DNA of 64,000 nt from Synergistaceae bacterium (GTDB lineage: Bacteria > Synergistota > Synergistia > Synergistales > Aminobacteriaceae), in contig JAFRAH010000022.1 of the NCBI GenBank assembly GCA_017405525.1, positions 1 through 64,000 of the forward strand, written 5' to 3'. Every line of letters starts with the position of its first letter. Positions within the stretch are counted from its first letter, which is position 1. The translations under genes were made by a program, and so were the position numbers. Positions 1 to 64,000 of this stretch are shown here, in pieces. The notes beneath the pieces are model-generated. The model was not told the DNA's origin, made no database searches, and saw only the letters and a list, made by a program, of their open reading frames with translations.

Positions 1-28
1 AAACCCCGTGAAAAAGAGCGTTCACGTA

Positions 29-56
29 TTGCATAATTCATAAAACCTGATAGAAT
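29..56 (+). promoter_or_regulatory. Sigma-70-type promoter of the HU gene
   Basis: A -35 box TTGCAT (29-34) and a -10 box TAGAAT (51-56) are separated by 16 bases. This predicts transcription starting about 20 bases before the AGGAGG ribosome site of the HU gene. Confidence 0.6.
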
Positions 57-87
57 GCAGAAAAGTTTTCACTAGGAGGTGTAAATC

Positions 88-381
88 ATGACCAAAGCAG
101 AACTTATTGACGCTATCACTGCCAAGCTCGACATGCGCAAGAAGGACGTTGCCCCCGTAGTAGATGAGGTTTTCGCACAGATTCAGGGTGCGCTCGCAAA
201 AGGCGACAAGTGCACGTTCGTCGGCTTCGGAGTGTTTGAGGTAAGAGAGAGGGCAGAAAGGGAGGGACGCAACCCCCAGGATCCCACGAAGGTCGTCGTC
301 ATTCCCGCCAAGAAAGTACCCGTCTTCAGGCCGGGCAAAGACCTCAAGGACAGCGTTGTTGACGCACCGATCGGCAAATAA
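88..381 (+). CDS. hup: HU-family nucleoid DNA-binding protein
   Basis: A 97-residue histone-like protein that bends and compacts DNA as a dimer. Its length is slightly above the usual 90. The start is fixed by a strong AGGAGGTG site seven bases before ATG, and the N-terminus (MTKAELIDAI) is the standard HU opening. Middle residues show the HU signature GFGVFEVRERAEREGRNP, where the beta arm begins, followed by a proline-containing arm and a PVFRPGKDLK end. It stands alone between its own promoter and a strong terminator. It could instead be called an IHF-like subunit, but the sequence fits homodimeric HU better. Confidence 0.95.
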   Translation: MTKAELIDAITAKLDMRKKDVAPVVDEVFAQIQGALAKGDKCTFVGFGVFEVRERAEREGRNPQDPTKVVVIPAKKVPVFRPGKDLKDSVVDAPIGK

Positions 382-410
382 TACACGCAGCTTCATATTC
401 ACGTCATGAA

Positions 411-446
411 AGGCGGTTCTTCCGGAATACGAGAGCCGCTTTTTTT
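411..446 (+). terminator. Rho-independent terminator after HU
   Basis: GCGGTTCT pairs with AGAGCCGC (one G-U pair) around a short loop, and seven T residues follow. It ends the HU transcript 30 bases past the stop codon. Confidence 0.85.
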
Positions 447-490
447 GTGCGGTATAATCTAGCCATCACGGAAGGAATGAACAATATAAT

Positions 491-1375
491 ATGCTTGATT
501 TCAGGAATTTGACGTGGCAGGATAAGGATACTTGTTCCCGATACTACCAGGCTTCCCCGGTTCACTATGCTGAATACTCGTTCTTTGGGCTCTGGGCATG
601 GCAGCACTCTTACCCGATAGAGATTGCCGAGACTGGCGGAACGTTGTGCTGGTTCAGGTCTGGCGGGCCATTACCCGGAATTTTCGGGCCTTCGGGAAAC
701 TGGGACGCTGTTACTGACTGGGACGCTGAGCTCTCACACTTCAAGCCCGGCGACGTGGTCTATGACGTTCCGGCAAAAGTCAGGGAAATCCTCAATGGCC
801 GGGACAACCTCCGATTCACCGAGGACAGAGACCAGCACGAGTACGTCTACAGGGTTCAGGACATGGTAGCTCTCAAGGGCAAGGCTTACGCACACAAGCG
901 CAACAGGGTGCGTGCATTCCTTGACGGCTACGAGTGGGACTACTACCCCATAACTCCGGCAGACTTCGGGGAGGTCATGGACTTTCAGGAGAGATGGCGG
1001 GCTCACAGGATGCTCACGATGACGGAGGAGGAGGTGGCCTCACTTGCTGACGAGGACACGGCAATACAGAACGCGCTGGACAAGTGGGAGGACTTCAGGT
1101 TCATGGGAGGGATGCTCAAGGTTGACGGGAAAATTATTGCCTACACCATAGCAGAGGAGCTTGACCCGGAAAATCTTGATGTCAGGTTCGAGAAGGCATT
1201 TCCTGAGTATGCAGGGAGCTACCAGGCCATAAACTACATGTTCCTGAAAGAGCAGGGAACAGGCTATACATGGGTCAACCGTGAGGAAGACATGGGAGAG
1301 CCGGGACTTCGTGAGGCCAAGATCTCATACAACCCGGCCATGATGCTGGAAAAATACCAGATGGAAATACTCTAG
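491..1375 (+). CDS. DUF2156 (LPG-synthase C-terminal-like) protein
   Basis: A 294-residue soluble protein of the DUF2156 family, which shares the double GNAT fold of the catalytic end of lysyl-phosphatidylglycerol synthases. Clear family marks are the basic helix KGKAYAHKRNRVRAF (about 130-145), the stretch KVDGKIIAYTIAEEL (about 208-222) and the C-terminal block VNREEDMGEPGLREAK (about 263-278). No membrane domain is fused to it, so it is not a complete lipid aminoacylase; free-standing members are thought to be acyl- or aminoacyl-transferases of unknown substrate. A TATAAT (453-458) and GGAAGGA lie upstream. The TerB_N gene begins 20 bases downstream, so the two are probably cotranscribed. 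Confidence 0.8.
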   Translation: MLDFRNLTWQDKDTCSRYYQASPVHYAEYSFFGLWAWQHSYPIEIAETGGTLCWFRSGGPLPGIFGPSGNWDAVTDWDAELSHFKPGDVVYDVPAKVREILNGRDNLRFTEDRDQHEYVYRVQDMVALKGKAYAHKRNRVRAFLDGYEWDYYPITPADFGEVMDFQERWRAHRMLTMTEEEVASLADEDTAIQNALDKWEDFRFMGGMLKVDGKIIAYTIAEELDPENLDVRFEKAFPEYAGSYQAINYMFLKEQGTGYTWVNREEDMGEPGLREAKISYNPAMMLEKYQMEIL

Positions 1376-1395
1376 CGGAAGGCAGGAAGAAATCC

Positions 1396-3285
1396 ATGAT
1401 TTACCTCGTTATAGGCTTGTTCGTCGCAATGGCAGTAGGAGCGTTCTTGCGGCAGCAGGCAAGGCAGTCCCAAACCACAACGGAAGAATCACAGCCTCAG
1501 CCCCCAAGTCCCGAATCCCTTGACCTCCCTGATGTCGAGGTTGAGGACGACGAGGATGAAGGCGAGCCCGGTTTTGTGCTCTCGGCGAAACCAGTAACCG
1601 ACCCAGATCGCGCATCAGGTGCAACCTACTCATCACATGCCCCGGCAGGCGAGGACTCACCCTACGGCCTCTCATCTGAACCCAAGAAGCAGGCTCAGGC
1701 TCAGTCGAACCTGCTCCGATGGTGCGGGAGGTCTGGCAACGTCCAGCTCGGCAATATCGTAGTTCCCGGCCCGTCGGCGTACTGGTCGAACGGCGAGCCC
1801 GCTACACCTGAACCATCATGTATTGACGTAACATTGCCCGTTGAGTTCCCACAGCAAGGCGATGAGCTCCCGGCTGATGGTGCGGAGTCATACCCGGCCA
1901 TGAGCCCGTTACAGCGCGGAATATATCTCACGTGGCTTTCAGGCGCAAGAATTCAGCCACCCCTTCACATCTGCTACCCGGCTATCTGGCTCTACGGGAT
2001 TGAACGCCGTACCATCATCGACAAGCTCGACCTCGGAATGTGCATCAATGAGGCTTTCAGGCTGCTGCCACTTCTCAGGTGGGACAACCTGAAAGATAAC
2101 CTTGTGAGGTTCATTACGTGGCTGGCAATAAAAACTTGGCTCCCTGATGAGGACTTGCTGGCACTCTGCAAGAAAATGAACGTCGTCCCTGAAGGGCTGC
2201 TTGACATTCTCCTTAACTCCTACGCAAATTCAATGTTACCCCTTCCGTCAGCAGTAGCCTTCACGGTCATGAGGACATGCATGAAGTTACGGAGGGAGGG
2301 ACAGCCTCAAATTCAGCATTCGGACGAGTCATTGCAGAAATTCACGCCAATCTACAAGGAGCTCTGCAAGGGAGGATTAATACTCATCAAACCGCAAAGT
2401 ACCCTCAAGATTTCCTACAAGCCTTCGAACCCTTCAGTAACGCTCAGCAAGAAAGACAACGAGTCGGTAGAAGTTCCTGACTTTTTCGCGGATATGTCGG
2501 TGTTCAAGCCCCTGATGGATTCATGGGAGGTTTTCCTTGCCGCCAAGAAGAAAGATGAGCCCGTCCCTGACCTCTCGGACATTGCGGAACGCCCGGATTT
2601 TGCCGGATTCATCGAGACACTGAGGCCCGAAGGAAGCGACCTGCCACTAATCGCAACACTCGGAAACATCGGCAGGCTCATGAAGTTCAGCACCTCTCAG
2701 GACGCAAAGCTCACCGGCAAGGAACGCAAAGCCATCGTCGACACGGCACAAGTTGAAGGCTGGCAGATACTCCCGGACCTGGGCATATCAGGACGTGTTT
2801 ACAGCTGGGACGACAAGATATTACTGCTTGAGCTCCCTCTTGGCACTCAGCTATCACAGCAATACCGGGTTGCATCGTTCATTCTTGAGTTTACGTGCGC
2901 ATCAATCGCCGCAGATGAAGACAGGGTGTTTGAGCCCCTGAGACGGCGGATGAATGACTACTTCACACTGACTGACGACGACAACTTGAGGCTTGAGGCA
3001 CAAAGGCCGCTGAACCTCCCGACACAGTACGGCCCGGAATATTACGGGGAGTTCCTGTGCTCGTGGCTCTCTGAGAACGAGCGCAAGAGCATCAAGGGGA
3101 TGATCCTTCATGCTGTGAGCTTTATGCCTGAGTTCGGGGGAAATCCTGAAGTCAACTCTATATTGTGTGAGGTGATGAAGCTCCGTGAGAGTGAGGAGCC
3201 TTCTGCCGAAGACCTCGCAAAGTCAGCAAGCACATGGGGTAATGAAGTCCTTAACCTCATGACACTTCTCTTCAAGTCGAACTGA
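1396..3285 (+). CDS. TerB_N-domain membrane-anchored protein
   Basis: A 629-residue protein opening with one hydrophobic segment (residues 1-19) and then an acidic, proline-rich linker (about 25-90). The block around 145-215, with AMSPLQRGIYLTWLSGAR and YGIERR, matches the TerB_N domain. A helical block near 485-540 (ASIAADEDRVFEPLRRRM) resembles the acidic TerB metal-binding helix pair. TerB-family proteins occur in tellurite/stress loci and in phage or surface defence contexts, but their biochemistry is poorly known. Here it follows the DUF2156 gene with no other ter genes nearby, so tellurite resistance should not be assumed. It converges on the LysR gene and overlaps its 3' end by 14 bases. 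Confidence 0.65.
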   Translation: MIYLVIGLFVAMAVGAFLRQQARQSQTTTEESQPQPPSPESLDLPDVEVEDDEDEGEPGFVLSAKPVTDPDRASGATYSSHAPAGEDSPYGLSSEPKKQAQAQSNLLRWCGRSGNVQLGNIVVPGPSAYWSNGEPATPEPSCIDVTLPVEFPQQGDELPADGAESYPAMSPLQRGIYLTWLSGARIQPPLHICYPAIWLYGIERRTIIDKLDLGMCINEAFRLLPLLRWDNLKDNLVRFITWLAIKTWLPDEDLLALCKKMNVVPEGLLDILLNSYANSMLPLPSAVAFTVMRTCMKLRREGQPQIQHSDESLQKFTPIYKELCKGGLILIKPQSTLKISYKPSNPSVTLSKKDNESVEVPDFFADMSVFKPLMDSWEVFLAAKKKDEPVPDLSDIAERPDFAGFIETLRPEGSDLPLIATLGNIGRLMKFSTSQDAKLTGKERKAIVDTAQVEGWQILPDLGISGRVYSWDDKILLLELPLGTQLSQQYRVASFILEFTCASIAADEDRVFEPLRRRMNDYFTLTDDDNLRLEAQRPLNLPTQYGPEYYGEFLCSWLSENERKSIKGMILHAVSFMPEFGGNPEVNSILCEVMKLRESEEPSAEDLAKSASTWGNEVLNLMTLLFKSN

Positions 3286-4210
3286 TAACCCACTGTCCCC
3301 CTTTGTCTTTGAGATTTAGGGGGCTGTTCTTTTTCCCCCATAGTATCCCGTACTCAATGAAACGCTGAACCGCCGGAGTAAGGTAATGTTCCTCCGAGTG
3401 GACTATGTAGATTGTCCTGTAGCAGTCATCGCCCTTCACCGGGATAACGTCAACGCCGTAATTCTTCAGTGAGTATATTGACGCAACGAACGACACGCCG
3501 AACCCCTCAGCTACGAGAGCCGCTATAGAGTCCTCATCTGGGGCTTTGGCCGCAATCTTGGGGGTTACCTTTTCGCGTTTCAGGAACTGGTGAATCAGTG
3601 AGTGAAGCCCGGCCTCATCGGTATAATCGACATAAGGGAACGCCGCAAGCTCAGTTAGTGTTACCTCCGTCCTCCCTGAAAGCTCATGACCACGCGGGAC
3701 AATTCCTACAAGGTCTTGATGCATCAGGGGGATATACGTTATTCCGGGCATTATCGGCTCCATCGTGCATATTCCAGCGTCAAAGCGTCCCCGCTGTATT
3801 CCCTCGATTATGCGGGGTGATGATGCCTGGTGAAAGTGGAAGGTGCAGTGCCTGTTCTCCGGGCAGTCGAGAAATTCACGTGCTATCTTTGGGACGAGCA
3901 TTTTCCCGAACGGCGTATTGTAGGCCAGGTCTATGTGCCCCGTCTCGCCGCGCGCAAACATCCGGGTCTTGTCGGTGATGAAGTCCAGCTGCTCAAGCAA
4001 CGGCTGTATTTGCTGGAGGTAGTATTTCCCGTAACGTGTGAGCTCTATGTGCCTTCCCTTGCGTTCAAAGAGTAGGAAGCCAAGTTCAGCCTCAAGGTGT
4101 GAGATTGCCGCACTCAATGAAGGCTGGGCAATGTGAAGAAATTTTGCCGCCCTCCTGAAACTGAGTTCCTTAGCTGTCTCGCAGAAGTAACGCAGCTGTT
4201 GAAGTGTCAT
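3272..4210 (-). CDS. LysR-family transcriptional regulator
   Basis: A 312-residue LysR regulator. The winged helix-turn-helix covers residues 1-60 (TLQQLRYFCETAKELSFRRA, then AQPSLSAAISHLEAELGFLLFER), and a periplasmic-binding-like effector domain runs from about 90 to 295. The gene is divergent from the type I dehydroquinase gene with 140 bases between them, the classic arrangement for a LysR protein that controls its neighbour. The effector could be a shikimate-pathway or quinate-type compound (inference). Its 3' end overlaps the terminator of the convergent TerB_N gene, so the last 15 or so residues are read through a hairpin. Confidence 0.9.
   Translation of the reverse strand: MTLQQLRYFCETAKELSFRRAAKFLHIAQPSLSAAISHLEAELGFLLFERKGRHIELTRYGKYYLQQIQPLLEQLDFITDKTRMFARGETGHIDLAYNTPFGKMLVPKIAREFLDCPENRHCTFHFHQASSPRIIEGIQRGRFDAGICTMEPIMPGITYIPLMHQDLVGIVPRGHELSGRTEVTLTELAAFPYVDYTDEAGLHSLIHQFLKREKVTPKIAAKAPDEDSIAALVAEGFGVSFVASIYSLKNYGVDVIPVKGDDCYRTIYIVHSEEHYLTPAVQRFIEYGILWGKKNSPLNLKDKGGQWVISST
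3297..3331 (+). terminator. Terminator after the TerB_N gene, inside the end of the LysR gene
   Basis: CCCCC (3297-3301) pairs with GGGGG (3319-3323) and is followed by CTGTTCTTTTT. It terminates the plus-strand transcript while lying within the coding end of the opposing gene. Confidence 0.65.
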
Positions 4211-4274
4211 GATTTTTCACCCCTCCCGAAAAATTATTGATAGCCTGAAAATGTCAAAACACGTAAAGAATAGT

Positions 4275-4303
4275 ATTAGATATAGTATAAACACTATGCT
4301 AAT
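4275..4303. promoter_or_regulatory. Imperfect 29-bp dyad between the LysR gene and aroD
   Basis: Two nested inverted arms are visible: ATTAG (4275-4279) with CTAAT (4299-4303), and ATAGT (4282-4286) with ACTAT (4293-4297), around an ATAAAC centre. The position in a divergent LysR/target intergenic region and the dyad form suggest the regulator's binding site. TATA-like boxes overlap it. Confidence 0.5.
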
Positions 4304-4350
4304 ATAAAGCATCCCAAAGATTACATGAACAAAAGGAGGATTACAGTACC

Positions 4351-5139
4351 ATGAAGACACTCAAAATCAGGAATGTCGAGCTCGGTGCAGGAGTACCCAA
4401 GACAATAGTGCCTATAGTGGCGAAAACGAAGGCTGATATTCTCGCGAAGGCCGAAGAAATCAACAAGCTCCCTGCAGATTTGGTTGAATGGCGCGCGGAT
4501 TTCTATGATGACCTCTTCAAGACCCCTGTAATGCTTGAGACGTTGAAGGAGCTCCGCAAAGTTCTGGGCAATACCCCGATACTCTTCACGATAAGGACGA
4601 AACCCGAAGGCGGGGAAGTTGCCCCGTCAATCGAGGACTACTCAGCAACGAATATAGCTGTGGCAAAGAGCGGTGATGCAGATCTGGTTGATGTCGAGAT
4701 GTTCTGGGGAAATACTGACTGGAACGCCAAAGCCTCGGACGTATCGGCAAAACTTGTTGACGAGATACACAAGGCCGGATGTCTTGTTGTCGGGTCAAGG
4801 CATAATTTTTCCGCCACACCTTCAGCTGCTGAGATAGTGAGCACCCTCAAGAACCAGAAGGCAGCAAATGCAGACATGCCCAAAGCCGCGGTTATGCCCA
4901 AGACGAAAGATGACGTTGTGGCAGTGATAGCAGCGTCCGTAGAGTTCGGGAAAGAGTCAGACCGTCCGTTCCTGACGATCTCGATGGGGCCTCTGGGAAT
5001 GATGAGCCGTGTAGCATGTGAGCTTTCGGGGTCATGCATGACGTTCGGTGCGGCAGGTCAGGTGAGTGCTCCGGGGCAGATTCAGGTCGGGGAACTCAAG
5101 GACATGCTGACGCTGATACACACGGCACAGCAGGGCTAG
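4351..5139 (+). CDS. aroD: Type I 3-dehydroquinate dehydratase
   Basis: A 262-residue class I dehydroquinase that converts 3-dehydroquinate to 3-dehydroshikimate through a Schiff base. Visible motifs are LVEWRADFYDD (about 44-54), the catalytic-histidine block GSRHNFSATPS (about 148-158), the Schiff-base lysine in KAAVMPKTKDD (about 178-188) and MGPLGMMSRV near the end. The length is typical (about 250). Start: ATG after AAAGGAGG. No other shikimate gene lies in the window. With a divergent LysR regulator beside it, the gene may serve regulated use of quinate or shikimate rather than constitutive aromatic synthesis (inference). Confidence 0.93.
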   Translation: MKTLKIRNVELGAGVPKTIVPIVAKTKADILAKAEEINKLPADLVEWRADFYDDLFKTPVMLETLKELRKVLGNTPILFTIRTKPEGGEVAPSIEDYSATNIAVAKSGDADLVDVEMFWGNTDWNAKASDVSAKLVDEIHKAGCLVVGSRHNFSATPSAAEIVSTLKNQKAANADMPKAAVMPKTKDDVVAVIAASVEFGKESDRPFLTISMGPLGMMSRVACELSGSCMTFGAAGQVSAPGQIQVGELKDMLTLIHTAQQG

Positions 5140-5294
5140 ATGGTGAAAGTTCGGCCTTCTGTCGGCAGGAGGGGTTAAGTCTCAGGGGGTACATTGGCGG
5201 CGCGCCTGAATGTGTGTGAATTTTTGCGGCGCAGGTGTTCCTTCATGGGAATGATGCCGGACGTGAGGGCCGTGATTTTTGGGGCAGCTTCCTT

Positions 5295-6305
5295 TTAGGG
5301 GGCTGTCTTCTTGTAGTATTCCTCAGTCATTGCGGCCATGTCATGAACCGTGATTATTCCCTCACTCCTCAACGGGCTGGCTCTCCCGGTCTCGATGAAC
5401 TCCCTCACAGCCTCACGCCAAGCCCCGACATCACCAGCCGGGACTAGCTCCCCCCCTGCAATCCCCCGCAGTGCCTCAAGATCCGACGCAATCACCGGCA
5501 GCCCGATGCTCAGAGCCTCAAGGACGACAAGCCCCATCCCCTCGCTGTATGACGGGAAAAGCAGGCACGAACTGGCCGCCATGTACTCCTCAACTTCCGG
5601 CCTGTCCTTGTCCCCTAGGAAGTTCACGCGCCCGTCAATCCCCAAGCTCCGTGACAAACCTTCAAGCTCCCTTCGTTCATGACCTTCACCCAGAACGTCA
5701 AGCGTCCAGTCATACCCCTTCAACTCAGCAAGTGCCTTCAGAGCAACGTCAAGACCCTTCAGGTGCGTCAAGCGTCCCACAGCAAGAAATTTAGTGATGC
5801 CGTCATGGGGAAAGTCCTTGTGCCGTAACTTTGGGGGGATTATTCCGTTCGGGATTATGGCGGTGTTCGCGGGCAGATGGCCTTGAAGGTGATTCATTAC
5901 AGCCTCGGAGATGCATATTGCCCCGTCAGAATGATTGAAGGGAGCTATTCCGTAGTTCAGCGAGTAGAGAGCGTGCGCAGTGAACAGCCACTTTATGCCC
6001 GTGAGCCTTGAGACTAGCCATGAGATCCATGCAGGAACACGTGAATGTGCATGTATTATGTCCCAGTTGTATTTTTTGCTGAGCCGGGAAATTCTCAGGG
6101 CACAAAGTATCACTGTCAGGGGGTTCTTGCTTTGTGCGGGCATGTGAAGGAGGTTGACGCTTTCAGGCAGTTCACGTTCAAGCCTTCCGCCGGAGGATAT
6201 TAGCGTGATCTCATGGCCGAGAGCTGACATCTCACGAATGAGGTTCAGCACATGGACTTCTGCACCTCCCTCATCAAAGCCGGGAATAATGTAGAGTATC
6301 TTCAT
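5295..6305 (-). CDS. Glycosyltransferase family 4 (GT-B fold)
   Basis: A 336-residue GT4 enzyme, the last gene of the KDO/envelope operon. The N-terminus MKILYIIPGFDEGGAEVHVL is the usual acceptor-domain opening. The C-terminal Rossmann half carries FLAVGRLTHLKGLD (about 188-201) and the EX7E nucleotide-sugar motif in YSEGMGLVVLEALSIGLPV (about 277-295). Its ATG directly abuts the ELM1-like stop (TAGATG), which implies translational coupling. Given its neighbours, a role in building lipid-A/KDO core sugars is likely, but the donor and acceptor cannot be read from the sequence. Confidence 0.9.
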   Translation of the reverse strand: MKILYIIPGFDEGGAEVHVLNLIREMSALGHEITLISSGGRLERELPESVNLLHMPAQSKNPLTVILCALRISRLSKKYNWDIIHAHSRVPAWISWLVSRLTGIKWLFTAHALYSLNYGIAPFNHSDGAICISEAVMNHLQGHLPANTAIIPNGIIPPKLRHKDFPHDGITKFLAVGRLTHLKGLDVALKALAELKGYDWTLDVLGEGHERRELEGLSRSLGIDGRVNFLGDKDRPEVEEYMAASSCLLFPSYSEGMGLVVLEALSIGLPVIASDLEALRGIAGGELVPAGDVGAWREAVREFIETGRASPLRSEGIITVHDMAAMTEEYYKKTAP

Positions 6306-7376
6306 CTAGTTCTTCAGTATCCATTCTGCCGCACGCTTGGCCTCGTTGAAGTCAAGCCCGTGTTTCTGCTCGTATGCCTCCATGAACTTGGGGAAATATA
6401 TATCATTGCCGAAGTCCTCGATTAGGCCGCGTTCCGACATTCTGGCGAAGAACTCATCAAACCGTCTTGCTCCGTAGCCCATCATGTTCTTGATGATCCC
6501 CGTCGAACGTGGAAGACGTATAAGCCCGACCTTGAACCCTGCCGTTACTGCCTCAGAGACCATTGAGACCGAGTCCTCAGTAACGAGAACATGAGTAGCC
6601 GCGCCCAAAATAGCAGTGAGTGAGTTCTGGTTAGGTGTCCGCGAGTACAGGAACATGTACTCAAGTGAGGGACTGCCCGAAAATATCTCCTCTATCGTCT
6701 CTTCAACACCCTCACCTGTCCGCCTTGAGGTAGTAATGAGGAACTTCACATCCCGCATCTCACTTAACGGTGTAAGAACGTCCCTTGCCCAGCGTGAATT
6801 TATGCTGTAGTTGGCATCGCTCCCCCCTATCAGGACAGCAACGACTTTATGCCCTTCCAGGTCTCTCCCGGCAAAGTAGTGCGAGGCTATATCCTTCAGT
6901 GCCGGGGCGTAAATGTGGTTAGGTGCTCCCAACGTAGTCAGGACGTTCCCAGCGTGAGGGTCTGGTTTGTCGTGTTCGGGAACTATGGCGTAGTTGAACG
7001 GCTTTGTGCCCAAGACTGACGGGGTCATGAGGACGGCGGATTTGTTGTGCGTTGCTTTTGCGAGGGCCAGGCAGAAAGGTGCGGCCTTGCTTCCGGCAGA
7101 AATGAACAGCGTAGTGCCCTTCTCGTACTTATTGTAGCGGACTCCCAGAGCCTTTAGCCATTCCCGCGAGAATGCCCCCCCGTGAACTTCCAGGCCGTTC
7201 ACAAAAACTTTCAGCTTCAGGAAACGCTCCAACAATGGCATATCCGGTATATTCACCACTGAAGGATCTATCTCCGTCCCGTCAAGACGTTCAAGCCATT
7301 CTGCCACACCCTGCGACTGGTGAAGATGCCCCCGTATCCTGTCGCTGATTATCACAGCGTGCTCAAATTTCGGCAT
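6306..7376 (-). CDS. ELM1/GtrOC1-family putative envelope glycosyltransferase
   Basis: A 356-residue protein resembling the mitochondrial fission ELM1 family (formerly DUF1022), which has a GT-B-like fold. Supporting blocks are HAVIISDRIRGHLHQSQGVAEWL (N-terminus), LIGGSDANY (about 182-190), FLITTSRRTGEGVEE (about 211-225) and VTEDSVSMVSEAV (about 267-279). Bacterial members are found beside LPS core genes, as here. Its start overlaps kdsB by 14 bases and its stop touches the GT4 start, so expression is coupled. The specific sugar transferred is unknown. Confidence 0.8.
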   Translation of the reverse strand: MPKFEHAVIISDRIRGHLHQSQGVAEWLERLDGTEIDPSVVNIPDMPLLERFLKLKVFVNGLEVHGGAFSREWLKALGVRYNKYEKGTTLFISAGSKAAPFCLALAKATHNKSAVLMTPSVLGTKPFNYAIVPEHDKPDPHAGNVLTTLGAPNHIYAPALKDIASHYFAGRDLEGHKVVAVLIGGSDANYSINSRWARDVLTPLSEMRDVKFLITTSRRTGEGVEETIEEIFSGSPSLEYMFLYSRTPNQNSLTAILGAATHVLVTEDSVSMVSEAVTAGFKVGLIRLPRSTGIIKNMMGYGARRFDEFFARMSERGLIEDFGNDIYFPKFMEAYEQKHGLDFNEAKRAAEWILKN

Positions 7377-8094
7377 TCATTATCTCCCTCACTCTCACTA
7401 AATCTTCCGGCGTGTCTACCCCGATGCTTTCACGGGTGCTTGACGTGAGCTTCACTCTGATTTTCCGGCCATGCTCCAGAATCTTGAGCTGTTCGAGGCT
7501 CTCTGCATCACTAAGCGGCGTGCCAGGCAGTGAAACATACTCCTTCAGGAATCCCACAGTGTAGCCATAAATGCCAATGTGCTCATAGAACGGGAGGCTT
7601 GACCTGTTGCGTTTGTAGGGTATCAATGACCGCGAGAAATACAGAGCGTGCCAGTCCTGTGAGAGGACTACCTTGACGGCGTTGGGGTTGGCCGGGTCTC
7701 CGTGAAGTTCCCTGCAGAGCGTGGCGCATTCGTCCCCGTAGTCCCGCAAGAGCCCCGCAACCTCATCAATCATCACCGGGTCAAGCAATGGCTCATCACC
7801 CTGAATGTTGATCACAGCCTCAGCGTCAGAACCGCAGAGCCTCAGAGCCTCCTCACACCTTGCTGTTCCGTTGGGCAGTTCTGAGCCCGTCATCACTGCA
7901 TAGCCGCCGAAACCAGTAACGCAGTCATGTATTCTCCTGTCGTCAGTGGCAACAAGGACATCACATAAATATTCCGACATTTTCGCCCGCTCGTAGACGT
8001 GCTGTATCATCGGTTTACCCAGAATATCGGCCAAAGGCTTCCCCGGAAACCTAGTAGATGCGTAACGTGCTGGAATTATCCCCAGTATCTTCAT
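7363..8094 (-). CDS. kdsB: 3-deoxy-manno-octulosonate cytidylyltransferase
   Basis: CMP-KDO synthetase, which activates KDO with CTP before transfer to lipid A. The 243-residue protein starts MKILGIIPARYASTRFPGKP, the family hallmark, then shows LVATDDRRI, NIQGDEPL (about 98-105) and HIGIYGY. I place the start at 8094, where ATG overlaps the kdsD stop as ATGA; an upstream in-frame Met at 8148 would add 18 unrelated residues inside kdsD. Third of the four KDO-related genes here; the KDO transferase waaA is not in the window. Confidence 0.95.
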   Translation of the reverse strand: MKILGIIPARYASTRFPGKPLADILGKPMIQHVYERAKMSEYLCDVLVATDDRRIHDCVTGFGGYAVMTGSELPNGTARCEEALRLCGSDAEAVINIQGDEPLLDPVMIDEVAGLLRDYGDECATLCRELHGDPANPNAVKVVLSQDWHALYFSRSLIPYKRNRSSLPFYEHIGIYGYTVGFLKEYVSLPGTPLSDAESLEQLKILEHGRKIRVKLTSSTRESIGVDTPEDLVRVREIMNAEI

Positions 8095-9068
8095 GCTATC
8101 CCTGCTTTCAGTAGCTCGTGAATGTGTATTATCCCCACCGGCCTGCAATCCTCAACAGCAACCAGTACGCTGATCTCCTGCCTCTCCATCATCCTGACTG
8201 CTGAGGCCGCAAGTGCATCGGGGCTTATGGTCTTGGGGTTGCGTGTCATTGCGTCCTGAATTGGTGTGCTGAACGCGTCATTGCCTGACCTCTCCATAAG
8301 CCGCCGCAAATCTCCGTCCGTGAATATCCCCGTCAATCTTCCCTCATCATCGACAATGCACGTTGCTCCGTAGCCCTTCCCGGTAATCACGAAAAGGGCA
8401 TCCTTCACCGTAACACCCTCACTGACGACCGGGAGACTCTCACCTGTGCCCATGACATCACGGACTCGCGTCAAGAGCCTGCGCCCAAGAGTCCCCCCCG
8501 GATGGAACAACGCAAAATCCTCACGCTTAAGCCCCCTCAATACCGCCACGATTACAGCCAGTGCATCACCCGTAACGAGCTCTAGAGTAGTGCTGCTCAT
8601 CGGTGCAAGCTGTAACGGGTCTCCCTCATCGTCTACATGTGCGTTAATCACTATGTCCGAGTGTTCGGCCAAAGGTGATTTCATTGCTCCTGTTATGGCT
8701 ATCATCTTTGCGCCCGTCCTCCTGAAGTGCGGCAGTAACGCGACAATCTCAGATGATGCCCCGCTGTTGCTGATGAATAGCCCGACATCCTCACCCCTGA
8801 CCATGCCCAGATCACCATGTGAGGCTTCGGCGGCATGAAGGAAGAATGACGGCGTTCCCATTGATGCGAGGGTTGCGGAGATTTTTCGCCCGACATGGCC
8901 GGACTTCCCAAGACCGACAACTACAACGCGCCCGGTGCAGGCGTATATCTCACGGGCAGCCCTGACGATTTCGGGGCCGATATTCTCCGCCGAGTGAAGT
9001 ATCCCGTTGGCTTCCGTGAGCATTAACCTCTTGGCGGCCTCAAGAAGTTCGCTGTCAGTATGCGGCAA
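8091..9068 (-). CDS. kdsD: D-arabinose-5-phosphate isomerase (KpsF/GutQ family)
   Basis: A 325-residue isomerase converting ribulose-5-phosphate to arabinose-5-phosphate, the KDO precursor. An N-terminal SIS sugar-isomerase domain (about 35-190) contains GLGKSGHVGRKISATLASMGTPS and HGDLGM with SNSGAS, and two CBS domains follow (about 205-325). The length matches KdsD/KpsF. It overlaps the aspartokinase-like gene by 14 bases upstream and kdsB by 4 bases downstream. KdsD, KdsA and KdsB lie in pathway context in one operon. Confidence 0.94.
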   Translation of the reverse strand: MPHTDSELLEAAKRLMLTEANGILHSAENIGPEIVRAAREIYACTGRVVVVGLGKSGHVGRKISATLASMGTPSFFLHAAEASHGDLGMVRGEDVGLFISNSGASSEIVALLPHFRRTGAKMIAITGAMKSPLAEHSDIVINAHVDDEGDPLQLAPMSSTTLELVTGDALAVIVAVLRGLKREDFALFHPGGTLGRRLLTRVRDVMGTGESLPVVSEGVTVKDALFVITGKGYGATCIVDDEGRLTGIFTDGDLRRLMERSGNDAFSTPIQDAMTRNPKTISPDALAASAVRMMERQEISVLVAVEDCRPVGIIHIHELLKAGIA

Positions 9069-10395
9069 GGCTGTTGTTCCCCTTCCCGACAGCGTTGTAG
9101 AGTGCCTTCACTGCTGCCTCATAGTCAGAATCAGCGACACCGATTATTATGTTGAGGTCATCCGAGCCCTGATCTATCATCCTGACATTTATACCAGCCT
9201 CAGAAAGTGCTGAAAGTATCCTGCTGAACGTCCCTATAACTGCTCCAATGCCCTCACCTATTACTGCTATGAGGGACAAGCCTTTTTCCACTGTTACAGA
9301 TAAAGGCTCTAATGCCCGTTCTATGTCCTTGAGTATCTGGACGCGCCGGAGGTCAAACATTGGGTTCTTCAGGACAAAGGCCATCTTGTGGATTCCAGAA
9401 AGATAGTGCTGGCAGGCTATGTTGTTCCGCGCAAAGATGCCGAAAAGTTTTTCACCAAATCCTGATGTCGTGTTCAGTCCGTATTTCTTGATGCTCACTA
9501 TGGTAAATGCCTTTCTCCCTGAAATGCACGCGGCCATGCTCCGGGAAACTCCTTCGGGAAGTTTCGGGCTGATCAGCATTCCCTCGTCTTCGGGCCTGTT
9601 GGTGCTGCATATCCTCATTGGGATTCCGGCCTCGCCAAGCATAAGCACTACATTGTCAGTTACAATGTCAATCCCAAGATAGTTGAGCTCAAGAGCCTCG
9701 TTATACGTTATGTGGCTCACGACCTCAGCATCAGGAATAACGGCAGGGTCAGCACTGTATATCTTTGATGTCTCGCTCCACTTCTCGAAAAGGTCAGCCT
9801 TCACCGAACACGCCACTATTGACCCGGCAGAGTCGCAGTCCCCGCGCCTGAAGGTCTTGATTTTCCCGTCAGGAAGAGACCCGTAGAAGCCGGGTATCAC
9901 TGCGCGCTCAATCCCTGATAGGGCATCTCTCATAACGGCAGAAGTTTTCTCAATGTCTGGAGTTCCATCCTTGTTGAAGAATATTATCTCTGACGCGTCG
10001 ACAAACGGCCAGTCAAGCAGCCTCGCGAATATCTTTGCCATTATGTATTCACCGCGGCTTGCTATGTAGTCCAAGTTCATCCCGAACTCAAGGCTCCGTT
10101 TGAGCGCAACTATCTCTGTGTCAACGTCAAATTCAATTCCTGTTCCTGATACTATTTCCTTGTAGCGTTCTGAGATTTGCCCTAGTATGTCATCATATTT
10201 CTCGCGGCTCTGAAATCTTGAGTGGCATATATAGAGCATGTCAGTGATGCCTATTTTTCCGGGAGCTGAGCCGGGAGCTGACACCACTATATAGCGGCGG
10301 GAGGGGTTGGATTTTATGATTTCGGCGGATTTCTTCACTTCTTGGGAGTCGGCGGCCTCAATACCGCCAAACCTTGAGACAATAAGGCTGCTCAT
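9055..10395 (-). CDS. Aspartokinase-like protein with altered N-terminal motif
   Basis: A 446-residue amino-acid kinase with two C-terminal ACT domains (about 300-440). The body follows the clostridial-type aspartate kinases: SRRYIVVSAPGS, ITDMLYICHSRF, ASRGEYIMAKIFARLL, and a distal SALSEAGINVRMIDQGS ACT block. The usual opening KFGG(T/S)S is read here as SRFGGIEAAD: the phosphate-contacting lysine is Arg and the Thr/Ser-Ser pair is Ile-Glu. It sits between kdsA and kdsD rather than with lysine or threonine genes. It may be an active divergent aspartokinase or a regulatory relative. dapF is elsewhere in this window (59018), so a diaminopimelate pathway exists. Confidence 0.8.
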   Translation of the reverse strand: MSSLIVSRFGGIEAADSQEVKKSAEIIKSNPSRRYIVVSAPGSAPGKIGITDMLYICHSRFQSREKYDDILGQISERYKEIVSGTGIEFDVDTEIVALKRSLEFGMNLDYIASRGEYIMAKIFARLLDWPFVDASEIIFFNKDGTPDIEKTSAVMRDALSGIERAVIPGFYGSLPDGKIKTFRRGDCDSAGSIVACSVKADLFEKWSETSKIYSADPAVIPDAEVVSHITYNEALELNYLGIDIVTDNVVLMLGEAGIPMRICSTNRPEDEGMLISPKLPEGVSRSMAACISGRKAFTIVSIKKYGLNTTSGFGEKLFGIFARNNIACQHYLSGIHKMAFVLKNPMFDLRRVQILKDIERALEPLSVTVEKGLSLIAVIGEGIGAVIGTFSRILSALSEAGINVRMIDQGSDDLNIIIGVADSDYEAAVKALYNAVGKGNNSLAAY

Positions 10396-10431
10396 TTCAT
10401 CACCAGCTTTCTAGAGAATGTTTTTTCGGGG

Positions 10432-11277
10432 TTATGAGCTTTCTTCGGGGGGTATAAAGTTCCTGCACAGTTCATGAACGGCCAGCACCTCATCAAGGAA
10501 TCTGCCCATCTGTTCGAGGGGTATCATGTTCGGGCCATCACTGAGAGCCTCTTTCGGGTTGGGGTGGGTCTCGGCGAAAACGGCATCAATCCCGACGGCA
10601 GCAGCAGCCCTCGCCAACGGAAGAGCAAGCCTGTAATCCCCTCCGCTCATTCCGCCCAGACCTCCCGGACGTTGCACGCTGTGTGTCGCGTCAAAGACAA
10701 CGGGGTAACCGAACCCGCGCATAGCCACGAGCCCCGTCATGTCCACAACAAGGCGGTGATAGCCCATCATTGTGCCGCGTTCACAGAGCATGATGCTGTC
10801 GTTCCCGGATTCACGGCATTTTGCGGCGGCGTAAATCATGTCTTCAGGTGCGAGGAATTGTGCCTTCTTGATGTTGATGATCTTCCCGGTTTTTGCGGCG
10901 GCAACGAGCAAATCAGTCTGGCGGCAAAGGAAGGCGGGTATCTGCAGTATGTCGACGACTTCACCAGCGGGTGCGGCCTGTGAGCTCTCATGTATGTCCG
11001 TAAGTATCGGAACACCTGCGACGCTCTTGATCTCTGCAAGCTGTTCTAGTCCCTTCACGAGTCCTGGCCCTCTCCATGCGTGAACTGATGTTCTGTTGGC
11101 CTTGTCGAATGATGCCTTGAAGACGTAGAGAAGCCCCCGCTCATCACAAAGTCTCTTCATGAACTTAGCGACACGGAGGCCTAATTCGGGGCTTTCAAGC
11201 GAACAGGGCCCCGCAATTACAGCGAGGCTCCCATCACCGATAAACTTACCGTCGAGAAAATACTTCTTTGCGCTCAA
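10432..11277 (-). CDS. kdsA: KDO-8-phosphate synthase, metal-dependent type
   Basis: Condenses arabinose-5-phosphate with phosphoenolpyruvate to KDO-8-phosphate. Motifs: AVIAGPCSLES, FKASFDKANRTS, TDIHESSQA, IPAFLCRQTDLL, FDATHSVQ and AETHPNP. The cysteine of AGPC, where non-metal enzymes have Asn, marks the metallo-type (family knowledge). The open frame extends 51 codons upstream, but that part is the antisense-free read-through of fba and is low-complexity Arg/Ser. I place the start at TTG 11277, right after the fba stop, giving 281 residues, the normal size. Confidence 0.92.
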   Translation of the reverse strand: MSAKKYFLDGKFIGDGSLAVIAGPCSLESPELGLRVAKFMKRLCDERGLLYVFKASFDKANRTSVHAWRGPGLVKGLEQLAEIKSVAGVPILTDIHESSQAAPAGEVVDILQIPAFLCRQTDLLVAAAKTGKIINIKKAQFLAPEDMIYAAAKCRESGNDSIMLCERGTMMGYHRLVVDMTGLVAMRGFGYPVVFDATHSVQRPGGLGGMSGGDYRLALPLARAAAAVGIDAVFAETHPNPKEALSDGPNMIPLEQMGRFLDEVLAVHELCRNFIPPEESS

Positions 11278-11278
11278 C

Positions 11279-12142
11279 TTATGCTTTCCCGTCCGAACCG
11301 AAGAGGCGGATCTTCTCCCTGACTGTCTCCTTGATGGCCTCAAATCCGGGTGCAAGGAGCTTGCGCGGGTCGTATCCTTTGCCCTCGTTGTCTTTCCCGG
11401 CCTCGATGTACTTCCTCGTGGCGGCGGCAAATGCTAACTGGCACTCAGTGTTGACGTTGACCTTTGAGACACCGAGAGTGATTGCCTTCTTCACCATCTC
11501 GTCAGGAATGCCTGAGCCTCCGTGAAGGACGAGGGGCATAATCCCGGTCTTTTCCTGGACTTTGGCGAGCGTCTCGAACGAGAGTCCCTTCCAGTTTGCG
11601 GGGTACTTGCCGTGAATGTTGCCGATGCCTGCCGCAAGCATGTCTACTCCCAGATCAGCGATGCGCTTGCACTCGTCGGGGTCTGCACATTCGCCCATGC
11701 CTACGACTCCGTCCTCTTCTCCGCCGATTGCCCCGACTTCTGCCTCAATCGTCATTCCCAGCATGTGGGCCGCGTGGGTGAGCTCTACTGTCTTTGCCAC
11801 GTTCTCATCAATGGGGAAATGTGAGCCGTCGAACATGATTGACGTGAACCCGGCCTTGATGCACTTGTAGGCTCCCTCGTATGTGCCGTGATCGAGGTGC
11901 GTGCAGACTGGTACGGTGATGCCGAGTGATGCGTCCATTGCCTCGACCATTGCCTGGACGGTACGGAAGCCGCCCATGTACTTTCCTGCACCTTCGGAGA
12001 CACCGAGAATGACGGGGGATTTGAGCTCTTCTGCGACCTGAAGGACTGCCTTTGTCCATTCGAGATTGTTGATGTTGAACTGGCCGACTGCGTAATGACC
12101 GGCCTTTGCGGCTGTGAGCATTTCCTTAGCGTTTACTAACAT
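11279..12142 (-). CDS. fba: Class II fructose-1,6-bisphosphate aldolase
   Basis: Zinc aldolase interconverting fructose-1,6-bisphosphate with two triose phosphates. The 287-residue sequence has GQFNINNLEW, the metal block CTHLDHGTYEGA (about 81-92), MFDGSHFPIDENV, EAEVGAIGGEEDG, HGKYPANWKG and LVLHGGSGIPDE. First gene of the seven-gene KDO operon, with its own AGGAGGG site and a clear -10 box. Coupling a glycolytic or gluconeogenic aldolase to KDO genes could balance sugar phosphate supply (inference). Confidence 0.96.
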   Translation of the reverse strand: MLVNAKEMLTAAKAGHYAVGQFNINNLEWTKAVLQVAEELKSPVILGVSEGAGKYMGGFRTVQAMVEAMDASLGITVPVCTHLDHGTYEGAYKCIKAGFTSIMFDGSHFPIDENVAKTVELTHAAHMLGMTIEAEVGAIGGEEDGVVGMGECADPDECKRIADLGVDMLAAGIGNIHGKYPANWKGLSFETLAKVQEKTGIMPLVLHGGSGIPDEMVKKAITLGVSKVNVNTECQLAFAAATRKYIEAGKDNEGKGYDPRKLLAPGFEAIKETVREKIRLFGSDGKA

Positions 12143-12174
12143 GCTATGAATTACCCTCCTGTGAATAAATTTTT

Positions 12175-12192
12175 GTGGATGGAATAATTATA
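12175..12192 (-). promoter_or_regulatory. -10 box and ATCCAC leader element of fba
   Basis: On the minus strand TATAAT (12192-12187), six bases, then ATCCAC (12180-12175) followed by AAAAATTTATT and AGGAGG. The same spacing occurs before the rubrerythrin gene and nearly so before the hydrogenase gene. No convincing -35 box is seen. Confidence 0.55.
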
Positions 12193-12357
12193 TAGCATTT
12201 TACAGTTTAACGCTCATGTAAGCACTTAGGGGCTGAATTTTCCGGGATGTTACAGGGAAGCACACGCAAGATAGTTCCCCATCGGCTAATTTTTATAGAA
12301 TAGTATGAGGCATTGGGTATTGGTCGTGCAAGTATACTTTATGGGAGGTAATCACTA

Positions 12358-13386
12358 ATGCGCAAAAATTTATGCTGGCTCGTTTTGATGCTCCTTGTGA
12401 TGGCCACCCTCAACTCAGGCTGTGGAGGAAGCAGCAACACCACAACGACAGGCAACGAGAACAACGGAACGCCTCAGAACCAGAGTCAGGACGTTACGCC
12501 GGAGATCCCTGGCAATCAGTCAACAACATACCCCTTCACCACACTCACAGGAACATGGACAGCCTCGAACGGTTCAGGAACAGCTACAGGCGGCGGAGTG
12601 AACGCAACAATGACTCTTAAGGGCGGTCAAGTCTCACTCACCAATGCGACCAGCGGCGGCAGTCTGGACGTGTCGGCAAATATACGTTGGGACGCGGTTC
12701 AGAACGGCTCTGTGCTAGTCTCAGATGTCCGGGACAATTTCGGCGGCTCAGGCTCAAAGACCTTCACGCACGTTAGCGGCAACACGTGGCGTTTGAGCGG
12801 GACTGATGACGACGGCCCATACAGCACAACGGTAACTATCACTTCAGCAACAACAGCAACGGTTGAGAGGGACGGATATTACTCGGACAACGATTTTTCC
12901 GGCGTGCACTTCCACATGAGCTACACAATCACTAAGCAGGCTTCAGAGCAAACGCCTGGTAACCAGTCAGGGACATACGACATCAGCACGCTCACAGGCA
13001 CCTGGACAGTGTCGAACGGAATAATGACAGTGAAAGAAGGCAACGAAACCGGCAGCGGAACAGTAAGCGGGACTGTAACGTTCAGCAACGTGGTAGTAAG
13101 CGGGGATAATAAGTCAGTTAAGGCTACAATGACAAGGACTTATGACTGGGTTAGGAACAACGGACAATCTAACCATGAGGACGAGGTGTACTATCCTGTA
13201 TTTGAGTATCGCGGCAATAATGTATGGTACTACTCGAAATATGGAACGCTGAAGAACGATGAGGAGGACACTATAACCCTGACCATGACATCATCAAGGA
13301 CAGCGAACGTTGTGGAGGATGACCGAAATCCTCTTGACCCCAACTCAGATTACTATCATTGCACCTATACACTGACGAAGCAGTAA
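12358..13386 (+). CDS. Secreted lipoprotein with two beta-rich repeats
   Basis: A 342-residue predicted lipoprotein. A short basic start, a hydrophobic core and the lipobox LNSGC (cysteine near residue 22) give a type II signal peptide. After a Thr/Asn-rich linker come two related units, each opening with LTGTW: PFTTLTGTWTASNGSG (about 60) and DISTLTGTWTVSNG (about 206). Each ends in a threonine-rich TLTMT/TVTIT strand and a final YTxTKQ; the first is followed directly by the second, giving a head-to-tail duplication of about 145 residues. This looks like a lipocalin-like beta domain but the function is unknown. Start by GGGAGGTAA nine bases before ATG. Confidence 0.75.
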   Translation: MRKNLCWLVLMLLVMATLNSGCGGSSNTTTTGNENNGTPQNQSQDVTPEIPGNQSTTYPFTTLTGTWTASNGSGTATGGGVNATMTLKGGQVSLTNATSGGSLDVSANIRWDAVQNGSVLVSDVRDNFGGSGSKTFTHVSGNTWRLSGTDDDGPYSTTVTITSATTATVERDGYYSDNDFSGVHFHMSYTITKQASEQTPGNQSGTYDISTLTGTWTVSNGIMTVKEGNETGSGTVSGTVTFSNVVVSGDNKSVKATMTRTYDWVRNNGQSNHEDEVYYPVFEYRGNNVWYYSKYGTLKNDEEDTITLTMTSSRTANVVEDDRNPLDPNSDYYHCTYTLTKQ

Positions 13387-13410
13387 CCTCATCACGCGCG
13401 GAACTTCAAG

Positions 13411-13446
13411 GCAGGCCGGGAAAATTTCACCCGGTCTGTTTTTTTC
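13411..13446 (+). terminator. Terminator after the repeat lipoprotein
   Basis: AGGCCGGG pairs with CCCGGTCT (G-U included) around AAAATTTCA, followed by GTTTTTTT. Confidence 0.8.
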
Positions 13447-13509
13447 GGCAATCGTCTATAATATCGAGACAGAAAGGGATGACATAACATAGAGACATTA
13501 CGCTTATAC

Positions 13510-13959
13510 TTGGAGACAACGGTATTCAACTACTACTTTGACGAGGACAGGCCGGGACATGAGGACGTGTTGAGGCTGTTTGAGGCCATAAGAGCCGGGG
13601 AGTTTGAAGCATATACGTCTGGTTTGGTAGTAGAGGAATTAGAGAAAGCTAAAGAACCTAAGCGAAGTAAGATGTTATCCTTGATTGAGGAGTACAAACC
13701 TAAGAACCTGGAAAATTCCTCTGAGACAAAACGTTTAGGACGGCTTTATGTAGAGAAAGGTGTTATTCCAGCCTCACACATCTTTGACAGTTTACACATA
13801 GCCATAGCTTCAGTATATGAGCTTGACTGCATAGTTTCATACAACTTCCATCACATCAACCGAAACAAGACAAGGCTCATGACAGCAAGCATAAATAGGG
13901 AGGAAGGCTATAGCGGAATAATGATCGTTACAGCAGAGGAGGTGTTAAATCATGAGTGA
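13510..13959 (+). CDS. PIN-domain protein, probable toxin
   Basis: A small PIN-fold protein (RNase-type domain with an acidic metal cluster). Visible acidic sites are the Glu of LETTVFNYYF, the Glu in VVEELEKA, and the Asp in HIFDSLHIAIAS; a late IVSYNFHHIN replaces the common NxxD. The boundary given starts at TTG 13510, the first conventional codon, but this cuts the first beta strand. The ribosome site AAAGGG (13473-13478) and the in-frame residues before it (LRLY) point to initiation at ATA 13489. It overlaps the next gene by 8 bases. The pair is AT-richer than its neighbours, which suggests transfer. Confidence 0.75.
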   Translation: METTVFNYYFDEDRPGHEDVLRLFEAIRAGEFEAYTSGLVVEELEKAKEPKRSKMLSLIEEYKPKNLENSSETKRLGRLYVEKGVIPASHIFDSLHIAIASVYELDCIVSYNFHHINRNKTRLMTASINREEGYSGIMIVTAEEVLNHE

Positions 13960-14155
13960 GAAGGTTTATGACGATTTTGAAGACGAGTTAGACGCAATAC
14001 GTGTCAGCCTTTATGAGGAAGTAAAGGACATGTCTGATGAAGAGATGATAAGCTACATCCATGCGCAGGTTGACCCAATCATGAAGAGGCTCGGCCTTGA
14101 GTACAGCACGTTGAAGCCCGTAAAGCCCCATAAACGTGAGAGGGAAGCATCATAA
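13952..14155 (+). CDS. Small acidic partner of the PIN gene, putative antitoxin
   Basis: A 67-residue highly charged protein (MSEKVYDDFEDELDAI...) with a predicted long helix and a basic tail KPHKREREAS. It overlaps the PIN gene by 8 bases, is preceded by GGAGG in the PIN coding end, and is followed by a terminator, so the two form a closed bicistronic unit. Small proteins in this position usually neutralise the PIN ribonuclease. No DNA-binding motif is apparent. I do not recognise a named family. The toxin-first order is the less common one. Confidence 0.6.
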   Translation: MSEKVYDDFEDELDAIRVSLYEEVKDMSDEEMISYIHAQVDPIMKRLGLEYSTLKPVKPHKREREAS

Positions 14156-14173
14156 CCCCCCGGCAAATTCACA

Positions 14174-14207
14174 CAGGCTCCCGGAATATCGAGGGTCTGT
14201 TTTTTTT
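14174..14207 (+). terminator. Terminator after the PIN module
   Basis: CAGGCTC pairs with GGGTCTG, using G-U pairs, and is followed by eight T residues. Confidence 0.7.
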
Positions 14208-14254
14208 GCCCGTTGCTATAATATCGCCAAACATTCACAGAGGAGACTATTCAC

Positions 14255-15418
14255 ATGACTGACCTTGAACTTTCTATGTCCCGGACATGGGCAGAGATTA
14301 ACCTTGACGAGCTCGCCCATAACTTCAGGATACTCCGCTCAATCCTCAACCCTTCGGCAAAATTCCTCGCCGTCGTAAAAGCCAATGCCTACGGACACGG
14401 AAGCATTCACTGCGCACGGAAGCTCCAGGACTTAGGGGCTGACTGGCTGGCTGTTGCGGCAATCCCCGAAGGCATAGAGCTCCGCAAGAACGGCATACAC
14501 ATTCCCATTCTCTGCTTGGGACAGGCTGACCCCAACCTTGCACCCTTAATGTTCGAGTACAACATCACTCAGGCAGTCGGGGACTTCCAGAACGCAAAGG
14601 CACTCTCAGATTATGCCCAGTCCTCAGACAGGACGATAAACATTCACATCAAGATAGATACAGGGATGAGCCGGACAGGGTTCTACTGGCCCGAAAACCA
14701 CGAAGGCAAAGACAGAACAGCCCGCGAAATTCTCGATACCTGTAATCTTCCGGGACTCAAGGCTGAAGGATTGTTCACTCACTTTGCGGCGGCAGACGAA
14801 AGCCCGGAATTTACCCGTCTCCAGCTGAGAAGGCTCATCGAGGCAAAAGACTACCTGAGCAGATCAGGCCATGAGTTCGGGATTACCCACGCGGCGGCAA
14901 GCATTGGTGTGCTAGATTACCCGGCGGCTCATCTCGACATGGGACGTTTCGGGCTCGTTCTCTACGGCTATGCATCAACTGAGACCGGCAACGAGGACAG
15001 CACTCTCGGACTTCACCCGGTAATGACCCTCAAGAGCAGGATCACGGCAGTGAGACATCTTCCGGCAGGGGCGACAATAAGCTACGGGAGGACGTACACA
15101 CTGAAGCGCGACTCTGTCATTGCAGTATTGCCCATCGGCTATGCTGACGGACTCCATAGGGTACTCTCGAACAATTACGGCGTGAAGATACGTGATGCTG
15201 CCTGCCCGGTACTTGGGCGCGTCTGTATGGATATGACGATGATTGACGTTACGGACATTCCGGGAGGGGTTAAGGCCGGGGACGTTGCTACTGTCTTTGA
15301 CGGTGAGCTAATGCCCATAGCCGCAAAGAACGCAGGGACAATAATTCACGAGATGGTCTGCGCTCCTTCTGGGAGAGTTCCGAGAGTCTACATCAACAAC
15401 GGAACTATGACGGTGTAA
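14255..15418 (+). CDS. alr: Alanine racemase
   Basis: PLP enzyme making D-alanine for peptidoglycan. The 387-residue protein has the PLP-lysine motif AVVKANAYGHG (Lys about 42), the KIDTGMSRTGF block (about 132-142), HAAASIG, and the second catalytic tyrosine in ISYGRTYTLKRD, then DVTDIPGGVKAGD near the end. The start is set by GAGGAG nine bases before ATG; an internal Met at residue 8 would match shorter homologues. A TATAAT lies at 14217-14222. manA follows after four bases. Confidence 0.96.
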   Translation: MTDLELSMSRTWAEINLDELAHNFRILRSILNPSAKFLAVVKANAYGHGSIHCARKLQDLGADWLAVAAIPEGIELRKNGIHIPILCLGQADPNLAPLMFEYNITQAVGDFQNAKALSDYAQSSDRTINIHIKIDTGMSRTGFYWPENHEGKDRTAREILDTCNLPGLKAEGLFTHFAAADESPEFTRLQLRRLIEAKDYLSRSGHEFGITHAAASIGVLDYPAAHLDMGRFGLVLYGYASTETGNEDSTLGLHPVMTLKSRITAVRHLPAGATISYGRTYTLKRDSVIAVLPIGYADGLHRVLSNNYGVKIRDAACPVLGRVCMDMTMIDVTDIPGGVKAGDVATVFDGELMPIAAKNAGTIIHEMVCAPSGRVPRVYINNGTMTV

Positions 15419-15422
15419 GCTG

Positions 15423-16355
15423 ATGCTCCCGTTCAGATTAAAGCCTGTCTTCAAGAATTACCTCTGGGGCGGTACGAGGCTCATAGACGAATGGGGAAAA
15501 GCTCCCGGAACTGACACATTGGCCGAAAGCTGGGAGCTTGCCTCACATCCTGACGGGGATAATATCATTCTTGACGGTGAACTTGAGGGGTTGACGCTCT
15601 CGGAGGCAGTGAGGAGATTTCCAGCCATTGTCTCGGAAAAGTTCACGCCTGAAGAGACGTTCCCGGTGATGGTGAAGCTGATTGACGCAAGGCAGCCGCT
15701 CTCGATTCAGGTTCACCCGTTCACGGATTACGCGCGGAGGGTTGAGCACAGCCGGGGCAAGATTGAGGCATGGTACATTCTCGGCCATGACGAGGGGGCG
15801 TATATATACTTGGGATTCAGGCAGAACATTTCACGGCGTGAGTTCGAGGCCGCAATAATGAACGAGACACTGACGGACTTACTGCGGAAGGTCTACGTTG
15901 AGGACGGTGATACGTTCTTCATTCCTGCCGGGACAATCCACGCTATAGGTCCGGGAATAACGCTAGCTGAGATACAGGAGAACTCGAACATAACCTACCG
16001 GGTCTACGATTACGGCCGCAAGGGTGCAGACGGGAAACCCCGCGAGCTCCACATCAGCAAGGCACTCGACGTAACGAACACATTTCCGCTCAACATAACA
16101 CCTCCGGGAAAATCCGGCAATGTGATCGTGAGCTGCAGCAAGTTCACGGCTGAGAGACTGCGTGCTCCGTTCAACGGCAGCACTCAGGGGGGTAAGGGCT
16201 TCAGGTTCATGCTGTGTCTTGAGGGTGAATGCGTCTTCAGGTGTGAGAGTGTGAGTTACAGGCTCGTGAAGGGCGGGAATGTCTTTGTGCCGTCTGACTG
16301 CGGGAGTGATTATGTGGTTGAAGGTGATGCTGAGGTTCTGGTTACGTCCGAGTGA
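15423..16355 (+). CDS. manA: Mannose-6-phosphate isomerase, type I
   Basis: Zinc isomerase interconverting mannose-6-phosphate and fructose-6-phosphate. The 310-residue short form shows KPVFKNYLWGGTRL, AESWELASHPDG, the zinc-ligand block LIDARQPLSIQVHP (about 87-100), the metal-site Glu after GKIEAWYIL, and IPAGTIHAIGPGITLAEIQENSN (about 162-185). Four bases separate it from alr, so they form an operon supplying cell-wall and sugar precursors. It may provide mannose-derived sugars for the surface polysaccharide genes nearby. Confidence 0.94.
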   Translation: MLPFRLKPVFKNYLWGGTRLIDEWGKAPGTDTLAESWELASHPDGDNIILDGELEGLTLSEAVRRFPAIVSEKFTPEETFPVMVKLIDARQPLSIQVHPFTDYARRVEHSRGKIEAWYILGHDEGAYIYLGFRQNISRREFEAAIMNETLTDLLRKVYVEDGDTFFIPAGTIHAIGPGITLAEIQENSNITYRVYDYGRKGADGKPRELHISKALDVTNTFPLNITPPGKSGNVIVSCSKFTAERLRAPFNGSTQGGKGFRFMLCLEGECVFRCESVSYRLVKGGNVFVPSDCGSDYVVEGDAEVLVTSE

Positions 16356-16404
16356 TGGGGCTTGCGAGCTGGTCAGGAGTTAATGCCTTCACCCGGTAAA
16401 AACA

Positions 16405-16433
16405 TTCCCCCGCAGAAAAAATCCGCAGGGGAG
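16405..16433. terminator. Hairpin between convergent manA and rubrerythrin genes
   Basis: TCCCCCGCAGA and TCCGCAGGGGA form a long stem around AAAAA; a T-rich stretch follows on the minus strand after the G run. It probably serves both converging transcripts. Confidence 0.65.
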
Positions 16434-16455
16434 TCCGTGAAATTCCCGTTATGCC

Positions 16456-16995
16456 CTAGTAGTTCTCGGCGTGGATCTCGAAATACGCTCCCGGATGCGC
16501 ACAGACCGGGCACATGGCCGGGGCCTTCGTACCAACCACGATATGCCCGCAGTTCCTGCACTCCCACACCTTCACTTCACTCTTGGCGAACACTTCCTGT
16601 GCCTCAACGTTGCGGAGAAGTGCCCTGTAGCGTTCCTCGTGGTGCTTCTCGATTGCCGCGACCATCCTGAACTTTGCCGCCAGTGCCTTGAAGCCTTCCT
16701 CTTCCGCCGTCTTGGCGAAACCCTCGTACATGTCGGTCCACTCGTAGTTTTCGCCGTCAGCGGCCGCCGCCAAGTTCGCCGCAGTGTCGCCGATCCCCTC
16801 AAGCTCCTTGAACCAGATCTCAGCGTGCTCTTTCTCGTTTGCCGCTGTCTGGAGGAATATTGCCGCTATCTGCTCGAAGCCTTCCTTCTTAGCCTTTGAC
16901 GCAAAATAGGTGTACTTGTTGCGCGCCTGAGACTCGCCTGCAAATGCCGCCTGCAAGTTCTTCTCGGTCTGTGTCCCTGCATACTTGTTTGCCAT
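16456..16995 (-). CDS. rbr: Rubrerythrin
   Basis: A 179-residue non-haem diiron peroxidase that reduces hydrogen peroxide in anaerobes. The ferritin-like half carries the diiron ligands in AGESQARN (Glu about 20), NEKEHAEIW (about 52-60), [11 protein letters not shown] and EKHHEERYR (about 123-131). The C-terminus is a rubredoxin domain with CRNCGHI and CPVCAHP. Start at 16995 by GAGGGGGA before ATG; an upstream in-frame Met lies beyond the ribosome site. Next to the oxygen-sensitive [FeFe] hydrogenase on the same strand, with its own -10 box inside the 3' region of that gene. Confidence 0.96.
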
Positions 16996-17028
16996 TGTTA
17001 TTTTTTCCCCCTCAATGGAATAAATTTC

Positions 17029-17046
17029 GTGGATGGGCAAATTATA
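17029..17046 (-). promoter_or_regulatory. -10 box and ATCCAC leader element of rubrerythrin
   Basis: On the minus strand an extended -10 TGATATAAT precedes six bases and then ATCCAC (17034-17029), followed by GAAATTTATT. The layout equals that before fba. Confidence 0.55.
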
Positions 17047-17053
17047 TCACGCA

Positions 17054-18574
17054 TCATTCTTCAAGTTCAGGAAGTATCTTCTCAAACTCGCTCTCGTATG
17101 CATGAGCCTTTGCTGACATCTTCTTGATCTTTGCCACCTCACCAGCAGCCTGGTTGATCAGCTCGACAGTCCCAGCACCACCTACACAACCGCCGGGGCA
17201 CGCCATACCCTCAAGCAAGTACCCGTTGCGCTTGCCTGCTTTGGCCATAAGGAGCATCTTCCGGCAATCGTTGAGCCCTTCAGCGCGTTCGGTCAGAACT
17301 TCACGTTCAGGGTGAAGGTTCTTGATGCAGTTCACGACAGCCTCAGCAACTCCGCCCGAAACAGCAAAGCCCCGTCCGTCAGCACTCGCAGTGTCAGGCA
17401 CGGGCATCTTCTCTAGGTAGTCGAAATCCACCTCTTTGGCCTCGAACATCCCCGCTACTTCCTCGAACGTCAGCACAAAATCTACATCACTCCTCACGCT
17501 CCTGCGGCTGGCCTCAAGTTTCTTGGCGGCACATGGCCCGATAAACGCAACCTTGCAGCCGGGGTGTTCCTTCTTGATGAGCCGTCCAGTGAGAACCATA
17601 GGGGTCAATGCCATGCTGATACACTCGGCGAACTGTGGGAACTCCTTTTTGGCCATGACAGACCACGCAGGACAACATGACGTTCCCATGAACGGGAGCT
17701 TTTCGGGTACTTCCTTCACGAAATCCTCTGCCTCCTGCAACGTGCAAAGGTCAGCACCTACAGCAACCTCCACAACGTCATGGAAGCCCAAAGCCTGGAA
17801 TGCCGCCCTCATCTTTTCGGGGGTTAATGTCTTCCCGAACTGTCCAGCAATCGCCGGGGCAATCGCCGCATAAACCGGGACATCGCTCCTTATGGCCTGT
17901 ATGCACTGGAATATCTGGGCTTTGTCGGCAATAGCTCCGAACGGGCAGTTAGCGAGGCACATTCCGCAGGACACGCATTTTTCCTGGTCTATGTCAGCGC
18001 GTCCGAACTCGTCGGTAGTTATGGCCTTGACCCCGCAGGCTACAGCACACGGCCGCTGCATCCTGAGTATTACCCCGTACTGGCAGACCGTCATGCATTT
18101 TCCGCACTTTATGCACTTGTCCGGGTTAATGTGGGCTCGTCCGTGCTCGAAATATATTGCGTCCTTCGGGCAGACCTGAGAGCATGGCCGGGCTAGGCAT
18201 CCCTGGCACTGGTCGGTGATCACTACCTTGTTGTCCGGGCATGAGTGGCACGCAAACTTGATGATGTTGATTAGCGGCGGCTGGTAGTACTTCTCAGGGT
18301 GTACGCACTCTTCAGCTCCTGTTGAGACCGGGGCATGTTCTGAGGCTTTACGGAGTGGCAGACCCATTGCGAGCCTTATGCGTTCCCTGACTATTGCACG
18401 CTCAAGAAAGACGTCATCCCGGTAATGCGAGACCTCACCCGGAATTACTCGGTACGGGATTAGCTCCATCTCTGAGAGATCGCCGGGCTTGTAGTTGTAG
18501 GACAATCTGGCAACTTCGGCGAATATTGCTCGGCGTATGTCGTTGATTGATGTGTGTATTCCCCTCATTCCCAT
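17054..18574 (-). CDS. [FeFe] hydrogenase, group B-type, monomeric
   Basis: A 506-residue iron-only hydrogenase that reduces protons or oxidises hydrogen. N-terminal cysteine groups (about 123-135, 154-164, 200-210) bind 4Fe-4S clusters. The H-cluster motifs are L1 TSCCPAW (about 298-304), L2 IGPCAAKKLEA (about 345-355) and L3 EGMACPGGCVGGAG (about 455-468). L1 TSCCP in place of TSCMP/TSCSP and the extra ferredoxin repeats fit the group B enzymes of fermenters rather than the prototypical group A. No NAD-binding partner subunits are adjacent. Likely disposes of ferredoxin electrons from amino-acid fermentation. Its maturases HydE, HydF and HydG are not in the window. Confidence 0.9.
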   Translation of the reverse strand: MGMRGIHTSINDIRRAIFAEVARLSYNYKPGDLSEMELIPYRVIPGEVSHYRDDVFLERAIVRERIRLAMGLPLRKASEHAPVSTGAEECVHPEKYYQPPLINIIKFACHSCPDNKVVITDQCQGCLARPCSQVCPKDAIYFEHGRAHINPDKCIKCGKCMTVCQYGVILRMQRPCAVACGVKAITTDEFGRADIDQEKCVSCGMCLANCPFGAIADKAQIFQCIQAIRSDVPVYAAIAPAIAGQFGKTLTPEKMRAAFQALGFHDVVEVAVGADLCTLQEAEDFVKEVPEKLPFMGTSCCPAWSVMAKKEFPQFAECISMALTPMVLTGRLIKKEHPGCKVAFIGPCAAKKLEASRRSVRSDVDFVLTFEEVAGMFEAKEVDFDYLEKMPVPDTASADGRGFAVSGGVAEAVVNCIKNLHPEREVLTERAEGLNDCRKMLLMAKAGKRNGYLLEGMACPGGCVGGAGTVELINQAAGEVAKIKKMSAKAHAYESEFEKILPELEE

Positions 18575-18613
18575 AGTGAAAGAATACCCCCCTTGATGAA
18601 TTTTTTTGCTTGT

Positions 18614-18632
18614 GTGGATTGGGGATATTATA
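18614..18632 (-). promoter_or_regulatory. -10 box and ATCCAC leader element of the hydrogenase gene
   Basis: On the minus strand TATAAT (18632-18627), seven bases, then ATCCAC (18619-18614) followed by ACAAGCAAAAAAATTC. Third member of the set that includes fba and rubrerythrin. Confidence 0.5.
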
Positions 18633-18698
18633 CGTTAAAATTCACAATCTCTATATGAAGCTGTGGTATTTTACGGCCATTAAAGGAGGTGTTTATTC

Positions 18699-19313
18699 AT
18701 GAAGAGATTTGCCCTTCTCATCGCGTTAATCATAGCCGTATCATTTTGCACTTTCTCAGAGGCCGCAGAGTCAAAGGCACGTGAAGCAATGGTAGCTTAC
18801 TCAGGCACTGAAGCGTTCACGAGGCTCACAGCAGAAGAACGTCAGGCATGTACCGGATGGCTAGTTTACGGCGGGACAATGAGCGAGGAATGCAGGAAGG
18901 CAGTTATCCGCCTAGTGTCCGACGCACCTGATGCAGTTACCCCCGAACAGAGGCAGGCACTCCTAGCCGAAGCGTCAGGAACATCCGGGAACACTGAAGC
19001 CCCCCAGCGTGAGACAGCACGGAAGCCCTCAAGCTCACCTGCCCCGTTGTCCGAGGACAGAACCCCGACCATCAAGAAGAGCGACACTGCCGGGAAAATC
19101 GTTGCCGCTGGAGTTGCCGCACTGCTTATCGGCCTTGTCCTCCACAACAACACAAAGCGTCATCGTAACGGGCCAGTGTACCAAGCCCCTCCGCCTCCTA
19201 GTGCACCGGGAGGAAGAGGACGATATGACCGCCAACCCTTACAGCCCATGAGAGTGCCGGTACAGGGAGACACAAGAAGATACCAGCCCGAAAGAAGACC
19301 GCCAAGAAGATAG
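18699..19313 (+). CDS. Secreted or membrane protein of unknown function
   Basis: A 204-residue protein not recognised. A signal peptide is clear (MKRFALLIALIIAVSF, with cleavage likely after SEA). A helical region (about 25-85) with the paired-cysteine stretch ACTGWLVYGGTMSEEC is followed by a Ser/Pro linker, one membrane segment (KIVAAGVAALLIGLVLH, about 131-147) and a proline/arginine-rich tail. The single late membrane span with a basic cytoplasmic or surface tail suggests an envelope-anchored protein. Start by AAAGGAGG. It is divergent from the hydrogenase gene. Confidence 0.6.
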   Translation: MKRFALLIALIIAVSFCTFSEAAESKAREAMVAYSGTEAFTRLTAEERQACTGWLVYGGTMSEECRKAVIRLVSDAPDAVTPEQRQALLAEASGTSGNTEAPQRETARKPSSSPAPLSEDRTPTIKKSDTAGKIVAAGVAALLIGLVLHNNTKRHRNGPVYQAPPPPSAPGGRGRYDRQPLQPMRVPVQGDTRRYQPERRPPRR

Positions 19314-19325
19314 AGCATCAACCGG

Positions 19326-19350
19326 GGCTGCTGTGTGTTTATCGGCAGCC
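19326..19350. terminator. Hairpin between convergent genes
   Basis: GGCTGC (19326-19331) pairs with GCAGCC (19345-19350). There is no good T run, so its role as a terminator is uncertain. Confidence 0.35.
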
Positions 19351-19355
19351 TCAGC

Positions 19356-20546
19356 TTATAGCAGCCTGTCCCGTTCAGCGTTTACCCCCGCGGCATAGGC
19401 ACTGTTGCAGAGACCGAAGAATGCCGAAAGCATGAAGAGCGTCTCAATCCCCATAACCTGCCATATCCAGCCCCCAAACAACGCAATCAGTATAGTGATG
19501 AGATGGTTGACTGATACGCCGGTCGAGATTGTGGCCTTGACCTCTTCAGGAGTGTCCGAGAGATCCTGGACGTAGACATTCGAGGCCATTGACGCAAGAG
19601 AGATCACCGCATCAAGTATGTAGTTGACACAGCAGACAATGAATGCTGTATCCATGCTGAAGAGATGATGCGCGAAACCGTAGAAGAAGCACACAATAAC
19701 GAGTATCAATGTGTCCATGACCATAACGATCTTGTAGCCGAAGCGGTCAATTATCTTCCCGATTAGCGGCGAGCATATGAACGTAGCTATTGCCGAGATA
19801 GCGAAAAGGATACTGATTGCCATTGCCCCGGCACCGTAGAACAGTACCAGCAAGTACGGCCCGAACGTGAAGAATATCTGTTTTCGTGCACCGTAGAAGA
19901 CCTCAAGCATGTAGAACTTGTAGTACTTCCGCCTGAAGTAGAACCTGCTGACGTTGTGGTCATGCCTGCTTTCACCCGTCATCTTGAGGGATATGAAGAA
20001 GCCCACGAGTATTATTCCTGACGACAAGATGAACACCTGGCGGTAAAGCCCCGTTCTCCCGGCAAGAAGCCCGAACACTAACGCGATGACGATATACCCC
20101 GCCAATGTCCCGAACTGGTAGGCTGAGTTCTGGATACCCAATGCTGCCCCGCCCCGGCCTTCACGCGAGTACTGGAGGGCTAATGTGCTCCTCATGCCGA
20201 ACTGCATGTGTTCACCGAGTGAGTACACGAAGACTGCCGCCGTAACGTAGAGCCTTTCAGCCAGAACAAACGACTGCATCATCATTCCTGCAAGCATTAC
20301 GAGGGCACCGGCCTGAAATATTTTCTCCGCCGAAAATTCATACAGTACAGCAAGAACAAACACCAGCATGAACCCCGGAAGCTCCCGGAAAAATTCAGAG
20401 ACTCCCCTGTCGAACTGGGACATGCTCACGATCTCAGCAAGGTAGTTGTCCAGGACAGCCTTATAGAGTCCATAAGCCAGCCCGAAAGTTACCAGCGAAG
20501 CAATGAACGCTTTGTATTGCGACTCAGGCTTGAAGATGTTAGACAT
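19356..20546 (-). CDS. Major facilitator superfamily transporter
   Basis: A 396-residue polytopic protein with about 12 hydrophobic segments, such as GFMLVFVLAVLYEF, IVIALVFGLLAG and LITILIALFGGWIW. The MFS loop motif is recognisable as PLIGKIIDRFGYKIVM between the first helices of the second half. A soluble basic loop (about 195-210, GESRHDHNVSRFYFRRKYYK) divides the halves. The substrate cannot be read. Divergent from the tandem flavoproteins. Confidence 0.85.
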   Translation of the reverse strand: MSNIFKPESQYKAFIASLVTFGLAYGLYKAVLDNYLAEIVSMSQFDRGVSEFFRELPGFMLVFVLAVLYEFSAEKIFQAGALVMLAGMMMQSFVLAERLYVTAAVFVYSLGEHMQFGMRSTLALQYSREGRGGAALGIQNSAYQFGTLAGYIVIALVFGLLAGRTGLYRQVFILSSGIILVGFFISLKMTGESRHDHNVSRFYFRRKYYKFYMLEVFYGARKQIFFTFGPYLLVLFYGAGAMAISILFAISAIATFICSPLIGKIIDRFGYKIVMVMDTLILVIVCFFYGFAHHLFSMDTAFIVCCVNYILDAVISLASMASNVYVQDLSDTPEEVKATISTGVSVNHLITILIALFGGWIWQVMGIETLFMLSAFFGLCNSAYAAGVNAERDRLL

Positions 20547-20594
20547 TTTTATCCCCTTTCGTGAAATTCCTTCAAGTGTGGCAATAGTATAATA

Positions 20595-20615
20595 CCCTCG
20601 AAAAATCCACGAGGG
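20595..20615 (+). promoter_or_regulatory. Inverted repeat between -10 box and ribosome site
   Basis: CCCTCG (20595-20600) and CGAGGG (20610-20615) flank AAAAATCCA. TATAAT lies at 20588-20593 and GGGAGG overlaps the right arm. Because transcription should start inside the left arm, an operator seems more likely than an RNA hairpin. Confidence 0.4.
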
Positions 20616-20626
20616 AGGAACAATCT

Positions 20627-21310
20627 ATGAAGGCGTTGTTTGTGAATGGTTCGCCGCGAAAGAACTGGAACACTCACAAGATGCTCGAACAGGCCATGAA
20701 GGGAGCACAAGATGCTGAGGCAGAATGTGAGATGATTCACCTCTATGATTACAGCTTCAAGGGTTGTGTGTCATGTTTTGCGTGCAAAGTGAAGGGGAAT
20801 AAGACCAACGGCCTGTGTGCATACAGGGACGGCTTGAGGCCAATACTGGAGAAGGCACTACATAGTGATGTTCTCGTTGCAGGGAGTCCTATATACTTCA
20901 GCCATCCTACAGGAATGTTCTACTCGTTCCTTGAGCGTCTGATGTTCCCTGTCCTGTCCTACAATGGCAAGTATGACGAGGCAACCCACACAATGGAGAG
21001 CCGAATACTTGAGCGGGACATTTACACGGGCATGATCTACACGATGGGCTATCCTGACGAAGAAGGCATCAATGAGTTCGGCTACCTAAAGATGTTCAGC
21101 GAGACACAGAGATTTCTTGAACAGCTTTTCGGGTATAGTGAGACGCTCTACGCATACAACACCTACCAGTTCAGCGACTATTCACGCTATGACGTTGCGG
21201 AGGGAATAGAGCCCATGAAGGCAAAATACCGTGATGAACATTTCCCCGAAGACCTGAAGAGAGCCTACGAAATGGGCAAGCGTCTGGCAGAAAAAGCAGG
21301 AGGAAAATAA
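20627..21310 (+). CDS. Flavodoxin-fold NADPH-FMN reductase / iron-sulfur flavoprotein
   Basis: A 227-residue flavodoxin-like protein. The FMN phosphate loop is NGSPRKNWNTHKML (about 7-20) and the second flavin loop GSPIYFSHPTGMFYSFLER (about 87-105). A compact cysteine cluster GCVSCFACK with a later Cys in GLCAYRD gives CX2CX2CX10C, similar to but longer than the cluster motif of archaeal iron-sulfur flavoproteins. It probably carries out electron transfer or quinone/nitro reduction in anaerobic redox defence. Start by GGGAGG. Its last base is shared with the ATG of a close paralogue (TAATG). Confidence 0.88.
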   Translation: MKALFVNGSPRKNWNTHKMLEQAMKGAQDAEAECEMIHLYDYSFKGCVSCFACKVKGNKTNGLCAYRDGLRPILEKALHSDVLVAGSPIYFSHPTGMFYSFLERLMFPVLSYNGKYDEATHTMESRILERDIYTGMIYTMGYPDEEGINEFGYLKMFSETQRFLEQLFGYSETLYAYNTYQFSDYSRYDVAEGIEPMKAKYRDEHFPEDLKRAYEMGKRLAEKAGGK

Positions 21311-21975
21311 TGAAGGCACTGTTTGTGAACGGATCACCCCGCAAAAACTGGAACACCCATAAGATGCTTGAGTCGGCCATGAAGGGAGCTTCTGACTCAG
21401 GGGCTGAATGTGAGCTGGTGCATCTTTACGACATGAGCTTCAAGGGCTGTGTCTCGTGTTTTGCGTGCAAGGTCAAAGGCTCGAAGACTAACGGCCTGTG
21501 TGCTTATCGTGATGATTTGCGCCCGGTACTGGATAGGGCTCTGGCCTCTGATGTCCTCGTCATAGGCAGCCCTATATACTTCAGCTACCCCACAGGAATG
21601 ATGAGGCTGTTCCTTGAGCGTCTCCTATTCCCCATCATGAGCTACAACGTCAACCCTGACGGCACCAGACCCCGCGCAATAGACAGGACGATATACAGCG
21701 CGCTAATCTACACGATGAACTGCCCGGAGGAACTTGCAGGGAAAATACATTACACCGAATACTTTGCGCCGAACTCTCAGGCTATGGAGCTAGTTCTTGG
21801 ACACTGCGAGACTTTATGCGCATATGACACCTACCAGTTCACGGACTATTCACGCTATGATGCGAGTGTGTTTAGTGAGAGTGAAAAGGCTGAACACAGG
21901 GATAAAGTTTTCCCCGAAGACCTCAAGAAAGCCTATGACTTGGGGAAGCGTCTTGTTGGGATGGCACGAGGATAA
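21310..21975 (+). CDS. Second flavodoxin-fold iron-sulfur flavoprotein, tandem paralogue
   Basis: A 221-residue paralogue of the preceding gene. The first 20 residues are nearly identical, and the cysteine cluster GCVSCFACKVKG and the TNGLCAYRD block are kept. The region around 120-160 has diverged. The start overlaps the previous stop (TAATG), so expression is coupled and the two may form a heterodimer. A recent duplication is the simple explanation. Confidence 0.88.
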   Translation: MKALFVNGSPRKNWNTHKMLESAMKGASDSGAECELVHLYDMSFKGCVSCFACKVKGSKTNGLCAYRDDLRPVLDRALASDVLVIGSPIYFSYPTGMMRLFLERLLFPIMSYNVNPDGTRPRAIDRTIYSALIYTMNCPEELAGKIHYTEYFAPNSQAMELVLGHCETLCAYDTYQFTDYSRYDASVFSESEKAEHRDKVFPEDLKKAYDLGKRLVGMARG

Positions 21976-22056
21976 AGGCATAAATTTATCCCCCGCTGTA
22001 TGTGGCGGAGGGTATTTTTCCGTTCAGGACACCTTAAGGACACGCACACCAAGCAA

Positions 22057-22089
22057 GAAAAAACCCCTCCCAATTTTCCCGAAAGGGGT
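22057..22089 (-). terminator. Hairpin terminator in the 21976-22366 gap
   Basis: On the minus strand ACCCCT pairs with AGGGGT and TTTTTT follows. It would terminate the leftward dehydrogenase transcript about 280 bases past its stop; the reverse strand has a weaker T stretch for the flavoprotein transcript. The rest of this gap shows no gene. Confidence 0.6.
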
Positions 22090-22197
22090 CTTGTTGAACT
22101 TGCTGCGTCATTCCTTACTTCTGGACAAAGAATCATCTACGAAAAATCACCCCCTGCTTTCTGAAAGCTCCCCCACTCATTGCATAACATACGTAGA

Positions 22198-22207
22198 GGG
22201 GGGGGGG
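22198..22207 (+). repeat. Homopolymer tract of ten G in a noncoding gap
   Basis: Ten consecutive G residues lie in the otherwise unremarkable gap 22090-22366 between convergent transcripts. Such tracts mutate readily by slippage, but no coding frame or promoter is evident here. Confidence 0.7.
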
Positions 22208-22366
22208 CAAAATTACTTACTACTAACGCTAAAAGGTTCACACACTAGGAATAAATGAACTAACTTTTAGAGCATGAAAGATATGATACTCGTTAAATCC
22301 TGAAAGTCAAGGAACTCTGCAACAACTCCGCAAAATCACGAGGGGGCAAATCACAGCGTCATTCAC

Positions 22367-23389
22367 TCAGTCGAAAATCAGGGAGATCTTGCGGATTGAC
22401 GGGTCTCTGCTGTCCACAAAGTCAAACGCCTTCTGTGCCTCCATGAACGGGAACGTGTGAGACACCGCACCCTGAAGGTTCACTTTGCGTTCATTGACGA
22501 GTCTGATTACCTCGCCGAATTTTCGGTTCTGCAACCTTGAGCCCCGTATGTCGAGTTCCTTCGAGGTTATCACGAACTGGTTGATCTCATCAGGTGCAAC
22601 GCTGAAACCCATAGTGATGACCCTCGTAGCATTCCCGGCGGCTTGGCACGCACTGAGCAGGCTTCCCTTCACGCACGCCGCATCAATCGTTACTGTCGGG
22701 CCGTAACCTCCCGTAAGTTCCTTCGCACGCTTCACGAGGTCTTCACTTCGGGAGTTGATTTTCGCCGTCGCACCGTTCTTCAGTGCCTCGTCTAATCTTC
22801 CCTCGTCAATGTCGGCCATGATGATACTGTGGGGGTTGAAGAGCCTGACGATACGTAGGAGGCTGCTACCCAATGCCCCGGCACCGATAATCAGAACGTC
22901 ATCCTCACTCTCAAGCTGTGCACGTGAACATGCCTGTACTGCTATTGTCGTTGGCTCAATCATGACCGCGTCCCTGTATTCGAGGAAGTCAGGGATAACG
23001 TAGCAGTCGCCTTCAGGTACGGCCATGAACTCCCTGTATCCCCCGTCAATGTGTACGCCCCTGACCTTGAGGTTGTGGCAGACGTTGGGGCGGGACTTCC
23101 TGCAGGCGTAACAGTGTCCGCAGGCCGTAACTTGGTCGATGATGACGCGTTCACCGGGTTTGCGGGTCTTGACGTTCGGGCCGGTCTCGATGATCTCGCC
23201 GACTATCTCATGGCCGATAACGCGGGGATAAGTTGCGGCGGCGTTCGTGCCGTGATAGATGCCTACGTCTGAGCCACAGATGCCGGATGCCTTGACCTTC
23301 ACGAGGACGTTGTCATGCTCAGTGAGTTCGGGCTTGGGCATGTCGATTATTCGCAGCTCATTGGGCTTTACGATTTGTACTGCCTTCAT
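22367..23389 (-). CDS. Zinc-dependent alcohol dehydrogenase, L-galactonate/threonine dehydrogenase-like
   Basis: A 340-residue medium-chain dehydrogenase. Catalytic-zinc ligands sit in SGICGSDVGIYHG (Cys about 37) and VIGHEIVGEI (about 58-67), the structural-zinc cysteines in ACGHCYACRKSRPNVC (about 89-104), and the nucleotide loop in LIIGAGALGSS. The overall text closely recalls E. coli LgoD (YjjN). The start is at 23389 after GGAGAACGA; the longer frame adds 32 residues that run through the promoter. Sugar acid or polyol oxidation is likely; the substrate is not proven. It stands alone with its own -10 box (TATAAT 23434-23429, then ATCCCA). Confidence 0.85.
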   Translation of the reverse strand: MKAVQIVKPNELRIIDMPKPELTEHDNVLVKVKASGICGSDVGIYHGTNAAATYPRVIGHEIVGEIIETGPNVKTRKPGERVIIDQVTACGHCYACRKSRPNVCHNLKVRGVHIDGGYREFMAVPEGDCYVIPDFLEYRDAVMIEPTTIAVQACSRAQLESEDDVLIIGAGALGSSLLRIVRLFNPHSIIMADIDEGRLDEALKNGATAKINSRSEDLVKRAKELTGGYGPTVTIDAACVKGSLLSACQAAGNATRVITMGFSVAPDEINQFVITSKELDIRGSRLQNRKFGEVIRLVNERKVNLQGAVSHTFPFMEAQKAFDFVDSRDPSIRKISLIFD

Positions 23390-23481
23390 TGTTCGTTCTC
23401 CATGTGTATTAGTATTTGGGATGAGGAAATTATACACGATTGATGATTTACCCTCAAAACATAAACTGCTTCGTAGTGCCT

Positions 23482-24258
23482 TCATCTTCTGAACATGACA
23501 ACCTGATGATAGCTGTAACGGTTGAAGATTTTCACGCGCCTGTAGAAGAACTCATCAAGCCTCCTGAAGAACGACTGGAGCCCCTTGCTCTTCCTGAAGA
23601 TATAGCTGCCAAGCATCGAGAAGAATACGAACTTGGGAATAGTAATGCTTACTTCACTGAAATTTTCACGGAGGGCATCTATCTCTGAGTCCTCAAGCGG
23701 TATCTCGACATTGTCGCCGTATTTGGGAACTCCCCAGCGTCCTACGAGGTGGTTGCGGAAGAATATCAGTATCCTGTTCCGTGATGAGTTCTCGTAGAAC
23801 AGTCCCGTAGCTCCGTCATTCATGCACTGCCTGAGCTTTGCGGCAAACTCCCTGAAAGGCTCTATGTGGTGAAGCACCATCTTTCCCACGACGAAATCAT
23901 AGCGTTCACCCAAGCGGTCAACGTCCCCTGCATCCATGACGCTGGCACTGACATTAACGCCGTTGTACCCTGCAAGCGCAAGTGTGTTCCTGACTCCGCC
24001 CTGAGTGTTGTCGACTGCGTGGACTATCCCGCCGTTCAAGGCCATGAACACGGACATATCTCCGTTGCCGCAGCCTAGTTCGAGTATTTTCCTGCCATTG
24101 ATGCCGGGGATTATGGGCTTGAGGAATGAATAATCTTCGCGGTTAATGTCGCTGTTTACTTTGTACGGTGTGAACTTGTTGAAGTGTCCTTCCCAGAAGG
24201 CAATAGATTGGCTCGTGGCTCGTGGCTTGATTATAGGAGGCTGGATCATTTGTGTCAA
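23482..24258 (-). CDS. Class I SAM-dependent methyltransferase
   Basis: A 258-residue methyltransferase. Motif I is KILELGCGNGDMSVFMA (about 56-72) and the acidic post-I residue is in VHAVDN. DAGDVDRLGERYDFVVGKMVLHHI (about 108-131) matches motifs II to III, and a C-terminal arm rich in Phe/Arg follows (SYIFRKSKGLQSFFRRLDEFFYRR). The hydrophobic, basic arm suggests an association with membrane lipid or polyprenyl acceptors. The target is unknown. It is divergent from nfnA. Confidence 0.82.
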   Translation of the reverse strand: MTQMIQPPIIKPRATSQSIAFWEGHFNKFTPYKVNSDINREDYSFLKPIIPGINGRKILELGCGNGDMSVFMALNGGIVHAVDNTQGGVRNTLALAGYNGVNVSASVMDAGDVDRLGERYDFVVGKMVLHHIEPFREFAAKLRQCMNDGATGLFYENSSRNRILIFFRNHLVGRWGVPKYGDNVEIPLEDSEIDALRENFSEVSITIPKFVFFSMLGSYIFRKSKGLQSFFRRLDEFFYRRVKIFNRYSYHQVVMFRR

Positions 24259-24434
24259 TCCTTCCTGAAATTATTTGTCATTGCCCGGACATTTTAACAT
24301 GCCACAAAGATTTATGAGTGCCTGCTACAAAATTAAGTCCTGAAATATTGCTTGTCTTAAATCTCAATTGGGCTTATCATTTGCAGGTTATTATCCATTT
24401 CCACAACACAAATCTATATGAGGGGGAATATCTT

Positions 24435-25307
24435 TTGCATAAGATACTTGAGAAACGCCAGCTCTCCTATGACAAGGAAAGAGACCAGAGCGTTTATTAC
24501 TTCAAGGTTGAAGCTCCTGAAATCGCACGCAACAGGAAGGCCGGGCAGTTCATCATCTTCCAGATTGACGAGGATTACGGCGAGAGAATACCCTTGACCA
24601 TCGCAGACGCTGACCCCGAAGCAGGCTGGATTGCCATCGTCTTCCAGACCGTCGGGGCAACTACCCGCAGGTTCTCGGAGACCTTCAACGTTGGCGACAA
24701 TATCCCGGTTCTTGTCGGGCCTCTCGGTAAGCCCACACACATCGAGAAGAAGGACGGTATCATTCTCTGTGTAGGCGGCGGAATCGGAATTGCCCCGCTC
24801 CATCCCATCGTCCAGGCTAACCACGCAATAGGCAACAAGGTAGTAACCATAATCGGCGCAAGGACTAAGGATCTCCTGTTCTTTGAGGACGAGATGAAGG
24901 CCGCAAGTGATGAGCTCATCGTAGTAACTGATGACGGCTCATACGGGCGCAAGGCAGTAGTTACTGTTCCTCTCACCGAGATATGCGAGAAGGAGAAGGT
25001 CAGCGAAATAGTCTCCATAGGCCCGGCCATCATGATGAAGTTCTGCGTCTCAGCCGCAAGACCCTTCGGAGTTCCCATCACAACATCACTGAACACGATC
25101 ATGATTGACGGAACGGGAATGTGCGGGTGCTGCCGCGTAAAGGTCGGCGACAAGACAAAGTTTGTGTGCGTTGACGGCCCGGAGTTCAACGGCTACGAGG
25201 TTGACTTCGACAACATGATGCAGAGGATGACGGCGTTCAAGGACAAGGAACGCGAGGCAGACCACAAGTGCAGGATCGGCCTTGATGCCGCGAAGAAGGG
25301 GGCGTAA
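24435..25307 (+). CDS. nfnA: NfnA/SudB-type ferredoxin-NADP reductase subunit
   Basis: A 290-residue FAD/NAD-binding subunit related to sulfide dehydrogenase beta and NfnA. The FAD block is ERIPLTIADAD, the nucleotide loop is LCVGGGIGIAPLHPI, and the C-terminal 2Fe-2S site is IDGTGMCGCCRVKVGDKTKFVC. I choose TTG 24435, eight bases after GAGGGGG, giving the normal family length; the longer frame would add 39 unrelated residues. With the next gene it forms an NfnAB-type complex that bifurcates electrons among NADH, ferredoxin and NADP (family knowledge), fitting the hydrogenase and glutamate dehydrogenase in this window. Confidence 0.88.
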   Translation: MHKILEKRQLSYDKERDQSVYYFKVEAPEIARNRKAGQFIIFQIDEDYGERIPLTIADADPEAGWIAIVFQTVGATTRRFSETFNVGDNIPVLVGPLGKPTHIEKKDGIILCVGGGIGIAPLHPIVQANHAIGNKVVTIIGARTKDLLFFEDEMKAASDELIVVTDDGSYGRKAVVTVPLTEICEKEKVSEIVSIGPAIMMKFCVSAARPFGVPITTSLNTIMIDGTGMCGCCRVKVGDKTKFVCVDGPEFNGYEVDFDNMMQRMTAFKDKEREADHKCRIGLDAAKKGA

Positions 25308-25310
25308 ACC

Positions 25311-26801
25311 ATGAGTGAACACAAGACGACAGAGATGCTCCAGGAAGAAGCCGCGAAGATTTGGGCGGGTCTTGAGGGTAAAACCCTGACCAACAAGGAC
25401 AGGTTCGCGATACCTCAGCAGGAGATGCCCTCACAGGAGCCGGAAGTACGCGCACACAACATGTCAGAGGTCGCGCTCGGCTACACTGAGACACAGGCAC
25501 GCGTTGAGGCTGAACGTTGCATACAGTGCCCCACTGCACCCTGCAAGAAGGGCTGTCCCGTTGGTGTGCCAATACCTGAGTTCATCAAGCACATTCAGGC
25601 AGGAGACTTCAAGGGAGCTGTAGACACCATCAAGACGACTAACCTGCTCCCTGCAATCTGCGGACGTGTATGCCCGCAGGAGAAACAGTGCCAGAGTTTC
25701 TGCACAATCGGGAAGATGCTGAAGTCCCCGGAGAAGGCTGTAGCAATCGGCAGGCTTGAACGTTTTGTTGCTGACTGGGAGCGCGCGATGGACAAAATCA
25801 CCGTTCCGACACCCAAGCCCGAAACAGGCAAGAAGGTTGCAGTTATCGGCTCAGGCCCTGCAGGTCTCACGGTTGCGGCGGACATACGCAGGGAAGGCCA
25901 CAGCGTTACGGTTTTCGAGGCATTCCAGAAGACCGGCGGAGTTATGGTTTACGGCATTCCTGAGTTCCGTCTTCCGAAGGCTCTAGTGGCGAAAGAAGTC
26001 GAGAACCTCAAGAGAATGGGCGTTGAGTTCAAGACCAGCTTCCTTGTGGGACGTACAGCGACACTCGACCAGCTTTTGACCGAACAGGGATTTGACGCGG
26101 CATTCATAGGTACAGGTGCAGGACTCCCGAAGTTCATGCACATAGAGGGCGAAAACTTAATCGGCGTGTTCAGTGCGAACGAGTACCTGACGCGCTCCAA
26201 CCTCATGAAGGCTTATGACCGCGGCCATGCTGATACCCCGCTCTATGACGCGAAGAGGGTTGCAGTTTTCGGCGGCGGTAACGTGGCAATGGACGGTGCA
26301 AGAACTGCATTGCGTCTTGGTGCTGAGAAGGTCTACTGCGTCTATCGTAGGACACGTGCAGAGATGCCCGCAAGAATTGAGGAGGTTGCACACGCTTTCG
26401 AGGAGGGTGTAGACTTCCACTTCCTGGAGAACCCCACGAAGTTCATCGGAGACGACAAAGGCAGGCTTGTAGGTGTTGAGCTCCTCAGCTATGAGCTCGG
26501 TGAACCCGACGCATCAGGCAGACGCAAGCCCGTAGCAATTCCGGGAACTGAGCACGTCCTTGACATTGACGCGGCAGTAATCGCTCTCGGCAATGACTCG
26601 AACCCCCTCATGGCTCAGACAACGCAGGGTCTCAACGTAACGAAGTACGGGAACATCATAGTAGACGAGAACCAGAAGACGAGCATAGCCAGGGTATGGG
26701 CAGGCGGAGATATTGTGCTTGGGGCGGCAACGGTAATCCTCGCAATGGGTGAGGGACGCAGGGCAGCAGCAAGCATGAACGAGTACTTAGCGGGCAAGTA
26801 G
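25311..26801 (+). CDS. nfnB: NfnB / glutamate synthase small-chain-type flavoprotein
   Basis: A 496-residue protein of the GltA/GltD type. N-terminal cysteines RCIQCPTAPCKKGCPVGV and CGRVCPQEKQCQSFC bind two 4Fe-4S clusters. The first FAD loop is KVAVIGSGPAGLTVAADIRREGH (about 170-192) and the NADPH loop is VAVFGGGNVAMDGARTALRLGA (about 321-342). It starts three bases after nfnA. Annotations often read 'NADPH-dependent glutamate synthase', but no large GltB subunit is present and the NfnA neighbour makes the transhydrogenase role more likely. Confidence 0.9.
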   Translation: MSEHKTTEMLQEEAAKIWAGLEGKTLTNKDRFAIPQQEMPSQEPEVRAHNMSEVALGYTETQARVEAERCIQCPTAPCKKGCPVGVPIPEFIKHIQAGDFKGAVDTIKTTNLLPAICGRVCPQEKQCQSFCTIGKMLKSPEKAVAIGRLERFVADWERAMDKITVPTPKPETGKKVAVIGSGPAGLTVAADIRREGHSVTVFEAFQKTGGVMVYGIPEFRLPKALVAKEVENLKRMGVEFKTSFLVGRTATLDQLLTEQGFDAAFIGTGAGLPKFMHIEGENLIGVFSANEYLTRSNLMKAYDRGHADTPLYDAKRVAVFGGGNVAMDGARTALRLGAEKVYCVYRRTRAEMPARIEEVAHAFEEGVDFHFLENPTKFIGDDKGRLVGVELLSYELGEPDASGRRKPVAIPGTEHVLDIDAAVIALGNDSNPLMAQTTQGLNVTKYGNIIVDENQKTSIARVWAGGDIVLGAATVILAMGEGRRAAASMNEYLAGK

Positions 26802-26834
26802 CAGGCTCGAACGGAAGAAGTACATGTGAATTTT

Positions 26835-26870
26835 GCGGAGGAGTGATAGTAATTGCTTCTCCGCTTTATT
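26835..26870 (+). terminator. Possible terminator after nfnAB
   Basis: GCGGAG (26835-26840) pairs with CTCCGC (26859-26864) and a short TTTATTGT follows. A weak T run makes this a tentative call. Confidence 0.4.
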
Positions 26871-26889
26871 GTGGGGAGATGATGACTCA

Positions 26890-27660
26890 ATGACTGAGGA
26901 AACACGAAATGGAGTTCACCTTGCACTTGACCCTGAACAATCCCCCGAAACAATAGAATACTTCGAGAGCATCAAGGACTTGGACGGAATATCACCGTAT
27001 CAGCTTGCTTCTGACCTCGTGAACTGCGACAAGGATAAAGACATGCCCGCAGACCTTTTCGACTTCATCGTCGGGCTCTACGAGGAGGCAATCAGTGCCG
27101 GGAATGTCTGGGCAATGAATGACCTCGGAGCACTCTACTATGACGGCCATGGATGCTGTCAGGATTTCGCCAAGTCAATATACTATTACGAGATGGCCGC
27201 TGAACATGGTGAACCACAGGCTCAGGAGAACTTGGGTTACTGCTACTACTACGGCCGGAGCGTCCCTGTTGACTACGAGAAGGCATTTCACTTTTTCGCG
27301 AAGGGTGCATTCACCGGGCGGCTGGTCTCACTCTACAAGATAGGCGACATGTATCGCAGAGGCTACTACGTCAGGAAAGACCCCGTTACTGCATTCACGA
27401 TCTACACGCGCTGTACTGAGTTCATGACCCCGCATGAATGGGACGTCGCCGGGCCTGTGTACTTGAGGCTGGGCAGCATGTATCTTCACGGCGAAGGAAC
27501 AGAGAAAGATCCACGCGAGGCCTTGAGGTGCTTTCAGGAGGCAGAACGTTTCCTTTACGACATGGTGATGAACGGGGAAGTAATGTACAGGAAGAGCCTT
27601 AATGCCGCAATAGAAGGTCAGGCATCAGCAAGGGCAGAACTGTCGGAACATCTGCCATAA
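26890..27660 (+). CDS. Sel1-repeat (tetratricopeptide-like) protein
   Basis: A 256-residue soluble protein with at least four Sel1 repeats from about 75 to 215. Examples are AMNDLGALYYDGHGCCQDFAKSIYYYEMAAE, AQENLGYCYYYGRSVPVDYEKAFHFFAKGA and LRLGSMYLHGEGTEKDPREALRCFQEA. Such repeats form helical scaffolds for protein contacts. No signal peptide is seen. I place the start at ATG 26890, since an earlier in-frame TTG lies in the hairpin region. The adjacent nfnAB and aminotransferase give no firm clue to its role. Confidence 0.85.
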   Translation: MTEETRNGVHLALDPEQSPETIEYFESIKDLDGISPYQLASDLVNCDKDKDMPADLFDFIVGLYEEAISAGNVWAMNDLGALYYDGHGCCQDFAKSIYYYEMAAEHGEPQAQENLGYCYYYGRSVPVDYEKAFHFFAKGAFTGRLVSLYKIGDMYRRGYYVRKDPVTAFTIYTRCTEFMTPHEWDVAGPVYLRLGSMYLHGEGTEKDPREALRCFQEAERFLYDMVMNGEVMYRKSLNAAIEGQASARAELSEHLP

Positions 27661-27686
27661 CGCAACAATAAGGAGTGATTGATTTT

Positions 27687-28841
27687 ATGGAACTGGCAAG
27701 GAAATTCAGCGAAACAAAACCATCCGGGATGGTCAGGGTCTTTCAGGCCATCGAGAAAATGCAGGGTGTCCTCAACCTCAGCATAGGAGAGCCTGATTTC
27801 GTTACCGAACCCGACATCATCGAGGCGGGCGCAAAAGGTGCAAGGGACGGTTTCACACATTACCCCCCGTTGCAGGGCTACATGGACGTTCGCGAGGCGG
27901 CCTGCGCTTACTGGGAGCGTCATCACGGCTTCAAGTCCTCACCCGATAACGTCTACATCTCTGTTGGAGGGCTGCATATTCCGTGGCTGGCGTTCGGTGC
28001 ATTGCTCAACCCCGGAGATGAGGTGCTCCTGATTGAGCCGTACTTCACCTGTTATGATGCCCAAATTCGCGGCAATGGCGGAGTCCCTGTGTATATTCAC
28101 ACGCGCGAGGAGAATAATTTTGCCCCGACAATCGACGAGCTCAGGGCGGCGGCAACCCCAAGAACACGCGGAATAATCCTTAATTACCCCGGCAACCCTT
28201 CAGGACGTGTAGCATCACTGAAACAGCTTGAGGAGATTGCGGCATTCGTTGAGGAACGTGATTTGTTCGTCCTCAGTGATGAGATATATGAGTCGATGGT
28301 CTTCAACGGCAGTCATGTATGCTTCGCCAATATCCCCGGCATGAAGGAACGTACCCTTCTTGCGGCCGGGGTCTCTAAGAGCCATTGCATGACCGGCTGG
28401 CGTATAGGCTACCTCTTCGCCCCCCAGAACGTCATCAACACAATGTGCGTTCTCTCATCATTCCAGACCTACGGGGTAAATACGCTCTCACAGAAGGCGG
28501 CGGCTTATGCCCTCAACACTCAGGACGAAAAAGTCAAGGCAAGGGCAAAAATTTTCGGCGAGAGGATGAAGGCTGTTGAGGCTCGTCTTAACGCAATGAA
28601 GGGGGTTAAGTGCCACACTGCTGAAGGGGCATTCTACCTTTTCCCGGACATCTCAGGTACTGGCCTGACCAGTGAAGAATTTGTGTGGCAGCTCCTCAAC
28701 AGCGCAAAAGTAGCAGTACTTCCCGGAAGTGCATTCGGTCAGACCGGCGAGGGATATATTCGCATAGCCTGCACTCAGTCAATGGATACGCTGATGAAAT
28801 CGATGGACAAGATGGAAGAATTTTGCAGAAGTATTCTATAA
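27687..28841 (+). CDS. Class I/II PLP-dependent aminotransferase
   Basis: A 384-residue fold-type I aminotransferase. Visible marks are [14 protein letters not shown], the Asn-Pro-Gly block [12 protein letters not shown] (about 174-185), [11 protein letters not shown], and the PLP lysine in [16 protein letters not shown] (about 235-250). AAG GAG lies 11 bases before the ATG chosen; a GTG four codons upstream overlaps that site and is less likely. The probable role is glutamate- or alanine-linked amino-acid metabolism, but the substrate is not defined. pgi follows, with an apparent -10 box over this stop codon. Confidence 0.9.
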
Positions 28842-28884
28842 TATACGCATTCCCATAAAATTTTTGGCAGGAGGTAATATTTTC

Positions 28885-30192
28885 ATGACAGGCTTTGACT
28901 ATTCAAACGCGCTGAAATTCGTACGTCCTCACGAAATTGACAGCATGAAGGCAATCACCCTCAGTGCCGCAGAGCTCCTCAAGTCCCGGAAAGGTGCGGG
29001 CAATGACTTCCTCGGATGGATTGATCTCCCAGTCAACTACGACAAGGACGAGTTCAACCGCATCAAGATGGCCGCAAAGAAGATACAGAGCGACTCAGAG
29101 ATTTTGCTCGTGGCAGGCATCGGCGGCTCATACTTGGGAGCAAGGGCAGCTATCGAGTTCCTCCGTCATGGGTTCTACAACGACATGACCCCCGAAGCCC
29201 GAAAGACCCCCCGCATCTACTACGTCGGCAACAGCATGAACAGCACCTACATCCAGGACATCATAGACCTTCTTGAGGGGCATGACTTCTCCATCAACGT
29301 AATCTCAAAGTCAGGGACAACAACCGAGACGGCTATAGCATTCCGTGTGTTCAGGGACCTGCTCATCAAGAAATACGGCCAGAAGGAAGCCGCAAAGAGG
29401 ATTTACGCCACAACCGACAAGGCTCGCGGTGCACTGAAGACACTTGCCGACACAGAGGGCTACGACAGCTACGTTATTCCTGACGACGTGGGCGGAAGGT
29501 TCAGCGTCTTGACGGCTGTGGGACTTCTCCCGATTGCGGCATCAGGTGCAGACATTGACGCTCTCATGGCCGGAGCTGCGGCAGGTCGTGAGGTTGCTCT
29601 CAACAAGGCATTCGAGGACAACCCTGCGTTGCTTTATGCGGCACTGAGGAACATTCTCCATCGCAAGGGTAAGACCGTAGAGATCCTCGCCAACTATGAG
29701 CCGTCAATGCACTATATCTCCGAGTGGTGGAAGCAGCTCTACGGTGAGTCAGAGGGCAAAGACCAGAGGGGGATATTCCCGGCCAGCGTTGACCTAACGA
29801 CAGACCTCCACTCAATGGGACAGTTCATACAGGACGGCGACCGCATAATGTTCGAGACGGTGCTCAACATCGAGAAGGCACGCAAGGATTTCGTCCTTCA
29901 GGCACAGGACAACGACCTTGACGGGCTGAACTACCTTGCGGGAAAGAACATGAGCTGGGTGAACCAGTGCGCAATGCAGGGAACGATTGCCGCCCACGTT
30001 GACGGAGGGGTGCCGAACCTGAAGGTGAACATCCCCGCGCAGGATGAGGCATCACTCGGTGAGCTGTTCTACTTCTTCGAGTATGCCTGCGGTGTCTCAG
30101 GGTACATCAGCGGCATCAACCCGTTCAATCAGCCCGGCGTTGAGTTCTACAAGGCCAATATGTTCAAGCTCTTGGGAAAGCCCGGAAAGTAA
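28885..30192 (+). CDS. pgi: Glucose-6-phosphate isomerase
   Basis: Interconverts glucose-6-phosphate and fructose-6-phosphate. The 435-residue protein is the shorter bacterial type. Signature blocks include [30 protein letters not shown] (about 142-158), [16 protein letters not shown], and the second PGI signature in the segment [20 protein letters not shown] with a late NQPGVEFYK. Start at ATG 28885 after CAGGAGG; the longer frame only adds seven residues that include the ribosome site. Together with fba and manA it supplies hexose phosphates for envelope sugars. Confidence 0.95.
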
Positions 30193-30232
30193 CGATGCGT
30201 TGAAGTGATAGAGTGAATATTTGCCCCCGGTT

Positions 30233-30257
30233 GAAGTCATGGCCGGGGGTATATTTT
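30233..30257 (+). terminator. Terminator after pgi
   Basis: CCCCCGG and CCGGGGG form a strong stem around TTGAAGTCATGG, followed by TATATTTTTG. It separates pgi from the convergent glycosyltransferase. Confidence 0.75.
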
Positions 30258-30261
30258 TGCC

Positions 30262-31245
30262 TCAGAGCAGCCCTAGAAGTGCCTTGAGCTTCCCGAAAGT
30301 GGACAGCCTTATGTCTCCCGTCCTGAACTGGAGGGAAAATACTATCTTGAGCCTTGACCGTAAATTTTCATGGTATCCTGCAACGGTCTCAAGTATATTT
30401 CTTGCTTCAGGGGTAATTTCGCCGTCCCACAACTCAAGGAACATTCGGGCAGCTTCTGATTCATGGCCTCTGAATCTCATTGCTTCCGTCATTATTCTTT
30501 CACGAAAGGTTAACGGCACTCCGATAGTATTTTGTCCGTGCTGCCTGTAAAGTATGTACGAGTTCGGATCATAGACAGCAGCCCCGCCAGTAATTAGTGT
30601 GAGCTCGACAAAAAGCGCGTCATGTCCGTTGCAGAGTTCAGCAAGCTCCGTAACGTCAGCAGACTTCACGAGTTCCCTCAGCCTTGAGTTGAAGAGCATC
30701 GTGCAGCCAGTCCCTAAAGTCCGCCGTAATGTGAGGCTTCCTATGCTCATAACTCGGTTGTCCTGCCTTCTTGTGCTGATTGGGACAAGATTTTTGTCTG
30801 TAAGCTCCAAAGCCGACATGTAGAGAACGGGAATATTCCTGCCTTCTGTTTTTTCTTTGTTCCGTACAATCTGGAGGGCTGAACGAATTTTTCCGGGCTT
30901 CCAGAAATCATCTTGATCACTGAACGCATAGTAGTCAAATTCTGGGACAGAACACAGCTCCAAGACAAAACTTTTCTTGTAGCCCAAGTTCCTGCCTAAT
31001 CTTGCGTGTATATTCCTGTGATGGGTAACGTAATGTGAAATGATGTCCCTTGTTCCGTCTGATGAGCCGTCATCCCTGATATAGAGCTCAACGTTCACGC
31101 CTTCTTGTGATAGTATGCTGTCAATCTGTTCGGCAAGGTACTTCTCCCCGTTGAATGTGGACATGACAACCGCAACAGTGGGAATTTTGGGCAAAAGGCT
31201 GGTCTGGTCTGGTCTGGTCTGGTCAATTATGGCGCGATTTCCCAT
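30262..31245 (-). CDS. Glycosyltransferase family 2, possibly phase-variable
   Basis: A roughly 327-residue GT-A enzyme. The core reads VAVVMSTFNGEKYLAEQIDSIL, then IRDDGSSDGTRDI and the acidic site FSDQDDFWKPGKI, typical of rhamnosyl- and related transferases in surface polysaccharide synthesis. The true start is uncertain. The first in-frame Met (31281) lies inside the preceding gene's terminator, so I use ATG 31245. A later TTG (31194) is possible. A (GACCA)5 repeat lies between these two starts, in frame as IDQTRPDQTS. Changing the repeat number would shift the frame for the ATG start. Confidence 0.82.
   Translation of the reverse strand: MGNRAIIDQTRPDQTSLLPKIPTVAVVMSTFNGEKYLAEQIDSILSQEGVNVELYIRDDGSSDGTRDIISHYVTHHRNIHARLGRNLGYKKSFVLELCSVPEFDYYAFSDQDDFWKPGKIRSALQIVRNKEKTEGRNIPVLYMSALELTDKNLVPISTRRQDNRVMSIGSLTLRRTLGTGCTMLFNSRLRELVKSADVTELAELCNGHDALFVELTLITGGAAVYDPNSYILYRQHGQNTIGVPLTFRERIMTEAMRFRGHESEAARMFLELWDGEITPEARNILETVAGYHENLRSRLKIVFSLQFRTGDIRLSTFGKLKALLGLL
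31199..31224 (-). repeat. Pentanucleotide tandem repeat (GACCA)5
   Basis: Plus-strand CTGGT is repeated five times with one extra C. It lies at the 5' end of the glycosyltransferase reading frame. Because five is not a multiple of three, gain or loss of a unit shifts the frame. Confidence 0.9.
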
Positions 31246-31261
31246 TTTGTCAAGCCCCGGC

Positions 31262-31294
31262 AAAAAAAATTTCCCCGCCATTTTTCAGACGGGG
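31262..31294 (-). terminator. Terminator of the amylosucrase-like gene
   Basis: On the minus strand CCCCG and CGGGG enclose TCTGAAAAATGG and are followed by AAATTTTTTTT. The stem contains the first in-frame ATG of the glycosyltransferase. Confidence 0.8.
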
Positions 31295-31309
31295 TTATTG
31301 TGTTCAGTT

Positions 31310-33160
31310 CTACAGGTCAGCAAGAAGCCACAAGAATCCGTAGCCTTCAAGTGTGATGCTGCCGTCAGGATTGCCGGAGAACTTCCCGCCGGTCATCATG
31401 TCGCGGTACTGGAATATTCCGGCCAAATTCTCGCTTGTCCTGAAGGTCTGGGGCTCATTGCTGAAGTTGAAGAAAGCAAGCATTTTCTCCTTGTGTGTCT
31501 TTTCGCCGTAGTATCTCCCGATAGCAAGGACATGGTTATTCCCGGTCTCAATGAGCCAGGTATCAGCCTCGTTCGCAAAGACCGTGTGAGTGTCGCGAAG
31601 GTTCATCAGTTTCCTCACAGCGTTGAAGATTTTACCCTGCGGAGTGCTCAGATCCCCACGTTTTGCGGCATCCTCCCAATGGAACGCCCCACGGTGAACG
31701 TAGCGGCTATCGGCGGCCTTGTCGGGGTCAGGACTCTGATGGTAGCTGTAGTCGTTGAGCTGTCCGATCTCGTCCCCGCTGTAGAGCACTGGTATACCGC
31801 TCTGAGTGAACAGGAACGCATGAAGCATTATGTCGAGCTTTATGGCCGCGTCCTTGTCGGCTGATTCGAGGCCGCAGAGTGAGGCAGTAGTCCCGCACAT
31901 TCTTGCGTCGCCAAGTTCGGGAGCATCGTTGTACGTCTCGCCCCTTGACGGTGAGCCCTTGAAGTCGCCCTTGAAGTAGTCGTTGAGGTATTTCTTGTGA
32001 GCAACCTCGTCAATCCCGAACGTCCGAAGGAACGGGTAATCAAGTCCCCAGCCTATATCGTCATGGCAGCGCAAATAGTTCAGGAACACGTACTGCTTGG
32101 GCAGGGCAAATACGCTCTCCAGCTGGTGCTTCATGAGGCGGGTATCCTGAGTTGCGACCGTGTGCCAGGTGCTTGCCATCGTCGTAACGTTGTAGAGCAT
32201 GTTGCATTCAGGTTTCTCGACTGTGCCGAAGTAGGGGACGACCTTTGACGGCTCCATGACGACCTCACCGAGCAGTAACGTTCCGGGACAGACGATTTCG
32301 GCGGCCATTCGCATAATCCTGACGAGTGTGTGAACCTGCGGGAGGTTGCGGCAGTTAGTGCCGAGGGTCTTCCAGATGTAGGGCACTGCGTCAAGGCGTA
32401 TTATGTCTATTCCCTGATTGCAGAGATAAAGCATGTTATCGGTCATGTCGTTGAACACAACAGGATTCCTGTAGTTCAAATCCCACTGGTAGGGGTAGAA
32501 CGTCGTCATAACGACCTTGCCGGACTCTTTGTCGTATGTGAAATTTCCCGGTGCTGTCGTCGGGAAGACCTCCGGCAAATTCTCCTCGAACTGTCTTGGT
32601 ATCTCCCAGTTGTCGAAGAAGAAATAGCGGTCCTGAAACTCTTTCTCGCCACGTCTTGCGCGCCTTGCCCATTCATGGTCTTCACTGGTGTGATTCATGA
32701 CGAAGTCGAGGCATACGCTGATTCCGAGTGAGTGGCATTTTGCGGACAGGTCAGCCAAATCCTCCATAGTGCCTAGGTCCGGCCTTACCTTGCGGAAATC
32801 TGAGACTGCATAGCCGCCGTCGCTCCTTCCTTTGGGGGTGTCGAGCAGTGGCATCAAGTGGAGGTAGGTTACTCCGCATTCCTGGACGTAATCGAGGTGG
32901 GACTTTATGCCCTGCAAGTTCTTGGCGAAGCACTCGGTGTACATCATCATTCCGAGAATGTCATTACCGGCGTACCAGTCGGGGACTTCAGCGCGGGCAT
33001 CATCGAGGTCATGCTTGAGGTATGAGGGTCTTTCCTCCCATGATCTCCTCAGCATCGAGCAGAAATAATCGAATGCCTGTTTGTCGCTGCCGTAAAGCTC
33101 ATAGTAAAGCCACTTGAGCTCGTCATAATATATAGCGAGCCTCTTCTCAAAGTCATTCAT
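31310..33160 (-). CDS. GH13 amylosucrase-like enzyme
   Basis: A 616-residue alpha-amylase-family protein resembling amylosucrase, which builds alpha-1,4-glucan from sucrose. The GH13 regions are VCLDFVMNHTSEDH (about 164-177), the nucleophile in IDIIRLDAVPYIWK (about 256-269), the acid/base in LLLGEVVMEP, and the transition-state Asp in LNYLRCHDDIGWG (about 359-371). An N-terminal helical domain (1-90) is typical of this subfamily. No sucrose uptake gene is adjacent; a neighbouring glycosyltransferase hints at glucan or surface sugar use. Close GH13 relatives that hydrolyse or isomerise sucrose cannot be excluded. Confidence 0.8.
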   Translation of the reverse strand: MNDFEKRLAIYYDELKWLYYELYGSDKQAFDYFCSMLRRSWEERPSYLKHDLDDARAEVPDWYAGNDILGMMMYTECFAKNLQGIKSHLDYVQECGVTYLHLMPLLDTPKGRSDGGYAVSDFRKVRPDLGTMEDLADLSAKCHSLGISVCLDFVMNHTSEDHEWARRARRGEKEFQDRYFFFDNWEIPRQFEENLPEVFPTTAPGNFTYDKESGKVVMTTFYPYQWDLNYRNPVVFNDMTDNMLYLCNQGIDIIRLDAVPYIWKTLGTNCRNLPQVHTLVRIMRMAAEIVCPGTLLLGEVVMEPSKVVPYFGTVEKPECNMLYNVTTMASTWHTVATQDTRLMKHQLESVFALPKQYVFLNYLRCHDDIGWGLDYPFLRTFGIDEVAHKKYLNDYFKGDFKGSPSRGETYNDAPELGDARMCGTTASLCGLESADKDAAIKLDIMLHAFLFTQSGIPVLYSGDEIGQLNDYSYHQSPDPDKAADSRYVHRGAFHWEDAAKRGDLSTPQGKIFNAVRKLMNLRDTHTVFANEADTWLIETGNNHVLAIGRYYGEKTHKEKMLAFFNFSNEPQTFRTSENLAGIFQYRDMMTGGKFSGNPDGSITLEGYGFLWLLADL

Positions 33161-33239
33161 GAGAAATACAGCCTCCTTTGAATTTTGTGGGGAAAAAATG
33201 TTGTGTTAAGTATATCAGATAAGGCGTGAAAATTCGGGA

Positions 33240-33276
33240 CAAAAAAATTCCCGGCCTCCTTGTGAGAGAACCGGGA
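33240..33276 (-). terminator. Terminator ending the flagellar block after flgE
   Basis: On the minus strand TCCCGG pairs with CCGGGA around a 16-base loop, and ATTTTTTT follows. Confidence 0.8.
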
Positions 33277-33302
33277 CGTTATTTTCTTGGGTTATTGGGT
33301 GG

Positions 33303-35837
33303 TTACCTCTTCAGGTTGACGACTTCCTCAAGTATCTGGTCGCTCACCGTTACGACTCTGGTATTTGCCTGGAAGCCTCTCTGAGCAATAATGAGGTGCG
33401 TAAATTCCTCCGTGAGGTCAACGTTGGACATTTCCACGTACTGACCCATGATAGTGCCCTTTCCGTTTGAGCCTGCACCGTCAATGTTGGCTGTCCCTGA
33501 GTTCACTGAAGCCTGGAACATCGTGTTGCCAACCTTTTCGAGACCCTGTTCATTGGCGAACGTTGCGAGTGCTACCCTGTAGAGCGGGATGCTTACGCCG
33601 TTACTATATGAGCCTGTGATAGTTCCGTCCTGAGCTACTGAGTAGTTCTTGAGGATGCCCATCGTGTAGCCGTCCTGATAGACTGGCTTTGTGGTTGTCT
33701 CTGATGCGAACTGTGTGATGCCGAGCAGAGCATCTCCGCCTGAGCCTACACCGCCGCCGAAATTGAGCGTTACTGTGCTGTTGGGCTGACCGTTGAGGCT
33801 GAACGGGAGGGTGATAGCTACCTCTGCGTTCTCCGTGCTCCTGAGTGCCCCCTCAGCTATGGCGTTGCTGATGCGTCCTGAGCCGTCAAACTCAATTTCG
33901 CCCGTTCTAGGTTCCGGGATGACATTGGCGATTACGTCATTTCCGCTTTCGTCCTGCTCAACAAGGAATGCCTCCCACCTCCAGCGGTTCTCTGTTACCT
34001 TCTTGAACGTAACTTCCAGTGTGTGGGTTTTCCCGTCATCGTCATATATTGTTGCCTTTGTCGCATGGAAACCGCCCTGTGATGCCGCACCTACAGTCGT
34101 CCATACACCAAGTGAGTCCTTTGCGCCGGGGGTATCGAGGCTCTGAGCCTGCATGAAGTTCAGCGTGTTCTTTGTCGTGCTTGAGCCGCTTGATGTCCCT
34201 GCGACTATCTGGAAGTTCGGGCCTGCCTCGTCAGTGCCGCCCAAGAGAGTACCGTTCACTATGCGGTAACCCATGGGGGCATTGTCATTGTTTGTGTCTA
34301 CCCAGTCGACATAGTCAAATGATCCGTCAGCGTTGAATGCTACGTTGGCCTCCAGCTTGTGCATACTTTGGGTTGCCGTTCCTGCAAGGACACCAGCCGC
34401 GTCCGAATTGCTGTAGCCGTAGTACCAGAGGGTCATCTTAGACATTGTTTTACCGAGCTCTGACTCTGATCCGTTGCGTTCAACGCTCTCGTCAAACTCA
34501 ACGAGGAAATCATACGATACTCTCGCGGGCTCGTAGGTAGTTCCACCTGCAACCGGGACTGTCGGAGAACCTGAAAGTGTGAAGCTCGTGTAGTTCATCT
34601 TCCCCTTAACGTCATATGTGAACGCGCTGGGGTCTATCCTGATTTTTGTGCCGGGACCTGTTCCGTCAGTGGCCATGTTCTGGAGGAATGTATTTGTCGT
34701 TACGGCTGATACTGAGTTGTTACTGGCATCAAGTATTGAGATTGTACGAAGCCTGACCGTCCCTGTAGTATCGTCATACTGAGCCGCCGCATACTGTGGG
34801 GGCATCTGGCCGGGAAGCTGGTAGACGGGTACATAGTTGCCTACTTCTGTTTCAGGAACGGCCGCTATGTCGGCTGAACCGATCGCCGTTGCTGTAGCTA
34901 GGTTTATGTAGCCCACCAGCTTGTTGTCCCCGGAAGCAACCGCAGTAGCTGTTGTGTCGGCAGGAACTACTGTTGCAGATGAAGCCGTCGTTGTCCCCGT
35001 AGTGTCGTATACCAGTCTGGGAATGCTCAGCGTAGGCTTTCCTGTCTCTGCGTCAATCCCGGTCATGTCGAACGTTATAGCCGCAGTTTCTCCACCGTTC
35101 GCAAGGGTGATGTCTAGGTAGTTCCTTCCTGTTCCTGTTAGGTTGTTATCGCCGTCAAATCTCGTAGTGAATGCCATATCGTATTCAGTTCCGTTCACTG
35201 GGACTTTTGCCCTGCCTGAACTGAGGCCGTTTGCGCCTGCTACAGAGTTAAACGGGAGGTCTGCGAAACCGTACGAGAGATATGCATTGCTCCTGCTGTC
35301 AAGGTTGCACTGGTAATCTACCCTGCTTGTTGCGTGGGCATCCATCTTCTGGCCTATGGGGATGTTTACGGTCGAGAGCTCCGCCGCCTGCTGGAAGCCT
35401 GAAAGCGCGGTCTGCTCCATCTTGTAGCCCTGAAGCCTGTAGCCTGAACCCGAAAGAACCATGTCGCTGTTCCCGTCGAGAGTGCAGGCCCCCGAACGGC
35501 TGAAGTACTGGTTAGTTCCGTCAGAGTACACGAAAAAGCCCCTGTCCTGAATCATCATGTCCGAAGCATTGCCCGTGTATGAGCCTGAGCCCTGAGTGTA
35601 GATGGTCTCGATTGCCGCGACACTCACACCTAAACCTACCTGTGCGGGGTTAATGCCTCCGCGTGTGTCCCCGGAAGCTGATGCGTACTTGTTCGCCTGG
35701 TACATGAGGTCGGCAAATATAGTGTTGTCTTTCTTGAAGCCTGTCGTGTTTGCGTTGGATATGTTGTTGCCCGTCACGTCGAGCATGGTCTGGTGAGCGC
35801 GAACACCCGTTACCGCTGTCATTAATGATCTTAACAT
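33303..35837 (-). CDS. flgE: Flagellar hook protein, extended
   Basis: An 844-residue hook subunit, roughly twice the length of the common form. The conserved N-terminus reads MLRSLMTAVTGVRAHQTMLDVTGNNISNANTTGFKKDN and the C-terminus has TEEFTHLIIAQRGFQANTRVVTVSDQILEEVVNLKR, the two coiled-coil ends that pack in the hook core. The long middle (about 90-780) is beta-rich and Thr/Gly/Ser-rich, forming the exposed outer domains. It has its own AGGAGG site and a TATAAT-like box (35889-35884, followed by ATCACA) inside the 106-base gap after flgD, so it may also be transcribed alone. Confidence 0.95.
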   Translation of the reverse strand: MLRSLMTAVTGVRAHQTMLDVTGNNISNANTTGFKKDNTIFADLMYQANKYASASGDTRGGINPAQVGLGVSVAAIETIYTQGSGSYTGNASDMMIQDRGFFVYSDGTNQYFSRSGACTLDGNSDMVLSGSGYRLQGYKMEQTALSGFQQAAELSTVNIPIGQKMDAHATSRVDYQCNLDSRSNAYLSYGFADLPFNSVAGANGLSSGRAKVPVNGTEYDMAFTTRFDGDNNLTGTGRNYLDITLANGGETAAITFDMTGIDAETGKPTLSIPRLVYDTTGTTTASSATVVPADTTATAVASGDNKLVGYINLATATAIGSADIAAVPETEVGNYVPVYQLPGQMPPQYAAAQYDDTTGTVRLRTISILDASNNSVSAVTTNTFLQNMATDGTGPGTKIRIDPSAFTYDVKGKMNYTSFTLSGSPTVPVAGGTTYEPARVSYDFLVEFDESVERNGSESELGKTMSKMTLWYYGYSNSDAAGVLAGTATQSMHKLEANVAFNADGSFDYVDWVDTNNDNAPMGYRIVNGTLLGGTDEAGPNFQIVAGTSSGSSTTKNTLNFMQAQSLDTPGAKDSLGVWTTVGAASQGGFHATKATIYDDDGKTHTLEVTFKKVTENRWRWEAFLVEQDESGNDVIANVIPEPRTGEIEFDGSGRISNAIAEGALRSTENAEVAITLPFSLNGQPNSTVTLNFGGGVGSGGDALLGITQFASETTTKPVYQDGYTMGILKNYSVAQDGTITGSYSNGVSIPLYRVALATFANEQGLEKVGNTMFQASVNSGTANIDGAGSNGKGTIMGQYVEMSNVDLTEEFTHLIIAQRGFQANTRVVTVSDQILEEVVNLKR

Positions 35838-35943
35838 GTCCCGTTATTCCTCCTGATGTGAAAAAATTTCTGTGATACTCGTCATTATATTACTCGGCTG
35901 GGCGTCCTTCCTGCCGTGTCTCGTCCATGAGAGCAGTTTTATT

Positions 35944-36402
35944 CTAGCTTATTACCGATACGCCTTCAACATTCTCAAGGGGTACTTCACCCTCTGTTGT
36001 GTCAAGTATTGCTTTCCCGTTAGCCTCAAACCATACATGATTTACTACAGCTACCTTCTTTGTTGCACTGTCCCCTTCACCCACTGTGAAGGCCACTGCC
36101 TTACCGATGTACTGGACTGCGTTGAACTTGTTGGCCTCTGACATGCTGGTTAATGTGCTGTTCATGTTCTGCATCTGCTCAAGGCTTGAGAATGTCGCCA
36201 TCTGAGAGATAAATTCCCTGTCCTCCATAGGATTAAGGGGGTCCTGGTTTGAGAGCTCCGCAATGAGCAGCTTGAGGAAAGCATCTTTTCCGAGTGCGTC
36301 ATTTGTGGCTGTTGTTGCGGCGTTAGCTGAACTCGTGCTTGTTGTCGCAGATGCCGTTATGTTGGCTAGGTTTGAGTAATTGGTTACGTCTGTTACGGCC
36401 AT
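35944..36402 (-). CDS. flgD: Flagellar hook-capping protein, short form
   Basis: A 152-residue FlgD, the scaffold cap for hook assembly. The signature is LGKDAFLKLLIAELSNQDPLNPMEDREFISQMATFSSLEQMQ (about 38-79). A beta segment follows (GKAVAFTVGEG ... VSVIS), but the full tudor/FnIII pair of long FlgD is absent, as in some other deep-branching lineages. It starts with a Thr/Ala/Ser-rich stretch. It lies between fliK and flgE, the standard order. Confidence 0.9.
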   Translation of the reverse strand: MAVTDVTNYSNLANITASATTSTSSANAATTATNDALGKDAFLKLLIAELSNQDPLNPMEDREFISQMATFSSLEQMQNMNSTLTSMSEANKFNAVQYIGKAVAFTVGEGDSATKKVAVVNHVWFEANGKAILDTTEGEVPLENVEGVSVIS

Positions 36403-36427
36403 TGTTTACATCTCCTGTGATTAAGAT

Positions 36428-39400
36428 TTATGCTACCCAGTATAATAACCCTTCTTCAAGGTCAATCCTGAAATCTTCCGTGTCTTCCTCAGTGTTTCCG
36501 GCTGAAAATTCGTACTGCCTTCTCTGGTTTTCACGTCCTGAGTTCTGACCCTGCCCGGTATTATCCTGCTGGACATCAACCGTGAACTCTGACACCTGAA
36601 CTCCCTGCTGCGACAGATTTTCACGAAGCTGTGCCATTTGTTCCTGCACTACTTGTCGGATTTGCTCGCTCGCTACTTTAACGGATGCCTCAACGCCTGA
36701 AGTCCCGGAAGACAGCTCTATCGTAATTCTTCCCAGTGCCGGAGGGTCAATCACTATGTTAGCTTTCTGGACACCGTCAGCTCGTATGAACCTTACTGTG
36801 TTTACGATGCCTGCCCTGAGAGTTCCTGCCTGTGTTGGTGAGTATGTCCCTGCCCGGAGGCTGAGGGGTTGTGCCGGAGTCCTTGATGCTGTCCTTCTTG
36901 CTCTGGTTACGCCCTCAAAGAACGACTGGAAATCACTATGTACTGCTGTCCTTTGTGGTGATGCCGCTGAAGTTGACGGGGCTGATACTGTGCGTCTGGT
37001 CTCAACCCTGCGTGTCTCGTTGCGTGTTCCTGATGGGGCTGTCCGTGTCTCAGTCCTTCCCTGTGTGAGGTCATGGCCTCCTGAAGTGTCCTGCCCATTA
37101 TTCCCATCATTCCCATCATTGCCCTCGTTGCTGCCTGTGTATGTCCCTGTGTCCCTTGCAGGCTGTGCGGGTGCTCTGTCATTTTCCGGGGATGAGGCTT
37201 CAGGCTCGGTGTCTTCCGTTGAGGTTGAGGCTCTGGCTTTCCTCTGTGATGGAGCTCGTGAAGTCTGGGGCTGTGAATGCTCCGGGGCTTCCGTATTGAC
37301 GGCGTTCACTGTAACGGGGCGTGAGGGCTCTTCGTTCTCCGGGGTCTCACTGTGTGATGACTGCGGGACTGAAACTGCCTCACTTGCCGGGGGCTGTACT
37401 GCTGATGCTCCGGCCATAACTTCGGTATCAGTGGCTATGTATTCCTGCCTGACTTCGGGTTCATGTACAGGTTCGCCGCTCGGTGGAACGTAGGGAGCTT
37501 CAGGTGCTGGCTCTGGTGCTTCATGTGCCAAGACATCCGGGGCTGTAGTTGTGGCGGTCTCGGTAGTCGCCGGGGTATCGTCATCAGTTGGTACGTAAAC
37601 CCGTGCCTCATTGCCGGGAACTTCTGGGGCTTGCGGAACAACAGGCTGTGTTTCCGGCGCGTCATCGTCAAGGTCATTCACTGCCTCATGCGGGACATGC
37701 CGGGAAATTCTCGGTTCAGCGTCATCACGTCCTGAAGGTTCGGCGGCTGTGTGATCTTCCTCGTGCTCGTTAGCGGGCTGTTCGGGAGCTACAGCTGGGG
37801 GCGGTGTCTGCGTGCCGTCATTGCTGGGGACTTCGGCGGGTTCGGGGGCAGCCTGCGGGCCGGGTTGTGGTTCGGTCTGACTGGCAGCACCGGGAGCTTG
37901 GGGCGTGTATTCGGCCTCCGGGGCTGTGCCTGGTGCTCTGGCAATTTGGGCATTAAGGAGTGATACGAGCTTTCTTGCAGGCTGTGAGAGTTCCGGGGCG
38001 GTTCTGTCAGCCGCATCATCAGCCACATTCAGCGCGGCACTGAGCCCGTCTATGGCCTCCTGAATCTCAGGCGTTACCTGAATGCTGGCCTGTGTTGCAA
38101 CGTAGCCAACTACCTCCGGGACAAATTGCCGGGAAAATTCCGGGAATGAGTCTGTCTCTTCGGTGTCTCTGGCTTCCGGCTCATTACCGGGAATTTCGGG
38201 GTTATGTGCTGTACGAACTTCCACAGTATCAGCTTCAACCCTGACTGCCTCGCGTGTTGTCTGTGGAGCTTCGGGGGTATTGCCTTCTGTGTTAATAGCT
38301 GGCTCTGTGGCTGTATTGGGAGTTAGGGCCATGTAGGCATTCAGGAGTGATGCTAACCTTCTTGCAGGCTGTGAGATCTCTTCATCATCGTCATCAAGTG
38401 CAGTATTGAGCTCGTCTATGGCTTCGTGAACTTCCGGCGTTACCTGAATGCTGACCTGCGAGGCAACCTGACGGGAAAATTCCGGGAATGTAGCGGCCTC
38501 TTCGGTGTCTCTGGCTTCCGGCTCATCATCCGGGATTTCCGGGGTATGCGGCGTTCTGACTTCCACAGTATCGGCTTCAGCCCTAACTGTCTCACGGGTT
38601 GTTCTTGGAGCTTCGGGAGTGGTGGCTTGCGTGTGAGTAGCTGCTTCCGTGCTTTTGGCCATGTAGTTACTCAGGAGTGATACTAGCTTCCTTGCAGGCC
38701 GGGCAATCTCTGCGGTGCTTTCGTCAGGTTCAGTGTCAGCCCCATTAAGTGCATCCGTGAGTTCGTTCAATGCCTCCTGAATTTTTGGCGTTACTCGAAA
38801 TGCCGCCTGCGGTGAAAATTCCGTGTATGATACGGCCTCTTGGGTTGGCTCGTCAGCGGTGTTTTCTGTCCCGTGAGTATCGCTGGCTGTCTGTGTGTCA
38901 GTGAGAGTTTTTGTGCCGTCATTAACAGGACGGGAGATTACGGGTGTTACGGTCTCCCGAATTTCGGGCGTTACCTTTCGCGCAACCTCCTGAACATTGC
39001 TTCCGTCAGTCTCTTGGGCTTCTGGGAGCTCCCCGGTGTCTTCATGGCCTGCCGCCGGGCTGTCATGTGCTATGCCGGGCTCTGGTTCGTGAGTTTCAGG
39101 CTCTGTTGGCTGTGTGGTCTCCTCATTGCTGGCGGGTGAAGGGGCTTCATGGCCTTCTGACTGTGGAACGTTGGGCATTTCCTCGCGGGGCTGTGAGGGT
39201 TCTTCCGGGAGTTCCGGGGAAGTGTCAGTCTCTACGTTCGGGGCTGAATGTTCTTCCGCCGCAACAACACCGTCATCAAAATCGTTATTCGCCGTGAATT
39301 TTCTGGCATTGCCGGGCGCGGGAGCTGTCAGTGTCCTTCTGGCATCCGTGAAGAGACTTCTCCAGCCCTCAAGGTTGCTGCCTGTCTCATTCTCCGGCAT

Positions 39401-39709
39401 GGCCTGCATCGCTTGGGGTTGTGGTGAAGGCTGTTGTTCCTCATTGCCCCCCGCAAGAATATTCATCACTGAGGCGGAAAACGTCCCTCTTCTCCCGAAT
39501 GTCATGGGCTGTGATGATGATGCTTCAACCGGCTGTGATGGGGCAGGCTGTCCGGGTGTTCCTTCAGGTGGAGCGTATTCGGCCATGAGCGCGTCAAATG
39601 CTCCCGGAAATTCCCCGGTACTTCCCTCCTGCATCGAAGTGTTCTGCCCTGATGTCTGTAACTGCGTAAAGGTCTGTGCCTGAAGTAGAGTGAGTATGTC
39701 CGGCATCAT
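36428..39709 (-). CDS. fliK: Flagellar hook-length control protein, giant
   Basis: A 1093-residue FliK, much longer than the usual 400-600. The secreted ruler body (about 40-970) is Pro/Glu/Thr/Ala-rich and low in hydrophobics. It contains at least three copies of a unit with VTPEIQEAIDEL and QPARKLVSLLNA (about 294-408, 409-523, 524-600). The C-terminal switch domain is recognisable: ANIVIDPPALGRITIEL, VKVASEQIRQVVQEQMAQLRENLSQQGVQVSEFTVDV (about 970-1060), with a Gln/Asn-rich end. The start MMPDILTLLQAQTF is at a clear ATG. Confidence 0.85.
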   Translation of the reverse strand: MMPDILTLLQAQTFTQLQTSGQNTSMQEGSTGEFPGAFDALMAEYAPPEGTPGQPAPSQPVEASSSQPMTFGRRGTFSASVMNILAGGNEEQQPSPQPQAMQAMPENETGSNLEGWRSLFTDARRTLTAPAPGNARKFTANNDFDDGVVAAEEHSAPNVETDTSPELPEEPSQPREEMPNVPQSEGHEAPSPASNEETTQPTEPETHEPEPGIAHDSPAAGHEDTGELPEAQETDGSNVQEVARKVTPEIRETVTPVISRPVNDGTKTLTDTQTASDTHGTENTADEPTQEAVSYTEFSPQAAFRVTPKIQEALNELTDALNGADTEPDESTAEIARPARKLVSLLSNYMAKSTEAATHTQATTPEAPRTTRETVRAEADTVEVRTPHTPEIPDDEPEARDTEEAATFPEFSRQVASQVSIQVTPEVHEAIDELNTALDDDDEEISQPARRLASLLNAYMALTPNTATEPAINTEGNTPEAPQTTREAVRVEADTVEVRTAHNPEIPGNEPEARDTEETDSFPEFSRQFVPEVVGYVATQASIQVTPEIQEAIDGLSAALNVADDAADRTAPELSQPARKLVSLLNAQIARAPGTAPEAEYTPQAPGAASQTEPQPGPQAAPEPAEVPSNDGTQTPPPAVAPEQPANEHEEDHTAAEPSGRDDAEPRISRHVPHEAVNDLDDDAPETQPVVPQAPEVPGNEARVYVPTDDDTPATTETATTTAPDVLAHEAPEPAPEAPYVPPSGEPVHEPEVRQEYIATDTEVMAGASAVQPPASEAVSVPQSSHSETPENEEPSRPVTVNAVNTEAPEHSQPQTSRAPSQRKARASTSTEDTEPEASSPENDRAPAQPARDTGTYTGSNEGNDGNDGNNGQDTSGGHDLTQGRTETRTAPSGTRNETRRVETRRTVSAPSTSAASPQRTAVHSDFQSFFEGVTRARRTASRTPAQPLSLRAGTYSPTQAGTLRAGIVNTVRFIRADGVQKANIVIDPPALGRITIELSSGTSGVEASVKVASEQIRQVVQEQMAQLRENLSQQGVQVSEFTVDVQQDNTGQGQNSGRENQRRQYEFSAGNTEEDTEDFRIDLEEGLLYWVA
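37910..38830 (-). repeat. Three related protein-level repeats in fliK
   Basis: The VTPxIQEAI motif recurs at about residues 306, 423 and 545, with spacings of 117 and 122 residues (about 351 and 366 bases). The flanking DTVEVRT and EPEARDTEE blocks recur too, at about 381 and 495. The third copy is the shortest. Confidence 0.75.
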
Positions 39710-39739
39710 GTTTAACGCCCTCCTGAATGTTTAGTGTAT

Positions 39740-40450
39740 TTATCTCTGTTGTGGATGTGCCATTAATTCAGTTATCCTTGCTGCTTTTGTCGGCTTAATT
39801 TTGCCCATAATTGAGGCTCTTGCGTCATTAGGCAGTCTCATGAGGAGCTCAACTGCCAAAGTATCACGGAGCTGTTCGACCACTGCCGCCGCATTACGTG
39901 CTGACATGTCCTGATACGTCCGGGCTACCTGGTTCATCATTTCCTGTTCTGCCTCAGTTGCCCCGCCTGCCCCGTCGGTAGTGGCCTGCGCTGTCTCCTG
40001 AGCCCTGAGCCTCCTCTGCCTTCGTGCTACATCACGCGAGAGCTCGACAAGTGCAAGCTCCCTCTGCTCGTAGACCTCAAGGCGTGCAATGTCCCGGCTC
40101 TCAAGTGAACGTTCCTGAGCGTCAAGCCTCCTCTGCCACTGCTCAAGCTCGACAGCCCTGCGCTCCTCAACAGAGAGTGCGTAAAATTCCGGCACCTGGA
40201 AGAACTCCGCAAGCCTCGAACCAAAGTAAGGCACTCTCGGAATAAGCTCCCAGAATATTGGCCGTCCGTCCCATATTCCGCTGAGGTGCATACCCGTAGC
40301 AGTCCCAAGTGCAAGAAGGAGCATCCACAGGAAGAACGTGAACTTTCCCATTCCCTTTTTCTTTTTCTTCTTCTTCACCACAACAGGAGCTGACTCTGCC
40401 GGAGTCTGTCCCTGTGGATTGGCAATGTCTGCCGGTCTTTGTTCTGCCAT
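39740..40450 (-). CDS. MotE-like flagellar protein with MgtE-N-type domain
   Basis: A 236-residue protein with a Lys-rich stretch (26-32), one membrane segment (about 37-56, FFLWMLLLALGTATGMHL) and a long coiled coil (about 93-165, EERRAVELEQWQRRLDAQERSLES). The C-terminal helical domain (about 178-233) ends AVELLMRLPNDARASIMGKIKPTKAARITELM, as in MotE and the N-terminal part of MgtE. MotE is a periplasmic chaperone-like motor component in other bacteria (family knowledge). It sits one base from the transglycosylase gene within the fli operon, supporting a flagellar role. Confidence 0.75.
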   Translation of the reverse strand: MAEQRPADIANPQGQTPAESAPVVVKKKKKKKGMGKFTFFLWMLLLALGTATGMHLSGIWDGRPIFWELIPRVPYFGSRLAEFFQVPEFYALSVEERRAVELEQWQRRLDAQERSLESRDIARLEVYEQRELALVELSRDVARRQRRLRAQETAQATTDGAGGATEAEQEMMNQVARTYQDMSARNAAAVVEQLRDTLAVELLMRLPNDARASIMGKIKPTKAARITELMAHPQQR

Positions 40451-40451
40451 T

Positions 40452-41021
40452 CTAGCCCGCCTCCCTTAACCTGCGGTATATCGACATGATATTTTTCACG
40501 TAACGCCTCGAAACTTCGGGTATATTCCCGGAGTCAACTCTTGCCGGGCCAGCATTGTACGCCGCAAGTGCCTTCTCGATGTCCCCCCTGTATTTGTCCA
40601 CGAGGTCAGAAATGTACCTTACGCCGCCCTCAATGTTCTGTGCAGGGTCGAAAGGGTCAGTAACTCCAAGCATGGCCGCAGTTCTGGGCATGAGCTGCAT
40701 GAGCCCCTGAGCTCCCTTGTTCGAGACGGCATCAGTCGTCCAGCCCGACTCAACCCGTATCATTGCCCGGATAAGTTCCTGGTCAATGTTGTACTTTTCG
40801 GCGCATTCGTTGATTATGTCCTTGAGCTCGTCATAGTTCGTCTTTCCTGATACGGTGCTTCTTCGTTGTGAGGCTTTCTTTGCCCTGTTCACCTCGTTGA
40901 GAACCTCGACAAATCTCCCTTGAGCTGGCGGGGTCGGCTGGTAAATTTCGGGCATAAGGCGGCGGTTAATCTCCTCTATTCTCGTGAGCACCCTTGTAAT
41001 GTTCGTGAGGTTAGGCCCCAT
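40452..41021 (-). CDS. Lytic transglycosylase, flagellar operon
   Basis: A 189-residue SLT-domain peptidoglycan lyase. The catalytic glutamate is in IRAMIRVESGWTTDAVS (about 88-104), followed by KGAQGLMQLMPRTA and ALAAYNAGPARVD. No signal peptide is visible, which suggests export by the flagellar type III apparatus (inference) to open the cell wall for the rod. The N-terminal helix NLTNITRVLTRIEEINRRL could be the export or docking part. It is tightly spaced between fliJ and motE-like. Confidence 0.9.
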   Translation of the reverse strand: MGPNLTNITRVLTRIEEINRRLMPEIYQPTPPAQGRFVEVLNEVNRAKKASQRRSTVSGKTNYDELKDIINECAEKYNIDQELIRAMIRVESGWTTDAVSNKGAQGLMQLMPRTAAMLGVTDPFDPAQNIEGGVRYISDLVDKYRGDIEKALAAYNAGPARVDSGNIPEVSRRYVKNIMSIYRRLREAG

Positions 41022-41023
41022 GA

Positions 41024-41473
41024 TTAACTCTCTCCTTTCCGTGAGAACTGCATAGTAGCTACATCATCAAGTTCATTCTGCTCTATCCCTAACTGTTCCT
41101 GAAAATCTGCTTCCTTGAGGTGGTCAATATATGTCTCCATGATCCTAACGTCCCTGTGTTTCTCAACGAGCCTTGCTTCAGTTCCGGCTATTCTGCTCCT
41201 GACTTCTGAGAGTGAATCTTTGCCCTTGTTTATGTCGGTGTTTATGGCATCAATGAACTGACGCTGAAACCACAAGTCCATTGCTGAGACTGCCTGAGAT
41301 CCTGCCTTGCTGAAGTCGTGCATTGCCTGAGCCTTCTCACCTTCAAGAGTGGCAATGTGGTCGAGAACTGCACGTTCCTCGCTTCTTTCGGCGGCAAGTA
41401 TGGCCTGTTCGTTCTTGCGGCTGTCCTCGCGTATCTTGAGGATTCGGTTGAACTTCGCTATTCTCTGCTGCAT
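41024..41473 (-). CDS. fliJ: Flagellar export chaperone FliJ
   Basis: A 149-residue fully helical coiled-coil protein, the general chaperone and stalk contact of the FliI ATPase. It opens MQQRIAKFNRILKIREDSRKNEQAIL and continues with heptad-rich Leu/Ala. Sequence similarity within the family is always weak, so the call rests on length, coiled coil, and position directly after fliI. Confidence 0.85.
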   Translation of the reverse strand: MQQRIAKFNRILKIREDSRKNEQAILAAERSEERAVLDHIATLEGEKAQAMHDFSKAGSQAVSAMDLWFQRQFIDAINTDINKGKDSLSEVRSRIAGTEARLVEKHRDVRIMETYIDHLKEADFQEQLGIEQNELDDVATMQFSRKGES

Positions 41474-41508
41474 GGCCTTAACGCTCCTTGAGATTTATGC
41501 GTAAATTC

Positions 41509-42849
41509 TCACTGCTGGTTAGGATACGGTGCAAGCTCCAGCAATCTCTTGTCCGTCTCATCAAAGCTCGTAGGGTCTTCAACTCTCTGTGAAAGAAATC
41601 CCCTCACTGCCTCCATGTTCGCAAGTGCCCAGTCAACCCGCATGTTACTTCCTGACTTGTACGCTCCTATATTGATTAGGTCTTCGGACTCCGCATAGGT
41701 GGCCAGCAAGTCCCTGACTCTTCCGGCCGCATCAAGGTGTTCACGTGAGACTAGGGCAGGCATAACTCGGCTCACACTGTCTAGGACGCTCACGGCAGGG
41801 TAGAAGTTCCGTGCGGCAATCTTCCTCGACAGGACGATATGGCCGTCAAGGATACCCCTCACGGTGTCAGCTACAGGCTCGTTCATGTCGTCGCCGTCAA
41901 CGAGGACGGTATAGATCCCCGTAATGCTCCCGACCTCACCGGCACCTGCACGTTCAAGCAGACGGGGAAGCATCTCGAACACTGAGGGGGTATATCCGCG
42001 GGTTGCGGGGGGCTCGCCAATCGCAAGACCAATCTCACGCTGTGCACGCGCTACACGTGTTACCGTGTCCATCATGAGGAGGACATCTTTGCCCTGATCC
42101 CGGAAAAATTCGGCTATGGCTGTGGCGGTCATGGCTGACTTGAGGCGGATTAGTGCGGGCTGGTCTGACGTTGCTATGACGAGTACGGAGCGTTTCAGAC
42201 CTTCAGGGCCTAAGTCGCGCTCGATGAACTCCCTGACTTCACGGCCACGTTCACCGACAAGGGATATGACGTTGACATCTGCCGTAGTGTACCGGGCCAT
42301 CATCCCCATCAACGTGCTCTTTCCCACGCCTGACCCTGCGAAGATGCCTATACGCTGTCCCTTGCCCAGCGTGAGCATCCCGTCAATCACACGTACCCCT
42401 ACGCTCAGGGGAGTATCTACCATCTTGCGCCTCAAAGGGTGAGGAGGTGTCGCGTAAAGGGGGTAAAAGTCGCTCGCTACAATTGGCCCTTTGTCGTCTA
42501 TGGGGTTGCCCAAGCCGTCAAGTACACGCCCAAGAAGTGCATCACCTACAGGGACTTCAAGCGGCCTGTTGGTCGAGACAACATCACAGCCCGGCCCGAC
42601 CTCCTGAAGTGCCCCCAGCGGCATCAACAGTACACGGTCGCCCCTGAAACCCACCACCTCAGCATCAAGCTCATGTGAACCGTCCCGGAATTGTATGTGG
42701 CACAAGTCCCCGACCCTGACATCAGGCCCTTGGGATTCCGCAACGAGACCGACAACCTGAACTATCCTCCCGTTAATCTTGATGAGCGGTTTCTGCAGCA
42801 GGTCGACCGAAAAGAGCTGAAATAAATCTACATCCTGTATGTCGTTCAT
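41509..42849 (-). CDS. fliI: Flagellum-specific ATPase FliI
   Basis: A 446-residue ATPase of the type III export gate, related to F1-beta. The Walker A motif is GIFAGSGVGKSTLMGMMARY (about 168-187), the Walker B strand VLLMMDTVTRVARAQREI (about 254-271), and the conserved loop RGYTPSVFEMLPRLLERAG follows. The N-terminal beta barrel (about 1-90) is present. Three bases separate it from fliH. Confidence 0.96.
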   Translation of the reverse strand: MNDIQDVDLFQLFSVDLLQKPLIKINGRIVQVVGLVAESQGPDVRVGDLCHIQFRDGSHELDAEVVGFRGDRVLLMPLGALQEVGPGCDVVSTNRPLEVPVGDALLGRVLDGLGNPIDDKGPIVASDFYPLYATPPHPLRRKMVDTPLSVGVRVIDGMLTLGKGQRIGIFAGSGVGKSTLMGMMARYTTADVNVISLVGERGREVREFIERDLGPEGLKRSVLVIATSDQPALIRLKSAMTATAIAEFFRDQGKDVLLMMDTVTRVARAQREIGLAIGEPPATRGYTPSVFEMLPRLLERAGAGEVGSITGIYTVLVDGDDMNEPVADTVRGILDGHIVLSRKIAARNFYPAVSVLDSVSRVMPALVSREHLDAAGRVRDLLATYAESEDLINIGAYKSGSNMRVDWALANMEAVRGFLSQRVEDPTSFDETDKRLLELAPYPNQQ

Positions 42850-42852
42850 GGC

Positions 42853-43806
42853 CTACTTGTCCTCTTTCGTTGACTGCTGGAATATCTCATCAACGACATC
42901 TTCAACCTGCGACATCTGAGTTTTCCACCTTGCGTCATAAACTCCCAGCCCCGTCTCAACAATACAGCTCCCGTTCTCAATGTTGGGGTCTGACTTCAGC
43001 TCAAGTTTCTTCACACCCCTCAAGGCCTCCCGGAATTTCGTATCCATCTCTCCCTCAAGGTGCTTCATGTCGTCTGGTGATACGTAGATGAGTATCTGGT
43101 TCTTGTCGCTCAAACGTGAAAGGAGCTCAGACAAAACGCTGTCTATCGTGTCGGGGTTAAGCTCTACCTGCCTGTGCAGCATCCTCCTGAGCATCTCGGT
43201 CCATACACGGATCAGCCTCTGCTGGTTGAGTTTCACGAGCTCGGAAAAATCACCCTCCAGTTTCTTCCCGACAACGTCAATAACTCCCGCAAGCTCTGAG
43301 AACCTCTCGAAATATTCCTGCTCAACTTCAAGCCTTGCCTTCTTGAGACCCTCCTCATAGCCCGCAACCTGCCCTTCACTGATTGCCTGTGCCCTGGCTT
43401 TTTCGGCTATACGGTCTGCGTTGTTCTTGGCTTCGGATTCCAGCTGCTGCCTCCTGCGTTCATAGTCTGACCTTATGCCGCCTATCTCACCCTCAAGTTT
43501 TGCCTTAGCTTCCGAAAGTTCAGCATTAGCCACCTCAGCATTGCTCAGGCTGTTAGTGAGTGCCTTGATCTGTGCCGAAAGCTCCTCAATCTCGCGGGCA
43601 TTAGCGGCGGGCATCTTCACCTGTACTTTCGGGGCATCGGGTTTCTGTGGGGAGGCTGAAGGTTTCTCAGGCTTTCCGGGCTTGGCAGTGTCGGGGGGCT
43701 TTGTCCCGGACTGCTTGATCTCGCTCTCAAGTATCCCTATCTTCACGGCCTGCGGGAGAAGCCTTACAGTCCGCAGAACTCTCTGATGTGCAAGGCCGCT
43801 AGACAA
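42853..43806 (-). CDS. fliH: Flagellar assembly protein FliH
   Basis: A 317-residue regulator of FliI. A proline/lysine-rich N-terminal part (about 33-70, PDTAKPGKPEKPSASPQKPD) is followed by a long coiled coil (about 75-160) with Ala/Glu heptads. The C-terminal FliH/V-ATPase E-like domain (about 185-317) has LLHRQVELNPDTIDSVLSELLSRL and ILIYVSPDDMKHLE. The start overlaps fliG by 8 bases; starts slightly downstream are possible. Confidence 0.9.
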   Translation of the reverse strand: MSSGLAHQRVLRTVRLLPQAVKIGILESEIKQSGTKPPDTAKPGKPEKPSASPQKPDAPKVQVKMPAANAREIEELSAQIKALTNSLSNAEVANAELSEAKAKLEGEIGGIRSDYERRRQQLESEAKNNADRIAEKARAQAISEGQVAGYEEGLKKARLEVEQEYFERFSELAGVIDVVGKKLEGDFSELVKLNQQRLIRVWTEMLRRMLHRQVELNPDTIDSVLSELLSRLSDKNQILIYVSPDDMKHLEGEMDTKFREALRGVKKLELKSDPNIENGSCIVETGLGVYDARWKTQMSQVEDVVDEIFQQSTKEDK

Positions 43807-44836
43807 TCATATCGTCCCCTCCGCCGGAAGCTATGACTATCTCGCCCTGTTCCTCAAGTCCGCGTATTATGTTCACTACCTTCTGCTGAGCCTCTTCAAC
43901 GTCTTTCACACGTACAGGCCCCATGAAGTCCATATCTTCCTGCAACATTTCAGCGGCACGCTTGGACATGTTCTTGAGGTACTTGGTCTTGAGGTCTTCC
44001 GTTGCACCCTTGAGGGCAAGGCTGAGCTCCTTCATGTCAACCTCACGAAGAACACGCTGCAATGACCTGTCATCAAGCCGCATTGAGTCCTCGAACACAA
44101 AGAGCCTCTTCTTGATTTCCTCTGCAAGCTCCGGGTCATTCTCCTCCAAGTATTCCATGATGTTGCGTTCGGTTGCCCTGTCCGTACTGTTCACGATGGC
44201 AACGACTGCATCAATTCCTCCGGCAACGCTGAAGTCCTGGCCCATTACGGTGCTTAGTTTGCGCTCCAACACTCTCTCAACCTCCCTCAAGACTTCCGGC
44301 GTTATCCTGTCCATGTTGGCGATACGTTTCGTTACGTCAGCCTGCATTATCGGGTTAAGCCCGCTGAGTATCATTGCCGCCTGCGTGGGCTCAAGGTAGG
44401 ACAGTATCAGCGCAATAGTCTGCGGGTGTTCGTTCTGGATAAAGCCAAGTATCTGGCCTGCGTCTGTGTGCCTCATGAAGTCGAACGGCTTGACCTGGAG
44501 GCTGGCCGTAATCCTCGCAAGAAGTGTCTGTGCCCTCTCTGGTCCAAGGGCTTTCTCCAATACGTCGCGTGCATACTCTACTCCTCCTCTGGCCATGAAC
44601 TCACGAGCCATTAGGATTTCCTGAGCTTCCTTCAAGACCGTGAGCTTTACGTCAGGCGTTACCTTCCTGAGATTTGCTATTTCGAGCGTGATTAACTCAA
44701 TCGTAGAGTCATCAAGTTTCTTGTAGACTTCAGGAGCTATCTCACTCCCAAGAGAGACCATAAGGACAGCTATTTTCTCGCGTCCAGTAAGTCCCTTGCT
44801 TCCTCCTTCATCTTTGCTGTCATTTCTGGGGGGCAT
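43799..44836 (-). CDS. fliG: Flagellar motor switch protein FliG
   Basis: A 345-residue rotor protein coupling torque and switching. The N-domain binds FliF and has TGREKIAVLMVSLGSEIAPEVYKKL. The EHPQ motif occurs in IQNEHPQTIALILSYL (about 132-147). The C-terminal torque helix contains LFVFEDSMRLDDRSLQRVLREVD (about 245-267) with charged residues. It has its own AAGGAG site after a terminator, so it may start a transcript. Confidence 0.96.
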   Translation of the reverse strand: MPPRNDSKDEGGSKGLTGREKIAVLMVSLGSEIAPEVYKKLDDSTIELITLEIANLRKVTPDVKLTVLKEAQEILMAREFMARGGVEYARDVLEKALGPERAQTLLARITASLQVKPFDFMRHTDAGQILGFIQNEHPQTIALILSYLEPTQAAMILSGLNPIMQADVTKRIANMDRITPEVLREVERVLERKLSTVMGQDFSVAGGIDAVVAIVNSTDRATERNIMEYLEENDPELAEEIKKRLFVFEDSMRLDDRSLQRVLREVDMKELSLALKGATEDLKTKYLKNMSKRAAEMLQEDMDFMGPVRVKDVEEAQQKVVNIIRGLEEQGEIVIASGGGDDMIV

Positions 44837-44861
44837 CTATCACAACTCCTTAATGTCTAGG

Positions 44862-44896
44862 GATAAAAAAAATTACTCCCTGCCTCACTCAGGGAG
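44862..44896 (-). terminator. Terminator inside the fli operon, between fliF and fliG
   Basis: On the minus strand CTCCCTG pairs perfectly with CAGGGAG around AGTGAGG, then TAATTTTTTTT. It would stop or attenuate transcription after fliF, and fliG follows 26 bases later. Confidence 0.8.
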
Positions 44897-44908
44897 CATG
44901 TGAATATT

Positions 44909-46486
44909 CTAGCTGTCCATTGAGAGCCATTCATTGACCAGTGTCGCAATCTCATCCGGATGGCTCTTCGCGTAAGCCTTGAGCTGCTCTTCAAGTACCG
45001 CCATCTCACCCTGGAACGCAAGAAGATCCGGCGACGTGAGCATCTCCTGAATGGTCGGGACTTTCTTCCCTTCGGCCTCGATCTCCTCAACCGCAAGGCG
45101 TGCCCTCTTCATCCTGACCCAAGCATACAGTGCACCCAGAACAATCAGGAGGACGATGAACGCAGCTATTGAGCCGTAAATCAGCCGCCACATTCTCTCC
45201 TGCCTGAGCTCCTCAGCCATTGAGTCGGCGAACGCTGTCGAGAACCTCATAGCATGAACTACTAGGCTGTCTCCCCTGTCCTTGTTGAAGCCTATCGACG
45301 AGGCTATGACCTCCTGCAGTGTCTCCAGTCGTTCCTCAGTGATCTCGTTGTTCTTGTCGTCAATGAGGACTGAGGCTGTAAGCCTGCGGACTCCTCCGGG
45401 CGTAACTACCTGATCTCCCTTCCGCGTGGAAATCTCGTAGTTCGTCGTCGAGTTCGAGCGGTTGTACTCACTCTCAACCTGTGTCGAGTTTATCGCGTAG
45501 CCGGGAATGTTGGTTGTCGTGCCTGGGACACCGTTAACCGGGTTGCCCTGGCCGGTGTAGCTTTCTTCCTGTCGTTCGTTGCTCCGGGGAACTCCTGTGC
45601 CTGTGTCGGGGTTAGGGCTGTACTCAACGTATGAGCTCGTCCGTTTGTCGAAGTCAAGGTCAACCCTCACACGGACTACAGCACTTCCGGGACCGTAAAC
45701 CTGTTCGAGCATTATGCGCACCTTGTTCTCCAGCTCGCGTTCATGCTGGCGTTCAAGTTCACGCTGTACTGATGTTACGGTGTTAGTCCCGTCGGGGTTG
45801 TACATTATCATGCTGTCCGAGACCATGTCCGACAATATCCGCCCGTTCGTGTCGACAATGGTAACTGCGTCAGGCTGGAGGCCGTCAACCGAATGTGCCA
45901 CAAGGTGGATGATGGACTTGACCTGTGTGGGACCTATCACTGCCCCCTGTCTCAGCCTCAAGAGTACGGAGGCCGTTGATGGCTTCTGCTGCTCAAGGAA
46001 CAATCTCTGCTCAGGGATCACGACACTGACGCGGGCATTCTCGACCTGCTGCATCTGTGAGATAGTCCGTGCAAGTTCACCCTCAATTGCGCGCATGTAG
46101 GCTATTCTCTGCTGGAACTCACTCATTCCCATTGCCGAGTCGTCGAAAATCTCGAAGCCTGTAGTTCCTCCTTTGGGCAGTCCCAGTTGAGCAAGGGCTA
46201 AGCGTGTCTCATACACTGCACTTCCCGGCATGAGTATCGCGCTCGCTGAAGGGTCAAGCCTGTAGGGTATGTTGTTCTCCTTGAGGTAGTCGACTATTGC
46301 CGCCTGGTCCGAGACCTCAAGCCCGGCATAAAGTGGCTCGTAACTGGTGCTCCCCGTCATGAATATCATCGCAACAAGGCCGCCAAGAACTAGGAATACC
46401 GCAAAGAAAATTGACGCTCTCTGCCAGAGTTTCAGGGAGGCCCAGAAGTTCAGGAACGAGGCGAACCAGCGTCTTAAACTGTCCAT
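44909..46486 (-). CDS. fliF: Flagellar MS-ring protein FliF
   Basis: A 525-residue MS-ring subunit. Two membrane spans bound a large periplasmic part: ASIFFAVFLVLGGLVAMIFM (about 25-44) and GSIAAFIVLLIVLGALYAWVRM (about 442-463). The ring-building region includes LYAGLEVSDQAAIVDYLKENNIPYRL, the signature ALAQLGLPKGGTTGFEIFD and the typical EQRLFLEQQKPSTASVLL strand. The C-terminal tail (470-525) binds FliG. It has an 8-base gap to fliE. Confidence 0.96.
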   Translation of the reverse strand: MDSLRRWFASFLNFWASLKLWQRASIFFAVFLVLGGLVAMIFMTGSTSYEPLYAGLEVSDQAAIVDYLKENNIPYRLDPSASAILMPGSAVYETRLALAQLGLPKGGTTGFEIFDDSAMGMSEFQQRIAYMRAIEGELARTISQMQQVENARVSVVIPEQRLFLEQQKPSTASVLLRLRQGAVIGPTQVKSIIHLVAHSVDGLQPDAVTIVDTNGRILSDMVSDSMIMYNPDGTNTVTSVQRELERQHERELENKVRIMLEQVYGPGSAVVRVRVDLDFDKRTSSYVEYSPNPDTGTGVPRSNERQEESYTGQGNPVNGVPGTTTNIPGYAINSTQVESEYNRSNSTTNYEISTRKGDQVVTPGGVRRLTASVLIDDKNNEITEERLETLQEVIASSIGFNKDRGDSLVVHAMRFSTAFADSMAEELRQERMWRLIYGSIAAFIVLLIVLGALYAWVRMKRARLAVEEIEAEGKKVPTIQEMLTSPDLLAFQGEMAVLEEQLKAYAKSHPDEIATLVNEWLSMDS

Positions 46487-46494
46487 CGTTTACA

Positions 46495-46830
46495 TCAGCC
46501 GGTTATTCGTGAAAGTGCCTGATATGCATCGAGGAACTTGTTGCGTATCTCCATGACGAGTCGCAATGCTGTATCGGCTCTTGAGGAGGCAAGGACTACC
46601 TCAGATATGTCCTCAACGTCCCCAATGGCAAGGTCTCGGATTTTCTTTTCGGCATCAAGCTGGAGGGTGTTCACTTTCTTGATCGAGTCCGAAAGCATAT
46701 CTTCGAATGAAACTGCCGGAGTTTCTTTGTGTTTCGTGTTGTCAGTGTATGTGCTGTAAACGCTTCTTGCAGCCTTCTGAGCTCCGTTTTGTCCGTATAC
46801 CTGTGAGAAATCTAATAGCAGACGCTCCAT
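46495..46830 (-). CDS. fliE: Flagellar hook-basal body protein FliE
   Basis: A 111-residue FliE linking the MS ring and rod. The C-terminal family block is seen as IKKVNTLQLDAEKKIRDLAIGDVEDISEVVLASSRADTALRLVMEIRNKFLDAYQALSRI. The length is typical. It is the first gene of the block and the 339 bases before it contain no flgB or flgC, which usually precede it. Confidence 0.93.
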   Translation of the reverse strand: MERLLLDFSQVYGQNGAQKAARSVYSTYTDNTKHKETPAVSFEDMLSDSIKKVNTLQLDAEKKIRDLAIGDVEDISEVVLASSRADTALRLVMEIRNKFLDAYQALSRITG

Positions 46831-47169
46831 TTACATAGGCCTCCCGGTCAGATAGTTTGTTTTTTTCGCTCCGTCGATATGCTTCATTGTGCTTTTAATT
46901 TATGAGATATATTGCGAGGGAAGCCCGGAATGCCGACATCCTTTCGAGGCACCCGGCCATAAAATTTTCTTTCGCCCCTTTAGTTTTTATCGCGTTAATT
47001 TTACACCCATAATGCTTTTATTTTCACAGGCCGCGAAAATCTTTCACATCCGTCAAGAGTTTACGGGCGCAAAATATTTTTTATTATACATTATAATAAT
47101 CCAAATCCACGGAGGCACACCAAACATTAATATCATTGTGCCCAACCTTTCGGAAGGAGATAAAATTTC
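46831..47169. other. AT-rich divergent intergenic region of fliE and the DUF4139 gene
   Basis: No coding frame is supported here. The stretch 47060-47099 is AT-rich, with TTTACG followed by TATA-like boxes (for example TATAAT 47092-47097), and AAGGAG precedes the DUF4139 start. A GGGAGG site lies before fliE. Promoters for both directions are expected, but I cannot assign their boxes firmly. Confidence 0.5.
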
Positions 47170-48762
47170 ATGAAGGCAATAACTTTTCTTCTGTTGTTGT
47201 TTTTCCTCACCCTCCCATTTTACGGCGGCATCTCCCACGCACTGGAGGCCCCGGAAAATTACACCTCCCAAATCCCGGCGGTCGACTTCTACCCGTCGGG
47301 GGCAAAGTTCACGTTCATGGTCGAGCCCCAGAGTCCTGACGGCAACTTCACGGCAGTGTTGCCAGGCTCGTTCAACGTTGACTCGGTACGTCTCGCAAAC
47401 CCTGAGAACGTTTACGGCGACATCAACGTATCCATTCACTCCCGCATGAAGTGGACTCCCTCAGAGCTTGAAGGACTGAGGCAGCAATCGGAGGCACAGA
47501 CCAAGACCGTAAATGACCTCTTGGCCACTAAGTCAGCACTTGAACAGACGCTTAACCTCCTGAAAAATTCCAACCCCGACAAGTCAAAGCCTGATGAACT
47601 TCTCACCTACATAAAGAACGCCCAGTCATTGAGGCTTGAGGTTGAGAATGAGCTATCGGCACTCAAGGCACGGCTCAATGAGGAGCAGGAGAAACAGAGA
47701 ATGCTTCTTGCTGAGCTCCAGGCAAAAAGTCCGAGAGGTGCGAACAACTACATCACAGTTTCCGGGCAGGCAAAAGGCACGGTGTACATTGAGGCGTTCA
47801 CGAACTCAGCGACATGGAGACCGAGATACATCCTCAACCTTGAGACATCATCAGGCAGGATTGAGGCCAGAATGTTCATCAGGGCATTTCAGAGAACGGG
47901 TCTCAGCTACAACGGGAAGATGACCCTCCACACTAAGACCCCTGACGAGCGCATCACTACCCCGGAACTTCAGCCCCTCAAGGTCGGCATAAAGCCCAAG
48001 CAGGAAGTCATAGCGGCAGGCTCAGCGGTTACCCTGAAGAGGAACAACAGAATGTACGAGTCCGCAAGAATGGCAATGCCCGAAGCTGATACGTTCATGG
48101 CCGAAGACACAGCGGAGAACATAGAGGCTGAAGCACCAAGAGCACCGGCAGTAACTGAGACACTCGCAGACCGTGTCCTGAACATTGAGGGGGAACTTCC
48201 CGGTGATGGCACTGAAAGGGAGTTCGAGGTAATCACTGGAAGTTTCTATCTTGACAGCAAGGTTGAGATTACCCTTATACCTGAACAGAGGACGGACGCA
48301 TGGATAGTTGCGAGCATGGACGAGGGGAATGAACACCTTATACCCGGCGAGGCTGAACTCAGGGTAGACAATCATTCGTCAGGGAAGATACACCTTGAGG
48401 AGTACGGCAAGGGACAGCGGAGAATACCCTTCGGTTACGCTGAGCAGATAACCGTGAAGAAGACAGCCCTGATTGAGACGACGGGGGTATCATGGTTCAG
48501 CGGGGTACTGACCAGCGGCTACAAGCTCGAAATCACGAACGGGACAAAATCAGAGCAGGTTATCATCGTGAAGGACAGGCTGCCTGTTCCGATTGACGAA
48601 AAGATAAAGCTGGACGAGAAACGAATAGACCCAAAGGAGAAGGAACGCGACAAGGAGAAACGCCTGACGTGGGAGCTTACAGTTCCAGCCGGGGCGACAG
48701 TGCCGGTAATCGTTGACTACACACTAAGCTATCCTTCAGGTGAGGAGCTGCAATACAGATAA
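47170..48762 (+). CDS. Secreted DUF4139 (mucoidy-inhibitor A-like) protein
   Basis: A 530-residue protein with a signal peptide (MKAITFLLLLFFLTLPFYGGISHA). The N-terminal beta part (about 30-85) is DUF4140-like, with PAVDFYPSGAKFTF. A coiled coil (about 100-185) holds ALKARLNEEQEKQRMLLAELQ, and the C-terminal DUF4139 domain shows ITVSGQ, NSATWRPRYILNL (about 213-225) and YNGKMTLHTKTP. The function of the family is not settled; it often sits with envelope genes. It overlaps the next stop-start by one base, so the operon is continuous. Confidence 0.8.
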   Translation: MKAITFLLLLFFLTLPFYGGISHALEAPENYTSQIPAVDFYPSGAKFTFMVEPQSPDGNFTAVLPGSFNVDSVRLANPENVYGDINVSIHSRMKWTPSELEGLRQQSEAQTKTVNDLLATKSALEQTLNLLKNSNPDKSKPDELLTYIKNAQSLRLEVENELSALKARLNEEQEKQRMLLAELQAKSPRGANNYITVSGQAKGTVYIEAFTNSATWRPRYILNLETSSGRIEARMFIRAFQRTGLSYNGKMTLHTKTPDERITTPELQPLKVGIKPKQEVIAAGSAVTLKRNNRMYESARMAMPEADTFMAEDTAENIEAEAPRAPAVTETLADRVLNIEGELPGDGTEREFEVITGSFYLDSKVEITLIPEQRTDAWIVASMDEGNEHLIPGEAELRVDNHSSGKIHLEEYGKGQRRIPFGYAEQITVKKTALIETTGVSWFSGVLTSGYKLEITNGTKSEQVIIVKDRLPVPIDEKIKLDEKRIDPKEKERDKEKRLTWELTVPAGATVPVIVDYTLSYPSGEELQYR

Positions 48763-49916
48763 TGGGACAGAACAATTTCTTCAAGTGGATAACAGTCCCT
48801 CCAGTTGTTGCGATATTCACGATAATGCTGGCTCGTGCAATGGGGGTTGGAAGTATCGTCGGTGAGGTTGACCTGGCTGTCTGGGGGCTGGTGTGGCTTC
48901 TCTTCATCGTGATGAGTGTTCTCTACGGTCTCTTCATCGTTCACGGCTTCAATGTCGGGCTAATATCCCTTCAGGCACTTGCGCAGGGAGTATTGCTCTG
49001 TCCTATGGCGATAACTTACGGGGCGCGAATGTTCCAGTGGCTCGGAGTAATCATCGCAGTATGTGGAGGGGCGGCACTTCTCGTAGCCTACAACCAAGCC
49101 GAAACAGAACGCAACAAGATTATTCCCGTTGAAGTAGAGAATGACGTAAAGCGAATCCCCTCGAACTTCGCGATAACTGACGACACCGGGGCAATCCTAA
49201 ACCTCACAGATGACATGCTTGAGGTACTTGGTGTTACGCGGACGGGCTACATCGGGAAGAACATAAGCGAATGGTTCAGCCCGGTCTCAAAGACAGCCGA
49301 GATAGACGGGAAAATCTGGGACATTGAACGGAAGAGCCTGGAGGACGGAAAACGCTTCTACTTTGAGCTCCGGCCTAAAGGACTTCCTACGGGTGAGTCA
49401 GGCGGTGATGGCCAGCAGGAGAACAACGGGCCTGCTGAGTTCACGGATCCTGATACACAGCTTCACACGTACCGTTACGGGATGGCTAGAATTTCCGACG
49501 AGCTTTACAGGGCAGGACGCTATAACCGGCCTGTGAGTGCGTTCATGATAAGGCTGGTCTTCCCTCAGTTGCTTCCTGATGACGACATGGAGAAGTACGT
49601 TAGGCCGTTCCGGGCATATTGTGCGCGTGTGAGGAATGACATACGGCAGTCGGACACGGTGATACAGGCCGGGGAGTTCCAGATTATTGCTGTGATGTCT
49701 GAGTGCCCCTATCAGATGGTTGAGGGAATAATAGAGCGTCTCTCGTCCATAGTGAACGCCCTAGTGCCTACGTTTGATGAGTTCCTTCACGTTACGGTGC
49801 TGAACGTCAGCGAGACCTACGAGGGAGGCACTAATCTTCCGACGGCACAGGATCTTGTGGACAAGCTGACACAGCAGATGACCCGGAAATATTCGGCGAC
49901 GGCACTATCACAATGA
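48762..49916 (+). CDS. Membrane protein with PAS-like and degenerate GGDEF domains
   Basis: A 384-residue protein. The first about 110 residues hold three or four membrane segments (FKWITVPPVVAIFTIMLA, LVWLLFIVMSVLYGLFIV, GVIIAVCGGAALLVAY). A PAS-like segment (about 120-190) has ITDDTGAILNLTDDMLEVLG. The C-terminal part (about 225-375) follows the GGDEF fold: DPDTQLHTYRYGMARISDELYRAGRYNRPVSAFMIRL, then SDTVIQAGEFQIIAVM in place of GGDEF. The active signature is lost, so it is probably a c-di-GMP or nucleotide sensor rather than a cyclase. It is located in the LPS operon. Confidence 0.65.
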   Translation: MGQNNFFKWITVPPVVAIFTIMLARAMGVGSIVGEVDLAVWGLVWLLFIVMSVLYGLFIVHGFNVGLISLQALAQGVLLCPMAITYGARMFQWLGVIIAVCGGAALLVAYNQAETERNKIIPVEVENDVKRIPSNFAITDDTGAILNLTDDMLEVLGVTRTGYIGKNISEWFSPVSKTAEIDGKIWDIERKSLEDGKRFYFELRPKGLPTGESGGDGQQENNGPAEFTDPDTQLHTYRYGMARISDELYRAGRYNRPVSAFMIRLVFPQLLPDDDMEKYVRPFRAYCARVRNDIRQSDTVIQAGEFQIIAVMSECPYQMVEGIIERLSSIVNALVPTFDEFLHVTVLNVSETYEGGTNLPTAQDLVDKLTQQMTRKYSATALSQ

Positions 49917-51013
49917 GCAGGAGGCTTCTCAACAAGTTAATACTTGGAGCATGTGCAGGGCCGTTTTTCTTCGGCATCTTGATTTTCGTGCTGATATTCG
50001 TTGCGGGGGATTTGCTCTTTCAGGCGGCAAGGCTCATCATTGAACAGGGGGTAGCATTGGGAGTAGTGGTGAGGCTTTTCTTCTACCGACTTCCTGAAGT
50101 GGCAGTGATGACTATTCCGATGTCCTCCCTTCTGTCTACGTTGCTGGGAATGTCTACCCTGAATGCCGGGAGTGAGTTGATTGCGTTAAAGTCTCTCGGC
50201 ATTCCTTTTACGCGGATATTGAGGCCGGTATTCTTTGCGTCGGTCATTGTGTCGCTTGTGGGCTTGGGCTTCAACGAGACCGTAGTACCTTTCGGGTCAA
50301 TAGCTGCTGACCGTCTCATGAGGTACGAGATCATGAAGAACCAAGCGGCGGCAATTCAGGAGAAGGTATTTCTTCGCGAGGAGGAGAACGGGCAGTTAAA
50401 GCGCGTCCTGTATATCGATGAGCTAGACCCGGAAAAAGGACTCATGAAGGGAATAATAGTTCATGAGTTTGATGACGGGAGGCTTGCGAGAACCCTAAAC
50501 GCAAGGCAGGGGATGTGGCAAAATCTTCAATGGTGGATTGAGGACGGAAGGATGTACGATGTCAACCGTGAAGGTGAAGTGTCGTTATTGCTCCGTTTCG
50601 AGCGTCAGAGGCTGGCATTGAGGATGTCCCCCCAACAATTGCAGCGCAGTACCCGTAAACCCTCGAACATGTCGGCACATGAACTGTGGAGCTATATCAC
50701 TCAGGCTGAAGGTGTAGGTGCTGACCTGTCCAAGCTGTGGGTAATGTTCCACCTGAAACTTGCTGTACCTTGGGCGTGCGTAATCATGGCCGTATTGGGA
50801 GCGGGCTTCGGTGCTTCGAGGCGTGGGCGTTCAGGCGGGGGAGTGGGCTTCGGCATCAGCGTGGTTATGGTCTTCGCGTACTACGTCGTGATGTCGTTGT
50901 GCCGTGCTCTTGGTGAGGCCGGGAATATTCCTGCGGTGATTGCAGGTTGGGGGCCTAATATCGTTTTTCTGGTTGTGGCACTGTTCTTTGCTTGGAGGGT
51001 TGACAGAATATAG
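49913..51013 (+). CDS. LptF/LptG-family LPS export permease
   Basis: A 366-residue permease of the YjgP/YjgQ type that drives lipopolysaccharide to the outer membrane with LptB and LptC. Membrane segments lie at both ends (about 12-35, 50-75, 95-115, then 285-310, 315-335, 342-360), flanking a periplasmic beta-jellyroll (about 135-260). The first half has LPEVAVMTIPMSSLLSTLLGMSTL and ELIALKSLGIPFTRI. LptF versus LptG cannot be decided; only one such gene lies here. The start overlaps the previous gene by 4 bases. Confidence 0.85.
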   Translation: MSRRLLNKLILGACAGPFFFGILIFVLIFVAGDLLFQAARLIIEQGVALGVVVRLFFYRLPEVAVMTIPMSSLLSTLLGMSTLNAGSELIALKSLGIPFTRILRPVFFASVIVSLVGLGFNETVVPFGSIAADRLMRYEIMKNQAAAIQEKVFLREEENGQLKRVLYIDELDPEKGLMKGIIVHEFDDGRLARTLNARQGMWQNLQWWIEDGRMYDVNREGEVSLLLRFERQRLALRMSPQQLQRSTRKPSNMSAHELWSYITQAEGVGADLSKLWVMFHLKLAVPWACVIMAVLGAGFGASRRGRSGGGVGFGISVVMVFAYYVVMSLCRALGEAGNIPAVIAGWGPNIVFLVVALFFAWRVDRI

Positions 51014-51017
51014 AGAG

Positions 51018-51827
51018 ATGAGCATTTCACTTATTGCCGGGGAAGGTATACTGCCTGTTGAGATTGCTAGGAGACTTAACAAGATACAGCCGCCTTCCCT
51101 CATTCTTGCACTGCGTGATGACCCTGAGACATTGAGACCTTACGCCGGAAGACTCGTACACATGAACACCCCTAACTTAGGCAGGGGTATACGCGAGATA
51201 AAGGCCTTCGGTTCGGACAAGGTGATAATGGCCGGAAGAATACCCAAGAAGATAATTTACTGCCTCCCGTTATTGTTCGACAAGCTGAGCCGCTCAATCC
51301 TGAGAAACAGCCTCCGTGATGACCATTCACTTTTAGGGGCTATTGTGAAGGCACTTGAGGACGAGAGCATCAACGTGATACCCTACTGGCAGATACTCCC
51401 TGAATTTATCGCATCATCCGGGAAACTCTCGGAACGTTCACCGACACAGAAAGAGCTTGATGATGTCGCTTATGGCCGGGAGATTTTGCGGGTAACACTG
51501 CCCTGCTCGTTCGGTCAGGCTGTATGTGTTGCCGGGGGAGCTGTTGTTGCTGTCGAGGCAATGGAGGGGACGGACAAGATGATACAGCGTGCAGGGGAGC
51601 TCTCAGGGCGCGGTGTAGTCGTGAAGATGATGAAGGAGGGTCAGGACATGCGGTATGACCTGCCTACTGTTGGGACTCGAACGCTAGAGAACATGCACAG
51701 GTCAGGGCTTACGTGCCTTGCTGTTGAAGCAGGGAAGACGTTAATACTTGAGCCGGAAAAATTCTTTGTTCTTGCGGACAGGTACAAGATTGCGGTATGG
51801 GGGATAAATGATGCGGAAGAAATTTGA
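51018..51827 (+). CDS. lpxI: UDP-2,3-diacylglucosamine pyrophosphatase, LpxI type
   Basis: A 269-residue enzyme releasing lipid X, an alternative to LpxH. The N-terminus is SISLIAGEGILPVEIARRL. The family blocks are IREIKAFGSDKVIMAGRIPK (about 55-75), LRDDHSLLGAIVKALE, and a C-terminal domain with GAVVAVEAMEGTDKMIQRAG and LPTVGTRTLENM. I place the start at ATG 51018 after the LptF stop; the longer frame adds 26 residues of that gene. It is four genes before lpxB and cooperates with it. Confidence 0.9.
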   Translation: MSISLIAGEGILPVEIARRLNKIQPPSLILALRDDPETLRPYAGRLVHMNTPNLGRGIREIKAFGSDKVIMAGRIPKKIIYCLPLLFDKLSRSILRNSLRDDHSLLGAIVKALEDESINVIPYWQILPEFIASSGKLSERSPTQKELDDVAYGREILRVTLPCSFGQAVCVAGGAVVAVEAMEGTDKMIQRAGELSGRGVVVKMMKEGQDMRYDLPTVGTRTLENMHRSGLTCLAVEAGKTLILEPEKFFVLADRYKIAVWGINDAEEI

Positions 51828-53454
51828 CGCTGCAACTCTGGGCAGAGACCCGGCATTGTCGGAGGCACTGGAATACATACATGAACAGCTCGCGGCAATG
51901 AAGCTGAAGACGAAGGAGGCAATCCGGGCGGAATTGATGTGCGAGGAGTCGCTGGTGAGCCTCATGGACAACGCTGACTTTTCCAGGACGGGGCATTTCA
52001 CGGTGAACGTCAGGAAAGTTTTCGGCACTGTTACTGTCGAGCTGTCTGTTCCTGGGAGGGAGTTCGAGTTTTCGGGGGGGACTGGGATTCAGACGCTGGA
52101 GGATGACGAGGAGCTTCAGGAATCCTACGAGGCAATACGGAGCATAGTCCTCCGCTCATTCTCAGGCAGCATAAGGTACAGGAACTCCGGGAATCTCAAC
52201 ACGGTGCGTATAAAGGCGGTTCGTTCGAGTTACGCCGGGCTGTACCAGACACTTGCGGCATTGTTCCTCGCTGTGGTGTCAGGTGTAATGCTGAGGAATT
52301 TTGCCACCGCTGAGGCCTGCGCTTCCGTCAGCGATAACATCCTCGACCCTGTACGCACGGTGTTCCTCAACGGCCTGAAGATGTGCGCTGTACCGATAGT
52401 GTTCTTCTCGGTCGTGTCATGCATCGCGGACATGGGCGGACTCTCAGGGATGAAGCGGTCAGGAGGAAGGCTCTTCAGGTATTTTGCGGCGGGCATGGTG
52501 CTTAGTCTTGCGCTGGGTTTGTGCCTCATGTACATATTCAGGCCGGGTGAAGGAGTGTATCTTGTCGCAACTTCTTCTGAGACTGTGCAGACTCAATCGC
52601 TGTCGTTCGTCGGAATGCTGGTGAACCTGGTAGCAGGAAACGTAATCAGGCCGTTCCTTGACGGGGACATGCTGCAGATCATGGTGCTTGCGTTCTTCGT
52701 GGGGCTGTCAATCTCCCTGACTGACGCGAAAATCCTCCGCAAGGTCTCCAGCGAGCTAAACATGACGTTCATGAAGATCACGGAAATTTTCCTGTACCTT
52801 ACGCCGCTTGTGATGTTCTGCTCGGCGGCCTCGATGATTATCACGGCAGGAGCTGGGACTCTCGTATCGGCGGCAGGGATAACATTAACGCAGATATTCG
52901 GTCATGCGGTGATACTCGTGATTGTCTGTGTGGCCGTGAAATTCCGGGCAGGGCTGAATCCCCTCACGATGCTGCGGAAATCTGCCCCAATGCTCGCAAC
53001 AGCCTTCAGCACATGCTCAAGCATAGCCGCTATACCTGACAGCATGAAGTGTTCCGACGCGATGGGAATACCGCCCTCCCTTTACTCGTTCTCAGTCCCT
53101 GTAGGCGTGTCAGTCAGCAAGATAACTACCCCGCTGTATTACGTGGTTATGGTGCTGTCAGCGGCAAACCTTTACGGCGTGGACATAACTCCGTCAGCAA
53201 TCGTTCAGCTCTCAGTAACAATCTTGCTCCTGACAGTTACGACTCCTTCAATGCCGGGCGCGGGGTTAATCTCGCTGTCAGTTCTTCTTGCGCAGTCGGG
53301 ATGCCCTCTTGAGTTTGTGGGAATAGCTGTGAGCATTGAGATGATGATAGATTTCACGGGGACAATGACCATATGCCAGGCGAATTTGGCCTGCACAATT
53401 CTTGCGGCGGCGGATGACGGCATTCTTGACCGCCGGAAATACAACAGTCAGTAA
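51808..53454 (+). CDS. Anti-sigma-like ATPase domain fused to a dicarboxylate/amino-acid symporter
   Basis: A 548-residue fusion. Residues about 15-137 resemble the HATPase_c_2 fold of anti-sigma factors: CEESLVSLMDNADF is the helix of the N-box, HFTVNVRKVFGTVTVELSVPGREFEF the strands that follow, and SIRYRNSGNLNTVRI a terminal strand. From about 143 to 548 there is a DAACS symporter (GltP type): LDGDMLQIMVLAFFVGL, KITEIFLYLTPLVMF, STCSSIAAIPDSMKCSDAMGI and SMPGAGLISLSVLL. The usual NMDGT coupling loop is VSKITTP, and the substrate arginine position in the last helix reads Gly. It overlaps the lpxI end by 20 bases. Confidence 0.7.
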   Translation: MMRKKFDAATLGRDPALSEALEYIHEQLAAMKLKTKEAIRAELMCEESLVSLMDNADFSRTGHFTVNVRKVFGTVTVELSVPGREFEFSGGTGIQTLEDDEELQESYEAIRSIVLRSFSGSIRYRNSGNLNTVRIKAVRSSYAGLYQTLAALFLAVVSGVMLRNFATAEACASVSDNILDPVRTVFLNGLKMCAVPIVFFSVVSCIADMGGLSGMKRSGGRLFRYFAAGMVLSLALGLCLMYIFRPGEGVYLVATSSETVQTQSLSFVGMLVNLVAGNVIRPFLDGDMLQIMVLAFFVGLSISLTDAKILRKVSSELNMTFMKITEIFLYLTPLVMFCSAASMIITAGAGTLVSAAGITLTQIFGHAVILVIVCVAVKFRAGLNPLTMLRKSAPMLATAFSTCSSIAAIPDSMKCSDAMGIPPSLYSFSVPVGVSVSKITTPLYYVVMVLSAANLYGVDITPSAIVQLSVTILLLTVTTPSMPGAGLISLSVLLAQSGCPLEFVGIAVSIEMMIDFTGTMTICQANLACTILAAADDGILDRRKYNSQ

Positions 53455-53473
53455 GGAGGCAAAAGGAAGCAAC

Positions 53474-55120
53474 ATGAACAAGAAATTTACGGTCAACGAT
53501 AACAACAAAGAGGAAGCATTATCCGGCGCGCTCGTGTTCATACATGAGAGCTTGGAGGCAATGAAGCACAGCAAAAAGGACGCTAACTATGCTGAACTCA
53601 TGTGCGAGGAAGCATTAGTGAACCTGATGAATCACGCGGACTTCACCAGGCGTAACACATTCAGCGTGAACGTTAGGAGGAGCTTCGGCGATGTGGTGAT
53701 GGATTTTGCCGTTCCTGGTGCTGAGTTCGACTTCGCCGGGGATTTGGGGAGCTTTGAGGGTGATGATGATATTTCCCCAGAGGCTGAAGCGTCAATACGG
53801 AGCCTGTTGCTGCGCTCGTTCGGCAACAGGATAACCTACCGTAACACAAGAGGCTGGAACATAGCGAAAGTACGTGCTTTCCGTTCGTCATACTCGATGC
53901 TGTGGAAGACGCTAACGGCACTGATTCTCGCGGTGATTTCGGGACTTCTTGCGTGTGAGTTTGCTCCAGAGTCTGCGTACATGGCCGTCAACGATAACTT
54001 CCTTGTACTTGTGAGAGACATATTCATGAACGGCCTGAAGATGTGCTCAGTCCCGATAGTGTTCTTGTCCCTCGTGTCATGTCTTGGTGATGCCGGGGGA
54101 TTGGGCGGCATGAAGTCATCGGGGAGCAAAATGCTGAAGTACTCAGTGATGATTCAGGTTATCGTTACGGTGATGGCGTTTGCCCTGATTTGGCTGTTGG
54201 GGACTGGGACGGGCATAAATGTTACGGAAGATGCGGGCGTTGCGGTACAGTCTCAGGGAGCATCATTCTCTTTCAGGGCAATACTAGCCGGACTCATGCC
54301 TGCAAACTTTGTCAGGCCGTTCCTTGACGGGGACATGATACAGCTTCTTGTGCTTGCGGTGCTTATGGGTGTTGCTGTGGGAATGTCGGGGGTGAAGTCG
54401 GCAAAAATATTATTCAGCGACCTCAACTCGATATTCATGAAGGTAACGGAGATTCTGCTTCACATGATCCCGCTGGTTGTATTCTGCTCAATAGCCTCAC
54501 TGATAATCACGACAGGAGCGGAGACTATGATGACTCTTGCCGGGATACTAGGTGCGCTGGTTCTGGGGTACATGCTGATGCTGGCGGTTTATGGAGTCCT
54601 TGTGCAGTTAATCGGCGGGCTTAACCCCGTAACATTCTTCAGGAAGTGCCTGCCTGTGATAACGACAGCCTTCACCACATGCTCAGGGGTTGCGACATTG
54701 CCGGAGAACCTGAAGTGCGCAAAGGCTCTCGGAATCTCGCAGAAGGTATACTCAATCGCGCTTCCTCTGGGAGTATCACTGATAAAGCCGGCTGGAGTGT
54801 TTTACGGGGCAGCAATGGTGATGATTTCCGCGAACATTTACGGGATGAGCCTGACAATCTCGAAAATTTTGATACTGGGAGTGTCGGTAATAATCCTTAG
54901 CAGCATAATTCCGAGCATACCAGGCGGATCAGTTATAGTAATTTCCGCGTTACTGTCTCAGGCTGGGCTGCCTATGGGCATTATTGGGCTTGCGATAAGC
55001 ATTGAGGCAGTGCAGGACATGTTCAACACTGTAGCTACAAGCATGGGGAGCATGACGAGCGTACTTCTTGCGGCGAAGGAGCAGAAGATGATTGACCTCG
55101 ACGAGTACAACCGGCCATGA
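53474..55120 (+). CDS. Second ATPase-symporter fusion, tandem paralogue
   Basis: Also 548 residues with the same layout as the gene before. The N-box copy CEEALVNLMNHADF (about 44-57) is a closer match to active anti-sigma kinases (EEALxNxxNHA). The glycine-box aspartate is not kept: FAVPGAEFDF. The symporter half has LDGDMIQLLVLAVLMGV, TCSGVATLPENLKCAKALGI, SIPGGSVIVISALLSQAG, and a last helix SIEAVQDMFNT where the substrate arginine is Asn. The NMDGT loop reads LIKPAGV. Start ATG 53474 by AAAGGAAG; the longer frame begins inside the first copy. It ends in ATGA with lpxB. Confidence 0.7.
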   Translation: MNKKFTVNDNNKEEALSGALVFIHESLEAMKHSKKDANYAELMCEEALVNLMNHADFTRRNTFSVNVRRSFGDVVMDFAVPGAEFDFAGDLGSFEGDDDISPEAEASIRSLLLRSFGNRITYRNTRGWNIAKVRAFRSSYSMLWKTLTALILAVISGLLACEFAPESAYMAVNDNFLVLVRDIFMNGLKMCSVPIVFLSLVSCLGDAGGLGGMKSSGSKMLKYSVMIQVIVTVMAFALIWLLGTGTGINVTEDAGVAVQSQGASFSFRAILAGLMPANFVRPFLDGDMIQLLVLAVLMGVAVGMSGVKSAKILFSDLNSIFMKVTEILLHMIPLVVFCSIASLIITTGAETMMTLAGILGALVLGYMLMLAVYGVLVQLIGGLNPVTFFRKCLPVITTAFTTCSGVATLPENLKCAKALGISQKVYSIALPLGVSLIKPAGVFYGAAMVMISANIYGMSLTISKILILGVSVIILSSIIPSIPGGSVIVISALLSQAGLPMGIIGLAISIEAVQDMFNTVATSMGSMTSVLLAAKEQKMIDLDEYNRP

Positions 55121-56235
55121 AGAATATTTTTGTGTCATGTGGCGAGGTAAGCGGCGACATTTACGCGGGCCTCTTGATCCGTGAACTCCTGAAGCTCAAT
55201 CCCTCCCTTGAAGTCTGGGGAATGCTCGGCAGTGAAGGCGAGTCATCAGGAGGGCGTGCAGTCTGGAGCTACGAGGAGTTGAAGCTGATGGGAATCCTCG
55301 AAATAATCCCGGCAATCCCGCGTCTTCTCAGGCTCAAGGCTAGTATTACCCGCGAGGTCGTGAGGGCTGACCCTGATGCTGTGGTGCTCATTGACTGCCC
55401 TGACTTCCACCTTATGCTTGCCCGTTCACTCAGGAAGTCAGGCTACAAGGGGCGGATAATCTCACTCATTCCCCCGACAGTGTGGGCATGGCGTGCCGGA
55501 AGGGTCAAGAATCTTAAGCGCGACTTTGACCTTTGCCTGCCGCTTTTCTCGTTTGAACACAAGTTCCTGCTTGAACATGGCGTAAATTCCCTGTGGAAGT
55601 CCCACCCGTTAGTGCATGACCTAGAGGGCGTGAAGGTCTCTGAGTCATTCCGTGAACGTTTCGGCGGTGAGAGAGTGATTGCGCTCATGCCGGGCAGTAG
55701 ACGCTACGATATACGCTTCCACCTCGATATACTGCTTGGGACTGCGGGACTCCTCCGGGCTGAAGGCTACATGCCTGTGTTCTCGGTTGCGCAGGGACTG
55801 ACGGGCAGCCTTGCGGATGAACTCAGGGAACGTGTCAGGGCTTCCGGGTTCGAGTTCTGGGAGGGCAGCGGCCGCGAACTCATGGCGGGGTCTCTTGCGG
55901 TTGCGGGAGTGTCTGGGACGGTTGCGGTTGAGGCCATGCTTCTTGGGCGGTTCATGGTCGTGATCTACAACATGAAGAGGATAACTCACGCGATACTGAA
56001 ACGCCTTGTCCACGTCAGGAATATCTCAATCCCCAACATGCTCACAGGCAGGCAGGTATATCCTGAGCTTCTCTGTGATGATGCCACGCCTGAGAGAATC
56101 ACGCAGGAACTTCAACGCTACCTTGATGATGTGAACGTGAAGAATGAGACCGATACCCTCCTCCAGAATGCGCGCGCCTCAATGGGAACGGTTAATGCCG
56201 CAGAATTTTGGGCCGGGTGTATAATCACACAATAA
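55117..56235 (+). CDS. lpxB: Lipid-A-disaccharide synthase
   Basis: Joins lipid X with UDP-diacylglucosamine to form the lipid A backbone. The 372-residue GT19 enzyme has CGEVSGDIYAGLLIREL (about 8-24), ELKLMGILEIIPAIPRLLRL, VVLIDCPDFHLMLA (about 89-102), PTVWAWRAGRVK and the C-terminal LMPGSRRYDI and VSGTVAVEAMLLG blocks. Its ATG overlaps the second fusion's stop by four bases, so the three genes are translationally linked. The last enzyme of the operon. Confidence 0.95.
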   Translation: MKNIFVSCGEVSGDIYAGLLIRELLKLNPSLEVWGMLGSEGESSGGRAVWSYEELKLMGILEIIPAIPRLLRLKASITREVVRADPDAVVLIDCPDFHLMLARSLRKSGYKGRIISLIPPTVWAWRAGRVKNLKRDFDLCLPLFSFEHKFLLEHGVNSLWKSHPLVHDLEGVKVSESFRERFGGERVIALMPGSRRYDIRFHLDILLGTAGLLRAEGYMPVFSVAQGLTGSLADELRERVRASGFEFWEGSGRELMAGSLAVAGVSGTVAVEAMLLGRFMVVIYNMKRITHAILKRLVHVRNISIPNMLTGRQVYPELLCDDATPERITQELQRYLDDVNVKNETDTLLQNARASMGTVNAAEFWAGCIITQ

Positions 56236-56249
56236 TTCCCGAAAGGAGC

Positions 56250-56278
56250 TTGACACTAAATTGATGGCCATGTATAAT
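56250..56278 (+). promoter_or_regulatory. Consensus sigma-70 promoter of the O-acetylation pair
   Basis: TTGACA (56250-56255) and TATAAT (56273-56278) are separated by 17 bases, a full consensus match. It starts a leader of about 80 bases before the MBOAT gene. Confidence 0.9.
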
Positions 56279-56365
56279 CGCACATCGCACATCGCCTTGA
56301 TTATTCCCTTTTAGCACCTAACACAACAACTCAACACATTAACACCCAAAACGGGAGGGCATAAG

Positions 56366-57691
56366 ATGGTCTTCTCGTCAGGAGTGTTTATGTTTCTCTT
56401 CCTTCCCCTCCTCCTCATTATCTACTACTCAGCAAATAGCCGGAAAGTCCGCAACTACATTCTTCTTGCCGCAAGCCTCATGTTCTACGCGTGGGGTGAG
56501 CCTGTCTTTGTGTTCATCATGCTGGCTTCAGTCTTCGTGAACTGGTCTCTATCTCTGGCCATGCACAAATCACCCCGTCCCAAATTATGGCTCATTCTCG
56601 CAGTCAGCCTTGATGTCTTTCTTCTGGGAGTGTTCAAGTATGCCGGGTTCATCACGGAAAATCTGGGGTTTGAGCGCGTCAACATTGCCCTTCCGATCGG
56701 AATATCATTTTTCACGTTCCAGACGATGAGTTACGTCTTTGATGTCTACTACGGAAATTCTGAGCCCCAAAGAAACCCGCTTTATGCCGCGCTGTATATC
56801 TCGTTCTTCCCGCAGCTCATAGCCGGTCCGATAGTCCGCTACAACCAGATAGAGAGTGAGATTACCGGGAGGGTTGAGAGCCTTGACCTGTTCAGTGAGG
56901 GAGTGAGACGGTTCATTTATGGCTTGGGAAAAAAGGTACTCCTCGCTAACTTCATGGCTCAGGTTGCGGATAACGTCTTCGGCTATATCGTGAACCCTTC
57001 AGTGATGATGTCATGGCTTGGTGCTGTGGCCTATACCTTCCAGATATATTTTGACTTCTCAGGTTATAGCGATATGGCTATAGGCTTGGGTCTTATGTTC
57101 GGATTTCACTTCGAGGAAAATTTCAGTTACCCCTACATGTCTTCAAGCATCACGGAATTTTGGAGGAGGTGGCATATCTCATTGTCTGCATGGTTTAGGG
57201 ATTACGTCTATATCCCAATGGGAGGCAGCAGGGTATCACGTTCAAGATGGCTGGTGAATATCTTTACGGTCTGGCTCTTGACTGGTATATGGCACGGGGC
57301 TAACTGGACGTTCATTCTCTGGGGGATGATCTACTTCGTCCTTCTTGTGCTCGAACGCATGACCGGGAGAAAGCCGGGGCATTTCCTGACGATGCTGGCG
57401 GTGATATTGGCGTGGGTGATATTCAGGTCTGAGACAGTAACGGAAGGGCTGGGCTATATTGCCTCAATGTTCGGGCTGAAGGGCAATGCTTTTTGGGACG
57501 GAGGGTTCATGTTTTACCTCAATGGGACATGGCCGGTAATGCTTTGTGCGTTCATTGGGATTTTCCCGGCGGTGAAGGTGCTGAAACGTTATTCGTGGCT
57601 TGAGGCAGTTTTTCTGTGTGGTGTTCTGATTGTCTCGGCATGTGAATTAGTCAGTTCAAGCTACAACCCATTCATATATTTCAATTTCTGA
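56366..57691 (+). CDS. MBOAT O-acyltransferase (AlgI/PatA-like)
   Basis: A 441-residue membrane-bound O-acyltransferase with about ten hydrophobic segments. The catalytic histidine is in GIWHGANWTFILWGMIYFVLLVLE (about 310-333), and the conserved YFDFSGYSDMAIGLG and FWRRWHISLSAWFRDYVYIPMGGSR (about 267-291) blocks are typical of AlgI. It moves acetyl groups across the membrane for surface polysaccharide or peptidoglycan. GGGAGGG precedes the ATG. The DHHW partner follows at 15 bases. Confidence 0.92.
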   Translation: MVFSSGVFMFLFLPLLLIIYYSANSRKVRNYILLAASLMFYAWGEPVFVFIMLASVFVNWSLSLAMHKSPRPKLWLILAVSLDVFLLGVFKYAGFITENLGFERVNIALPIGISFFTFQTMSYVFDVYYGNSEPQRNPLYAALYISFFPQLIAGPIVRYNQIESEITGRVESLDLFSEGVRRFIYGLGKKVLLANFMAQVADNVFGYIVNPSVMMSWLGAVAYTFQIYFDFSGYSDMAIGLGLMFGFHFEENFSYPYMSSSITEFWRRWHISLSAWFRDYVYIPMGGSRVSRSRWLVNIFTVWLLTGIWHGANWTFILWGMIYFVLLVLERMTGRKPGHFLTMLAVILAWVIFRSETVTEGLGYIASMFGLKGNAFWDGGFMFYLNGTWPVMLCAFIGIFPAVKVLKRYSWLEAVFLCGVLIVSACELVSSSYNPFIYFNF

Positions 57692-57706
57692 TGAGGTGAT
57701 GAGAGC

Positions 57707-58972
57707 ATGGACAAGCCCGGAAAATTCACTGCATTATTTTTTCTCGTTGTGGTAATGTCGTTCATGTTCCTGGTCGCTGCCAGCGTTGCAGTAAAACAAC
57801 TGAACAAGGTAGCAAACCCTGAGACTACCAATAAGCCTGTTCCTGTTGACTGGGAGGAGTTTTACCCGTTCGGCGACGGAAAGGTACACACACCCCCTCC
57901 CAAAAATGAAACCATGAGTGAATACGTGAAACGAAAGCTCGAAGAATACACCTCGGAATATCTCATAGCCCGGCAAAAATTCGTTGAGGCCGCCAAGAAA
58001 TACGAGGAGCTTGCGGGCTGGAACATGGCCTCAGTCTACAGCTACAACCCTGTGATAAAGCTGCAAGATGGATTCTTGTCGGGTATAGTCGAGAGCCGGG
58101 ACGTTTCAGGGAATGCTGAGGCATTGAGGGACTTCAACGAGTTCTGCAGGAAAAATGGGGCTGAGCTGGTATACCTCAACTTTCCGGCCAAGATATGCAG
58201 GTCTCAGGACAACGGTATATCCGGGACGATAGACTACACTAACCAGAATGCTGACAGGCTTTTGTCCCGTCTCGGTGAACTGGGCGTGAAGTATTACGAC
58301 TTCCGGGAGCTCCTCCACAATGACGGGAGGGATCATCACGGGGCATTCTTCAGGACAGACCACCACTGGAGACCTGAGTCTGGGCTGTGGGCGGCGGGGC
58401 ATATACTGCGTATCTTGAGGGATGATTACGGCTGGCAAGTCAGCCCCGGAATACTTGACCCTGGAAATTTCGAGTACGTCATCTATCCTGAGTGGTTCTT
58501 GGGCTCTCAGGGAAAGAAGCTCACACTATCACGAACTGAGCCTGACGACTTCATGATGATATATCCCAAGTTCAAGGTGAGCTTGGACTGCAGAATACCG
58601 AATGAAGGTGTTGACACTGCGGGAAATTTCAGCGTCATCTACAACTTTAAGGCCGTTGAGGAAAAAGACTACTACACTAAGAGCCCGTATCATGCTTACG
58701 TTTATGGGGATCAGGCACTAATTGAGATAACGAACATTCAAGCGGGCAACAAAAAACGCATCCTCCTCATTCATGATTCATTCTCTGATGTGGTAATACC
58801 CTTCCTGTCTTTGGGGATAGGCCACACCTGCGCAATAGACCTCCGGCAGTTCATGGGGAGCGTTGAGGGCATCATTAAGTCAGAGAGACCTGATGTTGTG
58901 GTAGTCGCCTACAACTCTTCGATACCGGGACGCATGGACGGCCTGAACAGGAAGTTCTATGATTTCCGTTAG
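57707..58972 (+). CDS. DHHW/SGNH-type O-acetyltransferase partner (AlgX/AlgJ-like)
   Basis: A 421-residue protein with an N-terminal signal anchor (about 9-30) and a periplasmic domain. The family motif DHHW is at about 218-221, within RTDHHWRPESGLWAAG. The serine-histidine site is in ILLIHDSFSDVVIPFLSLGIGHTCAIDLRQF (about 350-380). Such proteins receive acetyl groups from an MBOAT partner and modify polysaccharide. Strongly coupled to the preceding gene by position. The acceptor is unknown, but lipid A or capsular sugars are candidates. Confidence 0.85.
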   Translation: MDKPGKFTALFFLVVVMSFMFLVAASVAVKQLNKVANPETTNKPVPVDWEEFYPFGDGKVHTPPPKNETMSEYVKRKLEEYTSEYLIARQKFVEAAKKYEELAGWNMASVYSYNPVIKLQDGFLSGIVESRDVSGNAEALRDFNEFCRKNGAELVYLNFPAKICRSQDNGISGTIDYTNQNADRLLSRLGELGVKYYDFRELLHNDGRDHHGAFFRTDHHWRPESGLWAAGHILRILRDDYGWQVSPGILDPGNFEYVIYPEWFLGSQGKKLTLSRTEPDDFMMIYPKFKVSLDCRIPNEGVDTAGNFSVIYNFKAVEEKDYYTKSPYHAYVYGDQALIEITNIQAGNKKRILLIHDSFSDVVIPFLSLGIGHTCAIDLRQFMGSVEGIIKSERPDVVVVAYNSSIPGRMDGLNRKFYDFR

Positions 58973-59017
58973 GTGTAGAATTACGGCGAGATACTCACAA
59001 CAGGAGGACAAATCACA

Positions 59018-59851
59018 ATGAAGTTCACGAAAATGCACGGCTGCGGAAATGATTACGTCTACGTCAACTGCTTCGAGGAAAAAGTCAATGACCCCGCCAA
59101 TCTCTCAATCAAGATCTCAGACCGCCACAAAGGAATAGGTGCTGACGGCCTCATCCTGATACTCCCGACCCCAAAAGCTGATGCGTTCATGCAGCTCTAC
59201 AATGCTGACGGTTCATCTGACACAATGTGCGGGAATGGCATCCGCTGTGTGGCGAAATACGTCTATGAGCATGGCCTTGTCCCTCCCGAAAAGACGACAC
59301 TCACTATTGATACGCCCGTAGGAATGAGGACGCTCTACCTGACTCTTGACGGTGTGGGCAAGGTCTCACTAGTCCGCGTGAACATGGGCAAGGGTACTGC
59401 AACAACCCCAATCCCTGATGATATTACTGTTCACGGAATGGCCTTGAAGTTCATCGGTATCAACGTCGGCAATGATCACGCAGTCTACTTCACTGAGGAC
59501 AACCCAATAATCCGGGACATTCATTCATGGCCTGACTCGAAATTTGCGGCTGAGGGTGATTACTTCGAGAAGCACGAGAGATTCCCCAAACGCATAAACA
59601 GCGAGTTCATAGACATAATATCGCGCAACGAGATAAACATGCGGGTATATGAGCGTGGATCAGGCGAGACGATGGCCTGCGGAACTGGGACAACTGCGAG
59701 TGTCTTTGCGGGTGTAGTGTCGGGAAAACTTGACCGTGATGTGCTCGTTCATCTTCGTGGCGGCGACCTGAGGATACACGTTGACGATGACAATACCTGC
59801 TGGATGACCGGCCCGGCTGTCGAGGTCTTCAACGGGGAATACACGGAGTGA
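59018..59851 (+). CDS. dapF: Diaminopimelate epimerase
   Basis: Converts LL- to meso-diaminopimelate for lysine and peptidoglycan. The 277-residue protein opens MKFTKMHGCGNDYVYVN. The first catalytic cysteine is in SDTMCGNGIRCVAKYVYEHG (about 66-85), the second in GETMACGTGTTASVFAG (about 214-230). Start by CAGGAGG. The GTG of the next gene overlaps its stop. Confidence 0.96.
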   Translation: MKFTKMHGCGNDYVYVNCFEEKVNDPANLSIKISDRHKGIGADGLILILPTPKADAFMQLYNADGSSDTMCGNGIRCVAKYVYEHGLVPPEKTTLTIDTPVGMRTLYLTLDGVGKVSLVRVNMGKGTATTPIPDDITVHGMALKFIGINVGNDHAVYFTEDNPIIRDIHSWPDSKFAAEGDYFEKHERFPKRINSEFIDIISRNEINMRVYERGSGETMACGTGTTASVFAGVVSGKLDRDVLVHLRGGDLRIHVDDDNTCWMTGPAVEVFNGEYTE

Positions 59852-60708
59852 GGATAGAGGAAGTCCTGGCGAAAACGATACTCACCAAGTCAAACCTTCC
59901 TGTCTCGGACTACTCGGCTAATCCGTATATAGGCTGTGAACATGCCTGCAAGTACTGTTACGCGTCATTCATGAGGAGGTTCACCAACCACCCGGAAGAA
60001 TGGGGCGGGTTTGTGGACGTTAAGACATGGCCGGAGCTCAAGCACCCGGAAAAGTATTCAGGCTGTGAGGTGTTCCTGAGCTCGGTTACTGACCCCTACC
60101 AGCCGCTTGAGTCTCGATACTGCCGGACGAGGAGGCTGCTTCAGGAATTGCAGGGTCATGATGTGAGGCTCAGCATTGCCACAAAATCAGATCTTGTGTT
60201 GCGGGATATTGACCTGATAGGGACGTTCAGGAATGCGCGGGTATCGTGGAGCATCAACACTCTGGATGAAGGCTTCCGTGAAGAGATGGACAGGGCTGTG
60301 AGCATTGAGCGGAGGTTTGCGGCCATGAAGGAGTTTCACGACGCGGGAATACGGACAACGTGCTTCATCTCGCCGATATTTCCGGGGATTACTGACGTTG
60401 CGGCGATAATCGGGCGGGCAAAGAACATCTGCAATCTCGTATGGCTGGAGAACCTGAACCTTCGGGGGAACTTCAAGGGAGCAATAATGTCATGGATTCA
60501 CGAGAGACACCCGGAACTTGAGGGGCTCTACCACAACATATATACACGCCGGGATTTGTCGTACTGGTATGAGCTTGATGAGCAGGTGAGGAATTTCTGC
60601 CGTAGCAATAACCTTCCCTATGTCCGCAATGACGACAGAATGAGCCGGGATTTTGACGCGCCGCCTGTTGTGGTAAATTACTTCTTCCACGAAGAAATCA
60701 CGAGATAA
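59848..60708 (+). CDS. Radical SAM protein, SPL-like family
   Basis: A 286-residue radical SAM enzyme. The cluster motif CEHACKYC (Cys 30, 34, 37) is followed by YASFMRRF, and VFLSSVTDPYQPLE and LSIATKSDLVLRDIDL fit the SplB/Rv2578c-like group. No UV-damage context is seen, so repair of spore photoproduct should not be assumed. It begins with GTG inside the dapF stop (GTGA), so the two are coupled. Proteins of this group are often next to genes of unrelated function. Confidence 0.8.
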   Translation: MRIEEVLAKTILTKSNLPVSDYSANPYIGCEHACKYCYASFMRRFTNHPEEWGGFVDVKTWPELKHPEKYSGCEVFLSSVTDPYQPLESRYCRTRRLLQELQGHDVRLSIATKSDLVLRDIDLIGTFRNARVSWSINTLDEGFREEMDRAVSIERRFAAMKEFHDAGIRTTCFISPIFPGITDVAAIIGRAKNICNLVWLENLNLRGNFKGAIMSWIHERHPELEGLYHNIYTRRDLSYWYELDEQVRNFCRSNNLPYVRNDDRMSRDFDAPPVVVNYFFHEEITR

Positions 60709-60724
60709 CACGCTGACGAGACAA

Positions 60725-60756
60725 CAAAAAGCCTCCCTATTTATGGCAGGAAGGCT
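60725..60756 (-). terminator. Terminator of gdhA
   Basis: On the minus strand AGCCTTCC and GGGAGGCT pair around TGCCATAAATA, with TTTTTG after. Confidence 0.75.
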
Positions 60757-60792
60757 CTTGCGTGTAAAAATATCTTTGTTGTGTGCTTGTGT

Positions 60793-62085
60793 CTACAGGT
60801 AAACTCCCCTGAGCTCGACGATGTCCGCAACCCTCTTGATGGCGGCCATGTATGCCGAACGCCTCATGGTTACCTTCTTGGCTTCCGCGAAATCCCAGAC
60901 CTTGCAGAAGTTATCCTTCATGAGCTTCACGAGCCTCTGGTTGTACTCGTCTTCAGTCCACGTGAAACCCTGTAAGTTCTGTGCCCACTCAAAATATGAG
61001 CCTACAACGCCGCCCGCATTCGCTAGGAAGTCCGGCACAACTATTACGCCCTTGTCATTGAGTATGAGCTCGCCTTCTGGTGTAGTGGGTGAGTTCGCTC
61101 CCTCGAATACGTACTTTGCCTTGAGCTTGCCTGCCGTGTCCTGGTTGAGCACGCCCTGAGCCGCGCAGGGGCAGAATATGTCGCAGTCTATCCCGATAAT
61201 GTCATCACCCGGCAACTTCTCGCAGCCTTCCTTCTCGAACCCTGTGAGCTTGCGGCCTCTTGCTCCCGGATTCGTGTTCATGTACTCGAAAGCTTTGGCT
61301 ATGTTGATGCCGTTGGGGTTGTAGTATGCACCTGTAGTGTCGCTGATGGCAACTATCTTGATGCCTGCATCGTTCATGATTTTTGCCGCGTAACTTCCGA
61401 CATTGCCGAAGCCCTGAACTGCTGCCTTCATCTTCATGGGGTCAAGTCCCTTAATCCTGAGAAGCTCGAACACGCACTGAGCGAGTCCTCTTCCTGTTGC
61501 CTCAGTCCTTCCGGGTGCTCCCCAGTAATCTATGGGCTTACCTGTGAGCATTGCGGGCTCAAAATGTCCGAGCATCTTGCAGATTGTGTCCATGATCCAG
61601 ACCATTTCCTGGCCGCCGGTGTACATGTCGGGAGCGGGAACGTCTGACCACCTGCCGATGATGGGGGCGATTCTTGCGCCGAAGGTTCGGGACATTCTCT
61701 CTTTCTCGTTGCGGGACATGTGGGTTGGGTCGCAGCATATTCCGCCTTTTCCGCCGCCGTAGGGGATGCCTGCAAGTGAGCACTTCCACGTCATGAGCAT
61801 GGCGAGGCCTTCACATTCCTGGCCGCTGACATCCATTGCGTAACGTATACCACCCTTTGAGGGGCCGAGAGCTGTCGAGTGCTGTACCCTGAAGCCCTGG
61901 AAGACTTTGACCGAGCCGTCATCGAGGGTAACGGGGACTGAAACATCGACCCTGCGCTCCGGGTAACTGAGTATCTGGATGAGACCTTCACTGAGGTGCA
62001 TTGCATCTGCCGCCGCGTAGAAATCCCTTAGTGCCGTATTGAGTATGAGGTTGTTGCCTACTCTTCTTCCGTTTTCGTCAACCAT
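60793..62085 (-). CDS. gdhA: NAD(P)-dependent glutamate dehydrogenase
   Basis: Interconverts glutamate and 2-oxoglutarate plus ammonia. The 430-residue protein has the substrate-lysine blocks LGPSKGGIRYAMDVS (about 74-88) and PYGGGKGGICCDPTHM (about 108-123), then WSDVPAPDMYT. The Rossmann loop is AVQGFGNVGSYAAKI (about 221-235), and EGANSPTTPEGE is near the end. Central for amino-acid fermentation in this type of organism. The length is typical of the hexameric short type. Start ATG after GAAGGTG. The 214-base gap upstream shows no further gene. Confidence 0.95.
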   Translation of the reverse strand: MVDENGRRVGNNLILNTALRDFYAAADAMHLSEGLIQILSYPERRVDVSVPVTLDDGSVKVFQGFRVQHSTALGPSKGGIRYAMDVSGQECEGLAMLMTWKCSLAGIPYGGGKGGICCDPTHMSRNEKERMSRTFGARIAPIIGRWSDVPAPDMYTGGQEMVWIMDTICKMLGHFEPAMLTGKPIDYWGAPGRTEATGRGLAQCVFELLRIKGLDPMKMKAAVQGFGNVGSYAAKIMNDAGIKIVAISDTTGAYYNPNGINIAKAFEYMNTNPGARGRKLTGFEKEGCEKLPGDDIIGIDCDIFCPCAAQGVLNQDTAGKLKAKYVFEGANSPTTPEGELILNDKGVIVVPDFLANAGGVVGSYFEWAQNLQGFTWTEDEYNQRLVKLMKDNFCKVWDFAEAKKVTMRRSAYMAAIKRVADIVELRGVYL

Positions 62086-62299
62086 ATTAACACCTTCAAA
62101 ATATTCTGTATATTTGCAATTTTCTTACGGGCGGGAATTGTACAAGGAAATTATTATTTTGTCAACACAGGCTATATAATACTGTCTGTATTCCAAGAAC
62201 AAACATTCTATAACAGCCGAAATTTTTTGACAGCAAACAGTCTTTACAGCAACACCGGAACATGCAGCATAAATCTCACATCAAGGAGAGTATATCGGA

Positions 62300-62728
62300 A
62301 TGTCAGAAGGAACAAAGATTAACCACGAGGCATTGAAGACGCTTAAGGACGACATAGAGAACAAGACGGGCTTCCAGTTCGTGAAGGTTGAGGACGGCGT
62401 GGCAGTAAGCGAGCTTGACCTTCAGGAGTACCACTTCAACCCCTACGGAATACCCTACGGAGGAGTGCTCTTCACGATGGCCGATGACACTGCGGGGGTT
62501 GCGTTCCTGAGTGCGGGGGGCTACGGCGTTACGGTCAACGGGCATGTGGACTACCTAAGAGGCTCACGTAACGCTCAGAAGCTGATATGCACGGCCAAAG
62601 TCAGGAAGGCAGGACGGAGGATATTCTACATTGACGCGGACATAGTGAACGAGAAGGACGAGGATCTGTGCCGGTTCAAGTTTGTGTTCTTCAACATGGA
62701 GGACAGGGGAGCTGATGCGGTGAAGTAG
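62300..62728 (+). CDS. PaaI-type hotdog-fold thioesterase
   Basis: A 142-residue hotdog protein. The core is FNPYGIPYGGVLFTMADDTAGVAF (about 46-69), with the catalytic Asp in MADD, followed by VNGHVDYLRGSRNAQKLICTAKVRKAGRR. The common HGG of the loop is YGG here. It hydrolyses acyl-CoA such as phenylacetyl- or other aryl-CoA esters in related enzymes. The substrate is not known. Start by AAGGAG. Confidence 0.85.
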   Translation: MSEGTKINHEALKTLKDDIENKTGFQFVKVEDGVAVSELDLQEYHFNPYGIPYGGVLFTMADDTAGVAFLSAGGYGVTVNGHVDYLRGSRNAQKLICTAKVRKAGRRIFYIDADIVNEKDEDLCRFKFVFFNMEDRGADAVK

Positions 62729-62759
62729 CAGTCCGGCAATGACTCAGAGCAGAGAAATT

Positions 62760-62790
62760 CCCGGAGGCTTGGAGTGCTTCCGGGAGTTTA
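62760..62790 (+). terminator. Hairpin after the thioesterase
   Basis: CCCGGA (62760-62765) pairs with TCCGGG (62779-62784), followed by AGTTTATT. It also lies at the 3' end of the convergent gene. Confidence 0.5.
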
Positions 62791-63555
62791 TTGAGGCATT
62801 CCTTCTCGTTTCATTTTTTCGTGAAGTTGCCCTAAAAATCCCCTTGAGAGTCCAAATTCCTGCTCCTTCTTAGAGACAAAATTAGCTGTCCTTGCCAAGA
62901 AAGGGCGTTCATCGTCAATAAAGTACCATTCAATTTCAGTTATCTTCCCATTTTTGTACAATATTCTTAGATTTTCTCCCATTCCAGCTTCACACAGAAA
63001 ACATACTCCAGATGCTTTTGACGCAAAGCCTGCGTTGGCTAATAGTTCAGCAGACCATCCTATTTTATTTAGGGGTTGCTCAAAGTATTTTTCTAGAGTG
63101 CTTGTACTAGCACCAACCTTGATTCCCCCTGTAAAAGTCATCTCGGGATCTCCTGTGTGAATATAATACGCAAAACATACTCCTTTTGCATCGATTGTCC
63201 CTGCTACGATTGTCTTATCTTTAGCCCAGCATCTGTTCAAACGGTCATTTCCACCCCATTCTTCACGCTCTCGTTTGGTAACTTTTGTCTCGAAGGCGCA
63301 TTTGTTGTAGTCGGCTATTCTCTGTGCAAGCTCATAGAGGCTCTTGCTTAATGCCCCGAACTCCCATTGATATGCAGTTTCTGTATTTGTCTGCGCTGTC
63401 TGAGTCTTCTTCTTCGACTTGGCACGCGTTTTAGCCCTTGCCGCCTCAGCCCTGACAACATAGAACAACCCCGAACTATATCCCAGCTCTAACGCCTCAA
63501 ACGAGACCGTAAGCGACAACACTGCCAGCATGACCGCACAAAATACTTTCTTCAT
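62788..63555 (-). CDS. Secreted protein of unknown function
   Basis: A 255-residue protein with a signal peptide (MKKVFCAVMLAVLSLTVSF, cleavage possibly near ARAEA) and a basic Lys/Arg/Ala linker (about 38-55). The mature part (about 65-255) has aromatic/cysteine-containing segments such as WGGNDRLNRCWAKD, ASGVCFLCEAG and LRILYKNGKITEIEWYFID. I do not recognise the family. The coding sequence looks AT-richer than the nearby gdhA and dapF genes, which could reflect transfer or relaxed selection. Confidence 0.6.
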   Translation of the reverse strand: MKKVFCAVMLAVLSLTVSFEALELGYSSGLFYVVRAEAARAKTRAKSKKKTQTAQTNTETAYQWEFGALSKSLYELAQRIADYNKCAFETKVTKREREEWGGNDRLNRCWAKDKTIVAGTIDAKGVCFAYYIHTGDPEMTFTGGIKVGASTSTLEKYFEQPLNKIGWSAELLANAGFASKASGVCFLCEAGMGENLRILYKNGKITEIEWYFIDDERPFLARTANFVSKKEQEFGLSRGFLGQLHEKMKREGMPQ

Positions 63556-63644
63556 CGTCTAGCCTCCTAAGACTAATTTTATGCCGAATTATACCTGAAT
63601 TATCATTTTTCTCGTCCGTAGGTTTATGGGTAATACGTTCACAC

Positions 63645-63683
63645 AAAAAAGGGAAGCAGGATTCTCATCACTTCCTGCCTCCC
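63645..63683 (-). terminator. Terminator of the thioredoxin-reductase-like gene
   Basis: On the minus strand a long stem GGGAGGCAGGA / TCCTGCTTCCC (one mismatch pair region) is followed by TTTTTTG. Confidence 0.8.
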
Positions 63684-63701
63684 TCAATGCCTAGTTAGGT
63701 C

Positions 63702-64000
63702 TCAGTGCCTCAAGCCGCTGATGTACGAGCTCGCAGACATGGCCGCAACCGCCCCGTCAGATGCCGCAGTGATTACCTGCCGGAGATGCTTCCTGCGAAC
63801 GTCCCCCGCCGCAAATATCCCCTCAACTGATGTAGCCATGCTCTCATCGGTGATGATCCAGCCCTCTTTCGCCGTCTCAACCACTCCCTTAACGCACTCT
63901 GAGTCCGGCTCCTGCCCAACGAACATGAACACCCCTGCAACGTCGAGATTACTGGCCTCGTTCGTCTTCACGTTCCTGATTACGAGGTTCTCTACCATCC
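63702..64000 (-). CDS. Thioredoxin-reductase-like flavoprotein, partial (5' end cut by window)
   Basis: The last about 99 residues of a protein that continues beyond the window edge. The distal FAD block is visible: GVFMFVGQEPDSECVKGV, TDESMATSVEGIFAAGDVRRKHLRQVITAASDGAVAAMSA. This end matches TrxB-type reductases (family knowledge). The redox cysteine pair would lie in the missing part, so thioredoxin reductase versus a related NADH-dependent enzyme cannot be told. Confidence 0.85.
   Translation of the reverse strand, partial: MVENLVIRNVKTNEASNLDVAGVFMFVGQEPDSECVKGVVETAKEGWIITDESMATSVEGIFAAGDVRRKHLRQVITAASDGAVAAMSASSYISGLRH

Follow-up and report, generated by a model that had tools for sequence, protein, structure and literature searches.

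Glutamate-type carriers of the SDF family (PF00375) are best understood from GltPh, in which Asp405 is a Na+ ligand, Arg397 binds the acidic side chain of the substrate and Asp394 binds its amino group; the N-terminus of GltPh is cytoplasmic and runs directly into the first transmembrane helix (TM1), and characterised members of the family are trimers. GHKL domains of the RsbW lineage have STAS proteins and sigma factors as binding partners. How sodium coupling is gained and lost among SDF carriers is still being actively studied, and proton-coupled relatives are described in which Thr92 is replaced by a hydrophobic residue, Met311 by Leu and Asp405 by Asn, with Glu279 as the putative proton site (PMC12668577). 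Transporters that also signal are represented by CbrA, a proton-driven transceptor of another fold that has a lysine (K196) in its sodium site (PMC13022988), and by the ammonium transporter-histidine kinase of Kuenenia, likewise a transceptor (PMC5764959). For a fusion of an anti-sigma-lineage (HATPase_c_2-like) domain to an SDF carrier no paper was found in the open-access library searched, in line with an earlier note on this DNA, which did not know the combination as described; since close relatives are, in addition, confined to two phyla (below), the possibility that the fusion belongs to a common known family was rejected.

Two fusion genes between lpxI and lpxB

The window, i.e. the whole 64,000-nucleotide stretch of Synergistaceae DNA analysed here, encodes two such fusions on its forward strand, between lpxI (UDP-2,3-diacylglucosamine diphosphatase; 51018..51827, +; Pfam LpxI_N and LpxI_C) and lpxB (55117..56235, +; Pfam LpxB). 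As the earlier note had it, both proteins comprise 548 residues; FUS1 (51808..53454, +) and FUS2 (53474..55120, +) each consist of a degenerate GHKL domain followed by an SDF carrier. The tight overlap that had been reported for the cluster holds at its outer ends, where the start of FUS1 overlaps the 3' end of lpxI by 20 nt and the stop of FUS2 overlaps lpxB by 4 nt, but not between the two fusion genes, which lie 19 nt apart and have a Shine-Dalgarno-like AAGGAGG ahead of FUS2. FUS2 starts at the ATG at 53474, with an alternative TTG at 53402, and lpxI probably starts at Met27 of its listed reading frame (which opens at 50940), the alignment of its relatives beginning at residue 27. The frames of FUS1 and FUS2 are intact and FUS1 orthologues give dN/dS values of 0.13-0.23 for either half, so that purifying selection acts on both halves of the fusion, and a reading of the window's copies as pseudogenes was rejected.

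Upstream of lpxI lie genes for an LptF/LptG permease, a membrane protein with no significant match in Pfam and a DUF4139 protein. At window 48762-49916 the lptF/lpxI operon encodes a conserved membrane protein, again with no significant Pfam match, whose C-terminal half resembles to the eye a degenerate PAS/GGDEF protein. Directly after lpxB, at window 56366-58972, an MBOAT acyltransferase gene is followed by one for an AlgX-like SGNH protein, together an alginate-type O-acetylation pair; in the relatives inspected different genes follow lpxB.

A genome survey of the kind the earlier note had proposed found that the fusions recur in Synergistota and Spirochaetota, in an lpx setting that is recurrent but not universal. 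Fused frames are present in 30 of 188 Synergistota genomes (28 of the 43 of the window's genus, and two from a second genus of its family) and in 6 or 7 of 393 sampled Spirochaetota. When 84,980 species were scanned by peptide pattern, a method that reaches close relatives only, relatives came solely from these two phyla. Among the matches listed in a plasmid search with FUS1 there were only unfused carriers, none of which extended into the N-domain proper. The carrier halves of the fusions cluster apart from unfused carriers with an SH-aLRT support of 97%, a single unfused long-branch row falling among them, and the Lys-type spirochaete copies described below nest, in this carrier tree, among the lpx-locus copies of the window's genus, which suggests transfer between rumen bacteria. 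Among related bacteria from gut and rumen, the fusion turns up repeatedly within the lipid A operon.

A carrier fold with an altered ion site

Pfam SDF matches cover residues 146-534 of FUS1 (52243..53409, +; E 5.2e-73) and 142-535 of FUS2 (53897..55078, +; E 1.5e-68). A full-length AlphaFold model of FUS2, built from 29 sequences with a mean pLDDT of 77, superposes on GltPh and GltTk (TM up to 0.87 to individual chains), and its TM1 begins at residue 141, a few residues past the N-domain. The serine- and glycine-rich tips of HP1 and HP2 are retained in both carriers, and so are most residues of the substrate site in HP1, HP2 and TM8. The earlier description of a complete GltP-type carrier is accordingly borne out for the fold, but the residues that bind Na+ and acidic substrates are unlike those of GltP.

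With GltPh numbering transferred through an alignment with the phylum's unfused carriers, the motif Asn310-Met311-Asp312 reads Ser-Lys-Ile in FUS1 and Ile-Lys-Pro in FUS2, the lysine at position 311 being Lys438 of both proteins (53119..53121 and 54785..54787, both +). Asp405 is Asn in FUS1 and Ser in FUS2, Arg397 is Gly and Asn, respectively, and the Thr/Ser of TM3 is not retained; the signature of Na+-coupled SDF carriers (Asn310-Met311-Asp312 with Asp405) is therefore lacking in both. Nor do they show that of the proton-coupled ExtH group, since 311 is Lys, position 279 is Ile or Val with no Glu at this putative proton site, and Asn405 occurs in FUS1 only; set against the hydrophobic 92, M311L and D405N of the proton-coupled relatives, the Lys311 fusions represent a further departure. 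The lysine is near-invariant: of 28 lpx-locus copies 27 have it, the frameshifted gene L135 alone having Gln instead, and it occurs in all four related spirochaete copies, in contrast to Met in 49 of 55 unfused carriers. Among the lpx-locus copies Asp405 is absent, with Asn its commonest replacement (17/28), and Arg397 is lost in nearly all, Asn401 being lost in FUS1 and FUS2 as well; Asp394 and Thr398 are kept in 26 and 27 of the 28, respectively. From the alignment, Lys438 would be expected to lie in the Na+ region of the fold.

Other fusions carry NMDG or NMN (spirochaete groups), NMH (the second genus) or Leu at 311, and the retention of these forms implies that the change to Lys arose within the fused family. 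The Leu form belongs to a third fusion paralogue in the window's own genome (G000:C25:36941-38584; L146 6436-8088), which keeps Arg397 and has as neighbours genes for a MatE transporter, a serpin, a tRNA-binding-domain protein and an iron alcohol dehydrogenase. The divergent fusions with NMDG or NMN (L086, L079, L112, L117, L096, L075-L078, L094 and L095) are mostly from Spirochaetota; several of them lack Asp394, the amino-group ligand, and so probably carry other substrates.

Lys311 is not restricted to fusions, a possibility that was rejected on finding it in four unfused carriers of one genome. These are encoded in tandem at 5612-10612 of L249 (G039:C10), from a different family of the same order, and all four have Lys311 and Asn405, have lost Arg397 and Asn401 and keep Asp394. 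They occupy a separate, long branch of the carrier tree, and their lysine is apparently a case of convergence, to be read with caution as long branches meet there.

A degenerate GHKL domain ahead of the carrier

The earlier note likened roughly the first 137 residues to RsbW-type domains, a resemblance that proves to be homology, since a family profile finds domains with complete RsbW motifs and the AlphaFold model matches SpoIIAB, UsfX and RsbW best. In Pfam, the domain search that had been suggested, HATPase_c_2 (PF13581) is below threshold and appears in FUS2 only (E 0.19 at full length and 0.019 for the domain alone, 12-15 bits against a curated 27.4), no match being listed for FUS1, although the best family member reaches E 6e-4. 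The profile, A2, was built from 21 family N-domains and matches complete RsbW-type domains with E values of 1e-7 to 1e-10; its Synergistota matches are standalone proteins of ~135-160 residues and phosphatase-linked domains, and the matched domains keep the full motifs AEEIFVNIAHYAY, FTDSG and GGLGI. A PDB sequence search with the N-domain profile gave no meaningful match. The FUS1 domain (51811..52242, +) was placed by profile match and by alignment with RsbW-type domains; that of FUS2 (53474..53902, +) is modelled, on the basis of 21 sequences, with a pLDDT of 78 in the order strand-helix-helix-strand-strand-helix-strand-strand. This model adopts the GHKL fold on which the earlier note had made its reading depend, and its top six PDB matches are all SpoIIAB (E 3e-5 to 7e-4, TM 0.55-0.68), followed by UsfX and RsbW.

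The N-box EEALVNLMNHA noted previously in the second copy is found at FUS2 residues 45-55 (EEALVNL at 53606..53626, +). Its Glu46 (FUS2 numbering), the catalytic Glu, is invariant in 29 sequences, whereas the Mg-binding Asn of the box is not conserved, being Asn50 in FUS2 and a few others and Ser in FUS1. The G1 box of FUS2 has degenerated to VPGAEF (53711..53728, +), with the Gly retained and the adenine-binding Asp gone, and in a joint alignment the G1 Asp and the GGLG lid are absent from the fused domains and present in 7/7 RsbW-type domains. Owing to these losses the N-domain is, judged by its motifs, very probably not an ATPase; that reading was rejected, and the ATPase or nucleotide sensor of the earlier note is unsupported. 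Since STAS proteins and sigma factors are the partners of this lineage, docking is the obvious role to conjecture, although a domain that did no more than dock would hardly be expected to keep Glu46 invariant in an otherwise lost ATP site. The window's genome encodes STAS proteins elsewhere, as well as intact HATPase_c_2 proteins, but the loci inspected show no partner gene linked to the fusions.

Proposed mechanism, rival readings and comparison with known systems

The degenerate ion site and its lysine suggest an undescribed, sodium-independent carrier or sensor. Our preferred reading, to which we give a probability of about one half, is that FUS1 and FUS2 are Na+-independent SDF carriers or transceptors with Lys311 in the place of Na+ and a pseudo-GHKL docking domain. 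These GltPh-fold membrane proteins would no longer use sodium; the fixed Lys438 would substitute for the bound ion and may hold or gate the substrate site. The pseudo-GHKL domain would lie on the cytoplasmic N-terminus, to judge by GltPh topology, just ahead of TM1, where it would serve protein docking or regulation rather than ATP hydrolysis; given the trimers of characterised relatives, three such domains would sit under the scaffold. The predicted function of the pair is most likely that of a cation-independent or proton-gated amino-acid carrier, its ligand probably having an amino group and no acidic side chain, and its state may be reported to, or controlled by, a putative cytoplasmic partner in the manner of a transceptor. 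More speculatively, and as a possibility we regard as tentative, the fusions could form a third ion class among glutamate-type carriers, one whose Lys311 permanently takes the place of Na+ and whose transport is cation-independent or gated by a lysine proton, with the pseudo-GHKL domain making the protein a transceptor with a partner-switching output.

As a first rival, the fusions might be amino-acid symporters of the ordinary kind, coupled to protons or sodium and equipped with a regulatory domain at the N-terminus, whose altered residues do no more than tune specificity; the conserved carrier fold and HP1/HP2 tips, the retention of Asp394 and Thr398 and the low dN/dS are what such symporters would show, but Lys rather than Met or Leu at 311, the loss of Asn310, Asp312, Asp405 and the TM3 Thr/Ser, and the want of a Glu at 279 make this rather unlikely. 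A pure receptor, whose carrier half binds ligand without transport while the pseudo-GHKL domain signals to a STAS- or sigma-type partner, would fit the degenerate ion sites, the descent of the N-domain from partner-switching proteins and the presence in the genome of STAS and active HATPase_c_2 proteins; we hold it to be about as unlikely as the first, as HP1, HP2 and TM8 largely keep their substrate-site residues and the loci inspected contain no linked partner gene. That the N-domain is an active, ATP-binding anti-sigma kinase tethered to the carrier is most improbable with the G1 Asp missing in every aligned fused domain, the GGLG lid missing and the N-box Asn not conserved, even though the RsbW/SpoIIAB fold, the invariant Glu46 and the Asn50 still present in FUS2 speak in its favour.

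The remaining alternative, a dedicated part of the lipid A or LPS pathway acting between LpxI and LpxB to move or sense a precursor, takes its appeal from the location: within the window's genus the lpxI-lpxB interval holds one to three fusions in 20 species and a C-terminal remnant in one (21 species), with short overlaps. Frameshifted, internally deleted or remnant fusions stand in this interval at L135, L136, L137 and L246; frameshifted or deleted copies include the middle copy of L125, an assembly error being possible for each of it, L135, L136 and L137. Against a lipid A component, 18 congeners have lpxI directly beside lpxB and no fusion there, on the LpxB tree the fusion switches between present and absent at least 5-8 times (eight changes are required, at least five of them on well-supported branches), and fusions at other loci adjoin LysR, alcohol dehydrogenase, MatE, AMP-ligase or DnaJ-domain genes. 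A gene that is absent, frameshifted or truncated in many congeners is dispensable at this site, and with copies decaying and related fusions elsewhere a lipid A role is not required; a fixed role was rejected on the 18 species without the gene, a dedicated component is very unlikely, and the link to envelope synthesis drawn in the earlier note is weak. The gene recurs between lpxI and lpxB, but its function does not require that location.

The natural series at position 311 (NMDG, Leu and Lys in fused carriers, together with an apparently separate Lys lineage) makes the role of this position directly testable, and the fusion hints that carriers of host-associated Synergistota and Spirochaetota may take part in signalling.

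With GltPh, GltTk and GltP the fusions share the complete carrier fold, the re-entrant loop motifs, Asp394 and Thr398, but differ in the NMD motif broken by Lys311, in the loss of Asp405, Arg397 and Asn401 and in the extra N-domain. Loss of Na+ ligands is common to them and the proton-coupled and uncoupled clades ExtH and ExtInt (PMC12668577), as is Asn405 in FUS1 and most lpx-locus copies, although the fusions have Lys rather than Leu or Met at 311 and have lost Asp312 as well. The L249 carriers share Lys311, the losses at 405, 397 and 401, Asp394 and a tandem layout with FUS1 and FUS2, but have no N-domain and stand on a separate branch. The fused N-domain has the fold, the strand-helix order and the N-box Glu of the anti-sigma factors SpoIIAB, RsbW and UsfX, from which it differs in its missing G1 Asp and GGLG lid, its unconserved N-box Asn and its attachment to a membrane carrier. 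Like the SLC5-STAC histidine kinases CbrA and CrbS and the Kuenenia kinase, FUS1 and FUS2 covalently join a transport fold to a domain of GHKL lineage in one chain, and CbrA has a lysine in its Na+ site as they do at position 311; unlike these, the transport fold is that of an SDF carrier, and the GHKL domain is N-terminal, degenerate in its ATP-site motifs and devoid of a histidine phosphotransfer part.
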